Shown: piece by piece, positions 1 to 64,000 of the stretch
Position numbering within the stretch: the first letter of the stretch is position 1
Layout: every line of letters starts with the position of its first letter
NCBI RefSeq assembly: GCF_000763295.1
Contig: NZ_JRJE01000032.1
Location: 310,001-374,000 of the forward strand
Direction of reading: 5' to 3'
Origin: Thalassospira australica
GTDB lineage: Bacteria; Pseudomonadota; Alphaproteobacteria; Rhodospirillales; Thalassospiraceae
DNA: 64,000 nt
Translations under genes and position numbers: made by a program
The notes under the pieces: model-generated
Seen by the model: the letters and a program-made list of their open reading frames with translations, nothing else
Database searches by the model: none
What the model was told of the DNA's origin: nothing

Positions 1-854
1 GGGTCACCTTTAACGAGCCCAATGTCGTGGCGTGGATTGGCCACGAAGAAGGCCGCCATGCGCCGGGGATTACCGATCCGCGCGCGGCAATGCGTGCCGC
101 CCATCACCTGAACCTGTGCCATGCACGCGCAACCGAGGTGATCAAGAACCATTATCCCGATGCCCCCGTCGGCTTTGTCTTGCCGATGCACAAGGGTTAT
201 ACGCTTCCGCATCGTCGCGAACAGGATGCGCATCTGATTGACCTGTTCGAAGCGAAATGGAACGGCGTGTTTCTTGATCCGGTATATTATGGTCGGTATC
301 CCGACCTGATTATGGACCGTATGGCGACCCATATTCAGGACGGCGATCTTGAAGCCATCAAAACCAAGGTCGATTTTCAAGGGTTAAACCAGTATTTCCC
401 AAGCTATATTCAGGCCGCCGAAGGTGAAGCATGGCCCTTCAAGCATGCCCAGCCACCCAATTATTTCCGTCGGACCGAAATGGGCTGGGCGATTGACGGG
501 GATTGCTTCTATCGCACCATGAAAATCCTGCAGGATGATTATGGCAACCCGCCCGTTTTCATCACCGAAAACGGTGGTGCCTTTACCGATATTCCGAAGG
601 CGAACGGTCAGATCGATGATCAGGACCGCATCGCCTATTACACCGAATATCTCGAGGCATTGCTTCGCGCGTCCTCCGAAGGTGCCAATATTCAGGGTTA
701 CATGCCGTGGTCACTGCTTGATAATTTCGAATGGGCGTATGGCTATGAAAAGCGTTTCGGTCTGGTGCATGTTGACTACACCACCCAGAAACGCACCCCC
801 AAGGCATCCTATGATTTCATGCGCAAAGTGATTTCACAGAACGCATTGCCATAG
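1..854 (+). CDS. Family 1 glycoside hydrolase (beta-glucosidase), 3' part
   Basis: C-terminal part of a GH1 beta-glucosidase-like enzyme that hydrolyses beta-linked glucosides by the retaining mechanism. The reading frame is open from the window edge (codons from base 3). Its first visible residues are V-TFNEP, the GH1 motif carrying the acid/base glutamate (codon 15-17). The nucleophile motif ITENGG follows, with its glutamate at codon 567-569, and the conserved SLLDNFEWAYGY aglycone/glucose-binding segment lies near the end. About 284 residues are present of a usual 440-470, so the N-terminal third is outside the window. A LacI-type regulator starts 50 bases downstream on the same strand, which suggests a beta-glucoside use operon. 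The family is secure; the exact sugar is not. Confidence 0.93.
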   Translation, partial: VTFNEPNVVAWIGHEEGRHAPGITDPRAAMRAAHHLNLCHARATEVIKNHYPDAPVGFVLPMHKGYTLPHRREQDAHLIDLFEAKWNGVFLDPVYYGRYPDLIMDRMATHIQDGDLEAIKTKVDFQGLNQYFPSYIQAAEGEAWPFKHAQPPNYFRRTEMGWAIDGDCFYRTMKILQDDYGNPPVFITENGGAFTDIPKANGQIDDQDRIAYYTEYLEALLRASSEGANIQGYMPWSLLDNFEWAYGYEKRFGLVHVDYTTQKRTPKASYDFMRKVISQNALP

Positions 855-904
855 GCCAACCGGGCGCTTAGATTGTCCGAAATTTGAATGGAACGGACCT
901 TTAT

Positions 905-1945
905 ATGTCTGCTGCTCGCCCCAATTTGCGCACGATTGCCGATCGGCTTGGTTTGTCGATCACGACAGTGTCGCGTGCGCTGAAAGACGGGCCAGAGGTC
1001 AAACCTGACACCGTTGCGCGGGTAAAGGCCGCAGCGGCAGAAATCGGTTATCAGCCAGATGCACGTGGCGTCATGCTTCGAACCGGCAAAACCATGCAGG
1101 TCTGTTCCATTCTGTATTCCCCCGAAGTCGGTGATTACGGCGATCCGGGCTTCCTGGCCCAGGTCGAAAGCCTGACACAGGGGCTAGAAGCCGATAATTA
1201 TTCGCTGCTGGTGCTGGCCCAGACCCGCGGCGAAGATCCGCTTGATCCAGTGCGCAAGGTCCATACGCAGCGTCTGGCAGATGCTGTGGTGTTTTCGCGC
1301 ACAACCTTGCAGGACAGTCGCGCGAAATATTGCCTGCAACATGACTTTCCGTTTGTCAGCTTTGGCCGTACCGAACTTCTGACACCGCACGCCTTTGTCG
1401 ACCACGATGACGAACAGGCCGCCTATGATGCGGTAAAACGGCTTCTGGATGATGGCCATCGCAAGATCGGCATGATTGATCCGCCCGAAGCCCTGACCTT
1501 TTTCGGATATCGCAAGCAGGGGGCAAGACGGGCCATGATTGATGCCGGACGTGATCCCGACAGTCTGATCTGGATGCCGTCGGACATCTCGGTTCGGGCA
1601 GCACGCGAATCAATAACAAAGCTTTTTAGTTCTGAGCGCGACGTCACGGCTGTTGTTTGCGCAAGTCAGATGACGATGATTGGCGCGCTTGAAGCATTGA
1701 TGGAACTTGGCATGGACACCATCCGCGACGGGATTGGTGTTGTCGGATTTGGCGGCATGCCGTTCCGCATGCTGTCTCGGCAAAAGCTTGCCTATTACTA
1801 CCAGCCGCAACGACATGTCGGCGAAGTCCTTGCGCGCCATCTGCATGATCTGATGAACGGCACGCCGCCCGAAAACCTCCAGGCCCTTCTGCCGTATCAC
1901 CGCATTGACGACCTTGCCGCCTTCCGCGAGGGTGAGGATTTCTAG
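905..1945 (+). CDS. LacI-family transcriptional regulator
   Basis: 346-residue repressor-type protein. Residues 1-55 form the LacI helix-turn-helix and hinge (LRTIADRLGLSITTVSRALK, then IGYQPD). The rest is a periplasmic-binding-protein-like sensor domain. The ATG at 905 is preferred because GGA lies seven bases upstream; a TTG at 884 would add seven residues but has no convincing ribosome site. The gene follows a GH1 beta-glucosidase by 50 bases in the same direction, so it probably controls that sugar operon; the effector is unknown. Its stop overlaps the stop of the convergent mgtC-like gene by four bases. Confidence 0.92.
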   Translation: MSAARPNLRTIADRLGLSITTVSRALKDGPEVKPDTVARVKAAAAEIGYQPDARGVMLRTGKTMQVCSILYSPEVGDYGDPGFLAQVESLTQGLEADNYSLLVLAQTRGEDPLDPVRKVHTQRLADAVVFSRTTLQDSRAKYCLQHDFPFVSFGRTELLTPHAFVDHDDEQAAYDAVKRLLDDGHRKIGMIDPPEALTFFGYRKQGARRAMIDAGRDPDSLIWMPSDISVRAARESITKLFSSERDVTAVVCASQMTMIGALEALMELGMDTIRDGIGVVGFGGMPFRMLSRQKLAYYYQPQRHVGEVLARHLHDLMNGTPPENLQALLPYHRIDDLAAFREGEDF

Positions 1946-2469
1946 CTTTCCTTGGCATCCTTTTCGGCCTCTTCGTTGGCGACCCAGCGCACCAGCATCA
2001 GCTCGACCGGTTTTAACGCAACCAGGATAATAAAGGTCAAAACGGTGGCTATAATCACGATATGCCAGGCTGCAAGCGCGCAGGCGATGCCAAGCGCTGC
2101 CGTCATCCAGACGGTTGCAGCCGTGGTCAGCCCCGTAACCGACATGTTTTTTGGTTCGCGTAAAATGACACCGGCACCGATGAAACCAATCCCGGTCAGA
2201 ACACCCTGCAAAATCCCCTGAACCACACGCGACAGCGCATCGGGATGATCAATCAAATCCTGAAAATGGACCGCAACAACCGACACCACCGCCGCACCAA
2301 GTGACACAAGGGCCAGTGTCCGCATGCCTGTCGGTTTGCCATTCACATCACGGTTCAACCCGATCAGCATGCCAATCACCGTTGCCGCGCACAGGCGCGC
2401 GATCATATCGATCACGCCAATATCAAAGTATTTTTCCGCCGTCGCGAAATAGGGAAGGTCGGTCAGCAT
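1942..2469 (-). CDS. MgtC/SapB family membrane protein
   Basis: 175-residue inner-membrane protein of the MgtC/SapB family. The N-terminal half carries the family signature IGMLIGLNRDVNGKPTGMRT, followed by hydrophobic segments LALVSLGAAVVSVV, ILQGVLTGIGFIGAGVIL and a pair near residues 115-155. MgtC proteins in pathogens support growth at low magnesium and inside macrophages and act on F-type ATPase; short environmental homologues like this one have no settled role. It lacks the C-terminal soluble domain of Salmonella MgtC. It is a single gene convergent with the lacI-type gene and runs away from the lysR gene upstream. Confidence 0.9.
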   Translation of the reverse strand: MLTDLPYFATAEKYFDIGVIDMIARLCAATVIGMLIGLNRDVNGKPTGMRTLALVSLGAAVVSVVAVHFQDLIDHPDALSRVVQGILQGVLTGIGFIGAGVILREPKNMSVTGLTTAATVWMTAALGIACALAAWHIVIIATVLTFIILVALKPVELMLVRWVANEEAEKDAKES

Positions 2470-2563
2470 GCGATAAACTCTTGCCGTTTAAACATTTCCC
2501 AAACGCTTCGCACGCACTCAATGTTCCGATGCGACGCACCCGCAACCAGTTCGGTGATCAAAT

Positions 2564-3481
2564 TCAGGCAGATGTTTCTATAGACACCTCCATGTCAGAT
2601 GCCTTGTTCATTAGCCATTCAAAGAACAGCGCAATGCGGGGGTCACGCTTGGGTGGATCAAGCGTGATCAGGACATAATCATAACCGGTCGCAGCCATCC
2701 CATACGGCGCAATCAATCGCCCGGATGTCAGATCATCGGTCACAAGCGGCAACGGGCCAATCGCCGTACCAAGCCGGTTAGCGGCCGCCTGCAGCGCGAA
2801 AAAGAAATGATCAAAATACTGTTCGCTTGCCGGGGTTGCCGCATTCCCACTGGCGCGTTTCCAATCATCCCAGGCATCCGGGCGCGTGCGTGTATGAAGC
2901 CAGCGAGCATTGGATAAATCCCTTGAAAGAATGGTTTCCCAGCATTCCGGATCACAAACCGGTCCGGCATATTCCGCCCAAAGATGGGTTGTGATGTAAT
3001 GCTCGGAAATGCCGTAATCGGCACGACGAATGGCAACATCGCAACCATCGGCCAACAAATCCACCGGCCCACCTGCAAGCCTGAGATCAATATTCAGATC
3101 CGGGTTGGCCTCACGAAAATCGCCAAGACGGGGCATCAACCAACGCATCGCAAGGCTGGGCTCGCACGAAACGGTCAATATCGGCGATGTCTTGTCATGG
3201 CGATGGATATCCTCAATCGCCTGATCAAGCCCATCAAGCGCACCCGTCGTTGCCTTTAATAATCGCTCGCCCGCGGCTGTAAGCCAGACACGGCGATTGC
3301 GCCGCACAAAAAGCTGAACACCCAGGCGTTCTTCGATTTGCCCAACCGCACGGCTAATAGCCCCATGGGTCAGATGCAACTCGTCTGCCGCACGCGAAAA
3401 GCTTTGGTGGCGGGCTGCGGCCTCAAAGGCAGGCAGGGCTGCCAAGGGTGGCAGGCTGCGTTTCCTGTGAACATTACTCAC
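2564..3481 (-). CDS. LysR-family transcriptional regulator (GcvA-like)
   Basis: About 305 residues. The N-terminal winged helix starts at LPPLAALPAFEAAARHQSF and continues with SRAADELHLTHGAISRAVGQ. The C-terminal part is the usual LysR effector domain. The family normally begins 5-8 residues before the LPPL motif, which favours GTG at 3481. An upstream GTG at 3544 is in frame and would add 21 residues but would run into the divergent gene's leader. It is transcribed away from a LysE-type exporter, the classical ArgP/LysE arrangement, so it probably activates that exporter in response to the exported amino acid. The ligand is not known. Confidence 0.9.
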   Translation of the reverse strand: MSNVHRKRSLPPLAALPAFEAAARHQSFSRAADELHLTHGAISRAVGQIEERLGVQLFVRRNRRVWLTAAGERLLKATTGALDGLDQAIEDIHRHDKTSPILTVSCEPSLAMRWLMPRLGDFREANPDLNIDLRLAGGPVDLLADGCDVAIRRADYGISEHYITTHLWAEYAGPVCDPECWETILSRDLSNARWLHTRTRPDAWDDWKRASGNAATPASEQYFDHFFFALQAAANRLGTAIGPLPLVTDDLTSGRLIAPYGMAATGYDYVLITLDPPKRDPRIALFFEWLMNKASDMEVSIETSA

Positions 3482-3581
3482 AATATTTACCAGTATTTTT
3501 CGATTTTCCGGCGATGTGAACAGTTTGATACTGAAATTACTCACACATCAAATGAATTCATCATCCACAAAGGATCACATC

Positions 3582-4289
3582 ATGCCGGAATTCGCGGGCG
3601 ATATCTTATCGATGGAAATCATTGCGGTTGGCATCATCACCATTCTTGCCGTGATCAGCCCCGGCCCCGACTTTGCCATGGTCACACGTATTGCCCTGGC
3701 GCGCGGCAGGCACGCAGGCGTCTTTTGTGCCATCGGCATTGGCAGCGGCGTTTCCGTACATCTTGCCTATACCCTGATCGGGCTTGGTGTGGTGTTTGCT
3801 AGCAATGTCTGGGTGTTGACCAGTTTACGCTATCTGGGGGCCACCTATTTGATCTGGCTGGGGTTATCGGCCCTTTGGCCCGACATCCGCGCCCTGCTTG
3901 GCCAGAGAAAATCCAAGGCATTGAACAATAAAGACATCAATACCAATTCCGCCCTCACTGCACCGGGGCCGGATCAAAGCCAAGACAGGCTGACTGGCGG
4001 CAGCGGATCAGCGTTTTGGATCGGCTTTGCCTGCAATGCGCTAAACCCGAAAACCATGCTGTTTATTGTATCGCTGTTCAGTCAGGTGATTTCACCAAAC
4101 ACCCCGGTCGCGCAGGAAGTCGCGTATGGTGTTTATATCGCAGCCTGTCACATGATCTGGTTTGCGCTTGTCGCAACGGCCTTGACCCTGCCATCGGTTC
4201 AGGCGCGCATTTCAGCGATCAAGTCATGGATCGAACGTGGCGTGGGCATCTGTCTTGCCAGCTTGGGTATCAAGCTTCTGGCAAGCTAG
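3582..4289 (+). CDS. LysE/RhtB-family amino-acid exporter
   Basis: 235-residue inner-membrane exporter of the LysE/RhtB superfamily. The hallmark SPGPDF sits in the first helix (ILAVISPGPDFAMVTRIALA), followed by about five more hydrophobic segments. A hydrophilic insertion near residues 110-150 (rich in N, T and S) is longer than usual. ATG 3582 is chosen because AAAGGA lies about seven bases upstream; ATG 3552 and an earlier start at 3516 are in frame but lack such a site. It is divergent from a LysR gene, its probable regulator. The substrate cannot be told from sequence; homoserine/threonine-type or basic amino acids are typical. Confidence 0.91.
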   Translation: MPEFAGDILSMEIIAVGIITILAVISPGPDFAMVTRIALARGRHAGVFCAIGIGSGVSVHLAYTLIGLGVVFASNVWVLTSLRYLGATYLIWLGLSALWPDIRALLGQRKSKALNNKDINTNSALTAPGPDQSQDRLTGGSGSAFWIGFACNALNPKTMLFIVSLFSQVISPNTPVAQEVAYGVYIAACHMIWFALVATALTLPSVQARISAIKSWIERGVGICLASLGIKLLAS

Positions 4290-4310
4290 ACCGAACATAT
4301 CCGTCAAAGA

Positions 4311-4742
4311 TCAGATAAACAGCATCTCGCCATTTTGCTTGGCGTCATTGAGGAACGTCACCACACCACCGGTTTCAATCGTAAGCTCTTCACGCTTTGC
4401 TTCGCTCTCAAGCCCAAGGGCGCGCAGGCCCATCTCGCACACCATGAATTTGGCATTGAGGCTGGCACAGGCCGACAGCAGTTCTTCGAAACTGCCAATG
4501 CCACGCGTCGCATAACTCAGATCGATTGAAGTTGCCGTCGCACCGTCAACTTCGGTACGCAAATGACGCCAACCCGATGGCGCAAACAGGGCGCGGCTGG
4601 CATCCATGGTGAAGAAAAGCGTCACGTCACGGCCAGACGCAAGCGCGGCTGATGCCATTACGAGGGCGTAATGAACCTTTTCATAGGTTCCGGAAAACAC
4701 CACCAGCGACAGTTTTTTGGGCGTATCAGACTCAGTGCTCAT
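4311..4742 (-). CDS. DsrE-family sulfur-relay-like protein
   Basis: 143-residue cytoplasmic protein of the DsrE/DsrF-like fold: LSLVVFSGTYEKVHYALVMAS at the N terminus, LFFTMDASRALF as the second strand-helix unit, and a FMVCEMGLRALG segment whose cysteine occupies the position often used for persulfide transfer in this family. The ATG at 4742 lies inside the last codons of the upstream moeB-like gene (11-base overlap), so the two are translationally coupled. The context with a ThiF/MoeB activating enzyme and cysK suggests a role in sulfur handling. That role is inferred; no specific partner can be named. Confidence 0.8.
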   Translation of the reverse strand: MSTESDTPKKLSLVVFSGTYEKVHYALVMASAALASGRDVTLFFTMDASRALFAPSGWRHLRTEVDGATATSIDLSYATRGIGSFEELLSACASLNAKFMVCEMGLRALGLESEAKREELTIETGGVVTFLNDAKQNGEMLFI

Positions 4743-5535
4743 GAATAGACAGGTCCTTGATTGTGGCGTTTTCTGAACAGGTCGGGCAGCCCGGATCGCG
4801 CGGCACCTTGATCTTGCGGAACGCAGACGAGAGGGCATCGATAATCAAGAGCTGCCCCGAAAGGCTATCACCAATGCCCATCAGCTCTTTGAGCACCTCG
4901 GTCGCCTGAATACCACCAACCATGCCAACAACCGATCCCAGAACCCCGCCTTGGGCGCAGGACGGAATGGCGTCTTCCGGCGGTGGGGCATGGTAGATGC
5001 AGCGATAACAGGGGTGTGGTGAACCTAGATGGGCCTTGAAAGTCGATACCTGCCCGTCAAAGCGAAGGGCCGCACCAGAAACCAGCGTCTTTTTTGCAAG
5101 ATAGCAGGCGTCATTAAGCAAAAACCGCGTTTCGAAATTGTCCGACCCGTCGGCAATCACGTCATAATCGGCAATCAGATCCATGACGTTTGACGTATCA
5201 AGCCGGGCATTATGGGCATGTACGGTAACTTCGGGGTTCATGTCGGCCATGGTGGCCTTGGCGCTGTCGACCTTGGGCGTTCCAACATCCTTCATGCCGT
5301 GCGCGATCTGGCGCTGCAGATTGGAAAGTTCCACCGTATCGGCATCAACTATGCCGATTGTCCCAACCCCGGCGGCGGCCAGATACATGGCAAGCGGCGA
5401 GCCAAGCCCCCCCGCGCCAACGATCAGAACCCGACCACGTTTAAGCTTCATCTGCCCGGTGCCGCCCACATCCTTCAGGACGATATGGCGGGCATAACGT
5501 TGCACTTCATTTTCGCTGAAATCGAAATCACTCAC
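4732..5535 (-). CDS. moeB: MoeB/ThiF/HesA-family adenylyltransferase
   Basis: 267-residue E1-like enzyme that adenylates the C-terminal glycine of a sulfur-carrier protein such as MoaD or ThiS. Visible features: the nucleotide-binding loop GAGGLGSPLAMYLAAAGVG, the acidic turn IVDADTVELSNLQRQ, and zinc-ligand CxxC pairs at CYRC and CPTC. It has no C-terminal rhodanese domain, so it is the short bacterial MoeB/ThiF type. Its stop overlaps the dsrE-like gene. MoeB is the most likely name, but ThiF-type activity cannot be excluded because no moaD, moaE or thiS gene is nearby. Confidence 0.88.
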   Translation of the reverse strand: MSDFDFSENEVQRYARHIVLKDVGGTGQMKLKRGRVLIVGAGGLGSPLAMYLAAAGVGTIGIVDADTVELSNLQRQIAHGMKDVGTPKVDSAKATMADMNPEVTVHAHNARLDTSNVMDLIADYDVIADGSDNFETRFLLNDACYLAKKTLVSGAALRFDGQVSTFKAHLGSPHPCYRCIYHAPPPEDAIPSCAQGGVLGSVVGMVGGIQATEVLKELMGIGDSLSGQLLIIDALSSAFRKIKVPRDPGCPTCSENATIKDLSIHEH

Positions 5536-5715
5536 GCGGGCGGATATCCTTTGGGAAAGACCAGAACAAACTCAGTCAATACAGATGGCAGATCATGTTG
5601 ATTGGATATAGCCCAAGAAACATCTGTCTCAAGGAAATATTCCATATTGATATCGAAACAATATGCTTTCCTGATGCACACCTGATCTCGAAACACCACA
5701 CCACCCAACAAAAAA

Positions 5716-5738
5716 GGCCCGGTACAAAGTACCGGACC
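5716..5738 (-). terminator. Rho-independent terminator after cysK
   Basis: Ten-base arms (ggcccggtac / gtaccggacc, one mismatch) around an AAA loop. Read on the minus strand the stem is followed by a run of T, as expected for the end of the cysK transcript. Confidence 0.85.
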
Positions 5739-5774
5739 CATTTGAAATCTGTAAAGCCTGGGCTTTCGGATTGC

Positions 5775-6725
5775 TTATTGCAGCCCTTCAAACAGTGCGG
5801 TCGACAGATAGCGTTCCGCAAAGCTCGGAATAATCACGACAATGCGTTTGCCTGCATTTTCCGGCTTCTGGCCAAGCTCAATGCCTGCTGCAACTGCGGC
5901 ACCAGACGAAATCCCGGTCGGAAGGCCTTCGATGGCCGCCAGTTTGCGCGCAGTGGCAAAGGCGGTTTCATTGCCAATCGTCATGACCGTATCAATCACA
6001 TCGGTATTAAGATTGCCCGGAATGAAGCCGGCACCAATGCCCTGAATTTTATGCGGGCCGGGCGCACCACCGGAAATGACCGGGCTGTCTTCGGGCTCGA
6101 CCGCGACGATCTGAACGTTCGGGTTATGCTTTTTAAGCACTTCACCAACACCGGTCAGAGTACCGCCGGTACCCACACCCGATACAAAGATATCGATCTC
6201 GCCTGCGGTATCCTTGATGATTTCTTCAGCCGTGGTGTTGCGGTGTACTTCGGGGTTTGCCGGATTGTCGAATTGCTGAAGCATGATTGCCCCATCAATT
6301 TCAGACACCAGTTCTTCAGCGCGGGCAACCGCACCCTTCATACCCTTGGCCGCTGGCGTCAGGTCGATCTGCGCGCCAAGAAGCATCAACATCTTGCGGC
6401 GTTCCAGTGACATGCTTTCAGGCATGGTCAGGATCAGCTTGTAGCCCTTTGCCGCTGCAACAAAGGCCAGCGCAATACCGGTATTGCCAGACGTCGGCTC
6501 AACCAGTGTCGCGCCCGGTTTGATCTTGCCGGATTTCTCGGCATTTTCGATCATCGCAAGGCCAATACGGTCCTTGACCGAAGCCAGTGGATTGAAAAAT
6601 TCAAGCTTGCCGATCAGATCGGCTTTCACACCTTCGGCCTCAGCCAAACGTGAAAGGCGTACAAGCGGCGTACCGCCAATGGTGTCGATAATGCTGTCGT
6701 AAATCTTGCCGCGAAACTCAGTCAT
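5775..6725 (-). CDS. cysK: Cysteine synthase A (O-acetylserine sulfhydrylase)
   Basis: 316-residue PLP enzyme making cysteine from O-acetylserine and sulfide. The PLP lysine is in [15 protein letters not shown], the substrate loop is [19 protein letters not shown], and the phosphate-binding loop is [13 protein letters not shown]. Length matches the family. ATG 6725 is chosen because AGGAAAAC lies just upstream; a start at 6773 would add an atypical 16-residue extension. A strong terminator follows. An Rrf2-family regulator lies upstream on the same strand, recalling CymR control of cysteine genes in Firmicutes. Confidence 0.96.
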
Positions 6726-6929
6726 GTTTTCCTCGCACGTTTCTGTATTTTTGCCTTCAAGCACATCTTTCACATGTATTTATATCGCTATTCATCCAGG
6801 TCAAATGGATTGAAGGATATTTTACATATCTGGCACCCGAACAGCTTTCCTGAATCTTGTAATTTCACTTTCTATAGCAGCAATTTCTTGTTGAATGACG
6901 ATACAACAATCCATCACGTGCCCAGAAGA

Positions 6930-7385
6930 CTAAATGATGAAATCCGGGGATTCTTCGATCCCGCTGCGCAGGCCCGCATCACGGGCCCGATTACACAGGT
7001 CTTCGACCGTAATTTTGCCAAGTTGCTTGATCATTTCATCCTGCAGTTCCCGCCACAGCGGGCGGACAACTTCCTTGCCAAGCGGGGAGCCCGCCGGATC
7101 TTCGATCGGGTCATCGGATGTTTCCATTGCCCGGATCACCGATACGATATCGGCAAGCGTGATGCGACGACGTTCGCGCGCCAGTCGATACCCGCCGCGC
7201 GGACCGCGGACACCAACAAGAATGTCGGCCCGAACCAACTGCTGCAGGGTCTGTTCCAGATAGCGTTTCGGAATGCCCTGACGCGCCGTGATATCGCGGC
7301 TTTGAACCGGCTCACCTGCAGCGTTATAGGCAATATCCACGACCGCCTCGATCGCAAACAACATCTTTTTAGAAAGCTTTAGCAT
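6930..7385 (-). CDS. Rrf2-family transcriptional regulator (CymR-like, no Fe-S cysteines)
   Basis: 151-residue Rrf2 winged-helix protein. It begins MLKLSKKMLFAIEAVVDIAY, followed by the recognition helix region IPKRYLEQTLQQLVRADIL and the wing VRGPRGGYRLAR. IscR, RirA and NsrR carry three conserved cysteines for an iron-sulfur cluster; here only one cysteine is present (EDLCNRA), so it is unlikely to bind such a cluster. That, and its place upstream of cysK, resembles the cysteine regulator CymR. ATG 7385 matches the usual family start; ATG 7418 and GTG 7433 would lengthen the N terminus. Confidence 0.87.
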   Translation of the reverse strand: MLKLSKKMLFAIEAVVDIAYNAAGEPVQSRDITARQGIPKRYLEQTLQQLVRADILVGVRGPRGGYRLARERRRITLADIVSVIRAMETSDDPIEDPAGSPLGKEVVRPLWRELQDEMIKQLGKITVEDLCNRARDAGLRSGIEESPDFII

Positions 7386-7479
7386 CGTTTCACTTAACTC
7401 CCCTTGCGGTTCTGCCATCCCCCCAGATGACACAACCAGACAACGTCAAACCTGATTAACCAGCACACAATCGCCGCAG

Positions 7480-7944
7480 CTATTTTGCCGGGCTGGCTGT
7501 TCCGGTCGATCCAAAACCACCCGCACCACGCGCGGTTTCATCCAGATCCGCGGCCACATTCCATGTCACCTGCGTTACCGGTGCGACGACCAGTTGGGCA
7601 ATACGCATGCCGCGTTCAATCTCAAATGCGTCTTGCCCGTGATTGATCAGGATGACTTTGATCTCGCCGCGATAATCGGCATCAATCGTGCCCGGACTAT
7701 TGAGCACCGTGACACCATTTTTTGCCGCCAAGCCCGAACGCGGGCGCACCTGCGCTTCAAACCCTGTGGGAAGAGCAATGGCAATACCGGTCTCAACCAT
7801 GGCATGCTTGCCCGGTTCCAGAACCAGTTTCCCGTCAATTGCTGCCTGCAAATCAACCGCAGCAGACTGCGCTGTTGCATATTCCGGCAGCGGCAAATCC
7901 GCCCCGTGGGGAAGCTGTTTCAAATCAACGCTTAAAAGCGACAT
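7480..7944 (-). CDS. dut: dUTP diphosphatase
   Basis: 154-residue trimeric dUTPase that hydrolyses dUTP to dUMP and pyrophosphate, keeping uracil out of DNA and feeding thymidylate synthesis. The five family motifs are present, including [19 protein letters not shown] with the catalytic loop, [11 protein letters not shown], and the flexible C-terminal glycine-rich motif [11 protein letters not shown]. Length is typical. It lies 70 bases downstream of coaBC on the same strand, a pairing common in proteobacteria (coaBC-dut). Confidence 0.97.
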
Positions 7945-8014
7945 CGTCCATCCTTGTATCTTTCCCGGCCAGCAGCCGGTCTTGGTCTTTGTCTGTCCTG
8001 TCAGGTTGTCCCCA

Positions 8015-9232
8015 TCAGGAAAAATGTTTGATGATGCGCGCGCTCAAAGCCCGGGCAACACCGGTTTTGCTTTGGCGTTCCCAACGCTCGTCACTATTCT
8101 CATCGTCACCTGAAATCAGGCAAATCTCGTTGTCATCCCCGCCAAAGGTGCCGGTTTCCGGGGCCACATCATTGGCAAGAATCCAGTCGCAGCCCTTACG
8201 CGCACGCTTGGCACGCGCATGATCGATGACATTTTCGGTTTCTGCCGCAAAACCAATCACAAGGCCCGGGCGTGTCGGTCCAGCTTTGGAAATCGTTGCC
8301 AGAATGTCCGGGTTCTCCGAAAGCTTAAGATCGGGAATTTCCCCTGATCGATCTTTTTTAAGCTTCTGTCCGGCTTCATCTGCGCTGCGCCAATCGGCAA
8401 CTGCGGCGGCACAAATGGCAATATCAGCCGGAAGAGCATCCTGAACGGATGCCAGCATTTCGCGTGCCGTTTCAACGCGCACAACCTTTACCCCGGCGGG
8501 ATCGGGCAGGGTAACAGGCCCACTCACCAAGGTCACAGCCGCACCGGCATCTGACAACGCCTCGGCAATTGCATGGCCCTGCTTTCCCGAGGACCGATTG
8601 GCGATATAACGTACCGGGTCAATCGGCTCATGGGTCGGGCCGCTGGTAACAACAGCTGTTTTACCCGCAAGCGGCTTGGGCGCGTTTTGTGCCTCAAGGA
8701 AATCAAGCACGCTTGCGATGATCTCAGCCGGTTCTGCCAAACGCCCCGATCCGACTTCGCCACAGGCCAGATCACCCGCCGACGGCCCAACCCGGATCAC
8801 GCCCCGGCTTTCAAGGGTTGCGATATTGGCCTGTGTTGCCGGGTGGTTCCACATTTCGACGTTCATCGCCGGGGCAATCATCACCGGCTTGTCGGTCGCA
8901 AGCAGGGCGGTTGTCGCCAGATCACCGGCCTGTCCTGTGGCCATTTTGGCCAGAATATCGGCACTTGCAGGTGCGACCAGAACAAGATCCGCCTCCCGCG
9001 ACAGCCGGATATGGCCCATTTCGGCTTCGTCGGTCAGTGAAAACAGGTCCTGATAGACCTTGTTTTCGGTCAGTGCGGAAACAGAAAGCGGCGTCACGAA
9101 CTGCGCACCGCCCTTGGTCAGGATGGCGCGAATGTTAAAATCACGATCACGAAGCCGGCGGATCACCTCAAGAACCTTATAGGCAGCGATGCCGCCCGAG
9201 ATGATCAGAAGGATATTTGGTCCTGTTGGCAC
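8015..9232 (-). CDS. coaBC: Bifunctional phosphopantothenoylcysteine decarboxylase/synthetase
   Basis: About 405 residues; two coenzyme A steps in one protein. The N-terminal CoaC flavoprotein domain shows [31 protein letters not shown] and the catalytic cysteine in [12 protein letters not shown]. The C-terminal CoaB domain has [22 protein letters not shown] and couples cysteine to phosphopantothenate using CTP. The start is uncertain: GTG 9232 is four codons inside a TTG at 9244; both lie just before [13 protein letters not shown]. It is co-directional with dut downstream. Confidence 0.95.
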
Positions 9233-9330
9233 TGTGATTACCAATTAATTACGGTTAAGAAGTGTGGTTAACCTACATTGTCACCTAATCCGGTGCAAGA
9301 ACCCAATGGTACATAAAAGGACCTATTGAA

Positions 9331-9361
9331 AACGCCATGCCCCGAAACAGGACATGGCGTT
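9331..9361 (-). terminator. Hairpin terminator downstream of the polysaccharide deacetylase gene
   Basis: Nine-base perfect arms aacgccatg / catggcgtt with a 13-base loop, in the gap between the deacetylase stop and coaBC. On the minus strand the stem runs into TTTTC, so it probably ends the deacetylase transcript. Confidence 0.65.
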
Positions 9362-9437
9362 GATTTTGTCGTTCGGTTTTGCGCTTTACCACAAAAGTCC
9401 GGCACGCAAACATGCGGAAACCCAGTATCGACCGCCC

Positions 9438-10610
9438 TCAGGGAACGGTATAAAGCATCCCGAACCAGTGCCAGCGCGAATCCGGGCCCATGCCGGTGCA
9501 ATTGATCCGCCAGCGGCCACTTGAAACCGGACCATCAAGACGGATTTCAACGCGCTCATCGCCAAGGCGGGTCATGGTGGCCTCACCCTCTGATGGATAG
9601 CATGCAATATTTGGCGCCTGTTCCTTAAGCGTAAAGCCAAACGCAGGCGGGTTGCGCTTAAGGGTGTAATCGCTTGGCGTGATATCCGTAACTTTAAGCG
9701 GCAAGGAGTTCGCCGCCAGTTTGAAACGATCCATCGCGCCGTAATGCTCGTTCAAGGCAAAACGCGGCAGATACATGAAATCCGACCCGGTATGCATCGC
9801 GCCACTTTGTTGCCCAAAGGCCGCACGATACCCGGCATCTTTCACTGCGGCCAAAACGTCGGCATTTGCTTCGCCGTAGGGATAGGCAAAGATTTCAGGC
9901 ACATAGCCCAATTCCTCCTCAAACCGCTTGGCGGAATGGGCAAGCTCGGCCTTTACAGCTTCGATATCAAGATCGGGCAAATGGGAATGGTGTTGGCTAT
10001 GTCCGCCGATGGTGACCCCGTCGCGCGCCAACTCACGCACCATGTCCCAGGTCATATAGTTGGAATAACCGGAATCAAGCTGTTCGGTAGAAACAAATAC
10101 GGTGAACGGGATGTTGTTTTCGCGAAAGATCGGCCACGCATCCTGATAGACCGAGCGATAAGCATCATCAATGGTAATGCCGATTGATCGATCCGGCAGG
10201 CCTTCGCCACTTTCAAGCGCAGTTACGATCTGCGGCACACCCAAAACCGTGTAATCCCCATTTGTCAGTTCCGCGATATGCGCCTTGAACTGATCAAGCT
10301 GGATATTGGTAGATGGGTAGTCGCCCTCTCCAAAGCGGTGATACATGAATACAACAGCAGACGTCGCCTCACCGCTGGGGGTTTCGGACGATGCCATCTG
10401 ACTTTGCGAACCGTCACTTTCGACCGTGGTTTCGCCTGTCGGTTCATCTTCGGATGATTGGGCACTGGCTGACTGGGAAAACACCATGGCCATGCCAAGC
10501 ATCAGTCCAACCGCAAGCGAGACACCAAGCATAAGCCCCTGCAGCGCAGGCGCTGATCCGGACTGCATAAACGCAAACACTGCGCGTCGCCCTTTGGTCT
10601 CAACTGTCAT
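9438..10610 (-). CDS. Secreted polysaccharide deacetylase family protein
   Basis: About 390 residues. A long N-terminal stretch ends in a hydrophobic segment (LMLGVSLAVGLMLGMAMVF) and a SASAQ site, giving a signal peptide or membrane anchor, followed by an acidic, serine/threonine-rich linker. The NodB-type domain shows FMYHRFGEGDYPS, the metal motif variant ITIDDAYRSVY and the HSQHHSH metal ligands, with EIFAYPYGEAN after it. The C-terminal 90 residues are an extra domain with two cysteines. It probably removes acetyl groups from a cell-surface polysaccharide. ATG 10610 is chosen because GGA lies eight bases upstream; ATG 10616 is also possible. Confidence 0.87.
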   Translation of the reverse strand: MTVETKGRRAVFAFMQSGSAPALQGLMLGVSLAVGLMLGMAMVFSQSASAQSSEDEPTGETTVESDGSQSQMASSETPSGEATSAVVFMYHRFGEGDYPSTNIQLDQFKAHIAELTNGDYTVLGVPQIVTALESGEGLPDRSIGITIDDAYRSVYQDAWPIFRENNIPFTVFVSTEQLDSGYSNYMTWDMVRELARDGVTIGGHSQHHSHLPDLDIEAVKAELAHSAKRFEEELGYVPEIFAYPYGEANADVLAAVKDAGYRAAFGQQSGAMHTGSDFMYLPRFALNEHYGAMDRFKLAANSLPLKVTDITPSDYTLKRNPPAFGFTLKEQAPNIACYPSEGEATMTRLGDERVEIRLDGPVSSGRWRINCTGMGPDSRWHWFGMLYTVP

Positions 10611-10865
10611 AATCATTATCCAGTATAATGCGATCCACCCCTCGCCACAACGCAACCCGCTTGCGTTGTGGTACTCCCCCTGGAAAGAAATTTTTGTGCC
10701 TGCGGTCTATCTGATATTTCGCAGGATCATTTTGACCTCGAAAATACCAGTGAACTGATTGTTTTTCCACAGTTCATATGGGTGGTTGCGATTTGAACCA
10801 ATGACGCTACCTACAAGGAAGAGGTCCAACCTATCGGCACCCCAACTCACAACCAACGAGGTCCC

Positions 10866-11447
10866 ATGTTAAATTCAGATGCCTTTGACGTTCTTTTTCA
10901 CAATGGTCGCACCCACAATGCCTGGCAGGATCGCGACGTTGACGCCGATCTGCTCAAACAGGCCTGGGACCTGGCGGTTCTGGGCCCGACCAGTGCCAAT
11001 TGTGAACCGATGCGCATCACTTTTGTCACATCTCCCGAAGCCAAAAACCGCCTGAAACCCTGTCTTGCCGCGGGCAACGTTGACAAAACCATGGCGGCAC
11101 CGGTTACCGCGATCATCGGCCATGACATGGAATTTTATGAAAAACTGCCCGACCTGTTCCCCCATACCGATGCGCGGTCCTGGTTTGCCGGCAAGGAAGA
11201 GGCGATCAAAACAACTGCCTTTCGCAATGGAACGCTGCAGGCCGGCTATTTTATTATGGCCCTGCGCGCCCTCGGCATAGATAGCGGGGGGATGTCAGGC
11301 TTTGACAATGCCAAGGTGGATGCGGAATTTTTCGCCGGCACACCGATCAAAAGCAACTTCCTGCTCAATATCGGCTATGGCGATAGCAGCAAGCTGTTTG
11401 AACGCCAGCCCCGCCTGAGATTCGATCAGGGTGCTGAAATCATCTAA
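10866..11447 (+). CDS. rutE: RutE-like malonic semialdehyde reductase (nitroreductase family)
   Basis: 193-residue flavin-dependent nitroreductase-fold protein closest to RutE/HadB. It shows NGRTHNAWQDRDV near the N terminus, the FMN-binding LGPTSANCEPMR, and LGIDSGGMSGFDNAKVD near residues 137-153. RutE reduces the malonic semialdehyde formed in pyrimidine ring breakdown to 3-hydroxypropionate. None of the other rut genes is in the window, so here it may act as a general 3-oxo or nitro compound reductase. ATG 10866 has GAGG five bases upstream. A strong hairpin follows. Confidence 0.85.
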   Translation: MLNSDAFDVLFHNGRTHNAWQDRDVDADLLKQAWDLAVLGPTSANCEPMRITFVTSPEAKNRLKPCLAAGNVDKTMAAPVTAIIGHDMEFYEKLPDLFPHTDARSWFAGKEEAIKTTAFRNGTLQAGYFIMALRALGIDSGGMSGFDNAKVDAEFFAGTPIKSNFLLNIGYGDSSKLFERQPRLRFDQGAEII

Positions 11448-11497
11448 AAGCTCGCCACAAGCACCAGATAGCGACGTCAATCCATCTGAAACTGTTC

Positions 11498-11526
11498 AGG
11501 CCCGCTCGATTCAATCGGGCGGGCCT
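11498..11526 (+). terminator. Terminator after rutE
   Basis: Arms of up to 14 bases (aggcccgctcgatt / aatcgggcgggcct) with one mismatch, followed by a short TTT. It lies 50 bases past the rutE stop. The T tract is short, so efficiency is uncertain. Confidence 0.7.
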
Positions 11527-11639
11527 TTGGCTTATGTTCCATCCAAACGACAGATTTATTCAAGCAGTTCAATGCCTAGAGAACTGTCATCAAAGTTTTA
11601 TTTGATCTTTACCGGCCCATAACCATTTTAGGTCCACTT

Positions 11640-11659
11640 TTTATCACGCGCGTGATAAA
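11640..11659. promoter_or_regulatory. Perfect 20-base palindrome upstream of phoR-like gene
   Basis: tttatcacgcgcgtgataaa reads the same on both strands and sits 31 bases before the start codon of the histidine kinase gene. The size and place suit an operator for a dimeric regulator. It is not a Pho box (those are direct repeats). The binding protein is unknown. Confidence 0.5.
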
Positions 11660-11690
11660 CCGCCACCACCCCCATAAACAGGAGCGTTAA

Positions 11691-13100
11691 TTGGGTTTCC
11701 GCCAATTGATACTTACGGCTTTGGCCGTTGCATTTCCGGTCGGCATTGTCTTTATCGTCCTTGTGACGACGGGGCAGCTTGGCCTTGGAACGGCATTGTT
11801 GTCTTTTGCCCTTTCGGGGCTTGGTGTGGTGGCGATGTTGCGCATCTATTTTGGCGATCTGCGCCGGGTTGCACGATATGCAACCGATTTGCGTGATCAC
11901 TACAAGGGGGCACCACCCCAGCATATTTCCTTCACTGCCGCGTCCGAGCTTTCCTCGCTTTATACCCAGATCGCTGCCGCCTTCCGTGATCGCATTGCGC
12001 TACTTGAAGCGCAAACCAGCACCGATGCAGAGATTCTTGATCATCTGCCAAACCCGGTCGTGATGGTCAACCGCCAGCGGGTTGTGACCGGTTTCAACCA
12101 GGCGGCCAAGGGCCTGTTTCATAGCCTTGAGACCGGCCGTGACCTGACACGCTTTATCCGTGACCCGATCCTTTTGGATGCATTTGACGACGTCGCCAAT
12201 GAACGCCAAACCATGAAGCACGCGGAATTCGTTCTTGCCAGCGACGCGCACCGTCATTTTGACGTCCTGACGGCACGCCTGCCAGCCGCCACCGGCGACC
12301 GGAACTTTGTCCTGACATTTTCTGATTTGACAGAACTTCGCAAGCTTGAACAGATGCGCGCAGATTTCGCAACCGATGCCGGTCACGAATTGCGCACACC
12401 GCTTTCGGTATTGCTTGGCTTTATCGAAACGCTGGAAGGTCCGGCCAAGGATGATCCCGATGCGCTGAACCAGTTCCTGCCGGTCATGCGCGATCAGGCC
12501 CTGCGCATGCAGCACCTGATTGAAGATTTGCTGTCACTGGCGCGCATTGAGCTGAACGAGCACACCCCGCCATCGGATGAATGCAATGTCGGCAAGATCA
12601 TCGACAAGGTCGCCAAAAGCCTTGCAATCAAGGCCGATGCCAAAGACATGAATATTCGCGTGACCCGCGAACTTGAAGATACCGACATGATCGGCGAGGA
12701 AAAGGAACTCCATCAGGTGTTCGTCAATCTGGTGGAAAACGCCATCAAATATGGCCATCCCAATACCGATGTCGAAGTTTCCATCACCCTTGCCAAAAAC
12801 CTGCCCGGTGCACTGGCGCGTTACCGCCATAACCGTTTTATGGCCATTGCCATCCGCGACCATTCCGACGGCATCGCACGCGAACATCTGCCGCGCCTGA
12901 CGGAACGTTTTTACCGCGTCGATACCGCCCGGTCACGGGCTGTCGGCGGCACAGGCCTTGGCCTTGCCATTGTGAAACATCTGGTGCAACGCCATCGCGG
13001 CACCATGCAGATCGAAAGCGAACAGGGTGTGGGATCGGTCTTTACGGTCTATCTGCCTGCGAAAATCGGCGACAATGTCCGGAAATTGCATTCTGCCTAA
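11691..13100 (+). CDS. phoR: PhoR-like sensor histidine kinase
   Basis: 469-residue membrane sensor kinase. Two hydrophobic segments lie at residues 5-25 and 32-50, followed by a PAS-like domain (around 95-210), then the phospho-acceptor motif DAGHELRTPLSVLLGFIE, and a HATPase domain with N box VNLVENAIKYG and G box GGTGLGLAIVKHL. The pattern fits PhoR of the phosphate regulon. The start is a TTG preceded by GGAG at seven bases, and no in-frame ATG gives a complete N terminus. No phoB or pst genes flank it: it converges on hslU and so stands alone here. Confidence 0.88.
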   Translation: MGFRQLILTALAVAFPVGIVFIVLVTTGQLGLGTALLSFALSGLGVVAMLRIYFGDLRRVARYATDLRDHYKGAPPQHISFTAASELSSLYTQIAAAFRDRIALLEAQTSTDAEILDHLPNPVVMVNRQRVVTGFNQAAKGLFHSLETGRDLTRFIRDPILLDAFDDVANERQTMKHAEFVLASDAHRHFDVLTARLPAATGDRNFVLTFSDLTELRKLEQMRADFATDAGHELRTPLSVLLGFIETLEGPAKDDPDALNQFLPVMRDQALRMQHLIEDLLSLARIELNEHTPPSDECNVGKIIDKVAKSLAIKADAKDMNIRVTRELEDTDMIGEEKELHQVFVNLVENAIKYGHPNTDVEVSITLAKNLPGALARYRHNRFMAIAIRDHSDGIAREHLPRLTERFYRVDTARSRAVGGTGLGLAIVKHLVQRHRGTMQIESEQGVGSVFTVYLPAKIGDNVRKLHSA

Positions 13101-13123
13101 CCGCAACTTGGGCAACAAAACAG

Positions 13124-13151
13124 AAAGGCCAGCACCGAAATGCTGGCCTTT
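13124..13151. terminator. Bidirectional terminator between phoR and hslU
   Basis: Perfect 11-base arms aaaggccagca / tgctggccttt with loop ccgaaa. T runs follow the stem on the plus strand, and a T-rich stretch (ctgtttt) follows it on the minus strand. It serves two converging genes. Confidence 0.88.
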
Positions 13152-13180
13152 TGCATATTCGCTGCAATCGAACGTTTCGA

Positions 13181-14491
13181 TTACAGAATAAACTTCGAAA
13201 GGTCACTGTCCTTCGACAGATCTTCGACCTGTTCACGGACATAGGTGGCATCGACCTTGAATGTTTCGCCGCCGCGGTCGGTTGCTGTAAAGCTGATGTC
13301 ATCAAGCAGCTTTTCAAGCACCGTATGCAGGCGGCGTGCCCCGATATTTTCAACCGACTCATTCACATTGGCCGAAATACGCGCGATTTCATCAATTGCG
13401 TCTTCGGTGAAATCAAGTGTGACGTCCTCGGTCCCCATCAGGGCGACATATTGCTTGATAAGGGACGCTTCCGGTTCCATCAGGATACGGCGGAAGTCAC
13501 CTTCGGTAAGTGCCTTAAGCTCAACCCGGATCGGCAGACGCCCCTGCAATTCCGGCAGAAGGTCCGATGGCTTTGCCAGATGGAAAGCACCCGAACAGAT
13601 GAACAGGATATGGTCGGTTTTGACCGTGCCGTGCTTGGTCGACACATTGGTCCCTTCGATCAGTGGCAGCAAATCACGCTGCACACCTTCGCGTGAAACA
13701 TCCCCGCCACGTTCCTGACGGGCGGTGATTTTGTCGATCTCATCCAGGAAGACAATCCCGTTCTGTTCGACATTTTCAATCGCCTCGGCGGTGACCTTGT
13801 CATTATCGAGAAGCTTGTCGCCTTCTTCGTCAATCAGGCGCTCAAAGGCTTCTTCAACCGTCATGCGTTTGGGTTTGGTGTTGTTGCCAAACGCCTTGCC
13901 GAACATGTCATTGAGGTTCAGCATCCCCATCTGGGCACCGGGCATGCCCGGAATATCCATGGTCGGCATCGATGCAGAACTGCTTTCCTGCACATTGATT
14001 TCGATTTCTTTTTGCTGAAGCTCGCCCTCGCGCAGCATCTTGCGGAATTTCTGGCGGGTTTCAGGCGATGCATTTTCCCCCACCAAACCATCCAGAATAC
14101 GTTCTTCGGCCTGCATTTCGGCCTTGGCACGGACTTTTTTGCGCATGCTTTCGCGTGTCAAATCAATGGAAACTTCCACCAGATCACGCACGATCTGTTC
14201 AACGTCGCGCCCGACATAACCGACCTCGGTGAATTTGGTGGCTTCGATCTTGATAAACGGTGCTTCTGCCAGTTTGGCAAGGCGACGCGCGATTTCGGTT
14301 TTACCGACACCGGTCGGGCCGATCATCAGGATGTTCTTGGGCAGGACTTCATTGCGCATGGTTTCGTCAAGCTGCTGACGGCGCCAACGGTTGCGCAGCG
14401 CAATGGCGACCGCGCGTTTGGCATCCTTCTGACCGATGATGTGGCGGTCCAGTTCGGAAACAATTTCACGCGGGCTGTAATGTTGGGTCAT
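13181..14491 (-). CDS. hslU: ATP-dependent protease ATPase subunit HslU
   Basis: 436-residue AAA+ unfoldase that feeds substrates to the HslV peptidase. Visible features: Walker [16 protein letters not shown], the pore segment [12 protein letters not shown], an intermediate (I) domain roughly residues 110-240, Walker [12 protein letters not shown], sensor region [11 protein letters not shown] and the typical C terminus ending LSKFIL, which inserts into HslV. Length matches the family. It lies 60 bases downstream of hslV, forming the hslVU operon. Confidence 0.98.
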
Positions 14492-14551
14492 AAATTTATT
14501 CCGTATCTTTTTGCGACGGAGGCAGTTGAAAGGCCCGGATAAACCAGCGCC

Positions 14552-15112
14552 TTACTTTGCTTCCTCGATATCGATTTTCTCAAGCAGCACATTGCCGTTG
14601 GTATAGACGCAAATCTCACCGGCAATATCCATGGCCTTGCGGGCAATTTCTTCTGCCGACAGGTCCTGATCCATCAGCGCACGGGCCGCAGCCAGCGCAT
14701 AGTTGCCGCCCGATCCGATGGCAATAATGCCGTCTTCGGGTTCAAGAACATCCCCCTGGCCGGTCAGAACCAGCGACACGTCCTTGTCGGCCACCGCCAT
14801 CATCGCTTCAAGCTTGCGCAGATAACGATCGGTCCGCCAATCCTTGGCAAGTTCAACGCATGCGCGCATGGTCTGGCCCGGATGCCGGTCCAGTTTGGCT
14901 TCAAGCCGTTCAAGCAGGGTAAAGGCATCCGCCGTCGCCCCGGCGAAACCAACCATGATTTCACCTTTCTGACCGATCCGGCGCACCTTGCGCGCATTGC
15001 CCTTGATCACGGTCGGGCCAAGTGACACCTGACCATCACCGGCCACCACGACTTCATTGCCCTTGCGCACAGACAGGATCGTCGTGCCATGCCAGCTTTG
15101 TTGTTCGCTCAT
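14552..15112 (-). CDS. hslV: ATP-dependent protease peptidase subunit HslV
   Basis: 186-residue proteasome-like peptidase. The catalytic threonine is exposed after removal of a short propeptide ([10 protein letters not shown]). The following [26 protein letters not shown] is a strong HslV signature, as is [18 protein letters not shown]. It is the first gene of the hslVU heat-shock operon. A possible heat-shock-type promoter lies about 40-65 bases upstream of the start. Confidence 0.98.
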
Positions 15113-15149
15113 GAATTATCCTTGAATCTTGTCGATTGCTTCGACCAAG

Positions 15150-15177
15150 AGTTAGCACGGCAGACGCCCCGGTCAAG
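15150..15177 (-). promoter_or_regulatory. Candidate promoter of hslVU
   Basis: On the minus strand CTTGAC (15177-15172) and CTAACT (15155-15150) are 16 bases apart, 38-65 bases upstream of the hslV start. CTTGAC-type -35 elements are seen in alphaproteobacterial RpoH promoters, and hslVU is a classic heat-shock operon, but a housekeeping promoter would look similar. Confidence 0.4.
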
Positions 15178-15329
15178 GGCAGAAGCCACCCGGCCCCGTG
15201 CCCATGACCTTCGTCACAGCCAAAACACAGTTTCAACAGCAAGATACCTAAAAAATTCAAGGCATCCCGGCCTCACATGCTTTACCCTCAGGGACGCTAA
15301 AGAATTTCAAGAAAACAGGACCCGATACC

Positions 15330-17060
15330 ATGAACAGCAACGATCTTACCCAAACCCATCTCGGCAAATGCATCCTTGCCGGTCAGGGCAAAATCAAGGC
15401 GGATCTGGTCCTGAAAAATATCGGAATTCTGGATGTCATCACCGGCAAGGTCACGCAAACCGACATCGCCATTGTTGGTGACCGGATTGTCGGCACTCAT
15501 GAAAGCTATGCAGGCGAGACCGAAATTGACTGCAGCGGCAAACTCGCCGTCCCCGGCTTTATCGATACCCATCTGCATATCGAAAGCTCGCTGGTTACGC
15601 CGCTGGAATTTGATCGCTGCGTGCTGCCCCATGGGGTCACCACCGTCCTGTGTGACCCGCATGAAATCGCCAATGTGCTGGGGTCTGAGGGCATCAAATA
15701 CTTCCTCGATTGCGCAGAACAAACCGTCATGGATGTGCGCGTCAACCTGTCATCCTGCGTACCGGCCACCGCGTTTGAAACCGCAGGTGCGCGGCTTGAA
15801 ATCGAAGATCTTCTGCCGTTTCGATCCCACGAAAAGGTCGTCGGGCTGGCGGAAATGATGAATTATCCCGGCGTGCTGAACCTTGATCCAGGCATCATGG
15901 CCAAGCTTGAAGCCTTTCAGGATGGCCATATTGACGGTCATGCGCCGCTGGTGCGCGGGTCGAACCTTAATGGCTATATGGCGGCCGGCATCCGCACAGA
16001 TCACGAAGCCACCTCGGCCGAGGAAGCCCGCGAAAAACTTGCCAAGGGCATGGCGATCCTGATCCGCGAAGGATCGGTATCCAAGGACCTCGAAGCACTG
16101 GCCGAAATTTTAGACGAAAACAGCTCAAGCTTTGTCGCCCTCTGTACCGATGACCGCAACCCGCTTGATATCGGTGAAGAAGGCCATCTTGATAGTCTGG
16201 TGCGCCGTCTGATCGGCCACCTTAAGGCCCGCAACTGCCCGATCCATCATGCCTATCGCGCCGCCTCGCATTCGGCGGCCCGCATTTTCGGGCTGCGGGA
16301 TCGCGGTTTGATCGGGCCGGGCTGGCGGGCCGATATCGCCATTCTGGATGATCTCGACACCTGCAATGTCACGGATGTGATCGCCGGGGGGCGTCTGGTC
16401 ACCAATGATCTGTTTGCCGCACGCAAACAGATTGAGGCGGTCGGACTGAGTTCGATGAAGGCAACCCCGGTCACGGCAGACGCCTTTGCCTGCGATCCCA
16501 AACCGGGCCAAAACCAGACCCCGGTGATCAAGGTCAAGCCGGGGCTTATCCTGACCTTCCGTGATGAGGCCACCCTTGAAATTGGCGAAAACGGCCTGAA
16601 ACCCGATCTCGATAATGACGTGATCAAGGTCGCCGTCGTCGAACGCCACGGCATCAATGGCAATATCGGACGCAGCTTCGTGCGGGGCTTTGGCCTGAAA
16701 CGCGGGGCAATCGCCTCATCTGTCGGGCATGACAGCCACAACATCACCGTGGTCGGCGCAAGTGACGCCGACATGGCCACCGCCGTAAACCGCCTGATTG
16801 AAATGGGTGGCGGCTTTGCGGTTGCCGATGGCGGCAAGGTCACCGCCGAACTGGCCCTGCCGGTCGCAGGCCTGATGAGCCTTGAGCCATTTGAAGTGGT
16901 CGAAAAAGACCTGATCAAACTGCGTGCTGCGGCCAAGGATTTGGGATGCGTTTTACCCGAACCGTTCCTGCAGGTCGCCTTCCTGGCCCTGCCAGTGATT
17001 CCGCACCTGAAAATGACCGATCGCGGCCTGTTTGACGTCGATAAGTTCGACTTTGTTTAG
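15330..17060 (+). CDS. ade: Adenine deaminase
   Basis: 576-residue amidohydrolase that converts adenine to hypoxanthine and ammonia for purine salvage. Metal and active-site motifs include [37 protein letters not shown], and the C-terminal [11 protein letters not shown] and [18 protein letters not shown] typical of Ade rather than of other amidohydrolases. Length matches the family. AGGA lies about ten bases before the ATG. It is divergent from hslVU with about 215 bases between, and stands alone. Confidence 0.96.
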
Positions 17061-17227
17061 GACCAAAACAGCTTGTAAGGGCGGGTAAAAGATGGTCGGT
17101 AAGCCTTAGCTGCGAATTCATGGGGTCTTGCGGCCAATATCTTGCCACCTAAAACTGGCTTTTCCGCAGCTTTATTGCTACATACGGTCCGTCATATGCA
17201 TCAATATCTGCAGGAAAGGAGCTTTGC

Positions 17228-17827
17228 ATGCGCAAGGCCCGCGTTGAGCGTAATACAAACGAAACCCAGATCATGGTTGATGTGAACCTTGACGGGACCG
17301 GCGTTTATGACGTCGAGACCGGGGTCGGGTTCCTTGATCACATGCTCGAACAGCTTTCACGTCACAGCCTGATGGACCTTAAAGTCCGGGCCAAGGGCGA
17401 CCTGCATATTGATTTCCACCACACCACCGAAGATAGCGGCATCGCGATCGGCGAAGCCTTTGCCAAGGCGCTGGGCGACAAGAAGGGCATCACGCGCTAT
17501 GGCAGCTGCCTGCTTCCGATGGACGAGGCATTGACCCGTGTCGCGCTTGATATTTCAAGCCGTCCCTATCTGATCTGGAATGTCGAATTTACCCGCGACA
17601 AGCTGGGCGATATGGATACCGAGCTGTTCCGCGAATGGTTCCAGGGCTTTGCCCAGGCGGCGGGCATCACCTTGCATGTCGAGAACCTTTATGGTGAGAA
17701 CAACCACCATATCATCGAAAGCGCCTTTAAGGCGCTTGCACGGTCGCTGCGCGTCGCAATCGAAATTGATCCGCGCAAGTCCGATGCCATTCCGTCCACC
17801 AAGGGCACCCTTGGCGGGTCGCTTTAA
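17228..17827 (+). CDS. hisB: Imidazoleglycerol-phosphate dehydratase
   Basis: 199-residue monofunctional HisB (no phosphatase domain) catalysing the sixth step of histidine synthesis. Manganese-binding histidine motifs are [15 protein letters not shown] and [15 protein letters not shown] in the first half, with [18 protein letters not shown] in the second. AGGAAAGGAG precedes the ATG. First gene of the his run in this window; the others follow on the same strand with short or negative spacing. Confidence 0.98.
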
Positions 17828-17857
17828 GCAGATCAGTTTGATCTGATCGAAAAGGCA

Positions 17858-17883
17858 CCGGTGGCACAGCATACTGCCACCGG
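17858..17883 (+). promoter_or_regulatory. Stem-loop in the hisB-DUF2628 gap
   Basis: Perfect nine-base arms ccggtggca / tgccaccgg with an eight-base loop, 31 bases after the hisB stop and 20 bases before the preferred start of the next gene. No T run follows, so it is more likely a processing or mRNA-stability element than a terminator. Confidence 0.4.
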
Positions 17884-17902
17884 CCCAAAGAACCGGTTTT
17901 CG

Positions 17903-18346
17903 ATGAAGGTTTACACAGTCCATACCCATCCCGGCGATGCCGACCCGATGGAAAACGCCATCCTGATCCGCGAAGGCTTCAATTTCTGGGCCTTTCTGCT
18001 GTCGGGTCTTTGGGCGTTGTATCATCGCTTGTGGCTGGGCTTTATCGGCCTTCTGGTCGTCTCGATCCTGTGCAGCTTTGCTGTCGATCTGTTTAACGGC
18101 GGGCCTGAAATGGATTTTGCCCTGGCACTTGTGACCGGGATCGGCTTTGGCCTGATTGCCAATGACCTTCGGCGCCGCAAACTGGCCGCACAGGGCTGGA
18201 AACTTGCCGATATCGTTGCCGGACGCACTGAAAGCGATGCCGAACATCGCTGTTTTGAGCGTTTGAAAGTTTCTCAGTCGCGCGTTCCACAATCGCCGCA
18301 GGCTGTTATTTCCACCCCCTCAACCGGGAGCCCATCCTACCCATGA
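17903..18346 (+). CDS. DUF2628 membrane protein in the his operon
   Basis: 147-residue small membrane protein: N-terminal [11 protein letters not shown], then [21 protein letters not shown], which is the DUF2628 pattern, and two further hydrophobic stretches around residues 45-85. The last 30 residues are serine/proline rich and probably cytoplasmic. ATG 17903 is preferred because the alternative GTG at 17861 lies inside a stem-loop. Its stop overlaps the hisH start (ATGA), so it is translationally coupled to histidine synthesis genes although no enzymatic role is known. DUF2628 genes next to hisH/hisB recur in related alphaproteobacteria (from memory). Confidence 0.83.
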
Positions 18347-18993
18347 GTGTCGCGATTATTGATTACGGTTCGGGCAATCTGCGTTCTGCTGCCAAGGCAT
18401 TTGAACGGGCGGCCCGTGAAACCGGCTTTTCCAATGACATCATTGTCACCGATGACCCGGAAAAGGTCCGCAACGCCAGCCATATCGTGCTTCCGGGCGT
18501 TGGCGCCTATGCCGATTGCCGGGCCGGTCTTGATGCCGTCACCGGCATGGTTGATGTGTTGACCGAACAGGTGATCAAGGGCGGCAAGCCGTTCTTTGGC
18601 ATCTGTGTTGGCATGCAATTGATGTCCACCGTGGGCCGCGAGTTTGCCACGACCGATGGCCTTGACTGGGTCGCGGGCGAAGTTGTTGCGATCGAACCCA
18701 ATGACCCCAGCCTCAAGATCCCGCATATGGGCTGGAACGAATTGGTGCTTGATCCCGCTGGCAAAAGCCACCCGGTTTTGAACGGTATTTCCGATGGTGA
18801 TCACGCCTATTTCGTGCACAGCTATCACATGCATGTCAGCAATCCTGATCAGCGCCTGGCATCGGTTTCCTATGGCGGGGACCTGACCGCGATGATCGGG
18901 CGTGACAACATGATCGGCACCCAGTTCCACCCGGAAAAAAGCCAGAAAACCGGGCTGACCATCATTGGGAATTTCCTGGGGTGGAAGCCATGA
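18343..18993 (+). CDS. hisH: Imidazole glycerol phosphate synthase subunit HisH
   Basis: 216-residue glutamine amidotransferase that supplies ammonia to HisF. The nucleophile cysteine is in [11 protein letters not shown], the catalytic histidine/glutamate pair in [10 protein letters not shown], and the oxyanion strand region is [10 protein letters not shown]. The start overlaps the stop of the preceding gene and its own stop overlaps the next start, both as ATGA, so the block is translationally coupled. Confidence 0.98.
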
Positions 18994-19544
18994 TCGCACC
19001 AAGTGATACCATTCAGGATGGCGTAAATGCCGAACTGGTGACCGAGCTGAGCGCCGGTGACTTGTCCGATATCGTTGATGCCTGCACCCAGGCGATTGTC
19101 GAAGGCGGCGGCTTTGGCTGGCTGACCCCGCCGGACCGCCCAGAGATGGAAAAATACTGGCGCGGCGTTTTGCTGATGCCCGGACGGCAGTTGTTCGTCT
19201 CACGCGTTGATGGCGTGATTTCCGGCGCGGCTCAATTGATCGAAACTCCGGCCAACCTCGAAGCACAGCGCCATTCCGCCCAGATTTCCGGCCATTTCGT
19301 TGCACCATGGGCGCGCGGGCGCGGCAACGGCAAGGCAATTGTGCGCTCAATCGAATATTTCGCCCGTGAAGCGGGCTATCTCGTTTTGAAACTCGACCTT
19401 CGCGAAACCCAGGAGGCCGCCATCGCGCTTTATAACGGGCTTGGTTATGTCCGTTGGGGGATCAATCCCTATTACGCGATGGTCGACGGCAAAATGGTCG
19501 AAGGCTATTACTACACCAAGAAATTACAGGACCCGGATCAGTGA
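18990..19544 (+). CDS. GNAT-family acetyltransferase inside the his operon
   Basis: 184-residue acyl-CoA-dependent N-acetyltransferase-like protein. The acetyl-CoA site is visible as [20 protein letters not shown], followed by [28 protein letters not shown] 18990 overlaps the hisH stop (ATGA), and its own stop overlaps the GTG start of hisA (GTGA), so it is embedded and coupled between hisH and hisA. The substrate is unknown. It replaces the usual direct hisH-hisA junction, so it could act on a histidine intermediate, on a protein in the pathway, or simply be co-expressed. Confidence 0.88.
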
Positions 19545-20269
19545 ACCTTTATCCCGCAATTGACCTCAAAGACGGTGCCTGCGTTCGACTGCTGCGTGGC
19601 GACATGGACAAGGCCACCGTATTTAACGATGATCCCGGCGCACAGGCCGGTGAATTTGTTCAGGCCGGGTGCCATTGGGTTCATATCGTTGATCTGAACG
19701 GCGCCTTTGCCGGTGAACCGGTCAATGGGGCGGCGGTTGATTCCATCCTGGCGGCCGTATCGGACAAGGCCCAGACCCAGCTTGGTGGCGGCATCCGCAC
19801 CATGGAAACGGTTGATTATTGGCTCAATAAGGGCATCACGCGTGTGATCCTTGGCACGGTCGCACTACGCAATCCCGATTTCGTCAAGGAAGCCTGCGCA
19901 AAATGGCCAGGCCGCGTTGCAGTCGGCATTGATGCCCGTGATGGCTATGTCGCAGTCGAAGGCTGGGCGGAAACATCCGAAGTCACCGCCCTTGAACTGG
20001 CCAAAAAGTTTGAAGATTGCGGTGTTGCCGCCATCATCTTTACCGATATCGACCGCGATGGCGCGATGGGTGGCCCGAATATCGAAAGCACCGTGGCACT
20101 CGCTTCAGAAATCTCGACCCCGGTCATCGTATCGGGCGGGGTTTCCTCGCTTGATGATCTGATCGCGGTCAAAAAACATACAAATGCGGGCATTGATGGC
20201 GCGATTTCCGGTCGTGCCCTTTATGATGGCCGCATTGACCTGGCAGAGGCCATCACGGCCCTTTCGTAA
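19541..20269 (+). CDS. hisA: Phosphoribosylformimino-AICAR-phosphate isomerase
   Basis: 242-residue TIM-barrel isomerase (ProFAR to PRFAR). The N-terminal catalytic aspartate is in [18 protein letters not shown], the second in [14 protein letters not shown], and the phosphate-binding loops are [11 protein letters not shown] and [11 protein letters not shown]. The start is GTG at 19541, overlapping the stop of the acetyltransferase gene; the conserved N terminus [10 protein letters not shown] fixes this choice. HisF follows after 22 bases. Confidence 0.98.
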
Positions 20270-20291
20270 CCGACCCAACAGGAAACAGACC

Positions 20292-21053
20292 ATGTTAAAA
20301 ACCCGTGTCATTCCCTGTCTTGACGTCAAGGACGGCCGCGTCGTCAAAGGGGTCAATTTCGTTGATCTGGTCGATGCCGGGGACCCGGTTGAACAGGCGC
20401 GCATCTATGATGCAGAGGGCGCGGACGAGCTCTGCTTCCTTGATATCACGGCCTCATCTGATAATCGCGATACCATCTTTGATGTCGTCGCCCGCACGGC
20501 CGAGGCCTGCTTCATGCCGGTCACCGTTGGCGGCGGGGTGCGCACCCTCGAAGACATCCGCAAGCTGCTGCTGGCAGGGGCCGACAAGGTGTCGATCAAT
20601 ACTGCTGCGGTGAAAAACCCCGATTTCGTGCGCGAAGCGGCCCGCAAGTTCGGATCGCAATGCATTGTGGTCTCGATTGATGCCAAATCCACCGGCCCTG
20701 ACAGGTTTGAAATCTTTACCCATGGCGGGCGTGAACCCACCGGGATCGATGCCGTTGCATTTTCGAAACAAATGGTTGAATACGGCGCTGGCGAGCTTCT
20801 GGTGACCTCGATGGACCGTGATGGCACCCAGGCGGGCTTTAACATCCCGCTGACCAAAACCATTGCCGATGCCGTGCATGTGCCCGTGATTGCCTCGGGC
20901 GGGGTGGGGACGCTTGACCATATGGTTGAAGGCGTGCGTGATGCCCATGCATCCGCCGTTCTCGCCGCCTCGATCTTCCATTTCGGCACCTATCGCATTC
21001 GCGAGGTCAAAGACCACATGAAAGCCGCCGGCATTCCGGTGCGCGAGGAGTAA
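20292..21053 (+). CDS. hisF: Imidazole glycerol phosphate synthase subunit HisF
   Basis: 253-residue TIM-barrel cyclase that, with HisH, makes imidazole glycerol phosphate and AICAR. Signature segments: [19 protein letters not shown] with the first catalytic aspartate, [26 protein letters not shown] with the second aspartate, and [21 protein letters not shown] precedes the ATG. The hisE start follows its stop by two bases. Confidence 0.98.
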
Positions 21054-21055
21054 TC

Positions 21056-21394
21056 ATGGCCAACACAGAACAAAGCCAACACATCCTTGATGCGCTTTAC
21101 GCCACCGTTTCCGCCCGCAAGGGGGCCGATCCCGACACCAGCTACACCGCCAAGCTGTTGGCCAAGGGCACGCCCAAAATCGCCCAGAAAGTCGGTGAAG
21201 AGGGCGTTGAAACCGTGATTGCCGCACTCGCCGAAAGCCCGGAAAAGGTCGCATCCGAAAGTGCCGATCTGCTTTATCACCTGACCGTGCTTTGGGCCGA
21301 TCAGGGGGTGAAGCCTGAAGATGTCTGGAAGATCCTGGCCGAACGCCAAGGCATTTCGGGTATCACCGAAAAGGCATCGCGCAAAAGCGATTAA
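21056..21394 (+). CDS. hisE: Phosphoribosyl-ATP diphosphatase
   Basis: 112-residue all-alpha NTP-pyrophosphohydrolase (MazG-like fold) that converts phosphoribosyl-ATP to phosphoribosyl-AMP. Typical HisE segments are DTSYTAKLLAKGTPKIAQKVGE and EEGVETVIAAL, with the EExxE/D metal-binding pattern. It is separate from hisI, which is not in the window. Last his gene of the block; a palindromic repeat region follows. Confidence 0.97.
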   Translation: MANTEQSQHILDALYATVSARKGADPDTSYTAKLLAKGTPKIAQKVGEEGVETVIAALAESPEKVASESADLLYHLTVLWADQGVKPEDVWKILAERQGISGITEKASRKSD

Positions 21395-21440
21395 GAAGAA
21401 CGACGACCAACACGACCACGCGCCCACATCCCTGTGATGG

Positions 21441-21522
21441 ACCCCCGCCTGCGCGGGGGTGACGCTGTATAAAGGCAAGACGATAGAAGCCTCCTTTATC
21501 CGTCATGCCCGGGATTGCGGGC
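21441..21522. repeat. REP/BIME-like palindromic repeat pair after hisE
   Basis: An 18-base palindrome cccccgcctgcgcggggg (21442-21459), flanked by gga...tgacg, and a second weaker palindrome gcccgggattgcgggc (21507-21522) preceded by cgtcat. The second unit resembles the first in inverted orientation. A closely similar pair occurs at 57259-57332. This fits extragenic palindromic elements scattered in genomes. Confidence 0.7.
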
Positions 21523-21653
21523 CGCAGCAAGGCTCCGCCTAGAAGGGCGAAAAGCGTAAATCCGCTGGTTAGCCTAAAATCGAAATTGCACCAGACGCCA
21601 AGCCTGTCCAATATGGCACTCATCGTCAGAATATAGTGATCAGGAGCCCCGAA

Positions 21654-22025
21654 ATGGCCGTTCAGCCTTACGATCCGGAAAACATCTTTGCCAAAATCCT
21701 GCGCGGCGAAATCCCATGCACCAAGGTCTATGAAGATGACCATGTGCTGGCGTTTAACGATATCGCACCACAGGCCCCGACCCATGTTCTGGTGATCCCC
21801 AAGGGCGCTTACACCAGCTATGACGACTTTGCGCAGAATGCCTCAGACGCTGAAATCGTCGCCTATACCCGCGCAATCGGCAAAATTTCCAAGGAAGCTG
21901 GCGTGGTTGAGGACGGCTACCGCCTGATCGCCAACACCCGCGAGCACGGCCGCCAGGACGTCCCGCACCTGCATGTGCATATCATCGGTGGTGAAAAGCT
22001 GCCACGGATGCTGCCGGGCGCATAA
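21654..22025 (+). CDS. HIT-family nucleotide-binding protein (HinT-like)
   Basis: 123-residue histidine-triad protein. The catalytic triad motif HLHVHIIGG is near the C terminus, and the N-terminal half carries IFAKILRGEIPCTKVYEDDHV and FNDIAPQAPTHVLVIPK, typical of HinT. HinT hydrolyses adenosine phosphoramidates and aminoacyl-adenylates. AGGAG precedes ATG 21654. In many alphaproteobacteria a HIT gene follows hisE, as here, although a repeat of about 260 bases separates them. A strong terminator follows. Confidence 0.95.
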   Translation: MAVQPYDPENIFAKILRGEIPCTKVYEDDHVLAFNDIAPQAPTHVLVIPKGAYTSYDDFAQNASDAEIVAYTRAIGKISKEAGVVEDGYRLIANTREHGRQDVPHLHVHIIGGEKLPRMLPGA

Positions 22026-22044
22026 CAGAACGCAACTCCGAGTA

Positions 22045-22081
22045 AAAAGGCAGGGCCTGTCATTGTGCGCCCTGCCTTTTT
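22045..22081 (+). terminator. Terminator after the HIT gene
   Basis: Stem ggcagggc / gccctgcc, extended by A-T pairs on both sides, with a 12-base loop and a TTTTT tail. It lies 20 bases past the HIT stop and before the DUF6314 gene. Confidence 0.9.
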
Positions 22082-22107
22082 CGTCCCGATATTCCCCAAA
22101 GGCAAAA

Positions 22108-22578
22108 ATGTCCTCCAAAATTTCCACCGCATCCGAGATCTTCCAGACCCTTGCGGGCAACTGGTCGCTTGTGCGTGATCTGGGTACAGCAGGGCAGTTT
22201 ACCGGCGATGTGAGGTTTCAGGCTGCCGATCCAGCCCAACCCAATGTGCTGCGCTATCGCGAGGAGGGGTTTTTGACCCGCCCGGACGGGAAGCGGTTTG
22301 AGGGTTATCGGGAATATGATTTTGTCCTGCGCGAAAACCCGGCCGCGATCGAGCTTCTGTTTCGCGACCCTTTAAGTTTCGGCAATCGCTATGTGCTGCT
22401 GCAATTTGGCGCAGATGCAAATGAAGGGCTATGCGCGCGTGACATTCATCCGTGTGGTGAGGACTTTTATCATCACTGCATGATCTGGAAGGATCCAGAT
22501 CATTTCGAAACAAAAATAAAAATCATCGGCCCGAGGAAAGATCACTTGCTGCACAGCATCTATCGCCGCGCCGAGTAG
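22108..22578 (+). CDS. DUF6314 family protein
   Basis: 156-residue cytoplasmic protein without signal peptide. The pattern LAGNWSLVRDL near the start, RYREEGFLTRPDG in the middle, and HPCGEDFYHHCMIW with IIGPRKDHLLHSIYRR at the end matches the uncharacterised DUF6314 family, probably a lipocalin-like beta barrel. No function is known. AAAGG lies just before the ATG. It is convergent with a lysR gene. Confidence 0.72.
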   Translation: MSSKISTASEIFQTLAGNWSLVRDLGTAGQFTGDVRFQAADPAQPNVLRYREEGFLTRPDGKRFEGYREYDFVLRENPAAIELLFRDPLSFGNRYVLLQFGADANEGLCARDIHPCGEDFYHHCMIWKDPDHFETKIKIIGPRKDHLLHSIYRRAE

Positions 22579-22623
22579 CTCTGTTTTTGGATGATTATCA
22601 AATTATTTCAAAAGCTTGCGGTG

Positions 22624-23553
22624 CTATTCTGATAACCTGAATTGATGTGTCATACCCAGCACCCAGTTGCGAAAGACACTGACGTCCGGCACCTCCATTC
22701 GGCTTTCAGGCGTGATCAGGTAATATGCCCCGCTTGATTTCAGGCGGGCTTCGCTGATGATTTCAAGGCTTCCGTCGGCAAGCGGTCCTTCGATCAAAAC
22801 CCTTGGCAACAGGGCGATGCCCATGCCCGTCTTGGCCGCCTCGATCAGCATGAAGAAATGCTCAAACCCCGGTCCCGGCGCCCCGGTAATGGCAACCCCG
22901 TTGGCCTGTGCCCAGTCATGCCATGCTTTGGGCCGGGTAGTATGCACCAGCCTTGGATACCGTGCGCCAAGGGCTGCGAGATCGGATTTGTCACCTGATG
23001 TCACATAACCGGGTTTGGCGACAACCACCTGAGTTTCATCAAAAATCTTGTCGCACACCATGCCCGGCCAGCGGCCATCGCCGAAATAAAGACCAACATC
23101 AATCTGGCGCGCGCCAAGGTCCGGACTGCGTTCCGGGGTGGCGAAATTAAGGGCCAGGGTCTCGATCACCGGGCGGATGTCAGGGTATTCGTTTTGAAAT
23201 CGAACCAATCTTGGAATAAGCCAGGAACTTGCCAGTGTATGCAGCGCGCCGATGACCAGTTTGCGGTCCCCTGCGCCATGGGTGACCAGATCAAGGGTGG
23301 CGGCCTCGATCTCGTCCAGTGCCCGGCGCAGACTGGGCAGATAGGCACGACCAGCATCGCGCAAAGCCAGCTTCGGGCCATTGCGTTCAAACAGCCTGAT
23401 GCCAAGACAGCTTTCCAGATTGGCGACCTGCTGGCTGATGGCGCCGGCAGTCACCGAAAGTTCTTCGGCCGCACGGGCAAAACTGCCCAAACGCGCCGCT
23501 GCTTCAAAGGCACGCAAGGCATTTAGTGGCGGGGTGGTGGGACGTAGCGCCAT
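22624..23553 (-). CDS. LysR-family transcriptional regulator (GcvA-like)
   Basis: 309 residues. The DNA-binding domain is at the N terminus (LNALRAFEAAARLGSFARAAE, then LSVTAGAISQQVANLE), with a LysR effector domain beyond residue 90. The tryptophan/histidine-rich pattern LVHTTRPKAWHDWAQANG is typical of the GcvA/AmpR group. It is divergent from a VOC gene and a 2-hydroxyacid dehydrogenase gene, with about 120 bases between, so these are its likely targets. Ligand unknown. Confidence 0.9.
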   Translation of the reverse strand: MALRPTTPPLNALRAFEAAARLGSFARAAEELSVTAGAISQQVANLESCLGIRLFERNGPKLALRDAGRAYLPSLRRALDEIEAATLDLVTHGAGDRKLVIGALHTLASSWLIPRLVRFQNEYPDIRPVIETLALNFATPERSPDLGARQIDVGLYFGDGRWPGMVCDKIFDETQVVVAKPGYVTSGDKSDLAALGARYPRLVHTTRPKAWHDWAQANGVAITGAPGPGFEHFFMLIEAAKTGMGIALLPRVLIEGPLADGSLEIISEARLKSSGAYYLITPESRMEVPDVSVFRNWVLGMTHQFRLSE

Positions 23554-23675
23554 TTAAGTAGTTTTCCTAATGGTAAATGCAGAACTTCTGATTTTACGCC
23601 TGATATTATGCTGATTTAGACTGCCTCTAACAACCAAGCATTAGATTATATAGGCCCTTAGCCCAGGAGACACCC

Positions 23676-24095
23676 ATGTCGCTGCCCCCGTTCCATCTGG
23701 CTTTCCCGATCAAATCGATTGCCGATACTCGCGCCTTTTACATCGATATCCTTGGCTGTGATGAAGGTCGTTCGACCGATGCCTGGATCGATTTTGATTT
23801 CTTTGGTCATCAGCTTTCTGCCCATGTCCGCCCGGAAGCCGGTCAGAACAAGGGGGCAGGCAATGTGGATGGCGATGCGGTGCCGATCCCGCATTTCGGC
23901 GCGGTTCTGGAATGGGAAAAATGGCACGCACTGGCTGATAGGCTTAAGGCCGCCAATGTGAAATTCCTGCTCGCCCCCAAGATCCGCTTTGAAGGCGAGC
24001 CGGGCGAACAGGGCACCTTCTTTGTCGAAGATCCGGCGGGAAATGGCCTTGAATTCAAGACCTTCCGCGATCCGGCGATGATCTTTGCGCACTGA
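23676..24095 (+). CDS. VOC-family (glyoxalase/dioxygenase fold) protein
   Basis: 139 residues of the vicinal-oxygen-chelate fold: FHLAFPIKSIADTRAFYIDIL at the N terminus, DFDFFGHQLSAHV as a metal-ligand strand, and the terminal GTFFVEDPAGNGLEFKTFRDP, common to glyoxalase/bleomycin-resistance relatives. Histidine and glutamate ligands are present, so a metal-dependent activity is plausible. AGGAG lies before the ATG. It is followed by a hydroxyacid dehydrogenase gene on the same strand and is divergent from a LysR gene. Confidence 0.88.
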   Translation: MSLPPFHLAFPIKSIADTRAFYIDILGCDEGRSTDAWIDFDFFGHQLSAHVRPEAGQNKGAGNVDGDAVPIPHFGAVLEWEKWHALADRLKAANVKFLLAPKIRFEGEPGEQGTFFVEDPAGNGLEFKTFRDPAMIFAH

Positions 24096-24116
24096 TCCTG
24101 GCGCTGATAACGCCGA

Positions 24117-24141
24117 ACCGGCCTTGTGAAACCGGGCCGGT
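24117..24141 (+). terminator. Hairpin between VOC and ghrA-like genes
   Basis: Seven-base arms accggcc / ggccggt with an 11-base loop, 22 bases past the VOC stop. No T run follows, so it may be a pause or processing structure rather than a true terminator. Confidence 0.35.
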
Positions 24142-24261
24142 CCATGACAGACTGATATCAACCGCGCCGGAACGCTTTGCGCTCTGGCGCGTTTGACATG
24201 TGCAAACCTTTTATCGCCCAGCTATCGCCCCACATTTCGAAGCTTTGACCAGGAGACCCCG

Positions 24262-25209
24262 ATGTCGACCCCCAACGCCCCGCTCAATATTCTGATTTCT
24301 GCCGCAGGCGAAGATGAAAAATGGAAAAGCGTGATGGTCGACCGGCTGCCGGACGCCAATATCGTCACCGAGGACAACAATTACGATCCTGAAACGATTG
24401 ATTATGCCCTGTTCTGGAAGCAGCCACAGGGCCTGATCAAAACACTGCCAAAGCTCAAAGCCATCTTTTCGCTGGGCGCCGGGGTCGATCATGTGGTGTC
24501 GTCGCCCAGCCTGCCCAAGGATCTGCCGGTGATTCGCCTTGAAGATGCCGGCATGGCCGATCAGATGGTGCAATATCATCTGTATGCCGCCCTTCATTTC
24601 ATGCGTGATTTTGATGTCTATGCCGCCCAGCAGGCCAAGGCCGACTGGACGCAGCATGATGTGGCACGCATTTCGAAATGCCAGGTCGGGGTGATGGGGC
24701 TTGGCGCACTGGGGTCGGCGGTTGCCACCGCACTTTCCAATCTGGGCTTTACCGTATCGGGCTGGAGCCGCTCGATGAAGGCGATTGAGGGCATTTCAAC
24801 CTATGCCGGACCCGATACCCTTGGCGAGTTTTTGGGCCAGTCCGATATCCTGATCTGCCTGCTGCCACGCACACCGGAAACGGAAAATGTCCTTAACAGC
24901 AGCACGCTTTCCTTCCTGCCCAAGGGGGCGGCGATCATTAATGCCGCGCGCGGGGCGATGATCAACGAGGCCGACTTGCTGCGTGCCATTGATACCGGCC
25001 ATCTGCGCGGGGCATTTTTGGATGTCGCCGTAACCGAACCGCTGCCCGAAAGCCATCCGTTCTGGGATCACGACAAAATCCGCATCACCCCGCATATTGC
25101 AGCTGCCACCCGATTTGAAGAATCGGTTGATCAAATCGCCGAAAACCTTGACCGGCTGACAAGGGGTGAAACCCCGCTTGGTCTGGTCAATCGCGATACC
25201 GGCTATTAA
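24262..25209 (+). CDS. Glyoxylate/hydroxypyruvate reductase (GhrA-type 2-hydroxyacid dehydrogenase)
   Basis: 315-residue NAD(P)-dependent D-2-hydroxyacid dehydrogenase. The Rossmann loop is VGVMGLGALGSAVATALSNLG, followed by WSRS, which suggests NADPH preference. Catalytic parts are INAARGAMINEADLL (arginine), VTEPLPESHPFW (glutamate region) and ITPHIAAAT (histidine). The absence of a regulatory ACT domain and the short N-terminal substrate domain match GhrA, which reduces glyoxylate and hydroxypyruvate. ATG 24262 follows AGGAG. It probably belongs with the VOC gene upstream. Confidence 0.92.
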   Translation: MSTPNAPLNILISAAGEDEKWKSVMVDRLPDANIVTEDNNYDPETIDYALFWKQPQGLIKTLPKLKAIFSLGAGVDHVVSSPSLPKDLPVIRLEDAGMADQMVQYHLYAALHFMRDFDVYAAQQAKADWTQHDVARISKCQVGVMGLGALGSAVATALSNLGFTVSGWSRSMKAIEGISTYAGPDTLGEFLGQSDILICLLPRTPETENVLNSSTLSFLPKGAAIINAARGAMINEADLLRAIDTGHLRGAFLDVAVTEPLPESHPFWDHDKIRITPHIAAATRFEESVDQIAENLDRLTRGETPLGLVNRDTGY

Positions 25210-25321
25210 CCCGACCCGTTAAGGCACGGCAAAGGGTTTTCATGGGCCATCATCGGGTTTTGCTTGTCGGGCAACGTGGTTTCTGAAAAGAACAAGCGTT
25301 GCCCATCAGTCAGGATTTCCC

Positions 25322-25828
25322 ATGGTCGCCAAAACCTTTGTCGCGCTGCGCGTTGACTGCGATGCCCCAACCGCCTTTGCCCAATTCACCGATGATATTG
25401 ATCACTGGTGGAAGCAGGGGCCGCGCAACCGTTTGATCGGCAATCGCCCCGGCGTCATGGAATTTCGCGAAGAAGACGGCACACGTTACGTGCAGGAAGT
25501 CGACAAACGCCGCCCGGATTTCATCGTGCGCGCAGGCAAGGTCACAAAGTGGGAGCCGGGCAAACGCCTGTCGTTTGAATGGCGCTGGCCCATGGCCGAT
25601 CCCAAAGAACCTGTCACACTGGTTGATATCCGCTTTACCCCACTTGGCGACCATACCCGCATCACACTCGAACATCTGGGACTTGAAAAGCTTTCAGGCG
25701 GCCATCCCGGCCGCAACGGGTTAAATGACAATCGCTTCAAGCCGATGATGACCCATTACTGGCAGGCGCACATGGTTTCATTACGAAATCGCATCAAACT
25801 GCTTTCAAGTGCCTCAAGCCCGACCTGA
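25322..25828 (+). CDS. SRPBCC-family (Aha1/START-like) protein
   Basis: 168 residues of the SRPBCC/AHSA1 fold: FVALRVDCDAPTAFAQFTDDI at the start, GKRLSFEWRWP in the middle, VTLVDIRFTPLGDHTRITLEH, and the terminal HYWQAHMVSLRNRIK helix. Such proteins bind hydrophobic ligands; the bacterial AHSA1 group has no settled function. AGGA precedes the ATG. A 25269-25304 stem-loop (gggcaacg / cgttgccc) lies in the leader. Its stop overlaps the end of the convergent lysR gene by 15 bases. Confidence 0.82.
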   Translation: MVAKTFVALRVDCDAPTAFAQFTDDIDHWWKQGPRNRLIGNRPGVMEFREEDGTRYVQEVDKRRPDFIVRAGKVTKWEPGKRLSFEWRWPMADPKEPVTLVDIRFTPLGDHTRITLEHLGLEKLSGGHPGRNGLNDNRFKPMMTHYWQAHMVSLRNRIKLLSSASSPT

Positions 25829-26731
25829 CCCACCAAAATCAATCCCGGCCAACACATCGCTTAACCAGTCGACAAATACCCGCACGCGCGCTGAAAGCTG
25901 CCGGTTTTGCGGATACAGGATTGATACGGGCATCGGATCAGGCGGGGTATCGGGCAGGACTTCGATCAGCCGTCCGGCTTTAAGATCCTCCGCCACGCGG
26001 TAGCGCGGCACCTGTATCAACCCAAGTCCCGCCCCCGCACAGGCGACATAGCTATCAGCACCGGTCACCGAAATGCTGGCCGGCAGCATGATTTCACGCA
26101 GTTTCCCATTAACGATAAAATCAAGCGGGATCGGCTTGTCATCGGCCCCGGACAGGAAACAAACCATCTGGTGGCCCTGCCTTTCAAGGTCATCCAGACT
26201 TTCAGGCAAACCAAAACGCGCAATGTAATCCGGGCTTGCCACCGTCGCCTCATGCAACAGCGCCACACGCCGCCCGATCATGGATGAATTGGCAAGATCG
26301 CCACTGCGCAGCACGCAATCAAACCCTTCATGCACCAGATCGACATAGCGATCCCCGTCCGCCAGCACCAGATCAATGCCCGGATAGCGATCTTGAAAGA
26401 CGCCAAGGGCAGGGATGATAAAGGTCCGGGCAAGGGTGCCTTGCAAGTTCACACGCAACAACCCCTTGGGGTCGGCATTGGTAAAGCTGCCATCGGCTTC
26501 TTCCAGATCAGCCAGAATCCTGACACACCGCTGATAATAGGCCTCCCCGTCATGGGTCGGCTTGACCGTGCGCGTCGTACGTTCCAGCAACCTTGTGCCC
26601 AGCCGGTCTTCAAGTCGCTGGATCGAATTGGTCATGGTCGCACGCGGGATCAAAAGATCACTGGCCGCCTTGGTAAAGCTTTTGCGCTCTACCACGCGGA
26701 CAAAATTGCGCATTTCCTCGAACCGGTCCAT
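25814..26731 (-). CDS. LysR-family transcriptional regulator (LTTR, AaeR/DmlR-like)
   Basis: 305 residues. N-terminal helix-turn-helix: MDRFEEMRNFVRVVERKSFT then IPRATMTNSIQRLEDRLGTRLLERTTR, the pattern of the large one-domain-plus-effector subgroup that often controls a divergent oxidoreductase. The C-terminal domain ends with VRVFVDWLSDVLA. It is divergent from an SDR gene with about 130 bases between; a 7-5-7 inverted repeat at 26756-26774 is a good candidate binding site. Confidence 0.91.
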   Translation of the reverse strand: MDRFEEMRNFVRVVERKSFTKAASDLLIPRATMTNSIQRLEDRLGTRLLERTTRTVKPTHDGEAYYQRCVRILADLEEADGSFTNADPKGLLRVNLQGTLARTFIIPALGVFQDRYPGIDLVLADGDRYVDLVHEGFDCVLRSGDLANSSMIGRRVALLHEATVASPDYIARFGLPESLDDLERQGHQMVCFLSGADDKPIPLDFIVNGKLREIMLPASISVTGADSYVACAGAGLGLIQVPRYRVAEDLKAGRLIEVLPDTPPDPMPVSILYPQNRQLSARVRVFVDWLSDVLAGIDFGGSGRA

Positions 26732-26755
26732 TCGCCATCCCGATTGTTATTCAAT

Positions 26756-26774
26756 TTCGAATAATAAATTCGAA
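26756..26774. promoter_or_regulatory. Inverted repeat in lysR-SDR divergent gap
   Basis: Perfect seven-base arms ttcgaat / attcgaa separated by five A/T bases, 25 bases upstream of the lysR start and 86 before the SDR start. LysR sites are usually imperfect T-N11-A dyads at such positions. Confidence 0.5.
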
Positions 26775-26859
26775 TATAGGCTAATTATCCGAAAAATCAT
26801 CCAAGGCATAGTGAGGCCATCGCACTTACCACCATTCACCAGGACCAAGGAGGCTGATC

Positions 26860-27600
26860 ATGTCTGCCAACCAAAACAAAACCGCCATCGTCACGGGTGC
26901 ATCACGTGGCATTGGTGTTGCCCTTGCCAAACGGCTAGCGGCGGATGGTTTTGCGGTTGTCATCAACTATGCCAACTCTGCCGAGGCCGCCGAAGAACTG
27001 GCAGAAACCCTGAAATCACAAGGCCACAAAGCCATTGCGATCAAGGCCGATATTGCCCGCCCGGATGCGGTCACCGCCCTGTTTGACAAGACCATCACTG
27101 CATTTGGCGGGGTTGATGTCATCGTCAATAATGCCGGGGTCATGACGGTTCAGCCGATTGCCGATATGAATGATGCCACCTATGACGCGATGATGGACAT
27201 CAACATACGCGGCACATTCAATATGCTGCGCGAAGGGGCCAAACATCTGCGCGATCAGGGCCGGGTGATCAATTTTTCCACCACCGCCCTGCATCTGAAA
27301 CTGCCGGGTTATGCGGTTTATAATGCTTCCAAGGCCGCGGTCGAAGCCATGACAGGTGTCTATGCCAAGGAACTGCGCGGGCGTCAGATCACAGTCAATA
27401 CCGTTGCCCCCGGCCCGGTCGCAACCGAGCTGTTCTTGAACGGCAAAACCGAAGAACAGGTATCCCAACTTGCCAATATGGCGCCGATGGAACGCCTGGG
27501 GCAGCCCGATGACATTGCCGGTGTGGTGTCCTTCCTGGCAGGTCCCGATTCCTTCTGGGTCAACGGGCAAACCATTCGTGCCAATGGCGGTTTGGCTTAA
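26860..27600 (+). CDS. Short-chain dehydrogenase/reductase
   Basis: 246-residue classical SDR. The cofactor loop is TGASRGIGVALAKRLA, followed by NNAGVMT, the serine in INFSTTALHLKLPG and the catalytic YNASKAAVEAM (Tyr-x3-Lys). The C-terminal NGQTIRANGGLA matches 3-oxoacyl-ACP reductase-like members. The lack of an acidic residue after the second strand suggests NADPH. AAGGAGG lies before the ATG. It is divergent from a LysR gene, its likely regulator. The substrate cannot be told. Confidence 0.92.
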   Translation: MSANQNKTAIVTGASRGIGVALAKRLAADGFAVVINYANSAEAAEELAETLKSQGHKAIAIKADIARPDAVTALFDKTITAFGGVDVIVNNAGVMTVQPIADMNDATYDAMMDINIRGTFNMLREGAKHLRDQGRVINFSTTALHLKLPGYAVYNASKAAVEAMTGVYAKELRGRQITVNTVAPGPVATELFLNGKTEEQVSQLANMAPMERLGQPDDIAGVVSFLAGPDSFWVNGQTIRANGGLA

Positions 27601-27695
27601 CTTCCTATCCCCCACCCCTAAGCCAAAATCCAAGGGCACGTTCGGGATGCAGTCAAATGATCGCATCCCGTTTATGATTTCAATTTATTTGACTC

Positions 27696-27715
27696 TGTCC
27701 ATAATTTAATGGACA
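27696..27715. promoter_or_regulatory. Palindrome upstream of MarR-GNAT gene
   Basis: Perfect seven-base arms tgtccat / atggaca with six A/T bases between, 38 bases upstream of the start codon. Position and symmetry fit an autoregulatory MarR operator. Confidence 0.55.
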
Positions 27716-27752
27716 CTGTCATATATCTTGAACCGCCGCCCCGAGAACCCAG

Positions 27753-28685
27753 ATGAATATCAGCCAAATCGACGCAATCCGGGCTTTCAACCGTTTCTAT
27801 ACCCGTCAAATCGGGCTGCTGAGTGAAAGTCTGCATAAAAGCGCCTTTTCACTGACCGAGGCCCGCGTTCTGTTTGAGCTTGATGCACGTGGCGCACAGG
27901 TAGTGGGTAAACTTGCTGCGACGCTTGATCTTGATCCGGCCTATCTCAGCCGCATTTTGACACGCTTTAAAAAGGCTGGGCTCATCACGCTTCAAACCGA
28001 CAGTAAGGATCGCCGTGTCCGTGTTGCCGAACTGACGGCTTTGGGCCGGGAAACCTATGGCGACCTGCAATCAGCATCGCGTAACGAAGTGACATCTCTC
28101 ATTGCCCCGCTGACCGAAGACCAGCGCGATGAACTGACATCTGCGATGAAAACCATCCAGACTCTTTTGGGATCAGACACCGGGCGCAGTGACACTTCAT
28201 TGCAAAAGCCGGTTTTGATCCGCGATCACCGTCCGGGTGATCTTGGCTGGATTGTGCATCGCCAAGGCGATCTCTATGCCCGCGAGTATCAATGGGATAC
28301 ACGGTTCGAAGGATTGGTTGCCGATATTGCCGCCAAATTCCTGGCTGGCCACGATCCAAAGCGTGAAGGGTGCTGGATTGCCGAACATGATGGCAAACCT
28401 GTCGGATCGATCATGCTGGTGCGCGAAAGTGATACGGTGGCTAAGCTGCGCATTCTGTTTGTTGAACCCGACGCACGCGGGCTTGGCATCGGCAAACATC
28501 TGGTCGATCACTGCATTGCCTTTGCCAAACAGGCCGGATATCGCGAAATCACGCTTTGGACAAATGCCAACCTGCATGCTGCGCGCAAGATCTATCAAAA
28601 GGTTGGCTTCACCCTGATCAATGAAGAGCCCCATCACAGCTTTGGGCATGATTTGATTGGACAAAACTGGTCGCTGGTTCTTTAA
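27753..28685 (+). CDS. MarR regulator fused to GNAT acetyltransferase
   Basis: 310-residue two-domain protein. Residues 1-140 form a MarR winged helix (FTRQIGLLSE..., LDPAYLSRILTRFKKAGLI, DSKDRRVRVAELT). Residues about 150-310 form a GNAT domain with the acetyl-CoA loop VEPDARGLGIGKHLVDHCIAFA and ITLWTNANLHAARKIYQKVGF. This is a known architecture whose substrates and effectors are mostly unknown. A perfect palindrome at 27696-27715 precedes it. A second, single-domain GNAT gene follows after 44 bases, so the two may form an operon. Confidence 0.92.
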   Translation: MNISQIDAIRAFNRFYTRQIGLLSESLHKSAFSLTEARVLFELDARGAQVVGKLAATLDLDPAYLSRILTRFKKAGLITLQTDSKDRRVRVAELTALGRETYGDLQSASRNEVTSLIAPLTEDQRDELTSAMKTIQTLLGSDTGRSDTSLQKPVLIRDHRPGDLGWIVHRQGDLYAREYQWDTRFEGLVADIAAKFLAGHDPKREGCWIAEHDGKPVGSIMLVRESDTVAKLRILFVEPDARGLGIGKHLVDHCIAFAKQAGYREITLWTNANLHAARKIYQKVGFTLINEEPHHSFGHDLIGQNWSLVL

Positions 28686-28729
28686 CTGGTCGTAGATCAC
28701 CTGTCACACGACCCAATACAGGATGTCAC

Positions 28730-29212
28730 ATGTCCGAACCTGCTGCGATCACCTTTCGCTATGCCACCCGCGAAGATCTGCCTGCCATCGTTGGCCTTCT
28801 GGCCGATGACGAAAAAGGCAAAACCCGCGAAGAATTTACCGATCCGCTGCCAGATGCCTACACCGCCGCGTTTGAGGCCATGGAATCGCAATCCGCCGAT
28901 GCGCTGCCCAACAAATACCTTTTGGCCATTCAGGGCACGGAAATTGTCGGCTGCTTGCAACTGACCCTGATTGCCGGATTATCCCGCCGAGGGCAACTGC
29001 GCGCACAAATCGAAGGGGTTCGGATCGCAAGCCGGGCGCGCGGGCAAAAGATCGGTGAAAAACTGATTATGGAATCCGTTTCGATTTCGAAATCACTTGG
29101 TGCGACCCTGGTGCAATTCACCACGGACAAAACCCGCAAGGATGCCCACCGCTTTTATGAACGGCTGGGTTTTGTCGCCAGCCACGAAGGCATGAAAATG
29201 CAAATTTCCTAG
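28730..29212 (+). CDS. GNAT-family N-acetyltransferase
   Basis: 160 residues. It has the GNAT layout: TFRYATREDLPAIVGLLADD at the N terminus, beta strands LLAIQGTEIVGCLQLTLIAG, the acetyl-CoA segment VRIASRARGQKIGEKLIMESV and the final ARKDAHRFYERLGFVASHEGM-like end (here KTRKDAHRFYERLGF). Substrate unknown; small-molecule or antibiotic-like amines are typical for this subgroup. It is 44 bases downstream of the MarR-GNAT fusion gene on the same strand. Confidence 0.9.
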   Translation: MSEPAAITFRYATREDLPAIVGLLADDEKGKTREEFTDPLPDAYTAAFEAMESQSADALPNKYLLAIQGTEIVGCLQLTLIAGLSRRGQLRAQIEGVRIASRARGQKIGEKLIMESVSISKSLGATLVQFTTDKTRKDAHRFYERLGFVASHEGMKMQIS

Positions 29213-29325
29213 GGGTATGGCGATATTTTCCTGCCAAGGCGGTCATTTTGCGCTCGCGCAATAACAGGGCCGTCAAACTCTGATAGGATGTGCGTTTAGA
29301 CACACAGCACAAGATCGGAGCCCCC

Positions 29326-29619
29326 ATGAATTTGATCGAACTGCAGGATCTCGCCCGCAAACGCGGTTTTTCCCATGTTTTCAGCGCATCGGACAATCAC
29401 GTGACCTGTGATGGACGCGAAACGCGTTATTACGCCGATGATCTGACCATCATTGATTATCGCTCGGTTGATACCGGCACCGATCCGGGCGATGACGCCA
29501 CCCTTTATATGATCGAGGCCAAGGATGGCACGCGTGGCATGCTGATCGTCCCTGACAGCTTCCATACCGATCCGGAAAAGGCCCAACTGGTCGATCATTT
29601 GCGCAGCAAGCACGGCTGA
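29326..29619 (+). CDS. Uncharacterised small protein, first of a tandem pair
   Basis: 97 residues, soluble, acidic, with no signal peptide. Core motif TDPGDDATLYMIEAKDGTRG, preceded by LQDLARKRGFSHVF and followed by SFHTDPEKAQLVDHL. The next gene encodes a paralogue with the same core. The layout (helix, GF/GY turn, DPGDDA-hydrophobic strand, DG-KG turn) recalls a family of small proteins sometimes listed as phosphoribosylpyrophosphate synthetase, a name its length cannot support. GGAG precedes ATG 29326. No function can be assigned. Confidence 0.85.
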   Translation: MNLIELQDLARKRGFSHVFSASDNHVTCDGRETRYYADDLTIIDYRSVDTGTDPGDDATLYMIEAKDGTRGMLIVPDSFHTDPEKAQLVDHLRSKHG

Positions 29620-29687
29620 TTTCGGAACAAGATGCCAGGGTCTGCGTTCTTCCTGTATCAGAATTTTTTGATCAAGGAGATACGCAA

Positions 29688-29987
29688 ATGACTCTGGCTG
29701 ACCTTCAGGCAAACGCAAAAGAGCACGGTTTCGAGCATCACTTCATTGCCGAAAAAGATGGCGTGCGCAGCGACGGCACCGGCAGGCTCTATCAGGCAGA
29801 CGAACTGCGCCTTGTTCATTCCAACAGCACCGATCAGGGCACCGATCCCGGCGATGATGCTACCCTTTTCATGATCGAGGCCAAGGACGGCACCAAAGGT
29901 GTGATGATTCTTGCCGATGCCTTTCACGCCGACCCGCAAAAGGCAGAAATCATTGATATCCTGCGCCGTAAACGCGCGGCCTCATGA
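29688..29987 (+). CDS. Uncharacterised small protein, second of a tandem pair
   Basis: 99 residues, closely related to the gene 68 bases upstream: both share LQ-x(2)-A, HGF/RGF, a TDPGDDATL-x-MIEAKDGT-x-G core and a final ADPQKAEIIDIL helix. Excellent ribosome site AAGGAGA. Two divergent copies side by side suggest an old tandem duplication kept for different jobs. No catalytic residue pattern is evident; it may be a small binding or regulatory protein. Confidence 0.85.
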   Translation: MTLADLQANAKEHGFEHHFIAEKDGVRSDGTGRLYQADELRLVHSNSTDQGTDPGDDATLFMIEAKDGTKGVMILADAFHADPQKAEIIDILRRKRAAS

Positions 29988-30079
29988 ACCGGCACGACAG
30001 AATTGACCTGTAATTTTCTGCGTAGCTGGCTGGAAATTCGTAAAATGAACACAAACATGCACCTCTAGCGACATAAAGA

Positions 30080-30098
30080 ACGGGCATGAGATGCCCGT
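30080..30098 (+). promoter_or_regulatory. Stem-loop in the methyltransferase leader
   Basis: Perfect arms acgggcat / atgcccgt around GAG, 29 bases before the methyltransferase start. There is no T run. It could be an operator or a 5' UTR hairpin. Confidence 0.35.
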
Positions 30099-30127
30099 AT
30101 CCATCGCAACATGAGGCGGCCTATTTC

Positions 30128-30715
30128 ATGTCGGATCTTTTGCCGTTTTTTCGGGCCTGGGTCACCGACCCAAGAAAAGTGTCAGCCATCTCACCGTCCA
30201 GTCCCGCACTGGCCCGGCTGATCACATCAGAAGTCACCGTGCAAAATACCCCGGTTCTTGAACTCGGACCGGGGACAGGTGTATTTACCCGTGCGCTTCT
30301 TGATCGCGGCCTCAAACAGCATGACTTGACCTTGGTCGAAGCCGGACCGGATTTCTCCCGTCTGCTGTCTCAGCGCTATCCCAACGCCCGCATTCTGCAA
30401 ATGGATGCGTGCCGGCTGGGCCGCGAACGCCTGTTTCAAAGCGGTGAACTTGCCAGTGCAATAAGCGGCCTGCCCTTGCTGTCGATGAAACCGCGCCAGA
30501 TTATGGGCATCCTTGGCGGCAGTTTTGAATATCTGCGCGACGACGGCGCATTTTATCAGTTTACCTATGGACCGCGTTGCCCGGTGCCCTCAGCAATCCT
30601 TTCGCGGCTTGATCTGCGGGCCACCCGGATTGGCACCACAGTTCGCAACATGCCGCCTTCATCGGTTTACAAAATCGAACGCCAAAATCGCAGCACCAAT
30701 CTCAAGACCGCATAA
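30128..30715 (+). CDS. Class I SAM methyltransferase (phospholipid methyltransferase-like)
   Basis: 195 residues. The SAM-binding motif I is VLELGPGTGVFTRALLDRG, followed by LTLVEAGPDFSRLLSQRYP. The preceding FFRAWVTDPRKVSAISPSSPALARLI and the later SGLPLLSMKPRQIMGILGGSFEYL are typical of the PmtA-like group that methylates phosphatidylethanolamine, which itself resembles rRNA dimethyladenosine transferases. The role in phosphatidylcholine synthesis is possible but not proven. ATG 30128 follows GAGG at a rather long spacing. Confidence 0.8.
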   Translation: MSDLLPFFRAWVTDPRKVSAISPSSPALARLITSEVTVQNTPVLELGPGTGVFTRALLDRGLKQHDLTLVEAGPDFSRLLSQRYPNARILQMDACRLGRERLFQSGELASAISGLPLLSMKPRQIMGILGGSFEYLRDDGAFYQFTYGPRCPVPSAILSRLDLRATRIGTTVRNMPPSSVYKIERQNRSTNLKTA

Positions 30716-30813
30716 TTCCCTTATTTCAAAGTATTCACCGGGATAGGTGACCTGGCATCGGAACGAATTAAACAATTCGAACAAAAATCTGATCACCATC
30801 GCCTTTGCTGCCC

Positions 30814-30842
30814 ATTACCGCCAGTCAACATCTGGCGGTAAT
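30814..30842. terminator. Hairpin between methyltransferase and tetR genes
   Basis: Perfect 11-base arms attaccgccag / ctggcggtaat with a seven-base loop, directly beyond the tetR stop and 99 bases beyond the convergent methyltransferase stop. T tracts are poor on both strands. Confidence 0.5.
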
Positions 30843-31442
30843 TCAGTTTGGCGCAGGTGTTTTTAAAACGCCCGATGCCAGACATTCGAATGCTGTTACC
30901 GCTTTGTCAAAGGTCGCGTGCGGATCGTCACTCGCCGCAACCCATAGCGCTGAATTCAGCGCCGCACCGTTAAGCAATCTGGCAATTGCTTCGATATCCA
31001 CAGGTTTGATGGCATCTTGTTCTGCAAGCTCGCCAAGTGTGGTGATGGTTGCCTGCAGGCATCTGTTCTGACTTGGCCATTGCGACGGATCGCCAAGTAC
31101 CGCAGGCCCGTCCAGCAGCACAATACGCTGCACTTCGGGCCGAAGCGCCAGCTTGATATAGGCCGCCCCTTCGGCCATCAAACCCTGCCAACCGCCGCCT
31201 GCTGACTGTCCCACCTTTTGGGCCTCTGTCGCCATTTCCGTGTCAATCTGGTCAACCACTGCCGCCATCAGTCCGCGCTTGTCACCGAAATTATGATACA
31301 GCGCCCCACGTGTCAGACCGGCCCCGGCTGTCAGCTCGTCCATCGAGGCCGATGCAAACCCCTTCTCGGCAAAGGCTTTGCGCCCTGCCGCAATCAGTTT
31401 GATGCGCGTTTCTTCCATTTTTTCGGCACGAGTTTTGGCCAC
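30843..31442 (-). CDS. TetR/AcrR-family regulator
   Basis: 199 residues. N-terminal helix-turn-helix: IKLIAAGRKAFAEKGFASASMDELTAGAGLTRGALYHNFGDK in one stretch (residues about 14-55), then a helical ligand domain. It is divergent from a RidA-family gene. The 130-base gap between them contains three palindromes of the form catacg-N3-cgtat(g/c), an unusually clear operator array, so the protein almost certainly represses itself and the RidA gene. Ligand unknown. Confidence 0.93.
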   Translation of the reverse strand: MAKTRAEKMEETRIKLIAAGRKAFAEKGFASASMDELTAGAGLTRGALYHNFGDKRGLMAAVVDQIDTEMATEAQKVGQSAGGGWQGLMAEGAAYIKLALRPEVQRIVLLDGPAVLGDPSQWPSQNRCLQATITTLGELAEQDAIKPVDIEAIARLLNGAALNSALWVAASDDPHATFDKAVTAFECLASGVLKTPAPN

Positions 31443-31461
31443 AGTCTACCTCTCTATTTCA

Positions 31462-31526
31462 CATACGACACGTATGCCACTTGACATACGCTGCGTATGT
31501 CAATACACCCACATACGAAACGTATC
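31462..31526. promoter_or_regulatory. Triple palindromic operator array (catacg-N3-cgtatg)
   Basis: Copies at 31462-31476, 31485-31499 and 31512-31526; the first two are perfect, the third has one end mismatch. Centres are 23 and 27 bases apart. They occupy the gap between the divergent tetR and ridA-like genes, where a TetR dimer would block both promoters. Confidence 0.8.
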
Positions 31527-31570
31527 TGAAAAATCACCCCCTTGCCATCCTTCATCCATAAGAGGTCAGA

Positions 31571-31972
31571 ATGACACACCACGCCGAAGCAATCTTCCCG
31601 CCCAAGCGCCATGCGCTTTACGAACAACACGGCTATTCCGCCGCAATCCGGTCAAATGATCTGGTTTTTGTATCTGGTCAGGTTGGCAGCCGTGAAGACG
31701 GCTCACCCGAACCGGACTTTAAAAGTCAGGTCGTACTGGCGTTTGAAAACCTCAAAGCTGTCCTTGCTGCGGCGGGCTGTACGTTTGATGACCTTATCGA
31801 TGTCACAACCTTCCATACCGACCCGGAGAATCAGTTTGCTGACATCATGGAGGTCAAGAACGCAATCTTCAGCAAAGCCCCCTATCCGAACTGGACAGCG
31901 GTTGGTGTAAACTGGCTGGCGGGGTTTGACTTTGAAATCAAGGTTATCGCCCGTGTTCCTGCCGAAGTTTGA
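31571..31972 (+). CDS. RidA-family protein
   Basis: 133-residue YjgF/YER057c/UK114-type protein. Typical parts are SNDLVFVSGQVGS, QVVLAFENLKAVLAAAGCTFDDLIDVTTFHTD and the C-terminal FEIKVIARVPAEV. RidA proper deaminates reactive enamine/imine intermediates and has a conserved arginine near residue 105; here that region reads NWTAVGVNWLAGFDFEIKV without an arginine, so this is a non-RidA Rid subfamily member with a different or lost activity. AAGAGG precedes the ATG. It is controlled, probably, by the divergent TetR regulator. Confidence 0.88.
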   Translation: MTHHAEAIFPPKRHALYEQHGYSAAIRSNDLVFVSGQVGSREDGSPEPDFKSQVVLAFENLKAVLAAAGCTFDDLIDVTTFHTDPENQFADIMEVKNAIFSKAPYPNWTAVGVNWLAGFDFEIKVIARVPAEV

Positions 31973-32105
31973 TAGCAACCGCCCCCCGCGCCGTTCACAT
32001 GGGCGGCGCGGCGGACATGGGTGACATCCTGTTTGCAGCTAAAACACAAACGATATGCCGCAATACGCGGCTCTTCAGTCCTGATCCGCAACACCGATGA
32101 CCTGC

Positions 32106-33617
32106 TTAGCGCCGATACACCATTTGGCGGTAATTCAGCGCCTCGGCAATATGGCCGCGCTTGACCCCACCGCTACCGGCCAAATCGGCGATGGTACGCG
32201 CAACGCGCAAAATCCGGTGGTAGCCACGCGCTGAAAGCTTCATCTGGCGCGCTGCATTCTGCAGCAATCCGCGTCCATCGGCATCAAGCGCGGCAGCATC
32301 TTGTAAAACCTCGCCATCGGCCAGGGCATTGGTCGATATGTTTTCGTTTTTATATCGCAACATTTGCAGTTCACGGGCCAGAAACACCCGTTCACGGATT
32401 GTCGCACTTGGTTCGCCCTGCGCGGGCAGATCAAGTTCTTCGGGTTTGACCGCAGGCACGTCAATCTGGATATCAAACCGGTCTAAAAGCGGGCCGGAAA
32501 GGCGGGCCTGATATTCCTCGCCGCAGCGCGGCGCACGGGTACAGGCAAGCTCATTATCGCCAAGATACCCGCAACGACATGGATTCATTGCCGCGACAAG
32601 CTGTACACGGGCCGGATATGTCACATGCGCATTGGCACGTGCGACCGATACCTGCCCGGTTTCAAGCGGCTGGCGCAGCGCATCAAGCACATTGCGCTGA
32701 AATTCCGGCAGTTCATCCAAAAACAGCACCCCGTTATGGGCCAGTGATATCTCGCCGGGCTTGACCCGATGTCCCCCGCCCACAAGGGCCGGCATCGAGG
32801 CCGAATGGTGCGGTTGGCGAAAGGGCCGGGTCCGGATCAGCCCGCCTTCGGGCAACAGACCCGATACCGAATGAATGACCGTGGTTTCAAGTGCCTGCCT
32901 GGCATCAAGGTCAGGCAGAATGCCCGGTAAACGTGCCGCCAGCATGGATTTCCCCGACCCCGGCGGGCCAGACATCAAAAGATTATGGCCCCCGGCGGCA
33001 GCAATTTCCAAGGCGCGTTTGGCACTTTCCTGTCCCTTGATATCGCGTAGATCACCATGGAAATCGTTGATTTCATGGTCGTTGGTTCGGATCGGCCGGG
33101 CAAGGATTTGCGTGCCTTTGAAATGATTGATCAGGCTGATCAGACTGCCCGGCGCAAGGATCTCAAGATCCCCGGCCCAAAGGGCCTCAGACCCGTTGGC
33201 CTGCGGGCAAATAATCCCGCATTCCTGCATTCCGGCTTCCATCGCAGCAGGCAGAACCCCGCCGACCGAGGTAATGCTGCCATCCAGCCCCAATTCCCCA
33301 AGGGCCAGAAACCGTTCGATATCATCATGTCCGATCACATCCATCTCGGCCAGAATGCCCAGCGCGATCGGCAGATCGAAATGCGATCCTTCCTTAAGCA
33401 AATCGGCTGGTGCCAGATTGATCGTGATCCGTTTGGGCGGCAGGGCCAAACCCATGGCCGAAAGCGCCGAACGCACCCGTTCGCGCGCTTCGGATACCGC
33501 CTTGTCGGGCAGGCCAACCACGGTAAAGGCCGGCAGGCCACTTGCCATTTGCACCTGAACATCGACCGGTATGGTTTCAATCCCGGCAAAGGCAACTGTT
33601 GTAACCCGCGCTGTCAA
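32106..33617 (-). CDS. YifB/ComM-family Mg-chelatase-like AAA ATPase
   Basis: About 503 residues. The N-terminal part (VTTVAFAGIETIPVDVQVQMA, then GLPDKAVSEARERVRSAL) is a Lon-protease-like domain. The AAA part has Walker A SGPPGSGKSMLAARLPGILP, Walker B NGVLFLDELPEF, and a four-cysteine insertion (CRCGYLGD...CTRAPRCGEE). ComM in Vibrio and Haemophilus is a helicase promoting branch migration in natural transformation; YifB homologues occur widely. A TTG at 33617 gives the standard N terminus MTARVTT; longer in-frame starts up to 33695 exist but do not look conserved. Confidence 0.93.
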   Translation of the reverse strand: MTARVTTVAFAGIETIPVDVQVQMASGLPAFTVVGLPDKAVSEARERVRSALSAMGLALPPKRITINLAPADLLKEGSHFDLPIALGILAEMDVIGHDDIERFLALGELGLDGSITSVGGVLPAAMEAGMQECGIICPQANGSEALWAGDLEILAPGSLISLINHFKGTQILARPIRTNDHEINDFHGDLRDIKGQESAKRALEIAAAGGHNLLMSGPPGSGKSMLAARLPGILPDLDARQALETTVIHSVSGLLPEGGLIRTRPFRQPHHSASMPALVGGGHRVKPGEISLAHNGVLFLDELPEFQRNVLDALRQPLETGQVSVARANAHVTYPARVQLVAAMNPCRCGYLGDNELACTRAPRCGEEYQARLSGPLLDRFDIQIDVPAVKPEELDLPAQGEPSATIRERVFLARELQMLRYKNENISTNALADGEVLQDAAALDADGRGLLQNAARQMKLSARGYHRILRVARTIADLAGSGGVKRGHIAEALNYRQMVYRR

Positions 33618-33695
33618 ATCATCCGCCCCCAAAACCCGAAGTTGTATTACTTTGCAGGCTTGGACGGTAATTGGCAACGGATCGTTTAAACACAA

Positions 33696-34124
33696 TCAGT
33701 TGGAACAACCTTGATCCGAATTCTGATCCATATCGGTATTGATCATCCAGGGTGTACCGAACTTGTCATTGACCAGGCCAAAACCCTTCGACCAGAAGGT
33801 TTCTTCAAACGGCATGATGACCATGCCGCCTTCTGCCAGACCGTCAAAATACGCACGGGCCTGTTCGGCAGTCGGGGCATGAATGGAAATATTCATTCCC
33901 TTCATCGGCTCAAACGTGCCGCCCGGGCAATCTGATGCCATAATCGTCCAGCCATCCCCCATAAGGCAGGCATGGGCGATCTTGTCCGCCATATCGGGCA
34001 TATCCCCGGCCATCGGGGTGTCGCCATAGGGCATGGTGATCAATTCACCCCCCAAAACAGATTGATAAAACGTCATTGCCAGGAGGCAATTCCCGTCAAA
34101 ATTCAAATAGCTGATGACCTTCAT
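33696..34124 (-). CDS. VOC-family protein, PhnB-like
   Basis: 142 residues of the PhnB-like glyoxalase fold: MKVISYLNFDGNCLLAMTFY at the start, LGGELITMPYGDTPM, CLMGDGWTIMASDCPGG, and the final SKGFGLVNDKFGTPWMI. The family is often found with stress or environmental genes and has no assigned reaction. AAGGAAG precedes ATG 34124; a start at 34169 is less likely. It follows an NTF2-like gene and a second PhnB-like gene on the same strand, all apparently divergent from a MarR gene. Confidence 0.86.
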   Translation of the reverse strand: MKVISYLNFDGNCLLAMTFYQSVLGGELITMPYGDTPMAGDMPDMADKIAHACLMGDGWTIMASDCPGGTFEPMKGMNISIHAPTAEQARAYFDGLAEGGMVIMPFEETFWSKGFGLVNDKFGTPWMINTDMDQNSDQGCSN

Positions 34125-34172
34125 CGGGGCTTCCTTTTTGAGTGTGGTGTGCGAGGGTGAGGTGGACACGGC

Positions 34173-34610
34173 TTATGGCTCAAGCCCGAACTGGGCTTCG
34201 CCATTGTCAAAATCAAAAGGCACGGAAAAATGTTCATGCATGATGCGCCACTGCCCATCATGTTTTTCAAGGTGAAAGCTTGCCCGCATCCAGCTTGCCT
34301 GTTCGCAGCCGTCATCACTGCGAATACCGCAACGAATTAGAAACCGCGCAACTCCCAGATGGCCAGATACCCGGATCACGGGTGTCTGCATCTCGATGAT
34401 CATTTCGGCATCCTTGGGCAGGCATTTTTCCCAATGCGCGCGATAGTTCGAAACACCATTGAACTGCAACGGTCCCACCGCGTCATAGGAACAGATGTCA
34501 GAGCTATAAAGGGCGATGATCGCATCAATATCCTTGCTGCGAGTTGCATCAACCCAACGGGCGAACAGATCAGCAATTTCTGCGTGATCCCTGGCTTGTT
34601 TCTCGGTCAT
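34173..34610 (-). CDS. SnoaL/NTF2-like protein
   Basis: 145 residues of the cystatin-like NTF2/SnoaL fold: HAEIADLFARWVDATRSKDID, IIALYSSDICSYDAVGPLQ, and the final QASWMRASFHLEKHDGQWRIMHEHFSVPFD, a pattern common to SgcJ/YybH-like proteins. It may be a small ligand-binding protein or isomerase; no catalytic dyad can be fixed. It sits between two PhnB-like VOC genes on the same strand, with 48 bases to the one downstream. Confidence 0.85.
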   Translation of the reverse strand: MTEKQARDHAEIADLFARWVDATRSKDIDAIIALYSSDICSYDAVGPLQFNGVSNYRAHWEKCLPKDAEMIIEMQTPVIRVSGHLGVARFLIRCGIRSDDGCEQASWMRASFHLEKHDGQWRIMHEHFSVPFDFDNGEAQFGLEP

Positions 34611-34713
34611 TGGTCATATCCTTGCTGGTGGCGCCCTATGGTTAAAACGCACCTTGGCGGGCGAGGGGAATGCAACAGGCACCCGGTGCAAGAATCACCG
34701 GAATTTTCGGCAT

Positions 34714-35187
34714 TCAGGCCGCAGAAACCGCACGTTCAAGCTGATCAATATCGATTTTTTGCATCGTCATCATGGCGGTTGCGGCACGTGCGGCAATGGC
34801 CAGATCCGGATCGGTCATAAGTTCGATCAGGCGGGTCGGGGTGATCTGCCAGAAAACACCAAACCGGTCCCGAACCCAGCCGCAATCACGGGCTTCGCCG
34901 CCCTCGGAAAGACAATCCCAGTAATAATCAACCTCGGCCTGATCCCTGCAATTGACGACAAACGACACCGCTTCGGTAAATGCAAAATCGGATGGAAAGT
35001 TAAACGCGGTGAATTCGCGGCCAAACAGCTCAAAACGGATGGTCAAAACACGGCCCTCCGGACCGGGACCAGCAGAACTGGCACGCATGATCTTGCCGAT
35101 TTTGGCATCGGCAAAAACGGATACATAGAAATTAACGGCTTCCTCTGCGGTTTGGTTAAACCACAAAAAGGGGCTGATTTTCTGCAT
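34714..35187 (-). CDS. VOC-family protein, PhnB-like
   Basis: 157 residues: MQKISPFLWFNQTAEEAVNFY and VSVFADAKIGKIMRASSAGPG, then LTIRFELFGREFTAFNF, CRDQAEVDYYWDCLSEGG and GWVRDRFGVFWQITPTRLIEL, which is the family often mislabelled 3-demethylubiquinone-9 3-methyltransferase. It is really a glyoxalase-fold protein of unknown reaction. It is divergent from a MarR-family gene 117 bases away, and upstream of an NTF2-like gene and a second PhnB-like gene. Confidence 0.88.
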   Translation of the reverse strand: MQKISPFLWFNQTAEEAVNFYVSVFADAKIGKIMRASSAGPGPEGRVLTIRFELFGREFTAFNFPSDFAFTEAVSFVVNCRDQAEVDYYWDCLSEGGEARDCGWVRDRFGVFWQITPTRLIELMTDPDLAIAARAATAMMTMQKIDIDQLERAVSAA

Positions 35188-35269
35188 GGGGCATCCTCCT
35201 TGCCGGGCAGAACGGTTTCGGCGGCGACATCAAACCAGAAAGTAGATTAGGGATTTATGTTTTTCCCGT

Positions 35270-35299
35270 TTGACAAAAAAGTTGATATCAACATAATTA
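35270..35299 (+). promoter_or_regulatory. Promoter with embedded palindrome before marR
   Basis: TTGACA (35270-35275) and CATAAT (35292-35297) or TAATTA (35294-35299) lie 16-18 bases apart, with the perfect palindrome gttgatatcaac (35281-35292) between them. The -10 ends only five to seven bases before the marR ATG, so the mRNA may be leaderless. Confidence 0.6.
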
Positions 35300-35303
35300 A
35301 TCC

Positions 35304-35780
35304 ATGTCAAAAAAAGATTTCAACCAGAACGATCAAACCGTTCCTTATGCCGACACCATAATGGTGCGGGACTCGTGTCTTTGCCTGCATGTGCGCCGCG
35401 CGGCACGGACGATTGCGCGCCGCTTTGATGATGCTTTTCGTCCGCTTGATCTGACCAGCGGGCAATATTCTTTGTTGATGTCGCTCAATCGACCATATCC
35501 ACCGCATATGAAAGATGTCGCCAATCTTCTGGCGATGGATCGCACAACGCTTACGGCAAACCTCAAGCCACTCGAACGTCGCGGTCTGGTTGAAATTACG
35601 CCGGATCCAAAGGACAAACGGGGTCGATTGCTGACCCTGACCACAAACGGCATGGCGCTTTTGGCCCAAGCATTTCCGATCTGGAAGAAAACCCAAGGCG
35701 ATCTTGAAGGTCTTGTTGCAGATTCCAACGCCGATCAGCTTCTGGCCGATCTGATCAGCCTTTCCCGGGAACCGGAATAA
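35304..35780 (+). CDS. MarR-family transcriptional regulator
   Basis: 158 residues. Winged-helix region: LDLTSGQYSLLMSLNRPYPP, DVANLLAMDRTTLTANLKPLERRGLV and EITPDPKDKRGRLLTLT. Cysteines in SCLCLHVRRAARTI near residues 23-26 could serve as an oxidation sensor, as in OhrR-like members, but this is a guess. No ribosome site lies before the ATG; a promoter ends almost at the start codon, so translation may be leaderless. It is divergent from the PhnB-NTF2-PhnB group, its likely targets. Confidence 0.9.
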   Translation: MSKKDFNQNDQTVPYADTIMVRDSCLCLHVRRAARTIARRFDDAFRPLDLTSGQYSLLMSLNRPYPPHMKDVANLLAMDRTTLTANLKPLERRGLVEITPDPKDKRGRLLTLTTNGMALLAQAFPIWKKTQGDLEGLVADSNADQLLADLISLSREPE

Positions 35781-36293
35781 TCACCTGACGATCGGCAACG
35801 GCGTATCAAGACGGTATTTTAGAAACACCTCCCCATCATGGGAAACCTTCCCGACGAAGCAGGCACCAAGGCGCAGAAGCCCCCGTAAATGCTTGCGTGT
35901 CGGCGGCAGCAAGAATGTCACATACTCAATACGTGGATCGTTACAGGCAACATTCAGAGCCTTGCGCGTGATGGCAAGACCAAGCCCAAAGCACTCAGGA
36001 CGCAACACCAGCCCGAAATCCCAATCATCACCTTCTTTCTGAAACCCGCCCCAACCGACATAGCTTTCATCCACCAAAATTGCCCAATGCCCAAGCCCAT
36101 CGCGCTGCCAATAAGCATCCTTGGCCGCCATGAAACGATGATAATCATCCTGACCCCACGGACCATCCAGTAACGGCATATGAACCGACATACGCGCGTC
36201 AGACATATGGGCGATCACGGTTTCAGGCGCGATATCACCAAGTGACGCAAAGCGGATTGAACCGGATGTCCGGTCAGGTTTGATGTTGGGCAT
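35781..36293 (-). CDS. GNAT-family N-acetyltransferase (RimJ/RimL-like)
   Basis: 170 residues. It resembles the AcetylTransf_3 (RimJ/RimL) subgroup: DGPWGQDDYHRFMAAKDAYWQR, HWAILVDESYVGWGGFQKEGDDWDFGLVLRP-like strand pair (GWGGFQKEGDDWDFG), ECFGLGLAITRKALNVACND and YVTFLLPPTRKHLRGLLRLGA. The acetyl-CoA loop is divergent (ECFGLGLA). Substrate unknown. It is convergent with the marR gene, abutting its stop. Confidence 0.86.
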   Translation of the reverse strand: MPNIKPDRTSGSIRFASLGDIAPETVIAHMSDARMSVHMPLLDGPWGQDDYHRFMAAKDAYWQRDGLGHWAILVDESYVGWGGFQKEGDDWDFGLVLRPECFGLGLAITRKALNVACNDPRIEYVTFLLPPTRKHLRGLLRLGACFVGKVSHDGEVFLKYRLDTPLPIVR

Positions 36294-36422
36294 GATCAGG
36301 GTAACAACCGGTAAGAAACGGCAAAAGGCGCAAGAACCATCAGCTCATTGCGCTCTTTGGCTCAGGACCGCTCGCAGCCCATCACGTCAGGACAAAATGG
36401 CAAATCAGAGCAGGGCCAGGCA

Positions 36423-36641
36423 TTAATCTTCGCGCGGCGGCAGGAATTCCTTGCGGCATGGCACGGCAACTTCATCAACAACGGTCCAGCCAAAATTACG
36501 AAACTTGCCAAAGCTTTCCTTTTTCATGGTGATGCCGCTTTCCTTGTGCTTGCGCACTTCGCTGGCATCTTCACCCTCGATCCGTTCGGCGCGGGCCCAA
36601 GCGCGTTCGCGCATGGCTTTGGTAATGGTTGGTTCGCTCAT
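36423..36641 (-). CDS. Hypothetical small protein
   Basis: 72 residues, basic and rich in charged side chains: TITKAMRERAWARAERIEGE, then KKESFGKFRNFGWTVVDEVAVPC and a short tail. No signal peptide or membrane segment. I do not recognise the family. GAAG lies about ten bases before the ATG. It is 89 bases downstream of a tetR gene on the same strand. Coding status rests on the plausible composition and on its location in an otherwise empty gap. Confidence 0.55.
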   Translation of the reverse strand: MSEPTITKAMRERAWARAERIEGEDASEVRKHKESGITMKKESFGKFRNFGWTVVDEVAVPCRKEFLPPRED

Positions 36642-36730
36642 ATCTGGCTTCGCATTTCCAAGTCAAAAAGGGGCCGTAACATGTTTTGGAACCTTTGTCG
36701 CATTCATTCGGCATTGATGCGCAGCTCAGA

Positions 36731-37324
36731 TCAGGTTCGCAATCGTTCTATATCCGCAACAATATCGTCAATCAGGTTTTGAACATCCCCGCGCGCCAGA
36801 CCGCTTTCGATCATGCCGCGCAGGCCGGTGATGCTGGTTTGCAGCTTAAGTGCCGCACGGTGCGGATCAATATCGGGCGCAATTTCACCAGCTTTTCGGG
36901 CCGCATCAAAGGTTTCGGCAAACAGATCAGCCACGCCCGAAAGTTGCCGGGCGGCCAGTTCTTTCAGATCAGGCTCTTCATTGGCCATTTCAAGGGCGGT
37001 CTTAAATACCATACAGGCATTTGACGGCACCTTGTTTTCGCCAGGTTGCGTAATGCTGCGCACATAGCCAATCAACCCCGAAAGCGGCGAGCTTGCCTGC
37101 GCCATAAAGGCCCGAAATTCTTCTTCAACACCGGCCGAATAATATTTCAGCGCCTCGGCAAACAGGTCCTTCTTGCTGCCAAAGGCGGCATAAATGCTGC
37201 CGGGCTTAAGCGACAGGGCGGCTTCGATATCCTTAAGTGACGTCGCATGAAACCCTTTGCGCCAAAACAGGTTGCGCGCATTGGCCAAAGCATCTTCACG
37301 GTCAAACGAACTGGGTCTCGCCAC
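36731..37324 (-). CDS. TetR/AcrR-family regulator
   Basis: About 197 residues. Helix-turn-helix: ALANARNLFWRKGFHATSLK, DIEAALSLKPGSIYAAFGSK, with the TetR_C-type ligand domain beyond (AFMAQASSPLSGLIGYVRSI). The GTG at 37324 is preferred because AAGGA lies seven bases upstream; an ATG at 37348 would fall inside a putative operator. It is divergent from an AhpD-like gene. Two copies of ttgagc-N4-actcaa at 37341 and 37407 flank the shared promoter region. Confidence 0.9.
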   Translation of the reverse strand: MARPSSFDREDALANARNLFWRKGFHATSLKDIEAALSLKPGSIYAAFGSKKDLFAEALKYYSAGVEEEFRAFMAQASSPLSGLIGYVRSITQPGENKVPSNACMVFKTALEMANEEPDLKELAARQLSGVADLFAETFDAARKAGEIAPDIDPHRAALKLQTSITGLRGMIESGLARGDVQNLIDDIVADIERLRT

Positions 37325-37340
37325 GTCTTTTCCTTGGTTG

Positions 37341-37422
37341 TTGAGCATTCACTCAAGAAATAACTTGATTTCGGAAAACCGTCAAGTTAGCGTCGGCCCA
37401 TCGTTATTGAGCAATCACTCAA
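37341..37422. promoter_or_regulatory. Paired operator sites between tetR and ahpD-like genes
   Basis: ttgagcattcactcaa (37341-37356) and ttgagcaatcactcaa (37407-37422) differ at one base and have the symmetric outer arms ttgag / ctcaa. They are 66 bases apart, one near each gene start, as expected for a TetR regulator that controls itself and the divergent gene. Confidence 0.75.
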
Positions 37423-37441
37423 AAATTCAGGAGACATGATT

Positions 37442-38008
37442 ATGTCCGACTTCAAGATCCATGATCGCGATACCGCCCCCGCAGATGCAAAACCGCTGTT
37501 GCAGAATTCCATTGATGCTTTTGGCATGGTTCCGGGCCTTCACGGCGTCATGGCCGAAGCCCCGGCTGCGCTTGAGGGTTATCAGGTCCTGCACGAGCTG
37601 TTTCAGAAAACCAGCTTTGATGCCGAAGAACTGACCGTTGTCTGGCAGACGATCAATGTTGAACATGCCTGCCATTATTGCGTTCCGGCCCACACCGGGA
37701 TTGCCCATATGATGAAAGTCGATGAAGACATCATCACTGCGCTGCGCGATGAAACCCCGCTTGCCAGTGACAAACTTGAAGCGCTGCGTACCTTCACCCT
37801 TGCCATGGTCCGTGAGCGCGGCAATGTCACCCAGGATCAGCTGGATGCATTCTATGCCGCAGGCTATGCGCAGCAGCAGGTTCTGGAAATCATTCTCGGT
37901 CTGGCGCAGAAAGTCATGTCGAACTACACCAACCATGTCGCCCAGACACCGGTTGATGAACCGTTCCAGAAGTTCGCATGGGAAAAATCGGCCAAAAAAG
38001 CGGCCTGA
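37442..38008 (+). CDS. Carboxymuconolactone decarboxylase/AhpD-like protein
   Basis: 188 residues of the CMD/AhpD fold with the redox CxxC motif EHACHYCVPAHTGIA, typical of alkylhydroperoxidase-like proteins. ALRTFTLAMVRERGNVTQDQLDAF and LEIILGLAQKVMSNYTNH match YciW/uncharacterised peroxidase-related members. Probably reduces peroxides or transfers disulfides. AGGAG lies eight bases before ATG 37442; ATG 37436 is too close. A strong terminator follows. Controlled, probably, by the divergent TetR protein. Confidence 0.9.
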   Translation: MSDFKIHDRDTAPADAKPLLQNSIDAFGMVPGLHGVMAEAPAALEGYQVLHELFQKTSFDAEELTVVWQTINVEHACHYCVPAHTGIAHMMKVDEDIITALRDETPLASDKLEALRTFTLAMVRERGNVTQDQLDAFYAAGYAQQQVLEIILGLAQKVMSNYTNHVAQTPVDEPFQKFAWEKSAKKAA

Positions 38009-38081
38009 TCACGCATCTATTCAACGCATGATCGCGACGTAAAAAATCCCCGCCCCTTACGTCATCAACCTTGCGTTGCCC

Positions 38082-38114
38082 GCACCGCCCGTTTCCCCCG
38101 GGCGGTGCTTTTTT
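38082..38114 (+). terminator. Terminator after the AhpD-like gene
   Basis: Perfect ten-base arms gcaccgcccg / cgggcggtgc with a seven-base loop and a TTTTTT tail. Confidence 0.93.
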
Positions 38115-38134
38115 ATGACCCGGGTTAACCGTTT

Positions 38135-38761
38135 TTAATCATCGTCATGAGGAAGATGGAAGGTGGTCTCGCTAAAGGATTCACGTTCCGACATGATCGC
38201 CATCCAGTCGCGCACCCGAACCGGAATATCAAACCGGCGGTCCGGCCAGCGGAAATCAATATAATAAAGTGCAACCAGAACCGACCATGTTCCAAGGTGC
38301 GGCTCTTCCGTACGCAGGTTCGGCAAACCGTCAAGAATGGCATCAATGCCCGATGTGATTGCCTGGGCCTGTCGTTCCATTACGATTTCAGAACGATCTG
38401 ACTCCGGGCGTTTTGAATCCGCATAAAGCCGACCGGTTGCCGCCATCATGCCATCGGCCAACCCCTGCCATCTCAGGGCGCTCAGCCGGGCCGGACCGCT
38501 TTGGGGGATCACACCTGATGATGTTTTGTTTGATGTGGCAAACTGATCAAGATAGTCACAGATCACAGCCGATTCAAAAACAGCCATGCCGTCTTCAAGG
38601 ATCAGGGTCGGCACTTTGGCAAGCGGGTTATGGGCACGCAGCGCCTCGTCCGTCCAGGGATCAATCAGGATTTCACTGATCTGTTTTTCCAGACCCAATT
38701 CGCGCAAGACAACCCGTACCTTGCGTGAAAAAGGTGATGTTGGCGCGTAGTAAAGCTGCAT
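38135..38761 (-). CDS. Glutathione S-transferase family protein
   Basis: 208 residues. N-terminal thioredoxin-like domain MQLYYAPTSPFSRKVRVVLRE with serine in the active site region, the cis-proline KVPTLIL and the glutathione-binding FESAVICDYL. The C-terminal all-helical domain follows. It resembles the YibF/beta-like bacterial group. Function unknown beyond probable glutathione-dependent conjugation or reduction. Upstream is the phoD-like gene on the same strand, 50 bases away; glutathione synthase (gshB) lies 2 kb further. Confidence 0.91.
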   Translation of the reverse strand: MQLYYAPTSPFSRKVRVVLRELGLEKQISEILIDPWTDEALRAHNPLAKVPTLILEDGMAVFESAVICDYLDQFATSNKTSSGVIPQSGPARLSALRWQGLADGMMAATGRLYADSKRPESDRSEIVMERQAQAITSGIDAILDGLPNLRTEEPHLGTWSVLVALYYIDFRWPDRRFDIPVRVRDWMAIMSERESFSETTFHLPHDDD

Positions 38762-38811
38762 TGACCAAGCCCCCTGCCGTAAACAAACGTCACATCAGAA
38801 AATGGACGCCA

Positions 38812-40269
38812 TCAAACGCTTAAATCCGGTGTCCAGCCGATCCCCTCAAGATGCCAGTTGGCAGTCCAGTTGGTATCCTTGCGCAACAGTGTAAGGTAAT
38901 TTCGCGCTGCACAATAGGTTCCTTTGCGCCCCGGCAATGATCTGAGCTTTGTCGGGCGATCCGGAAGCGGGTGATCCCCGATCCACGCCAGAAGGCCCAA
39001 AACCCGTGCAAATGCCGCCGGTGGTGCGGTGTGCGAGATGCCCGATGCCACCAGTTGATGGATGGTTTTGCCCGGTGTTTCAAAGGTCCCGCGTGTTGCC
39101 ACGTGAATTTCACCCGACAAAAGGGTGATCTCGTGATCGCGCTCATTGGCGATCTTTTCAATAAGCTCCAGGAACCGACACCATTCACGTCGATGCCAAC
39201 GGCTTTGCCACTGATCGCGCAGATCATCCTCGTATTTCTGGGCTTTGGGAAAAAGATGCAACACCATCTCAACCAGCGACAAGCGCGGCCCGATCACCGG
39301 CACACTCGACATCAGAAAAATACGATTTCCCTCGGGCACGGTTTCAAGGGTTTGTGGCAAATCGCGCCAGCCATTTGGTCCCATGACATCGCCCGGCGTG
39401 CGTTCCGAACGCAAATCAGGGGAAATGATGCTCATGCCAGGGAAATCCACCCGCCAGCCAAGGCTTTTGCCCTCACGGTCCATCACCATGTCAGGCAGTT
39501 CATCGGGCATGCAACACAGCTGCATCAGGCAAAAGGCCGTCCGGGCACAGTCAAACATGCCCTTGGCCACCGCCGTACTCTGGAACCATTTTTTATGACT
39601 GCCCCAGCCGTCAAAAATATCATGATCATCCCAGATCATCAGCGATGGCACATGTTTCAGCATATGACTGATCTGCGGCTGGCCGTAAATCGCCAGATAA
39701 TGGTCAAGATAGAATTTGAAAACCGCATCGCGCATGACATCGGAAAATTCGGTTGCCGCCCGTTCGCGCCGCCGGGCCTTTTCCCAGGCGATGATATCGG
39801 GATGACATTCCCACACCCCGTCGGCGTAAATCTGGTCCCCCCCATGCAAAAGCAGGGAAAACGGCTGTTTGGCGTGCTCTTTGCCAAGATCAATCCAAAG
39901 CGCATTGCGGTCTTCAAGCGGCCGATCCAGATCACCGTCTTCCTGACCATTGCACGACACAAACCCGATGCGCAGATCCTTGCCCAGATCGGTGCAAACT
40001 TCATACGTTTCATTTCCGAAACAATATGTGGCAGCACGATTGGCCGGCAATTCGAATTCAAACCGCCAATAGGTCCGGCCATAAAGGTTTGCAAGCTTTT
40101 TCGGGGCAATGACATCGGTGCCATTGGCGCGAAATTCCGGAATTTCGCGGTTCTCATCGGCAACAACAAGGGCGGCCAGCTTGACCGATTGCGCCGTCCC
40201 GCCCCGGGCAAACAGGAACGGTCCAAAAAGATGCTGATCAATGATGGTATTTGCCTCGATGCTGGTCAT
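38812..40269 (-). CDS. PhoD-like alkaline phosphatase/phosphodiesterase family protein
   Basis: 485 residues of the metallophosphatase PhoD_2 type. Metal and phosphate motifs: LLLHGGDQIYADGVW, LMIWDDHDIFDGWGSHK, and near the end LLSGEIHVATRGTFETPG. No Tat or Sec signal peptide is visible at the N terminus (MTSIEANTIIDQHLFGPFLF), unlike secreted PhoD, so it is probably cytoplasmic. It acts on phosphate mono- or diesters; the real substrate is unknown. It is divergent from a cupin gene. Confidence 0.88.
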   Translation of the reverse strand: MTSIEANTIIDQHLFGPFLFARGGTAQSVKLAALVVADENREIPEFRANGTDVIAPKKLANLYGRTYWRFEFELPANRAATYCFGNETYEVCTDLGKDLRIGFVSCNGQEDGDLDRPLEDRNALWIDLGKEHAKQPFSLLLHGGDQIYADGVWECHPDIIAWEKARRRERAATEFSDVMRDAVFKFYLDHYLAIYGQPQISHMLKHVPSLMIWDDHDIFDGWGSHKKWFQSTAVAKGMFDCARTAFCLMQLCCMPDELPDMVMDREGKSLGWRVDFPGMSIISPDLRSERTPGDVMGPNGWRDLPQTLETVPEGNRIFLMSSVPVIGPRLSLVEMVLHLFPKAQKYEDDLRDQWQSRWHRREWCRFLELIEKIANERDHEITLLSGEIHVATRGTFETPGKTIHQLVASGISHTAPPAAFARVLGLLAWIGDHPLPDRPTKLRSLPGRKGTYCAARNYLTLLRKDTNWTANWHLEGIGWTPDLSV

Positions 40270-40492
40270 GCGCTGCCACTATCTGTCAAATTAACGGGTC
40301 CTGACTTTGGGGGTCCCAACCCCGTTTCATACGTTTGAACGCGGCTTTGGTTCCTTTGGCCAAACAGCTTAGCGGAATGTGGGCCAAAGGACAGGATCAA
40401 AGTCACACCGGTAATCGACAGAAAAAAGGCAGGCAGGGCAACGGACTTGTCGTTATCATCAGATGGTTAATCTTGCAGATCGGAGAAGACCA

Positions 40493-40792
40493 TTGAATGC
40501 ACAGCGTCCCAAAGCGATCCCGACTGTTCAGGTAGATGATGATGTCGTCAAGGTAACCGAATGGCACTTTCCACCCGGGGCAGAAACCGGTGACCATGTC
40601 CATGGCATGGATTATGTCGTTGTCCCGATGACGACCGGTACCCTCACCATCGAAATGGATGACGGCAAAACGGTCTTGTCCGAACTTACCGCAGGGCAAT
40701 CCTATGCCCGCAAAACCGGCGTTGCGCACAATGTCATTAACGACAATGACTTCGCCTTTACGTTTGTCGAGGTCGAAGTCAAACAGCGCTGA
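40493..40792 (+). CDS. Cupin-domain protein
   Basis: 99 residues, a single cupin barrel. Motif 1: WHFPPGAETGDHVHGMDYVVVP; motif 2: GQSYARKTGVAHNVIN. The start appears to be TTG at 40493, with GGAG seven bases upstream; an ATG at 40463 is in frame but lacks a ribosome site. Small single-domain cupins can bind metals or act in sugar, polyketide or oxalate chemistry; nothing here narrows it. A strong terminator follows that also ends gshB. Confidence 0.85.
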   Translation: MNAQRPKAIPTVQVDDDVVKVTEWHFPPGAETGDHVHGMDYVVVPMTTGTLTIEMDDGKTVLSELTAGQSYARKTGVAHNVINDNDFAFTFVEVEVKQR

Positions 40793-40826
40793 TCCAAAGA
40801 CCCCCAATAAACCGGGCCATAAAAAA

Positions 40827-40849
40827 GGGCAGGTGACAATCACCTGCCC
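40827..40849. terminator. Bidirectional terminator between cupin and gshB
   Basis: Perfect ten-base arms gggcaggtga / tcacctgccc around CAA, with A-rich sequence before and T-rich sequence after. It serves two converging genes. Confidence 0.9.
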
Positions 40850-40881
40850 AATTACATTTTTCGATATGGTTGACCGGCTTC

Positions 40882-41826
40882 TTAGCCAATCCGCGTTTCA
40901 ATCGCATCCCAGATCAGGCTTTCAAGTTTGGAACCGTCAAACCGGTTGATCTCCTGCAAGCCTGTTGGCGAGGTGACGTTGATTTCCGTCATATAGTCGC
41001 CAATCACGTCGATCCCGACAAAGATCAGGTCGCGCTTTTTAAGCTCCGGCCCGATGCGGTCGCAAATTTCACGTTCGCGCGGCGTCAACATCGATTTTTC
41101 CGCCACGCCACCAACATGCATGTTTGATCTCGCTTCGCCTTCGGCCGGCACGCGGTTAATCGCGCCCACCGGTTCACCGTCCACCAGAATGATGCGTTTG
41201 TCCCCCTTGCGCACATCAGGCAAATAGGCCTGCACCATCAACGGTTCACGCGACTGCGCGGCAAACAGTTCCAGCAGGGAATTAAGGTTCTCATCCCCAG
41301 GTTTCAGGTGGAAAACACCGGCCCCGCCATTGCCAAACAGCGGCTTGACGATGATGTCCTTGAATTCTTCGCGGAACTCCTTGATCCGTGCGCCCGATCG
41401 CGTGATCAGGGTCGGTGGCATCAGATCGGGAAATTCGGTAACAAAGATCTTTTCGGGTGCATTGCGAACATGGCCCGGATGGTTGACCACGAAGGTTTCC
41501 GGGTGGATCGCCTCAAGCAGATGGCTTGCGGTAATGTAATTCATGTCAAACGGCGGGTCCTGACGCATCAGGATGACGTCGGTTTCGCGCGCCAGATCAA
41601 TCACCCGGGCTTCCCCCAGATCATGGTGATTGCCATGCTCATGGCGCAAAGTCATTGGGCGAACTTCGGCTTTGATCATGCCCCGGTCATAGAACATGTC
41701 ATCGGGATGATAATGCAAAAGATCATATCCACGTGCCTGGGCTTCAAGACCCATGACAAAGGTGGAGTCCCCCTTGATATCGATATGCTCAATCGGGTCC
41801 ATCTGGATGGCGACGACACGGCTCAT
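40882..41826 (-). CDS. gshB: Glutathione synthase
   Basis: 314-residue ATP-grasp ligase joining glycine to gamma-glutamylcysteine. Features: [15 protein letters not shown] at the N terminus, [47 protein letters not shown] (ATP-grasp), [21 protein letters not shown] and the C-terminal [18 protein letters not shown] with metal ligands. ATG 41826 has AGGAG upstream. Glutathione made here could serve the GST encoded nearby. Confidence 0.97.
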
Positions 41827-42043
41827 GAAATGCGTTCTCCTGTTCACCGATGGTCAAACGGCCTGCAAATAAGGCTCAAACCGGCCAAATAAGGTCATTT
41901 GCGGGCAGGCGTTGACCCGGCTGGCCTTCACGGCCAAATGATGCGATATGTATTTCGCGTAATAGATGGCGTGATTTTTATCATTCGCCATTCCTGTTTC
42001 GCAATCACGATCAATTAATTGTTCCGAAGACCAGGCAAGGCCG

Positions 42044-42742
42044 ATGACCCTTTTTTCCAAATCCTCGCAATCCCGTTTGAAAATGATCACTGCCAAAGGC
42101 CGTTCCATCATTGCAGCCGGCGTCATTGCGACCGCCATCGGTCTGGGTGCTGTCAGCAGTCTGGTCTTTTTGCCAAGCCCGGTCCATGCCCAGTCATCAG
42201 AAGAAATCGCGCCCGAGACGATCAAGAAGATCGAAAACTATCTGGCGGGAATCACCACGCTTAAGGCCGATTTCGTACAGATTTCATCAGATGGCGGTGC
42301 CGCCGAGGGCAAGCTGTTTATGGAACGTCCCGGCAAGATGCGGTTTGAATACAACCCGCCTGCGCAAATCCTGCTGGTCGCGACCGGTCATGATTTCATC
42401 TACTATGACAAGGAAATCAATGCGCCGACCTATTTGGACATTGATGAAACCCCGGCCGGAATCATTTTGGCAGAGAACATCTCGCTGACCGATAAGGTCA
42501 AGATTGTTGATTATCGCCGCACGGCCGAAACCATCCGCGTCGAACTGGTGCGCAAATCCGATCCGGGCGCGGGCAGTGTGACGCTGGTTTTCTCCGAAAA
42601 ACCGATGCAGCTGCGCCAGTGGAATGTCACGGACCCCACCGGGATCGAGACAACGGTAACCCTGTTTAATGCCAAAGAAGGCATGTCACTTGATCCCGAA
42701 CTGTTCAAGTTCGAGCGAATCTGGCCCAAACGCGGCAGCTGA
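42044..42742 (+). CDS. lolA: Outer-membrane lipoprotein carrier protein LolA
   Basis: 232-residue periplasmic chaperone that carries lipoproteins from the inner membrane LolCDE complex to the outer membrane. N-terminal Sec signal peptide: hydrophobic IIAAGVIATAIGLGAVSSLVF with cleavage after PVHA. The mature part has YLAGITTLKADFVQISSDGG, LFMERPGKMRFEYNPPAQILL, YYDKEINAP and WNVTDPTGIETTVTLFN, the LolA pattern. It is a single gene, divergent from gshB, followed by a 490-base gap containing a candidate small RNA. Confidence 0.94.
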   Translation: MTLFSKSSQSRLKMITAKGRSIIAAGVIATAIGLGAVSSLVFLPSPVHAQSSEEIAPETIKKIENYLAGITTLKADFVQISSDGGAAEGKLFMERPGKMRFEYNPPAQILLVATGHDFIYYDKEINAPTYLDIDETPAGIILAENISLTDKVKIVDYRRTAETIRVELVRKSDPGAGSVTLVFSEKPMQLRQWNVTDPTGIETTVTLFNAKEGMSLDPELFKFERIWPKRGS

Positions 42743-42949
42743 TCAAAAAAATTTCCTGCGGGCTGATGACACCTGCAGGCACAAGGCATCACGCTTTGGG
42801 GCCAATATTATTTTCTGATTCAAGCCCTTGTGAATATTGTGGTTTCGTAACGAAATGGCCCTTGGTTTGGAATTATTCTAAACAGTCAAGAATCTTGGTC
42901 TTCGCACGTTGAACCCTATGGCACCACGCGGGTTGGCTACCTATATGTG

Positions 42950-43082
42950 AATCTGTCACAAGGTTCCCCCAAACGATGGGAACCCGGTGTGAGGAGAAGG
43001 TCTCCCCTACCTTTCCTCACGCTCCAGATTATCGGAGCGCTGGCGTCCGGTTCTCCCCCCCTGGCCGGACGCCTTTTTTTTG
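42950..43082 (+). ncRNA. Candidate structured small RNA with C-rich loops
   Basis: Within the 487-base gap after lolA, about 130 bases fold into four consecutive hairpins: 42962-42984 (ggttccc / gggaacc); 42989-43020 (gtgagg / cctcac, extended by aaggt / acctt, loop ctcccct); 43021-43038 (gctcc / ggagc); and a classical terminator 43042-43073 (nine-base arms ggcgtccgg / ccggacgcc) with eight T. Two loops are C-rich and could pair with ribosome-binding sites. The 5' end is not fixed; TATATG at 42942 may be the -10. No protein-coding frame fits. The rest of the gap (42743-42950 and 43083-43229) shows nothing clear. Confidence 0.7.
43042..43081 (+). terminator. Strong Rho-independent terminator of the candidate sRNA
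   Basis: Perfect nine-base GC-rich arms, a 14-base loop and eight T. The start of the next gene (EI24) is 149 bases away, so the terminator ends a separate transcript. Confidence 0.93.
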
Positions 43083-43229
43083 CCCAATCGATGCGTAAAT
43101 CTGTTGGCAGAAATCATGGAAATTTCCCCCGGCACGGCCTGATTTCACAGGCTGTTAATTTTATTTGCTTAGGGTTTCGCGCTACGAATATGCTGGCGAT
43201 GAAAACCACTGACAGGACCAACCCGATCA

Positions 43230-43907
43230 ATGATCAATGACTTTCTGAAATCCGTTGCCCAATTTTCCGATCCACGCTTTCGCAAAGTGGTGCTGATTGG
43301 CGTTGCTGGTGCGCTTGCAACAATTGTCGGCTTGTGGGTTCTGATTTGGTTTGGCTTGAATTCTGTCACCTTCTTTACCGATGGTGGCTGGCTCGAAAGT
43401 GCGGTTGACTGGATTCTTGGCATTGGTCTGACGCTTCTGGTGCTGTTGCTTTTCCCCGCTGCGACGGTTCTGATCTCAAGCCTTTTGCTTGATCAGATTG
43501 CCGATGCGGTCGAAGACAAGCACTATCCGACCCTGCCCGAAACCCGCCCGCAACCGATCAGTGATGCGATCTTCAGTGGCCTTAAATTTGCGTTGACCGC
43601 CCTGGCGCTTAACATTTTGATTTTGCCACTTCTTCTGGCTGGGCCGCTCTATGTCATCGCGTTTTACACCATGAACGGCTATCTTTTATCACGTGAATAT
43701 TTTGAACTGGTTGCCGCACGCCGTTATGATGCGCGAACGGTCGAAAACATTCGCAAAAGCCGCCAGAAAAAGCTTTGGGTTGCCGGCGTCGGGCTGACAT
43801 TCCTGATGACCATTCCGCTGGTCAATCTGGTCGCACCGATCATCGCCACGGCCTTTATGGTCCACTATTCTGTTCGCCTCGGAACCTACGTACCGGAGAC
43901 TGTTTAA
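43230..43907 (+). CDS. EI24-domain membrane protein
   Basis: 225 residues with about five hydrophobic segments: VVLIGVAGALATIVGLWVLI, a long helix WILGIGLTLLVLLLFPAATV, FALTALALNILILPLLLAGP with LYVIAFYTMNGYLLSREYFEL, and a final VGLTFLMTIPLVNLVAPIIA. This matches the EI24/CysZ-like family. CysZ members are sulfate transporters; EI24-type alphaproteobacterial proteins have no firm function. AGGA lies 12 bases before the ATG. A bactofilin gene follows after 67 bases. Confidence 0.88.
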   Translation: MINDFLKSVAQFSDPRFRKVVLIGVAGALATIVGLWVLIWFGLNSVTFFTDGGWLESAVDWILGIGLTLLVLLLFPAATVLISSLLLDQIADAVEDKHYPTLPETRPQPISDAIFSGLKFALTALALNILILPLLLAGPLYVIAFYTMNGYLLSREYFELVAARRYDARTVENIRKSRQKKLWVAGVGLTFLMTIPLVNLVAPIIATAFMVHYSVRLGTYVPETV

Positions 43908-43974
43908 CGGGCCTGTCAAATGCCCGGAACACCCGGACCATCATCGAAACTAATGACAAGGATTTGGTCACCCC

Positions 43975-44688
43975 ATGTTTGGAAAGAAAAAAGCCAATAA
44001 AAAAGTCGACAGCAGTGCGACTTCGTCAGATACATCTCGCACGGATGCATCAGACGCGCTTTCCGGGCCCGTGACCATGCCCGCAGCCCCTGCATCCGAT
44101 AAAGCCGCCAATTCCGGCATGACAGAAAAAACAGAAAAACGAACCGAGCCGCAGCTCTTCACCCAGCCGCGCACAAAGGATGAACCTCAAATGTCCAGTA
44201 AACCGCATTCCACCAACTTTCGCCCGGAAATCCCCAAACGCCCGCTCGAAATTCCGACCCGCGGCAGCTCGGGCCGTCCTGCTGGTTCAAACAGCAACGC
44301 CGAAGGCAAAAAGCTGACAGTTGGTCGTGACATTACCCTTAAAGGTGAAATCGGTTCCTGTGACGTTCTGGTCGTCGAAGGTGTTGTTCAGGCCCAGATC
44401 GAAGAATGCTCGCGCCTCGAAGTTTCCGAAGGCGGCAGCTTTGTCGGCTCGGCACAGGTTGACGAAGCTGAAATCAGTGGCAACTTCGAAGGTCAACTGA
44501 CCGCACGGCACGTCACGGTCATGAATTCCGCGGAAATGAGCGGAAAAATCACCTATGGCACGCTTCAGATCGAAAATGGCGCACGTGTCAAAGGCGAACT
44601 CGAATATGTCGAAGGCACCGACGACGGCATTGCGCGCGGCAGCAAAAGCGGTGCGATCACCATTCCGCGCAAATCAGACGATTCCTGA
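43975..44688 (+). CDS. Bactofilin (polymer-forming cytoskeletal protein)
   Basis: 237 residues. The core (about residues 100-205) is the right-handed beta-helix bactofilin domain: LTVGRDITLKGEIGSCDVLV, VEGVVQAQIEECSRLEVSEG, FVGSAQVDEAEISGNFEGQL, TARHVTVMNSAEMSGKITYG. The N-terminal 95 residues are a low-complexity Ser/Thr/Lys/Pro-rich tail that in bactofilins can bind membrane. Bactofilins form nucleotide-free filaments that localise cell-wall or stalk enzymes. It lies between EI24 and a lipoprotein gene on the same strand. Confidence 0.94.
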   Translation: MFGKKKANKKVDSSATSSDTSRTDASDALSGPVTMPAAPASDKAANSGMTEKTEKRTEPQLFTQPRTKDEPQMSSKPHSTNFRPEIPKRPLEIPTRGSSGRPAGSNSNAEGKKLTVGRDITLKGEIGSCDVLVVEGVVQAQIEECSRLEVSEGGSFVGSAQVDEAEISGNFEGQLTARHVTVMNSAEMSGKITYGTLQIENGARVKGELEYVEGTDDGIARGSKSGAITIPRKSDDS

Positions 44689-44699
44689 TCTTCGTGCAG

Positions 44700-45215
44700 A
44701 TGCAACTTATCAAAAATTCACCACCCCAAAGGGCTGTTTTCCGCCCGTTTGGGGTGGTGTTTCTTTTGGCTGGCCTGGCGATGGGTCTTTCGGCCTGCGC
44801 CAGCAGCACAACGGCCCCGCCCGGGTCGACAAATGCCGATTACGGTGCTGTGGATGGTCAGGGCAACATCGTGACCACCCGCCCGAACATGCGCAAAAAG
44901 CCTGAAAATTCTGCCGCCGGGGCAATGGCAGCAATTCCGTTCAAACCCATTGCGAGCGACACGCTCAAGGGTCTTTCGGAAGACGATTTCAAAGATAAAA
45001 TCGGCGCGCCCGAAATGATCCGCGGTGAAGGCGAAATCCGGGTGTGGCAATATCGATCCGATCAATGTTCGTTTGATGCCTTTTTCGTGCCTGGCACAAA
45101 GGGCGCACAGCGTGAATTACGTCACATGCTTGCCCGGATGCGACGCGGAAATCAGGCGATATCGGTACAGGACTGCCTTGATCAGATTGTGAAAATGAAT
45201 CTGGGGCAGGGATAA
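44700..45215 (+). CDS. Putative lipoprotein
   Basis: About 171 residues. An N-terminal hydrophobic segment (GVVFLLAGLAMGLSACASS) ends in the lipobox LSAC, so the mature protein starts with a lipidated cysteine. The later part has GLSEDDFKDKIGAPEMIRGEGEIRVWQYRSDQCSFDAFF, a small outer-membrane-protein-assembly-like (SmpA/BamE-resembling) pattern, but I cannot name the family. It follows the bactofilin stop closely. ATG 44700 or GTG 44694 may start it; neither has a strong ribosome site. Confidence 0.8.
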   Translation: MQLIKNSPPQRAVFRPFGVVFLLAGLAMGLSACASSTTAPPGSTNADYGAVDGQGNIVTTRPNMRKKPENSAAGAMAAIPFKPIASDTLKGLSEDDFKDKIGAPEMIRGEGEIRVWQYRSDQCSFDAFFVPGTKGAQRELRHMLARMRRGNQAISVQDCLDQIVKMNLGQG

Positions 45216-45504
45216 GTTCCGCCCGAAACTTCCCCTGCGATTTAAACGGCTTAGCCCGATTTTTCGTGATCATACCGCTTAAAGGCCGGGCAATTCCTTT
45301 TCAGACATTGATCGCGGTTGCGATGGAAAATCCAAAAAATCGGCCTGTCATTGGCGGTCCGTCGCATTCCTTGGTTTAATCTTTACCTTTTGTCGTCAAT
45401 CTCTGAAAAAGTACCTCATAAATTTGCCATAACCTTTGGCTTTGATACGTCGATCATGGTCCTTGTGGGCCCGTCCCGAAACTTCAGACACGATACGCGA
45501 CCTC

Positions 45505-46068
45505 ATGAAAAAACACGCCCATCGTTTCGTCAGAAATTCGCTCGCCACTGTTGTTGCCGCATTTGTCTGCATCCTGGCTGCAAGCCTGCCTTCGGGTCCG
45601 GCACAGGCGCAAAATTCGCCGCAGCTCATTGATGTCTACAGCAAGTGGGAAGCCTATACCTATTCCGAAGACGGTCAGAAGGTTTGCTATATGGGAAGCC
45701 AGCCGACTTCGGCCAAAGGCGACTATACCCAGCGTGGCAAAATCTATGTGATGGTTACCCATCGCCCCGCGCTTAAACTGCTCAATGAAGTCAGCTTCAT
45801 TACCGGCTATACCTATAAATCCGGCAGTGACGTCGATCTTCGAATCGATTCCAAGAAATTCAAGCTGTTCACCCATGACGATTCCGCCTGGGCCGTAAAC
45901 AGCGAAGAAGATCGCAAACTGGTAAGCGCGATGAAAGCCGGCTCAACGATGGTTGTTGTTGGCTATTCCTCACGCGGGACAAAGACCACCGATACCTATT
46001 CTCTGTCGGGCTTTACCGCGGCCTATAATGCGATTTCAAAGGCTTGCAACACCAAGCCGGTCAGCTGA
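45505..46068 (+). CDS. IalB-like secreted protein
   Basis: 187 residues. Signal peptide MKKHAHRFVRNSLATVVAAF with hydrophobic core and cleavage after AQAQ. The mature part has WEAYTYSEDGQKVCYMGSQP, YVMVTHRPALKLLNEVSFITGY, and the C-terminal SLSGFTAAYNAISKACNTK, matching the invasion-associated locus B (IalB) family, whose members are secreted or periplasmic; in Bartonella one affects erythrocyte invasion. Two cysteines probably form a disulfide. A strong terminator follows. The 290-base gap before it holds no clear feature. Confidence 0.88.
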   Translation: MKKHAHRFVRNSLATVVAAFVCILAASLPSGPAQAQNSPQLIDVYSKWEAYTYSEDGQKVCYMGSQPTSAKGDYTQRGKIYVMVTHRPALKLLNEVSFITGYTYKSGSDVDLRIDSKKFKLFTHDDSAWAVNSEEDRKLVSAMKAGSTMVVVGYSSRGTKTTDTYSLSGFTAAYNAISKACNTKPVS

Positions 46069-46173
46069 TCGCGGTTTTGGCAAACCGATGGGTTTGACAA
46101 AGCCTGTGTCCATTGCAACCGTGATTGCACGGACGTGATGGCTGCAATGTGAAATTTATCGTTTCTAAATTGC

Positions 46174-46206
46174 CTTGGCCCCGCTATACGCGGGGCCAAG
46201 CTTTTT
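46174..46206 (+). terminator. Terminator after the IalB-like gene
   Basis: Perfect 11-base arms cttggccccgc / gcggggccaag with a five-base loop and a TTTTT tail. Confidence 0.92.
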
Positions 46207-46312
46207 GGCAAATTTTCTGGTATAGTCCGCAACCGCGCCAGAAGAACTGATCTTCAAAACCGATCGTCCGATAAACCGGACCACCCACAAGACACAAAAG
46301 AGAGAGCCCGGG

Positions 46313-47560
46313 ATGACCGACGTCCTGACCGAAAACGCACCCGCAACCGACGCCCCTGCCAAGCAGGAAGGACCGTCGCTGACCGACTTCGTTACGCGCG
46401 CCGCCAATGGGCAGGCTGCCGACGGTCGTCGTGATCTGGTGGGCATCACCCGCGAAGAACTGACCGAACTCATGGCCGACATGGGTGAAAGCAAGTTCCG
46501 CGTCAAACAGCTTTGGAACTGGATTTATAACCGCGGTGTCACCGACATCGAGGATATGACCAACATTTCCAAAAAGTTGCGCGACCGTCTCTCCCAGGAT
46601 TTCTATGTTGGTCGCCCGGTTCTGACCGCCGATCAGAAAAGCACCGACGATACCCATAAATGGCTGATGAAATTCCATGACGGGAACGAAGCCGAAACCG
46701 TCTATATCCCCGATCGCAACGAAGACCGTGGTGCTGTGTGCATTTCATCGCAGGTTGGCTGCACGCTGACGTGCAAGTTCTGCTACACCGGCACCCAGCT
46801 TCTGGTGCGCAACCTGACCCCGGGTGAAATCGTCAGCCAGTTCATGGTTGCACGTGACAGCTACGGCGAATGGCCGACCCCGGCCAACGGCATCCGTCGC
46901 CTATCGAACATCGTCATGATGGGCATGGGTGAACCGCTGTTTAACTATGAAAATGTTCGCGATGCGCTGCGCATTGCCATGGACGGCGAAGGCATTTCGA
47001 TATCGCGTCGCCGGATTACACTTTCGACCTCTGGCGTGGTGCCGGAAATCGTGCGCTGCGGCGAAGATCTTGGTGTTGGTCTGGCAATTTCGCTACATGC
47101 GCCAGATGATGATCTGCGCAATGAAATCATGCCGATCAACAAGAAATACCCGCTCAAGGAACTGATGGCGGCGTGCCGGAACTATCCGGGCATGTCCAAC
47201 GCACGTCCGATCACCATGGAATATGTCATGCTCAAGGGGATCAATGATCAGCCCGAGCATGCCCGTGCCTTGGCCAAGCTCGTCAAAGGTGTTCACTGCA
47301 AGTTTAACCTGATCCCCTTCAACAAATGGCCGGGTTCGGATTACGAATGCACGCCGACCAACGACATCAAGAAGTTCGCGCAGATCCTGCTTGATAACGG
47401 CTACGAAGCGCCGATCCGCTGGCCGCGCGGCCGCGACATTCTGGCCGCCTGTGGTCAGCTTAAATCCGAAAGCCAGCGTCAGCGCAAATCCCGCGTTGGT
47501 GGCACGGGTGGCTGTGCCAAATCGGATGCTGATCCCAAAGGCGTGGTTGCCGCCCAGTAA
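46313..47560 (+). CDS. rlmN: Dual-specificity rRNA/tRNA m2A methyltransferase RlmN
   Basis: 415-residue radical-SAM enzyme that methylates A2503 of 23S rRNA (and often A37 of tRNA). The iron-sulfur motif is [13 protein letters not shown], followed by [32 protein letters not shown] and [22 protein letters not shown]. The C-terminal mechanistic cysteine is in [12 protein letters not shown] 30-residue N-terminal extension (Ala/Pro/Thr-rich) precedes the domain. GAGAG lies before the ATG. Terminator follows. Confidence 0.97.
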
Positions 47561-47597
47561 GGCGACCCCACCGAAATTGCTGTTATGCATGATACCA

Positions 47598-47629
47598 AAC
47601 ACCGGATGGCGCTGCTGTCCGGTGTTTTT
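47598..47629 (+). terminator. Terminator after rlmN
   Basis: Perfect nine-base arms aacaccgga / tccggtgtt with an 11-base loop and a TTTTT tail, between the convergent rlmN and Dabb genes. Confidence 0.9.
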
Positions 47630-47702
47630 CGTTGCGCCCTAATCTCGGGAATTTTCCAAGCCAAATGCGTTAAATTTCGTCTATAGAATCATTTGACTGA
47701 TT

Positions 47703-48068
47703 CTATACCCACCTTAATTGCGGTTTGCGATCCGGTGTCTTGTCCGGTGTTTTGATATCATCGATATTAATGTTCATGATCAGGATGCCGCCAAGACCAC
47801 CTTCGGTCATGTCAGACAATCTTTTGCCGGTCCGGTCACGGTCAAGCTCCGCCAGATAGGCATCCCGGGCCAACTCATCAACAAAATCAATGTTCAATGC
47901 GTGGGTAAACCCTTGTGCAAGGCCACTTGAGGAAAGCTTTGCACCGCCGCAGAACGCCATCATTCCCGGGGTCGTCAATGCAGCCTGTTCAAGTTGTTTG
48001 AGCATGGCCTCGATATCAGATTCCGCCACATGGCTTGCAATCTGTAGCAGAACAATATGACGGATCAT
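47703..48068 (-). CDS. Dabb-family (stress-responsive alpha/beta barrel) protein
   Basis: 121-residue ferredoxin-like dimeric alpha/beta barrel protein: MIRHIVLLQIASHVAESDIE with the usual N-terminal histidine, LTTPGMMAFCGGAKLSSSGL, and FTHALNIDFVDELARDAYL, a standard Dabb pattern. Function unknown. AAGGGG lies before ATG 48068. It is downstream of mltA on the same strand, with 26 bases between. Confidence 0.85.
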   Translation of the reverse strand: MIRHIVLLQIASHVAESDIEAMLKQLEQAALTTPGMMAFCGGAKLSSSGLAQGFTHALNIDFVDELARDAYLAELDRDRTGKRLSDMTEGGLGGILIMNINIDDIKTPDKTPDRKPQLRWV

Positions 48069-48094
48069 TGCGGGGCCCCTTGGCGCATATGTGC

Positions 48095-49363
48095 TTAACT
48101 CTGGTTCCAACGCGTCGGATCAATGGTAATCGGCAACAACACGTATTTCTGTCCCTGTCGGTTCATATGACCTGCAAACAGGGCTGCATCATCCCCGGGA
48201 CCAAAAAAGATATCACCGCGCACAGGGCCGCGAATAGCCCCGCCGGTATCCTGGGCAATCATCAGGCGGCGAAATGCCCGGTCTGCATTCAGCGGATCAC
48301 GGGTTTCAACCCAGACCGGTACGCCCATGGCATGAAAACGCCGATCCACCGCAAGCGACCGCCCCGGCTCCAGCGGAACACCCTGTGATCCCAATGGCCC
48401 GGCCTCGGGATCGTTTGGATCAACCGTCAGCGGCTGGAAAAACACATAGGATGCATTGGTGTTCATCACACCATCGGCCTCATCAGGATTATCCTGCAGC
48501 CATTTCTGGATCGACTGCAGCGATACGGTTTCGCGTGTCAGTATCCCGCGCGCGATCAATTCACGCCCGATGGCAAAATACGGATGCCCGTTGGTCGCGG
48601 CATAGCCAACGCGCAACACGCTGTCATCAGGCAGAACCACCCGGCCGGACCCCTGAATTTGCAGGAAAAACGCATCCACCGCATCATCAACCCACACCAG
48701 TTCAAGATCACGTCCCGAAAGCGCGCCACCGTCAATCGCCGCCCGGTCAAAATAGGGTTTTACAGTCTTGCCCGACAGCCGCCCGACAAGTTTCGTGCCT
48801 TTCAGCTCCTCGCGGAAATCCCCCAGATCGATGGAAACCATGTCATCGGGTTTGAGATAAAGCGGTGTTTGAAACGCACCGCCCTTGGTCAACTGGCCCT
48901 GCAGTTCCGGTTCATAATAGCCGGTAAACAGCCCTTCTGGCCGATCGCCATTGCCACTCAGATACGGGCGAAAGCCACTTTCAAAGAAGGTTCGGGCATC
49001 TTCCTTGCGCAAGTTTGCGACATCTATCGATACCGCAGTTTCACACACCTCACGCCACTGGCCGATGGTGCCCATCCGGTCATCGGGGCCGACTGCCCGT
49101 TCGTCATCGCGTCGCAGCATCGCCTTGCATGAGCGGGCAAAAGCCCGGATCGCCGGGCGCATGTCGTCGCTCTGCCATCCGTCAAGTTCGGCATATGTCA
49201 CCGCACGTAAGGTTAATTTGTCTTCGGCTTCGGCTTCGGCCTCGACCGGGGGTTCAATCTGACCGGTGATTTGGGGCCAGAACATCCAGATCAAAGCTGC
49301 CCCCGCACCAAACAACACCGATATCAGGGAAAGGCTGCGCGATAAAACCAGTCGTCGTTTCAA
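48095..49363 (-). CDS. mltA: Membrane-bound lytic murein transglycosylase A
   Basis: 422 residues. An N-terminal hydrophobic segment (LSLISVLFGAGAALIWMFWP) acts as a signal or anchor; there is no lipobox cysteine. The MltA double-psi barrel contains PEGLFTGYYEPELQGQLTKG, ELVWVDDAVDAFFLQIQGSG, and the C-terminal 3D domain with MIAQDTGGAIRGPVRGDIFFG, carrying the catalytic aspartate. It cleaves peptidoglycan to 1,6-anhydromuropeptides. The Tim44-like gene lies upstream on the same strand, as in many alphaproteobacteria. Confidence 0.95.
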   Translation of the reverse strand: MKRRLVLSRSLSLISVLFGAGAALIWMFWPQITGQIEPPVEAEAEAEDKLTLRAVTYAELDGWQSDDMRPAIRAFARSCKAMLRRDDERAVGPDDRMGTIGQWREVCETAVSIDVANLRKEDARTFFESGFRPYLSGNGDRPEGLFTGYYEPELQGQLTKGGAFQTPLYLKPDDMVSIDLGDFREELKGTKLVGRLSGKTVKPYFDRAAIDGGALSGRDLELVWVDDAVDAFFLQIQGSGRVVLPDDSVLRVGYAATNGHPYFAIGRELIARGILTRETVSLQSIQKWLQDNPDEADGVMNTNASYVFFQPLTVDPNDPEAGPLGSQGVPLEPGRSLAVDRRFHAMGVPVWVETRDPLNADRAFRRLMIAQDTGGAIRGPVRGDIFFGPGDDAALFAGHMNRQGQKYVLLPITIDPTRWNQS

Positions 49364-49497
49364 GATGGAACCTGTTCATTGCCAAGGCTGGGAATACCGT
49401 TATCCAAACGGGATAAACTCTAATTCCGATCTTGCCTCTGACTTGCTTAACAAGCCGATAATCACATCGCGCCAAACCCAGGCGAACATGAAAAAAG

Positions 49498-49521
49498 GCG
49501 ACCCGAAATTTCGGGTCGCCT
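49498..49521 (-). terminator. Terminator after the Tim44-like gene
   Basis: A perfect 24-base palindrome, ggcgacccgaaa / tttcgggtcgcc. On the minus strand it is followed by six T, so it ends the tim44-like transcript before mltA. Confidence 0.92.
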
Positions 49522-49549
49522 GAATTCTGATCTCTGCAAAAACCCCTGA

Positions 49550-50245
49550 TTATTCGGCGGTTTCTTCCTCGGGCGTTTCGGTTGCCACAAGCTGCCAGTT
49601 GGGATCGCGGCTTTCGATGTTGCGCGCAAACGTCCAAAGGTCTTCGGCCTCAACCACCTGATTGGGATCACCGTCAACCACATCGCCGTCCGCATTGCGA
49701 ATGACCGAGACTTCCTCGGACACGAACTTCACGGTGACATAGGCGGTCCGGCCCTCAAGGCTGGCATCGTGGATTGACGCACTTTTGATCCCGACAAGGG
49801 TGGTTTCCTCATGCTCGCCCTTTTCAGCACGTGCATCGATGGCTGCGGCGAAGTTTTTGTAAACCTCTGCCGAAAGCAGCGGGTTCAGACCGTCCTTGTC
49901 GCCCTTGGCGAAATATTCAACGATCATCTCAAACGCCATGCGCGCCCCGTTCAGGAAGTCCTGCTGGGTAAAGTTCGGGTCGTTACGCTGAATTTCCTGC
50001 AAGGTGGTAAAAGTGCCCGAAGGAACATCTGCCCCGTCCTGTTCGTTACCGGAGTCCGGCAGACGATAGACATTATCGGTCTGTGGCGCAGTGTCATTCT
50101 GACCATCATTTTCATGGCTTTGACGGCCAAAGATGTCAGTCGGCCCCTGTTTTTCATTGCCGGTGCGACGGCCAAGGACGCCGCGCAAACGCAGCACAAG
50201 GAAAACAGCAATCAGAGCGAATAAGAATATATCGAAATACTGCAA
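49550..50245 (-). CDS. Tim44/TimA-domain protein
   Basis: 231 residues. An N-terminal transmembrane segment (YFDIFLFALIAVFLVLRLRGVLG) is followed by a charged linker (about 30-80) and a Tim44-like lipid-binding domain: NFTQQDFLNGARMAFEMIVEY, LLSAEVYKNFAAAIDARAEKG, and the final EAEDLWTFARNIESRDPNWQLVATETP. Mitochondrial Tim44 derives from such alphaproteobacterial proteins; bacterial TimA binds the inner membrane but its job is unsettled. It is divergent from fxsA and lies upstream of mltA. Confidence 0.92.
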   Translation of the reverse strand: MQYFDIFLFALIAVFLVLRLRGVLGRRTGNEKQGPTDIFGRQSHENDGQNDTAPQTDNVYRLPDSGNEQDGADVPSGTFTTLQEIQRNDPNFTQQDFLNGARMAFEMIVEYFAKGDKDGLNPLLSAEVYKNFAAAIDARAEKGEHEETTLVGIKSASIHDASLEGRTAYVTVKFVSEEVSVIRNADGDVVDGDPNQVVEAEDLWTFARNIESRDPNWQLVATETPEEETAE

Positions 50246-50605
50246 GACCGATCTCTTGATCCTAGTGGTTTCAAACTGGTTGGACTTATATCACAACCGT
50301 GGTCGAGAGATGGTATGAACTTAACCAAATGCAAGGGCAACCGGTGATCGCGCCAACAGATGTGATCATCTTCACCTTTGCCAAAGCGCACATACGGCTC
50401 GCCTGGCAATCTGCCGCATTTTCGTCGCGTTGTCGTATTAGCGTCCCGACCATCTATATTGAGGACAAGTCTGCAGATTAATCAGAAATCACTGAAATCC
50501 AAGTTGTTTTCTGCAATAGTTTCCCCAAGACGTCAGCTATGGCGGTAAAATGGCGTTGATAACATGTGATCTGTGCGGTTCCCGTCGCCAGCAAACGGAG
50601 AAAAA
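50246..50605. other. Divergent promoter gap between tim44-like and fxsA genes
   Basis: 360 bases without a convincing gene. Apart from a weak palindrome around 50358-50371 (agatg / catct) I see no terminator, repeat or conserved operator. It presumably holds the two opposing promoters. Confidence 0.5.
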
Positions 50606-51205
50606 ATGGGCTTTTATGTTTTCGCGATATTCGTCGCCATGCCGATCATCGAAATCGCGGTCTTTATTCAGGCTGGCGAACTGATTGGCCTGTGGCCGAC
50701 CATTGGCGTTGTTATTCTAACCGCCATCATCGGGACGTCGCTTATGCGTGCACAGGGCCTGCAAACGCTTGCCAAGGCGCAAAAACAGATGGATCAGGGC
50801 GAAATGCCCATTGGTGCGCTGTTTGACGGCATTTGCATTCTGGTTGCCGGTGTCCTGTTGCTGACCCCGGGGTTTGTCACCGACAGCTTTGGCTTCCTGC
50901 TGCTGGTCCCCCCGCTGCGTCAGCTGATCGGGGCCAAGGTGATCATGAAACTTGTACAATCGGGTAATATTCGCACCAGTTTCGGCGGCGGGGGATTTGG
51001 CGCCTCCCATCCTGGCGGGCCGGGTGCGCAAGGCCCGCGGGGTCCATTCGGGGCACGCTCTCGCGGCAAGGGACCCGTCATTGACGGTGATTTCGAAGAT
51101 GTCAGCCCGGATGATCCCAACCGTCAACCGACCAATGATGCCGGATCCGGATCTCAATCTTCTGAGTCTGACGACACCCCGCGAAACCTGCCGCCCAGAA
51201 ATTAG
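50606..51205 (+). CDS. fxsA: FxsA-family membrane protein
   Basis: 199 residues: MGFYVFAIFVAMPIIEIAVF opens the FxsA domain, followed by AGELIGLWPTIGVVILTAIIGTSLMRAQG, and ILVAGVLLLTPGFVTDSFGF. The C-terminal 70 residues are a Gly/Pro/Ser/Asp-rich tail. FxsA was described in E. coli as an overproduced suppressor of F exclusion of phage T7; the native role is unknown. AGGAG-like GGAG lies before ATG 50606. It precedes secB after 370 bases, a pairing common in alphaproteobacteria. Confidence 0.93.
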   Translation: MGFYVFAIFVAMPIIEIAVFIQAGELIGLWPTIGVVILTAIIGTSLMRAQGLQTLAKAQKQMDQGEMPIGALFDGICILVAGVLLLTPGFVTDSFGFLLLVPPLRQLIGAKVIMKLVQSGNIRTSFGGGGFGASHPGGPGAQGPRGPFGARSRGKGPVIDGDFEDVSPDDPNRQPTNDAGSGSQSSESDDTPRNLPPRN

Positions 51206-51288
51206 GCTCAGAAACCAGACGAAGGAGCTGGGTTCAGAATTTCTGGCGTGATCTTAACCGACGATTTCACAGGAAAATCACAAAATCA

Positions 51289-51533
51289 AAAGCTTGACCA
51301 AAAGCCTTGGTCAAGCTTTCCAAATCCCAAAGACTTGCCAGCGATCAGAACATCAAAAACCGCAGAAATATGGGCTTTGTGCACGGTTTGATTGGCTTGC
51401 CCACACCGGCCATCCGTGCTAGGCCAATTCATCTGCCGCAATTATGCGGCGTCAGTAATAAGCATTTCAGCAGGTTCATTCGCAGCAGCCCATCCCCGGG
51501 CAGGCGCGTGCCCCACAAGCCGAAGGCTTTTTT
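51289..51533 (+). other. Hairpin-rich gap between fxsA and secB
   Basis: 368 bases without a gene. It contains a long stem 51290-51318 (aagcttgacca / tggtcaagctt), a small stem gccgca / tgcggc (51435-51450), gggca / tgccc (51498-51513), and aagcc / ggctt followed by TTTTTT (51517-51533), which is a short intrinsic terminator. It may be the fxsA 3' region, a small RNA or a secB leader. Confidence 0.45.
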
Positions 51534-51573
51534 CTGATCAAGACGAAATGACCTCTAAGGGAGCTAGACTTTA

Positions 51574-52068
51574 ATGGCCGAGAATACCACCGGTGCAGAA
51601 GGCGGCGCACAACAGCAGCAGCCGGCCGCAAATCCGATCACGATCCACACCCAGTACATCAAGGATCTTTCGTTCGAAAATCCGAACGCACCGGAAAGTG
51701 TTGCCCTGCAGGAGCAACCGAAAATCAACATCGACGTGGATGTTGAAGCCCGCACCACACAGGACCAGAAACTTCACGAAGTCACCATCAAGATCAACGT
51801 CAAAGCTGACGTTGCTGATAAGGTCGCCTTCATTGCAGAACTTCAGTATGGCTGCGTTGTGACCCTGAACGTCGAAGAACAGCACCGTCTGCCGGTTCTG
51901 ATGATCGAAGTTCCGCGCCTGTTGTTCCCCTATGTGCGCAAGATCATCGCCGATCTGACGGCCGATGGCGGCTTCCCGCCGCTCATGATGCAACAGATTG
52001 ATTTTGCGGACCTTTTCCGCAAGAAATTCGCCAAAAAGATGGATGGTCAACCAGCTGGAAACGCCTGA
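51574..52068 (+). CDS. secB: Protein-export chaperone SecB
   Basis: 164 residues. The SecB core shows NPITIHTQYIKDLSFENPNA, INIDVDVEARTTQ, KLHEVTIKINVKADVADKVAF, GCVVTLNVEEQHRLPVLMIEVPRLLFPYVRKII with the SecA-binding end of the fold, and GGFPPLMMQQIDFADLF. An N-terminal alanine/glutamine tract is typical of alphaproteobacterial SecB. It binds unfolded preproteins and hands them to SecA. AAGGGAG lies before the ATG. A strong terminator follows. Confidence 0.98.
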   Translation: MAENTTGAEGGAQQQQPAANPITIHTQYIKDLSFENPNAPESVALQEQPKINIDVDVEARTTQDQKLHEVTIKINVKADVADKVAFIAELQYGCVVTLNVEEQHRLPVLMIEVPRLLFPYVRKIIADLTADGGFPPLMMQQIDFADLFRKKFAKKMDGQPAGNA

Positions 52069-52107
52069 TTGATCCCCATCACATCTATTTGGTTCGATAC
52101 CAAAACA

Positions 52108-52138
52108 AAGGCCGCCTCTTGGGCGGCCTTTTATTTTA
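52108..52138 (+). terminator. Terminator after secB
   Basis: Perfect nine-base arms aaggccgcc / ggcggcctt with a five-base loop, then TTTTATTTT. Confidence 0.93.
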
Positions 52139-52180
52139 ATAACGTAATGAAATACCGGTTGCGGGTATTTTCACCCCCGG

Positions 52181-52609
52181 TCAGAACGGTTTTACGATCA
52201 CCATAAAGACGATAATAATCATCAGAACTGTCGGTACTTCATTGAAAAACCGATAGAATTTCTGTGATTTGGTGTTGGCATCGGCTTCAAATGCCCGGCG
52301 ATAGCGCGCCAACATCATATGCGCCACAGTCAACAGAATGACGCAGAGAAACTTCGGATGGAACCATCCCTGGCTCAGCGCATCGATTTCAAACATCAGA
52401 TACAGGCCAAAAATCCACGATGCGATCATCGCCGGATTCATGATGGCCCGCAAAAGCCGACGTTCCATCACTTTGAACTTCTCGCTGGCCTCGGAACCGG
52501 GCGTGACTTCACAGTGATAAATATAAAGACGCGGCAAATACAGAAGACCCGCCATCCAGGAGATGATGCTGATGACATGCAGAAATTTCACAATGCTATA
52601 GGTATCCAT
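52181..52609 (-). CDS. hemJ: Protoporphyrinogen oxidase HemJ
   Basis: 142-residue integral membrane protein that oxidises protoporphyrinogen IX to protoporphyrin IX in most alphaproteobacteria. Four hydrophobic segments are visible, with the conserved FLHVISIISWMAGLLYLPRLYIYH and the later AIMNPAMIASWIFGLYLM, SQGWFHPKFLCVILLTVAHMM, and KFYRFFNEVPTVLMIIIVFM. ATG 52609 gives the standard N terminus. It is downstream of hemH on the same strand; a GC-rich stem-loop at 52665-52691 lies between them. Confidence 0.95.
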   Translation of the reverse strand: MDTYSIVKFLHVISIISWMAGLLYLPRLYIYHCEVTPGSEASEKFKVMERRLLRAIMNPAMIASWIFGLYLMFEIDALSQGWFHPKFLCVILLTVAHMMLARYRRAFEADANTKSQKFYRFFNEVPTVLMIIIVFMVIVKPF

Positions 52610-52664
52610 CTCTCTCTTCTCTGAATCTTTTGTAATCAGGCGGGATACAAACCATACCAGCAAT

Positions 52665-52691
52665 CAGGCCCGCCCAAAAGCCGGGCAGGCC
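52665..52691 (-). other. GC-rich stem-loop between hemH and hemJ
   Basis: Read on the minus strand, about 11 pairs (caggcctgccc / gggcgggcctg with one U-G pair) form a hairpin with a short loop. There is no T run, so it is more likely a pause or processing site in a hemEHJ transcript than a terminator. Confidence 0.4.
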
Positions 52692-52736
52692 TGAAATCAT
52701 GGATATCTGTGTTTAGAACCTGTTTCGCTCAGGGTA

Positions 52737-53852
52737 TTAGGCCCCGGCAGGCTTGAGCTGCGGCTGTTTGGCCTGTGCACAGGAATGTTCATCCGGGCAC
52801 CACCAACCACGCGTTTCCACGCTGTTATCATCCGATCCTTTTTCATCAAGCTCGGACTGGGTTTGTTTTACAACCGAAACGAGCCCGTTGATGAACTTCG
52901 GATGGGAACATACCGTGCGGACCCGCTCGTAAACCGGGACATGCTTTTCTTCAGCCAGTTCACCATATTCGATATCAAGCTCGACCAGGGTTTCCGAATG
53001 TTCGGTAACAAAGGCAATCGGCACCACAACAAGGGCTTTGCCTTCTTTGCCGGCCCGTTCGATCTCATCCTCGGTCGAGGGGCCGATCCATTCCATTGGA
53101 CCCACCCGGCTTTGATAGCAAACATTCCAGTCAAGGCCTTCGATCGCCATCTTCTCGACCACGGCGGCCGATGTTTTTTCGATCTGTGACTGATAGGGAT
53201 CACCACGCTTGGTGATCACGGCCTTGGGCACCCCATGGGCAGAAAACAGGATACGGGGCGCATCAATGCCAAGTTCGGTCGCCTTGGCCAGCGCACGTTC
53301 ATAGCCCGCCTTGATCATTTCCGCCGATGCATCAACAAATCCCGGATTGGTCGGATAGCAACACGCCGTCTTGATGGGCGAGGTCAAACCAACCTTGGCA
53401 CAGGCCCGTTTCCAGTCCTTGACCGATGATCCGCTGGTTGTCGTTGAAAACTGCGGATAAAGCGGCAGCAGGATTTGTTCATCTGCCCCCCATGCCTTGA
53501 CCTCGGCCGCGGTGTCATCGGCAAACGGTTTCCAATAGCGCATGGCAATGAAGCAACGGTTTTCATAACCGTCATCTTCACCGTTCAGCGCAACTTGCAG
53601 GGCATCAGCCTGCTCCTGGGTCAGTTCCAGAAGCGGCGATTTTCCGCCGATATGACCATAAATCTCGCGCGCAATCGGTGCACGACGCCGTGAAATCAGC
53701 TTTGCCAGCAGGAACCGAAACGGATTGGGCAGGCTGATGATCGCCGGATCATTAAACAGGTTGAACAAAAAGGGTTCGACGGCTTCCGGACTGTCCGGAC
53801 CCCCCAGATTGAAAAGAACAATGGCGCGTTTCTTGTGCGTCGTTTCCGACAT
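52737..53852 (-). CDS. hemH: Ferrochelatase
   Basis: 371-residue enzyme that inserts iron into protoporphyrin IX. Family landmarks: IVLFNLGGPDSPEAVEPFLF, FMAIRYW-like FIAMRYWKPF, ILFSAHGVPKAVI with the catalytic histidine, and IAFVTEHSETLVELDIEYGE. The tail WWCPDEHSCAQ holds two of several cysteines; some bacterial ferrochelatases bind a [2Fe-2S] cluster there, but this is not shown. AAGGA precedes ATG 53852. It lies between hemE and hemJ on the same strand. Confidence 0.97.
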   Translation of the reverse strand: MSETTHKKRAIVLFNLGGPDSPEAVEPFLFNLFNDPAIISLPNPFRFLLAKLISRRRAPIAREIYGHIGGKSPLLELTQEQADALQVALNGEDDGYENRCFIAMRYWKPFADDTAAEVKAWGADEQILLPLYPQFSTTTSGSSVKDWKRACAKVGLTSPIKTACCYPTNPGFVDASAEMIKAGYERALAKATELGIDAPRILFSAHGVPKAVITKRGDPYQSQIEKTSAAVVEKMAIEGLDWNVCYQSRVGPMEWIGPSTEDEIERAGKEGKALVVVPIAFVTEHSETLVELDIEYGELAEEKHVPVYERVRTVCSHPKFINGLVSVVKQTQSELDEKGSDDNSVETRGWWCPDEHSCAQAKQPQLKPAGA

Positions 53853-54057
53853 TTGGCTATCCTTCATGGCAGATCGCTTAAACGACCGGTTCCCGATAAA
53901 CCAGCCATCACCTCGTGGATCAACCCGTTCCGCTGCGGCCTATTTTGATCAAACAGGTCCAAAGCGCAACGCGTTTAACCCAATATACGCATTGAATTTT
54001 TCAATCGATTTGATTGATTTCAAAAATCACAAAATAAAATGCCGAAATTTCCGACAT

Positions 54058-55098
54058 TTATCCTTTGTAGTTGCGAATAAACTCAACCAGCTGACCAACA
54101 TGTTCCGGCGGTGTTTCCGGGGTAATGCCATGGCCAAGGTTAAAGATGAACGGCCCTTTGCCCAGGGTATCAAGAATGCGTTTGGTTTCATCAAACATCG
54201 CATCCCCGCCCGTGATCAGCAGCATCGGATCCAGATTGCCCTGCACGGGACCAAGCGGTTGAAGATTTTCGACGACCCAGTCGAGTTTAACCCCACTATC
54301 AAGGCCAACCGCAGTGACACCGGTTTTTTGTTTGAAATCCACCAGATGCAAACCGCATCCGCGCGGGAAGCCAATAATCGGCAGATCCGGGTGAACTGCA
54401 CGCAAATTGGCAACGATCTGTTTGGTCGGTTCAATCACCCAGCGATTAAACCCGGTTTCGGACAAAACCCCGCCCCAGGTTTCAAACAGCTGAATGCATT
54501 CTGCTCCCGCTTCAACCTGTTTGAGCAAGTACTGCGTGGTTGCCTCGATCACGATGTCGATCATCTGACCAAAGCCAACCGGATCGCCATAGGCAAAGCG
54601 ACGGATATTGGCAAAGTCCTTGGACCCTTTGCCCTCGACCATATAGGTCGCGACCGTCCAGGGTGCCCCGGCAAAACCGATCAGCGACGTATGGGCCGGA
54701 ATGGCACTTGAAAGCTTTGAAACCGTCTCATAGATCGGGCCAAGCGTGTCATGAATGCCTTCAATTGAAAGCTTGCCAAGGCCTGAAGCATCTCTGATGG
54801 CCTCAAGCTGTGGGCCTTCTCCCTGCTTGAAGGCCAAATGCTGTCCAAGTGCTTGTGGTATAACGAGGATGTCGGAGAACAATATTGCCGCATCGAAGTC
54901 ATAGCGCCTGAGCGGCTGCAACGTAACTTCGCAGGCAAGATCGGGATTATAGCAAAGATCAAGGAACGATCCGGCCTCGCCACGGGTTGCGCGGTATTCC
55001 GGCAGATATCGACCTGCTTGGCGCATCAGCCAGATTGGCGGAACAGAAAGGGTTTCGCCATTCAAGGCACGCAAGAAAGTCTTTGTAGGGTTGGGCAT
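54058..55098 (-). CDS. hemE: Uroporphyrinogen decarboxylase
   Basis: 346-residue enzyme that decarboxylates uroporphyrinogen III to coproporphyrinogen III. Features: [21 protein letters not shown] with the substrate-binding arginines, [40 protein letters not shown], and [20 protein letters not shown] near the end. AGGAAACCAA precedes the ATG. It is the first gene on the left side of the presumed replication origin, transcribed away from it, as in Caulobacter and Rickettsia. Confidence 0.98.
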
Positions 55099-55780
55099 TT
55101 GGTTTCCTGTTCGTCTGTCCCGATCGCATTATTGTCTGGTTCCGGGCTCTGACCCGAACGCTGGACCCAGTTTTGAAATCCCGTGAATTTTGTCCTGTGA
55201 CCTGTGCCAGGACGTTTTCCACGTTCTGCCTAACAAAACCTTATTTAATAAAAAAGGATGTTGTTTGTAGGTGGTTCCCTGTGGATAACAGGGATTAAAT
55301 TTAGTGCACAGCTTATTCACATTCCGACTCGGGAAAAATGATTCATCTCAATCCGACTTGGGGAAAACTGTGTACGACTCCGAACGACTCTCAGACTCTT
55401 CCTTGGGAAAAGCCGATTTTGAATAATGGGGATAAGGTGAATAAGTCTGGTTTTTGCCATGTTATCCCTGCTATTACGGGAAAAAATAATGACTTATCCC
55501 GGTCTGGATAGAGCCTTTGAGAAAGTTTGTATTAAGGGGAGGATAAATCCTGTGGAAAAAATCGGGTCGGAGTCGCTCCCGTTATCCACAATTATCCACA
55601 GGGCCGACTCCGTGCATCTAACTTTGGGTTGGGTCTATAAACCTTATCCATCCGGGTAGTGATCGAAATTTCGAACGGCCAAAAGGACGTTTGAAGAAAG
55701 TTTGAAAAATCGCTTGGTGCGCAAAAAGTGGATAAAAACCGCTTGCACTTGCAATATGTGGTCAATGAAACGGGCAGGGC
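55099..55780. other. Chromosomal replication origin (oriC)
   Basis: A 682-base gap between hemE and ppsR with no gene. Perfect DnaA boxes ttatccaca at 55582-55590 and 55592-55600, tgtggataa at 55280-55288, and near matches at 55313-55321 and 55727-55735. AT-rich stretch 55231-55267 could be the unwinding element. GGGAAAA repeats lie at 55331, 55361, 55405 and 55478. Seven GANTC sites lie within 55326-55610. The hemE-origin-ppsR order matches known alphaproteobacterial origins. No CtrA-type TTAA-N7-TTAA was seen. Confidence 0.88.
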
Positions 55781-56605
55781 ATGGTCGGAGAAGATAAAAT
55801 ATTCCATCTTCATCTGGTTTCGGACTCAACCGGCGAGACGGTTGACGGCATTGCCCGTGCCTGCATTGCGCAATTTCCCGATGTTCGGGCCCATGAACAT
55901 GTCTGGTCACTGATTCGCACCGATGCGCAGCTTGCCCGCGTATTGGCCGATATTGAACGCAATCCCGGTATTGTTCTTTACACCGTTTTTGACAGCAACA
56001 TTCGCCGCAAGCTTGAAGAAGGCTGCCGCAGGCTTCAGGTGCCCCATAGCCATGTGCTTGATAACACCATCACGATGATGGCCGGTTATCTTGGGCAACA
56101 ATCGCACGGCCGCACCGGTGCGCTTCATAAAATGGACGAAGAATATTTCAGCCGGATCGAGGCCATTGATTACACGCTTTCGCATGACGACGGGCAATCG
56201 GGCTGGGATCTGGAAGAAGCCGATGTTGTGATTGTCGGTGTTTCACGCACCTCAAAAACCCCGACCTCGGTCTATCTGGCCAATCGTGGGATCAAAACCG
56301 CCAATATTCCCTTTGTGCCGGGCTGTCCCTTGCCCCCGGAACTTGATCAGTTGAAAAACCCGATTGTGGTCGGTCTGATCAAGGATGTTGATCAGCTTGT
56401 TTCAATCCGTAAAAACCGTCTGCGCCAGATCGAACGCGGCGAGGGAGGCGATTACGTTGATCCGGTTGCGGTGCGCGATGAAGTCCATCAGGCGCGGCGT
56501 TACTTTACCGAACGCGGCTGGAAGATCATTAATGTGACCCGCCGTTCCATCGAAGAAACCGCGGCGATCATCTTATCAACCATGTATGACCGACGCGGAC
56601 ATTAA
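55781..56605 (+). CDS. ppsR: PEP synthase/PPDK regulatory kinase-phosphatase (DUF299)
   Basis: 274 residues. The P-loop-like GVSRTSKTPTSVYLANRG and the N-terminal FHLHLVSDSTGETVDGIARA are diagnostic of the DUF299 family, which uses ADP to phosphorylate a threonine of pyruvate phosphate dikinase or PEP synthetase and reverses this with phosphate. Which dikinase it controls is not visible. It is the first gene right of the presumed origin, running away from it. Maf follows after 28 bases. Confidence 0.96.
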   Translation: MVGEDKIFHLHLVSDSTGETVDGIARACIAQFPDVRAHEHVWSLIRTDAQLARVLADIERNPGIVLYTVFDSNIRRKLEEGCRRLQVPHSHVLDNTITMMAGYLGQQSHGRTGALHKMDEEYFSRIEAIDYTLSHDDGQSGWDLEEADVVIVGVSRTSKTPTSVYLANRGIKTANIPFVPGCPLPPELDQLKNPIVVGLIKDVDQLVSIRKNRLRQIERGEGGDYVDPVAVRDEVHQARRYFTERGWKIINVTRRSIEETAAIILSTMYDRRGH

Positions 56606-56633
56606 TCGTCCGTAAAACAGGATATCAAGACGC

Positions 56634-57233
56634 ATGACCCATCCCCTTATTCTGGCTTCAAGCAGCAAGGCCCGTCACATGATGCTGACAAATGCCGGTG
56701 TGACCTGCGAAGCTGTGGCCTCGATGATTGACGAGGATGGCTATAAACAGTCGATGAAGGCCGAAGGGGCCAATGCCGCCGAAGCCGCCGAAACCCTCGC
56801 GGAAATGAAGGCATTGCGCATGTATCGCCAACGTCCTGATGCCATCGTCATTGCAGCTGATCAGATGCTTGAATGCAATGGGGTGTGGTTTGACAAACCA
56901 ATGGACCGTGACAATACCCGGGCCCAGCTTCTCTCACTGCGCGGTAAAAGCCACAAGCTGGTTTCGGCCGCTGTTATATATAAAGAGGGCTCGCGCATTT
57001 GGGGCACGATTGATACCGCCCATCTGACCATGCGCAATTTTACCGAAGAATGGCTCGACTGGTATCTCGATGCTGCCGGTGAAGATATATATCACTGTGT
57101 CGGCGGCTATCAGCTTGAAGGACTTGGCGCGCAGCTGTTTACCGAAATACGTGGCGATTATTTCACGGTTCTTGGCATGCCGTTGTTGCCACTGATTGGC
57201 TTCTTGCGCGATCATGGCGTCCTGAAAGCGTAA
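56634..57233 (+). CDS. Maf-family nucleotide pyrophosphatase
   Basis: 199 residues. The Maf signature LILASSSKARHMMLTNAGV is at the N terminus, with AADQMLECNGVWFDKPMDR and HKLVSAAVIYKEG following. Maf proteins hydrolyse non-canonical or methylated nucleoside triphosphates and affect septum formation. This copy has an atypical QLSLRGKSH-like motif (AQLLSLRGKSHKL) with less conserved surroundings. It lies between ppsR and aroE; a palindromic repeat pair follows its stop. Confidence 0.94.
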   Translation: MTHPLILASSSKARHMMLTNAGVTCEAVASMIDEDGYKQSMKAEGANAAEAAETLAEMKALRMYRQRPDAIVIAADQMLECNGVWFDKPMDRDNTRAQLLSLRGKSHKLVSAAVIYKEGSRIWGTIDTAHLTMRNFTEEWLDWYLDAAGEDIYHCVGGYQLEGLGAQLFTEIRGDYFTVLGMPLLPLIGFLRDHGVLKA

Positions 57234-57258
57234 TGATAGAATTGTGCCAAGCCTTGTG

Positions 57259-57332
57259 GACTCCCGCCTGCGCGGGAGTGACGGTTTTGGAAAAATCTTC
57301 GTTTGTTTCGTCATGCCCGCGCAGGCGGGCAT
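57259..57332. repeat. REP/BIME-like palindromic repeat pair between maf and aroE
   Basis: ctcccgcctgcgcgggag (57261-57278), flanked by gga and tgacgg, followed by gcccgcgcaggcgggc (57315-57330) preceded by cgtcat. The second unit is close to the reverse complement of the first. The same two-unit layout occurs after hisE (21441-21522), so these are dispersed extragenic palindromes. Confidence 0.75.
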
Positions 57333-57407
57333 CCATGCGGATTGACGCATCATCTAAAACAGAATGAAAACCGAAAAAAACACCTTTCAGGCAGGAAACA
57401 TCACGCA

Positions 57408-58274
57408 ATGACCCCGCGAAATCCTTATCGCACCCTGTCCGGAACGTCGCGCCTTGCTGGTGTGATGGGCTGGCCGGTATCACATTCCAAATCGCCGCGC
57501 TTGCAAGGTTACTGGTTGGCGAAATATGGCGTTGATGGCAGTTACATGCCGCTGCCTGTGGCACCGGAAAACTTTGCAGATGCGCTGAAATCACTGAAAA
57601 ATCTTGGGTTTTCCGGGGTGAATGTCACCATCCCGCATAAGGAAAACACACTTGCGCATTGTGATCAGCTTTCTGATCGCGCCAAGCGGATCGGGGCGGT
57701 CAATACCGTTACATTTTCCGAAGATGGCCTGATTTTGGGTGATAATACCGATGGTTTCGGCTTCATTGAAAACCTGCGTCAAAATGCGCCAGACACTGCC
57801 TTTGCCAGCGGTCCGGCGGTGGTTTTGGGGGCAGGCGGGGCGTGTCGCGCCATTCTGGTGGCCTTGCTTGATGAAGGCTGCCCGGAAATTCGTCTGACAA
57901 ACCGGACCCGCAAACGGGCCGAAGACCTCGCGACCGAGATCAATGATCCGAGAATCAAGATTGTCGACTGGCCGATTGAACCCGCTGCGCTTTCTGATGC
58001 TTCCCTTGTTGTGAACACCACAAGCCTTGGCATGGTCGGCCAGCCAAAACTTGAAATCGATCTTGCCGGTTTGCCGCAAACCGCCCTTGTGACCGATATT
58101 GTCTATGCACCCTTGATGACCGATCTTTTGTGCCAGGCGCATGATCGTGGCAATCTGGTTGTCGATGGTCTGGGCATGTTGCTGCATCAGGCCCGGCCGG
58201 GGTTCCATCGTTGGTTCGGCATCGACCCGGAAGTAACCCAGGACCTGCGCGACTTCGTCCTTTCATCTGATTAA
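57408..58274 (+). CDS. aroE: Shikimate 5-dehydrogenase
   Basis: 288-residue NADPH enzyme reducing 3-dehydroshikimate in aromatic amino acid synthesis. Features: GVMGWPVSHSKSPRLQGYW, SGVNVTIPHKENTLAHCD with the catalytic lysine, GDNTDGFGFIENL, VLGAGGACRAILVALL (cofactor loop), NRTRKRAEDLA and DGLGMLLHQARPGFHRWFG. ATG 57408 has AGGA upstream. It is part of the origin-proximal ppsR-maf-aroE-coaE-dnaQ group conserved in alphaproteobacteria. Confidence 0.97.
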   Translation: MTPRNPYRTLSGTSRLAGVMGWPVSHSKSPRLQGYWLAKYGVDGSYMPLPVAPENFADALKSLKNLGFSGVNVTIPHKENTLAHCDQLSDRAKRIGAVNTVTFSEDGLILGDNTDGFGFIENLRQNAPDTAFASGPAVVLGAGGACRAILVALLDEGCPEIRLTNRTRKRAEDLATEINDPRIKIVDWPIEPAALSDASLVVNTTSLGMVGQPKLEIDLAGLPQTALVTDIVYAPLMTDLLCQAHDRGNLVVDGLGMLLHQARPGFHRWFGIDPEVTQDLRDFVLSSD

Positions 58275-58349
58275 GATCACGGACGTAATCCAAATCAAGT
58301 GAATTATAAACCTGATCGGGTTTAAGTACCAAACATCCGGGGAACCATT

Positions 58350-58799
58350 GTGCCGTCTGAAGAACTGATGATACGTCGGGCAAAGTCACAAGATGCAGAT
58401 GCCTTGGCGCAATGCATTGATGCCGCCTATGCCAGATATCAGGGCAAGATTACCGATCTGCCGCCTGTTTCTGAAGGATGTGATTTGGAAATCGCAACCA
58501 ACCAGGTCTGGGTCGTGGTGCGCGATGACAAAATCATTGCCGGGTTGGTCCTGGTCGCACGTGAGGACGAGATGAAGCTTGCAAATCTGGCGGTACACCC
58601 ATCCCATGGCGGGCAGGGGATCGGCCGCAAATTGATCGATCTTGCCGAGCGGGAGGCACACCGGCAGGGATACGGCGAAATCAGCCTGAATACACATGTT
58701 CAGATGCCTGATAATATCGATCTTTATCAGCACCTTGGTTGGCGCGTAATCATGCGTAAGGACAATACTGTTTCCATGCGCAAAACCATCACACAGTAA
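58350..58799 (+). CDS. GNAT-family N-acetyltransferase
   Basis: 149 residues: LMIRRAKSQDADALAQCIDA, MKLANLAVHPSHGGQGIGRKLIDLAE with the acetyl-CoA loop, and ISLNTHVQMPDNIDLYQHLGW at the end. The start is GTG 58350 with GGGGA six bases before it. Substrate unknown. It is inserted between aroE and coaE, which are usually neighbours near alphaproteobacterial origins, and may be a later addition. Confidence 0.9.
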   Translation: MPSEELMIRRAKSQDADALAQCIDAAYARYQGKITDLPPVSEGCDLEIATNQVWVVVRDDKIIAGLVLVAREDEMKLANLAVHPSHGGQGIGRKLIDLAEREAHRQGYGEISLNTHVQMPDNIDLYQHLGWRVIMRKDNTVSMRKTITQ

Positions 58800-58860
58800 C
58801 AGCCTTCGGGGAAGTCAGTGCGATGGTTCGCACCCGGATCAGACATGTTTGGTACATAAA

Positions 58861-59445
58861 ATGGTGATACTGGGCTTAACCGGTTCTATCGGAATGGGAA
58901 AATCAACCGCAGCCAGGATGTTTCGATACCTTGGTGTGCCGGTCCATGATGCCGATGCAACCAATCATTTTTTGATGGCACCGGGCGGTGTGGCATTTGC
59001 GCCGCTTTCACAGGCCTTTCCCGATGTGATCCGTGATGGACGGGTGGATCGTCAGCTTTTGGGCAAAAAGGTCTTTGCCAATCCAGATCTGCTCAAACAG
59101 CTTGAAGCCATCATGCACCCCCTGATTCGGTCTGCCGAAAACCGGTTTTTGCGCAATCAGCAACGCCTTGGCCGCAAACTGGTTGTTCTCGACATTCCGC
59201 TTTTATACGAAACCACCGGTGAAACACGCTGTCATCATGTTGCGGTTGTTTCAGCTCCGGGGTTTATTCAACGCCAGCGTGTTCTTTCGCGAGAAGGGAT
59301 GACGGATGAAAAATTTTCCGCCATTCTATCGAAACAGATGCCCGATATCGAAAAGCGAAAGCGCGCAGATTTCATCATTCCAACCGGGTTGGGACGCGCG
59401 GTCACTTTTCAGTATATTCAAGGCATTGTTGATCAATTGACGTGA
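58861..59445 (+). CDS. coaE: Dephospho-CoA kinase
   Basis: 194 residues. Walker A is VILGLTGSIGMGKSTAARMF; the acceptor region FRYLGVPVHDADATNHFLMA and LLYETTGETRCHHVAVV with the lid segment IQRQRVLSREGMTDEKFSAIL fit CoaE, which performs the last step of coenzyme A synthesis. ATG 58861 is preferred; a TTG at 58849 adds four residues. The ribosome site is weak. dnaQ follows after 18 bases. Confidence 0.96.
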   Translation: MVILGLTGSIGMGKSTAARMFRYLGVPVHDADATNHFLMAPGGVAFAPLSQAFPDVIRDGRVDRQLLGKKVFANPDLLKQLEAIMHPLIRSAENRFLRNQQRLGRKLVVLDIPLLYETTGETRCHHVAVVSAPGFIQRQRVLSREGMTDEKFSAILSKQMPDIEKRKRADFIIPTGLGRAVTFQYIQGIVDQLT

Positions 59446-59463
59446 ATACTGGACCTTTAATAC

Positions 59464-60177
59464 ATGCGCGAGATTGTGCTTGATACCGAGACCACCGGCC
59501 TTGATCCCTATGCAGACCACAGGCTTGTGGAGATCGGCTGTATCGAGCTGATCAACCACATGCCGACCGGGCGCCAATATCATCAATATATCAATCCCCT
59601 GCGCCCGATGCCCAAAGAGGCATTTGACGTTCACGGATTGGGCGATGATTTCCTGAAAGATCAGCCGGTCTTTGCCGAGGTTGCCGATGACTTCATCGAA
59701 TTCATTGGCGAAGATTCAGTGCTGGTCATTCACAATGCCGCCTTTGACATGAAGTTCCTCAATGCGGAACTTGAATGGCTGAACAAGCCGCGCATTGCCA
59801 TGGATCGTGCGCTTGATACCGTCCAGATGGCGCGCAAGAAATTCCCCGGCTCCCCGGTCAGCCTTGATGCGCTGTGTCGCCGGTTCAAGATCGATAACTC
59901 CAACCGTACGCTGCATGGCGCGCTGCTGGATTCCGATCTTTTGGCGCAGGTTTATCTTGAACTTCTGGGCGGCCGTCAGCATGGCCTGTCACTGGATCCC
60001 AATGCCCGAAATGCTGATGGCGATGAGGATGGCACGGGCAAACGTATTCTGGGGCCGAAATCCAATCGGCTTGAACCCCGTCCGCACGTGATCAGCGACG
60101 CAGAACTTGCCGCCCATAAGGCCTATGTCGAAAGCAAGGTCAAAGATGCCCTCTGGCTTGACAAGCAAGAGTCATAA
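59464..60177 (+). CDS. dnaQ: DNA polymerase III epsilon subunit
   Basis: 237-residue proofreading 3'-5' exonuclease. Exo I is EIVLDTETTGLDPYADHRLV; Exo II is LVIHNAAFDMKFLNAELEWL; Exo III epsilon has HGALLDSDLLAQVYLELLGG with the catalytic histidine and aspartate. Between Exo III and the C terminus is a longer linker to the alpha-binding segment. It lies at its usual place near the origin. The next gene begins two bases after its stop. Confidence 0.97.
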   Translation: MREIVLDTETTGLDPYADHRLVEIGCIELINHMPTGRQYHQYINPLRPMPKEAFDVHGLGDDFLKDQPVFAEVADDFIEFIGEDSVLVIHNAAFDMKFLNAELEWLNKPRIAMDRALDTVQMARKKFPGSPVSLDALCRRFKIDNSNRTLHGALLDSDLLAQVYLELLGGRQHGLSLDPNARNADGDEDGTGKRILGPKSNRLEPRPHVISDAELAAHKAYVESKVKDALWLDKQES

Positions 60178-60179
60178 GC

Positions 60180-61139
60180 ATGGGCAAATGGCATTGGCCA
60201 ACACGATATGTTTCGCATTTGCATGTTAAAAAGTGTGCCAATGCCATTGCCGCAACCCTGCTTTCTGCGATTGTTCAAATCGGTGCGCCGGGCATCGTTT
60301 TTGCCGAGGAACCTGAAAAATCGCAGGCATCCCGGGCCCAGAACGCATCGTCTGGCACCGTGTTTGACGAAACATATATCCTTCATCTGTCCGAAAACCC
60401 GCAGGTGCGGTCATCTGCACGACCGGAACCGGGATATTTCGACAGTCTCGCCATCGAACTTTTCGCCCAGGCAGGATTGGACGTACAAACCCTACCGCAA
60501 GAACCCTGGAAACGGCTGATGGAGCTGGCCGAACGTGAAGTCGGGCATGTGATTTATCCCACCACCCGTGTCGAAAACCGCGAAGACCTGTTTAAATGGG
60601 TCGGACCGGTCAGCCGGACAATCTGGAGACTGTATGGTTTCTCAAACCGGGGCTGGGCAGATATGGGGTTTGACTCCCTGCTTCGCGATGCACGCATCGG
60701 GGTTCTGATGGGATCAGCGCGTGAATCCTATCTGCGTCGGCGTGGGGCACAACAACTGGTTACCTTGCCACGCGAAGAACTTCTCTTGCCGATGATGTTG
60801 GCTGATCGCATCGATTTGATTGCGGTTGGTGGCAATGTCCTGCGTCATTACATTGATCAGGCAAGGGAAGAAAACCTGCTCAAAGGGGTTCCCGATATTT
60901 CCGGCGTGGTGCCTTATCGTACCTGTTATCTCTATATCGCCATTAGCGGCGATGTTCCCGATCGCGATATCACCCAATTGCAATCCACGCTTGATGACTT
61001 CAAGAAGAACGGCTTTTTTGTTGAAAACCGCCGCAAGCACGGGCTTTCGACAAATATCGACAGTTCATTTCTCCGTGCCATGCTGAACCTTGAAAACAAT
61101 GGCGTTAGTTGCGCCGATCTTGATAGGGCCAAGCCGTAA
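60180..61139 (+). CDS. Periplasmic substrate-binding protein (SBP_bac_3-like)
   Basis: 319 residues. A long N-terminal region has a hydrophobic core (AIAATLLSAIVQIGAPGIVFA) with probable signal cleavage after VFAE. The mature protein shows SLAIELFAQAGLDVQTLPQEPWKRLMELAEREVGHVIYPTTR, FKWVGPVSRTIWRLYGF and GVLMGSARESYLRRRGAQQL, the pattern of family 3 solute-binding proteins that bind amino acids or act as sensor-like receptors. No permease or ATPase gene is near. It starts two bases after the dnaQ stop. Confidence 0.85.
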   Translation: MGKWHWPTRYVSHLHVKKCANAIAATLLSAIVQIGAPGIVFAEEPEKSQASRAQNASSGTVFDETYILHLSENPQVRSSARPEPGYFDSLAIELFAQAGLDVQTLPQEPWKRLMELAEREVGHVIYPTTRVENREDLFKWVGPVSRTIWRLYGFSNRGWADMGFDSLLRDARIGVLMGSARESYLRRRGAQQLVTLPREELLLPMMLADRIDLIAVGGNVLRHYIDQAREENLLKGVPDISGVVPYRTCYLYIAISGDVPDRDITQLQSTLDDFKKNGFFVENRRKHGLSTNIDSSFLRAMLNLENNGVSCADLDRAKP

Positions 61140-61191
61140 TCACGGCAAATTTGCCCGATTGAATGTTCTTGGTCTGGACCTGTTCTCCCAA

Positions 61192-61208
61192 AATTGGTAT
61201 TACCAATT
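61192..61208. promoter_or_regulatory. LldR/PdhR-type operator upstream of lutA
   Basis: aattggtattaccaatt, a perfect palindrome matching the TTGGT-N3-ACCAA consensus of FadR-subfamily GntR regulators such as LldR and PdhR. It lies 79 bases before the lutA start. A GntR gene is not in the window. Confidence 0.75.
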
Positions 61209-61286
61209 GCATAAGATATTGGCCAAACGGACTCCCGCCCGTTTCCCCGCACCGCAATTGGCCACATGCCCGAGAGAGGATACACC

Positions 61287-62060
61287 ATGACGCCATCAAA
61301 ACCGCGCGTTGGTCTTTTCGTGACCTGTCTGGTTGACATGTTCCGCCCCACGGTCGGCTTTTCGGCTGTCAAACTGCTCGAAGAAGCAGGATGTGACGTT
61401 GATGTCCCGATGGATCAGACCTGCTGTGGTCAACCGGCGTTCAATTCCGGCGATAACGCATCTGCGCGCAAGGTGGCTGCCCCGCTGATCGACATGTTTG
61501 CTGATTATGATTATGTCGTCGCACCCAGCGGGTCTTGCGCCGGCATGATCAAAAAGCATTTCCCCGAACTGTTTGCTGATGATCCGGCGATGGCCGCCAG
61601 GGTACAGGCGCTGTCAGACAAGACTCATGAGCTGGTTTCTTTCCTGACCGATATCATGAAGGTCGATAGCGTTCCGGCCGAGTTTGACGGCAAGGTCACC
61701 TATCATGACAGCTGTTCGGGCCTGCGCGAACTCAAGGTCAAGCAACAGCCGCGCAAGCTGCTGAATTCCATCAAGGGGCTTGAGATTTCCGAATTGTCAG
61801 AGCCCGAGACCTGCTGCGGATTTGGCGGGACATTCTGTGTCAAATATCCGGAAATTTCCGGCAAGATGGTCGGCGACAAGACCCGTGACATCACCGAAAC
61901 CGGGGCAAAAACGCTTCTGGCCGGGGATCTTGGCTGCCTGATGAACATGGCGGGCAAACTGGCGCGTGAAGGGTCAAACGTCGAAGTGCGTCATGTTGCC
62001 GAAGTTCTGGCTGATATGACCATGGCCGCCCCACCGATTGCCGGCAAGGAAGGGGAATAA
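61287..62060 (+). CDS. lutA: Lactate utilization protein A (CCG-domain Fe-S protein)
   Basis: 257 residues with two cysteine-rich CCG domains: VPMDQTCCGQPAFNSGDNAS and EPETCCGFGGTFCVKYPEIS, as in LutA/LldE. The three-protein LutABC complex oxidises L-lactate to pyruvate with electron transfer to the membrane. GAGAGGA precedes ATG 61287. First gene of the operon; lutB starts four bases after its stop. An LldR-like operator lies upstream. Confidence 0.97.
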   Translation: MTPSKPRVGLFVTCLVDMFRPTVGFSAVKLLEEAGCDVDVPMDQTCCGQPAFNSGDNASARKVAAPLIDMFADYDYVVAPSGSCAGMIKKHFPELFADDPAMAARVQALSDKTHELVSFLTDIMKVDSVPAEFDGKVTYHDSCSGLRELKVKQQPRKLLNSIKGLEISELSEPETCCGFGGTFCVKYPEISGKMVGDKTRDITETGAKTLLAGDLGCLMNMAGKLAREGSNVEVRHVAEVLADMTMAAPPIAGKEGE

Positions 62061-62063
62061 GCC

Positions 62064-63500
62064 ATGAGTGTTTCGACATCCCCGAATTTCAAGGAAAACG
62101 TCCATGGTGCGCTGCGCGATGAAAGCCTGCAGCGCGCACTGGGTCGCCTGAAAACCGGCTTTCGCGATAAACGTCTCGCCGCGATTGAAAACCTGCCGGA
62201 GTTCGAGGCCCTGCGCGATCAGGCCCGTGACATCAAGAACCACACGCTTGAAAACCTTGATCATTACCTTTTGACCTTCGAAGAAAACGTCAAGGCCAAT
62301 GGCGGGCATGTGCATTGGTGTGCCGATGCCGAAGAAGCCCGCCAGGTGGTGGCAAAAATCTGCCGCGACACCAACGCCAAATCGGTCCTCAAAGGCAAAT
62401 CAATGATTTCCGAGGAAATCGCGCTTAATGATTTCCTTGAAAAACAGGACCTTAAGGTCGTTGAAACCGATCTGGGTGAATATATCATTCAGCTGCGCCA
62501 CGAACCGCCAAGCCACATCATCGCGCCGGCCATCCATGTCCATAAGGAAGAAGTCGCAGACAGTTTCCGCGAAACCCACAAGGGCCGCGATCCCAACCGT
62601 TCGCTTGATGAACCGCGTGAATTGCTTGATGAAGCCCGCGAAGTCATGCGCGAACATTTCTTTGCCGCCGATGTCGGGATTACCGGGGCCAACTTCCTGA
62701 TTGCCGAAACGGGCACGTCGGTGATTGTCACCAACGAAGGCAATGGCGATCTGACCCAGACCCTGTCGCGTGTCCATGTCGCGATCGCCAGCCTCGAAAA
62801 GGTCGTGCCGACCCTTGAAGATGCCTCAAGCATTCTAAGGGTTCTGGCCCGCTCGGCCACCGGACAGGAAATGTCATCCTATACGACGTTTTCAACCGGG
62901 CCGCGGCGCGAGGGCGATCTGGACGGGCCGGAGGAATATCACGTCATTTTGCTTGATAACGGGCGCTCCAACATGCTGGGCACCGAATTTCAGGACATGC
63001 TGCGCTGTATCCGCTGTGCGGCCTGCATGAACCATTGCCCGGTGTATGGGGCTGTGGGCGGTCACGCCTATGGGTGGGTTTATCCGGGGCCGATGGGGTC
63101 TGTTTTGTCGCCGTCCCTGATTGGGGTCGATGAAGCAGGGCATTTGCCAAATGCCTCGACCTTCTGTGGTAAATGCGAAGAAGTCTGCCCGATGCGCATT
63201 CCGCTGCCGAAAATGATGCGCCATTGGCGCGAACGCGAATTTGAAAAACATCTTAGCCCCAGCTCATTTCGTTACGGAATCAAAACGTGGGCATTTTTCG
63301 CCTCAAAACCAAGGCTTTATCGTGCCGTTACCGGGATCGCATCAAAGGTTCTTGCCAAGATGGCAGGTGGCAAGGGGCGCATCGCCAAATTGCCGCTTGC
63401 CGGTGGCTGGACCGATATGCGTGACTTCCCGGCCCCCGAAGGCAAAACATTTAAGGAACTTTGGGCAGAAAAACAGGCCGGCAAGGGAGATGTGAAATGA
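62064..63500 (+). CDS. lutB: Lactate utilization protein B (iron-sulfur LUD protein)
   Basis: 478 residues. The N-terminal LUD (DUF162) domain includes HVHWCADAEEARQVVAKICR, SMISEEIALNDFLEKQDLKVVETDLGEYI-type segment and GITGANFLIAETGTSVIVTN. Two ferredoxin-like clusters follow: RCIRCAACMNHCPVYG and CGKCEEVCPMRIPLPKM. The C-terminal tail is typical of LutB. It is coupled to lutA (4-base spacing) and to lutC (ATGA overlap). Confidence 0.98.
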   Translation: MSVSTSPNFKENVHGALRDESLQRALGRLKTGFRDKRLAAIENLPEFEALRDQARDIKNHTLENLDHYLLTFEENVKANGGHVHWCADAEEARQVVAKICRDTNAKSVLKGKSMISEEIALNDFLEKQDLKVVETDLGEYIIQLRHEPPSHIIAPAIHVHKEEVADSFRETHKGRDPNRSLDEPRELLDEAREVMREHFFAADVGITGANFLIAETGTSVIVTNEGNGDLTQTLSRVHVAIASLEKVVPTLEDASSILRVLARSATGQEMSSYTTFSTGPRREGDLDGPEEYHVILLDNGRSNMLGTEFQDMLRCIRCAACMNHCPVYGAVGGHAYGWVYPGPMGSVLSPSLIGVDEAGHLPNASTFCGKCEEVCPMRIPLPKMMRHWREREFEKHLSPSSFRYGIKTWAFFASKPRLYRAVTGIASKVLAKMAGGKGRIAKLPLAGGWTDMRDFPAPEGKTFKELWAEKQAGKGDVK

Positions 63501-64000
63501 GCAGCGCATCCAATTCGACGTCCCGCGATGCCATTTTGGGTCGGATTCGCAAAAGTTTGGGCCGGACCGCAGGGGATAGCGCCCCGCGTGATGTGACCGA
63601 ACGGCTGGCATCCCCCAAACCCAATGCGGTGGTGCCCAAACGCGCCCAAATTACCCATGATCAGCAGGTTGCACTGTTTGAAAAGATGGCAACAAGCGTC
63701 AATGCAACCGTTAGCATGGTGGTCAGCGACGATGATATTCCGCGCGAAGTTGCCCGGTTCCTTGCCGAACACAATCTGCCCGCACGGGTAAAAACATCGC
63801 CCGATGCGGCCGTTTCCGGCCTGCCGTGGTCTGATACCGCCCTTGAAGTCACCGCCGGAATTGCCGGCCCCGAAGACGCAGTTTCTGTCACGCCAAGCTT
63901 TGCCGGGGTGGCTGAAACCGGCAGTCTTATGCTGCGCAGCGGGGCCGATACGCCCTATACGCTCAATATGTTACCCGACACCCATATCGTTGTTCTGAAG
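63497..64000 (+). CDS. lutC: Lactate utilization protein C, 5' part
   Basis: 168 codons up to the window edge; no stop is reached. ATG 63497 overlaps the lutB stop (ATGA). N terminus DAILGRIRKSLGR is the typical LutC start; the LUD domain follows with SVTPSFAGVAETGSLMLRSG, then LNMLPDTHIVVLK at the edge. About 50-60 residues are probably missing. Completes the lutABC operon. Confidence 0.93.
   Translation, partial: MSSASNSTSRDAILGRIRKSLGRTAGDSAPRDVTERLASPKPNAVVPKRAQITHDQQVALFEKMATSVNATVSMVVSDDDIPREVARFLAEHNLPARVKTSPDAAVSGLPWSDTALEVTAGIAGPEDAVSVTPSFAGVAETGSLMLRSGADTPYTLNMLPDTHIVVLK

Follow-up and report, generated by a model that had tools for sequence, protein, structure and literature searches.

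Predicted chromosomal replication origin of Thalassospira between hemE and ppsR, with candidate weak DnaA boxes and a triplet repeat across alphaproteobacterial origins

Origins beside hemE and the Thalassospira locus

Low-affinity DnaA sites are well known from E. coli. Taylor et al. (2011) is reportedly the original paper on the W-box of Caulobacter, and Brassinga et al. (2002) are said to have described CtrA sites in the origin of Rickettsia prowazekii. The closest described counterpart of the locus treated here is Cori, the origin of Caulobacter crescentus, which has the same boundary genes, an AT-rich region and DnaA boxes (PMC1914354), GANTC sites (PMC3973325), and W-boxes, a class of very weak DnaA sites with the consensus TCCCCA (PMC4285127). 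The predicted origin of R. prowazekii likewise lies between hemE and a COG1806 gene (PMC1914354). A 2024 review describes the Caulobacter W-boxes and then states that no weak DnaA sites had been identified outside Caulobacter (PMC10797057). For DNA opening, the basal unwinding system (BUS) of Bacillus offers a comparison: its trios read 3'-GAT-5', which equals CTA on the strand running toward hemE (PMC8287927), and Asn187 of B. subtilis DnaA contacts the middle adenine, where thymine works poorly and cytosine is tolerated (PMC10721633). Universal conservation is claimed for none of those DnaA residues, and DnaA homologs are considered possible readers of various sequences (PMC10721633). Pelliciari et al. 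predicted a BUS for 1755 of the 2070 origins they analysed, among them origins of Proteobacteria (PMC8287927).

The window, by which we mean the whole 64-kb stretch analysed here, is C31:310001-374000 of a 4.26 Mb Thalassospira draft genome in 31 contigs, contig C31 being 788,206 bp long; coordinates below are window positions unless a contig is named. The gap that an earlier note on this DNA had marked as a probable origin was recovered with the same borders from the open reading frames, exactly 55099-55780 (682 bp). It is bounded on the left by hemE (54058-55098, minus strand, Pfam URO-D) and on the right by ppsR, a COG1806/DUF299 kinase-pyrophosphorylase gene (55781-56605, plus strand, Pfam PF03618). 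The gene order hemE-gap-ppsR-maf-aroE-coaE-dnaQ, also proposed in that note, was found with Pfam as URO-D, Kinase-PPPase, Maf, shikimate dehydrogenase, CoaE and an RNase_T exonuclease of the dnaQ type, with ferrochelatase on the far side of hemE. As a sequence-based prediction, the Thalassospira gap joins the origins between hemE and COG1806 described for Caulobacter and Rickettsia and is ordinary in kind. A full-text literature search, judged by titles only, returned no paper on a Thalassospira origin.

The likeness to Caulobacter asserted in the earlier note holds for the boundary genes and was over-read as regards CtrA; the note mentions neither the GANTC cluster nor the triplet element treated below. 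The CtrA site TTAA-N7-TTAA has no exact copy in the 64-kb window, and the best match in the gap has one mismatch; Caulobacter-like CtrA control was rejected on this ground, and the absence of an exact site also separates Thalassospira from R. prowazekii, compared here by description. Across the class, ten such sites were found in 9 of 76 hemE-ppsR gaps, against 2.0 expected from shuffles. The IHF consensus WATCAANNNNTTR has no exact match in the gap either, the best being one mismatch away. A further difference from Cori, going by its published description, concerns the strong sites, which are perfect TTATCCACA boxes in Thalassospira and TGATCCACA G-boxes in Cori.

Strong boxes, AT-rich element and position of the predicted origin

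Three perfect TTATCCACA boxes, as first reported, are present in the gap. One lies on the minus strand at 55280-55288 and faces the AT-rich element, and the other two are arranged head-to-tail on the plus strand, 1 bp apart, at 55582-55600 (55582-55590 and 55592-55600). A fourth box of the form TTATNCACA, namely TTATTCACA, stands at 55313-55321 (plus strand), so that all four TTATNCACA of the window fall inside the hemE-ppsR gap. Shuffling of the window gave a mean of 1.13 TTATNCACA and at least four in 3 of 100 shuffles, which means that the clustering of the boxes is unusual and their number is not; at the shuffle rate, the Poisson probability of at least four in 682 bases is about 9e-10. 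No TTATNCACA was found in 15 further 12-kb samples of C31, and genome-wide the perfect box TTATCCACA has 25 copies in 4.26 Mb, three of them in the gap and no two of the others within 1 kb. Near-matches (TTWTNCACA with at most one mismatch) are not enriched over the window as a whole (89 observed, 93.6 expected), and the gap accounts for 13 of these 89, in agreement with the several near-matches first noticed there. With a relaxed box pattern, the gap contains ten sites and any other 682-base stretch of the window at most three. The box cluster in the gap is thus denser than chance.

For conservation within the genus, the gap was taken from 29 Thalassospira genomes, the window's own included. 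A core at 55205-55610 stands out, in which 193 of 406 columns (48%) are invariant in all 29, against 6 of 106 and 4 of 170 columns in the two flanks (2–6%). The box facing the AT-rich element is TTATCCACA in 28 genomes and TTATTCACA in one, while the box at 55313 is TTATTCACA in 16 and TTATCCACA in 13; the spacing is 33 bp between the two in 29/29 and 269 bp to the following box in 28/29. In the head-to-tail pair, which was followed through the same 29 genomes, the first box is TTATNCACA in 28, and the second is TTATCCACA in 22, TTGTCCACA in four and TAATCCACA in three. Another DnaA box, TTTTCCACA at 55551-55559 (minus strand), is kept in 23/29.

The AT-rich element claimed at 55231-55267 proved real. 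When separate 30-bp places in the 64 kb are ranked by nearest-neighbour energy, 55230-55259 comes second among the weakest, and it is taken as the DNA-unwinding element (DUE) beside the boxes; the signal is clear at 30 bp and weaker at longer windows, where the element is outside the ten weakest places listed at 50 bp and seventh at 100 bp. At the edge of the DUE lies the longest invariant run of the gap, 18 columns at 55251-55268 that are identical in 29/29 genomes. This run is not a DnaA box; on the minus strand it reads ACAAACAACATCCTTTTT and is a putative counterpart of the DnaA-trio-like C(A/T)A triplet repeat of the class, described below. A hairpin, TCCCTGTGGATAACAGGGA, can be drawn at 55276-55294 around the DUE-facing box and is followed by an AT-rich tail. 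Its reading as a terminator was rejected, as it overlaps that box and such a pattern gave one match with 1.2 expected. A search for structured RNA in 54000-57000 returned a single match outside the gap, with an E value of 0.28 and below the family cut-off.

The position of the gap was further examined using GC skew and parS sites. Fifteen 12-kb samples of C31 outside the window were used, up to position 632,000 of 788,206, the last 156 kb being left out. Of the eight samples before the window, seven have negative skew, between -0.014 and -0.081, and the eighth has +0.007; the seven after it all have positive skew, between +0.014 and +0.076. The cumulative minimum of the window falls at 54678, which is within hemE and some 420 bp short of the gap, and just past the gap the skew is weak, with +0.005 to +0.027 in four 2-kb windows and then -0.003. 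In a one-contig relative (G012, 4,701,725 bp), sampled at 20 places, the hemE-ppsR gap lies at 0.31 Mb; the skew is negative in both samples before it, zero at 0.47 Mb, positive in seven of eight samples from 0.7–2.35 Mb and negative in eight of nine from 2.59 Mb on, which places one switch of sign close to the gap and the opposite one at 2.35-2.58 Mb, roughly half a chromosome away. The inflection that had been proposed as a check is therefore seen at the gap in both C31 and G012, within what samples and a draft genome can resolve.

Four exact parS sites occur in the genome, all on C31. Three lie at C31:386698-389101 (6698-9101 of locus L010), in mnmE-mnmG-rsmG-parA-parB, 21–23 kb from the gap, and the fourth lies on the other side at C31:239975, about 125 kb away. 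In six relatives assembled in one or two contigs, four from the genus and two from the order, parS was counted with up to one mismatch; 22 of the 24 sites are 1.8-19.5 kb from ppsR, and the remaining two, in G012 and G009, are near the far contig end. Proximity of parS is expected of an origin.

Two other explanations of the gap were weighed against this evidence. As it sits between two divergent gene starts, the gap could be the shared promoter and leader of hemE and ppsR, with the boxes serving DnaA to regulate these genes and replication starting elsewhere. Such a role accounts neither for the sign switch of the skew at the gap nor for the parS sites clustered near it. Moreover, the 406-bp core ends 106 and 170 bp from the genes and those flanks are poorly conserved, and a simple scan, which is weak evidence, detected no sigma-70-like promoter in 54900-55900; we regard this explanation as very improbable. 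Alternatively, the origin could lie beside dnaA or parAB, an arrangement found in many bacteria, with the gap serving as a DnaA-titration site; both loci are present on C31, and titration of DnaA is another role that a dense box cluster could have. However, neither the 3.5-kb dnaA locus, 182 kb from the gap, nor the 12-kb parAB stretch contains a TTATNCACA, which, as far as a draft genome can show, speaks against an origin at these genes, the outcome that the earlier note had named as contrary. The samples on either side of dnaA (+0.007 and -0.014) show no lasting sign change, and in Rhodospirillales the proximity of dnaA to ori is not a conserved feature (PMC8116508). A titration site with the origin elsewhere is the least probable of all the readings considered. 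The box cluster, the skew switch, the parS neighbourhood and the conservation all support the original proposal, and we predict with high confidence that the hemE-ppsR gap is the chromosomal replication origin (oriC) of Thalassospira.

Weak boxes and triplet repeats in the class

Between the strong boxes, the gap contains weak 9-mers that differ from TTATCCACA by an A->C change at position 7 or by the last bases. Two of them are predicted W-boxes with TCCCCA as in Cori: TTTTCCCCA at 55359-55367 (minus strand), kept in 28/29 Thalassospira genomes, and TTATCCCCA at 55427-55435, kept in 18/29. The latter is the middle one of three abutting 9-mers on the minus strand at 55418-55444, TTATTCACC, TTATCCCCA and TTATTCAAA. 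In the other genomes its place is taken by TTATCCACA (three genomes), TTATCCACG, TTATCCCCG and CTATCCCCA (two each), and TTATCCGCA and TTATTCACC (one each); a swap between W-box and perfect box is expected if DnaA reads both forms. Weak box-like sites on the plus strand are TTATCCCTG at 55462-55470, kept in 28/29, and TTATCCCGG at 55494-55502, whose last bases vary among relatives. Immediately upstream of the DUE-facing box, a W-box-like 9-mer, TAATCCCTG, abuts it at 55289-55297 (minus strand); it is degenerate, with TCCCTG rather than TCCCCA, and its counterparts in other gaps consist of ATCCCC followed by a second box-like 9-mer.

For the class, the DNA upstream of ppsR was surveyed in 80 genomes, 20 from the same order and 60 from other orders. 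At the order level outside the genus, 28 genomes had a ppsR match, from which 20 were picked by hand, one (L046) was added and seven were left out. At the class level, 193 genomes were searched and 136 had a match, the 57 without one being outside the survey; 60 of 134 (the 136 minus two already included) were chosen by hand down the ranking and spread over families. A divergent hemE adjoins ppsR in 76 of the 80 stretches. Three of the 76 gaps are long (L138, 1581 bp; L148, 1043 bp; L117, 887 bp), and the rest measure 276-718 bp. The added L046, which is not among the 76, has hemE and a 443-bp gap without TTATNCACA. One of the four other stretches is 429 bases long and lies at a contig end. 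In L159 (G217:C1:1-429), from a one-contig genome, the sequence starts 328 bases before ppsR and has three TTATNCACA there, and its numbering apparently starts inside the hemE-ppsR origin. In L164, L166 and L168, ppsR is present and hemE was not found by tblastn in 2.8 kb upstream; the origins of these genomes may be rearranged.

When all single substitutions of TTATCCACA were scanned in the 76 class gaps, the perfect box itself occurred 28 times (0.4 in shuffles, 0.0 in scaled upstream DNA) and TTATCCCCA 29 times (0.45 and 0.43, respectively), while every other substitution occurred at most 13 times. TTATCCCCA, a 9-mer form of the weak W-box of Caulobacter, is thus as common as the perfect box in these gaps. 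Both TTATNCACA and TTATCCCC(A/G) are present in 14 of the 76 gaps, TTATNCACA alone in 17, and TTATCCCC(A/G) alone in 21; the 24 remaining gaps lack both, although a looser box site is present in 21 of them. Relative to shuffles, the strict box forms show an enrichment of about 46- to 70-fold. Counting against an origin-only role, TTATCCCCA has 23 copies in the Thalassospira genome and only one of them is in the gap. These counts, which are strong, suggest that weak initiator-binding sites are shared by the origins of much of the class. Among the matches listed in a literature search for TTATCCCCA, no title concerns bacterial origins.

A second feature of the class concerns DNA opening, and here the triplet element is put forward as a hypothesis. 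In 70 of 77 gaps, the window included in the count, the AT peak is no more than 200 nt from hemE. Beside it, C(A/T)AC(A/T)AC was counted 73 times on the strand toward hemE and 6 times toward ppsR, with 6.4 per strand in shuffles. This is the largest strand difference of the 96 triplet types tried, and the second is C(C/T)A (56 vs 5), which means that C is also found at the middle base. The repeat is present in 41 of 77 gaps, the window not among them; 35 of the 76 class gaps are without it. When the gaps were anchored on ATCCC(C/T) near hemE, which is found in 58 of 77, such triplets or CTAC followed 14-56 nt beyond in 37 of the 58, and in many anchored gaps the triplets come after a second box-like 9-mer. 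In Thalassospira, the repeat is degenerate (CAAACAACATCC). At the hemE-ward gap end of L140 (G126), the triplet element is CCACCACCACCACC and DnaA has His where most alphaproteobacteria read have Tyr, possibly a third variant of the triplet code.

Like the Bacillus BUS, many alphaproteobacterial gaps combine a one-strand box-like pair with a trinucleotide repeat at the AT-rich edge. The published rule of Bacillus, however, is not followed closely. The triplets of the C(A/T)A runs are divided evenly between CTA and CAA (56:54), so that half of the triplets lack the middle adenine on the trio strand, where CAA gives T. The strict trio pattern, three times (C/T)T(A/T), was tried and rejected, as it is hardly enriched (38 toward hemE, 28 toward ppsR, 24 by shuffle). 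The BUS rule, which we applied to the window itself, asks for a DnaA box with no more than two mismatches and, not further than 16 nt from it, three or more NAN triplets, read as NTN on the strand of the box. A B. subtilis-type trio at the DUE-facing box was rejected, since three consecutive NTN triplets are absent within 16 nt and the first run starts 20 nt away. Runs of this kind do stand beside three other, imperfect boxes on the strand of the DUE-facing box and one on the other strand, away from the AT-rich element.

The DnaA residue at the position of Asn187 was read by alignment to the structure chain 8btg_A, whose numbering agrees with PMC10721633 and which was therefore treated as B. 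subtilis DnaA. Thalassospira DnaA has Tyr there. Among 55 readable distinct alphaproteobacterial genomes, our own included, the residue is aromatic in 49 (Tyr 44, Phe 4, Trp 1) and otherwise Asn (2), His (2), Ser (1) or Arg (1), one more genome being unreadable; in other classes of the phylum it is aromatic in 0 of 19 readable genomes (Thr 9, Ala 6, Asn 4; one unreadable). Because the DnaA loci were taken by best score, both samples are biased toward relatives of Thalassospira DnaA; 20 further alphaproteobacterial loci were chosen by hand. The aromatic residue and the triplet repeat are a correlation of two class-wide traits counted over genomes, and the five gaps looked at for a link between a non-aromatic DnaA residue and triplet type are too few for a verdict.

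Proposed initiation and its meaning

From these parts, initiation can be sketched. DnaA would first occupy the strong boxes at 55280 and 55313 and the pair at 55582/55592, and would then fill the weak TTATCCCCA-type boxes in between. A filament of DnaA-ATP could then grow from the 55280 box and its weak partner at 55289 toward hemE, onto one strand of 55251-55268; the AT-rich stretch 55230-55259 would open, the helicase would be loaded there, and two forks would depart in opposite directions. The least certain step is that a conserved cluster of GANTC sites may tie firing to CcrM methylation. The gap has 7 of these sites, compared with 74 in the 64 kb (Poisson about 2e-5). Two invariant CcrM-type sites, GAGTC and GACTC at 55570 and 55606 (55570-55610), flank the head-to-tail box pair in 29/29 genomes, and five further ones at 55326, 55340, 55376, 55386 and 55394 (55326-55398) are kept in 29, 20, 28, 28 and 16 of 29, respectively, so that five sites in all are kept in 28 or 29 genomes. 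The genome also encodes a CcrM-like methylase (N6_N4_Mtase plus RAMA) and GcrA. Across the class gaps, GANTC is mildly raised (223 vs 155 shuffled), and in Agrobacterium, CcrM levels affected ori2 and did not significantly affect the DnaA-dependent ori1 (PMC11514494). Given this mild excess and the behaviour of ori1, a methylation role in Thalassospira is a guess.

We also propose, tentatively and with more doubt than confidence, that Alphaproteobacteria may open their origin by a single-strand code of their own, in which a weak W-box abutting a DnaA box is followed by a C(A/T)A repeat. DnaA with the aromatic residue would be relaxed at the middle base or would read the opposite strand, with the constant A of (T/A)AC, and W-boxes would be a class-wide second DnaA site and not a Caulobacter invention. 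The strand counts suggest that an unusual DNA-opening sequence may be common to much of the Alphaproteobacteria.

In conclusion, a probable origin has been fixed for a marine genus, and weak boxes so far studied in Caulobacter are indicated across Alphaproteobacteria. The class-wide weak boxes and the candidate triplet element are the parts worth specialist attention. If the triplet element and the DnaA residue changed together, single-stranded origin recognition outside Bacillus would become testable.
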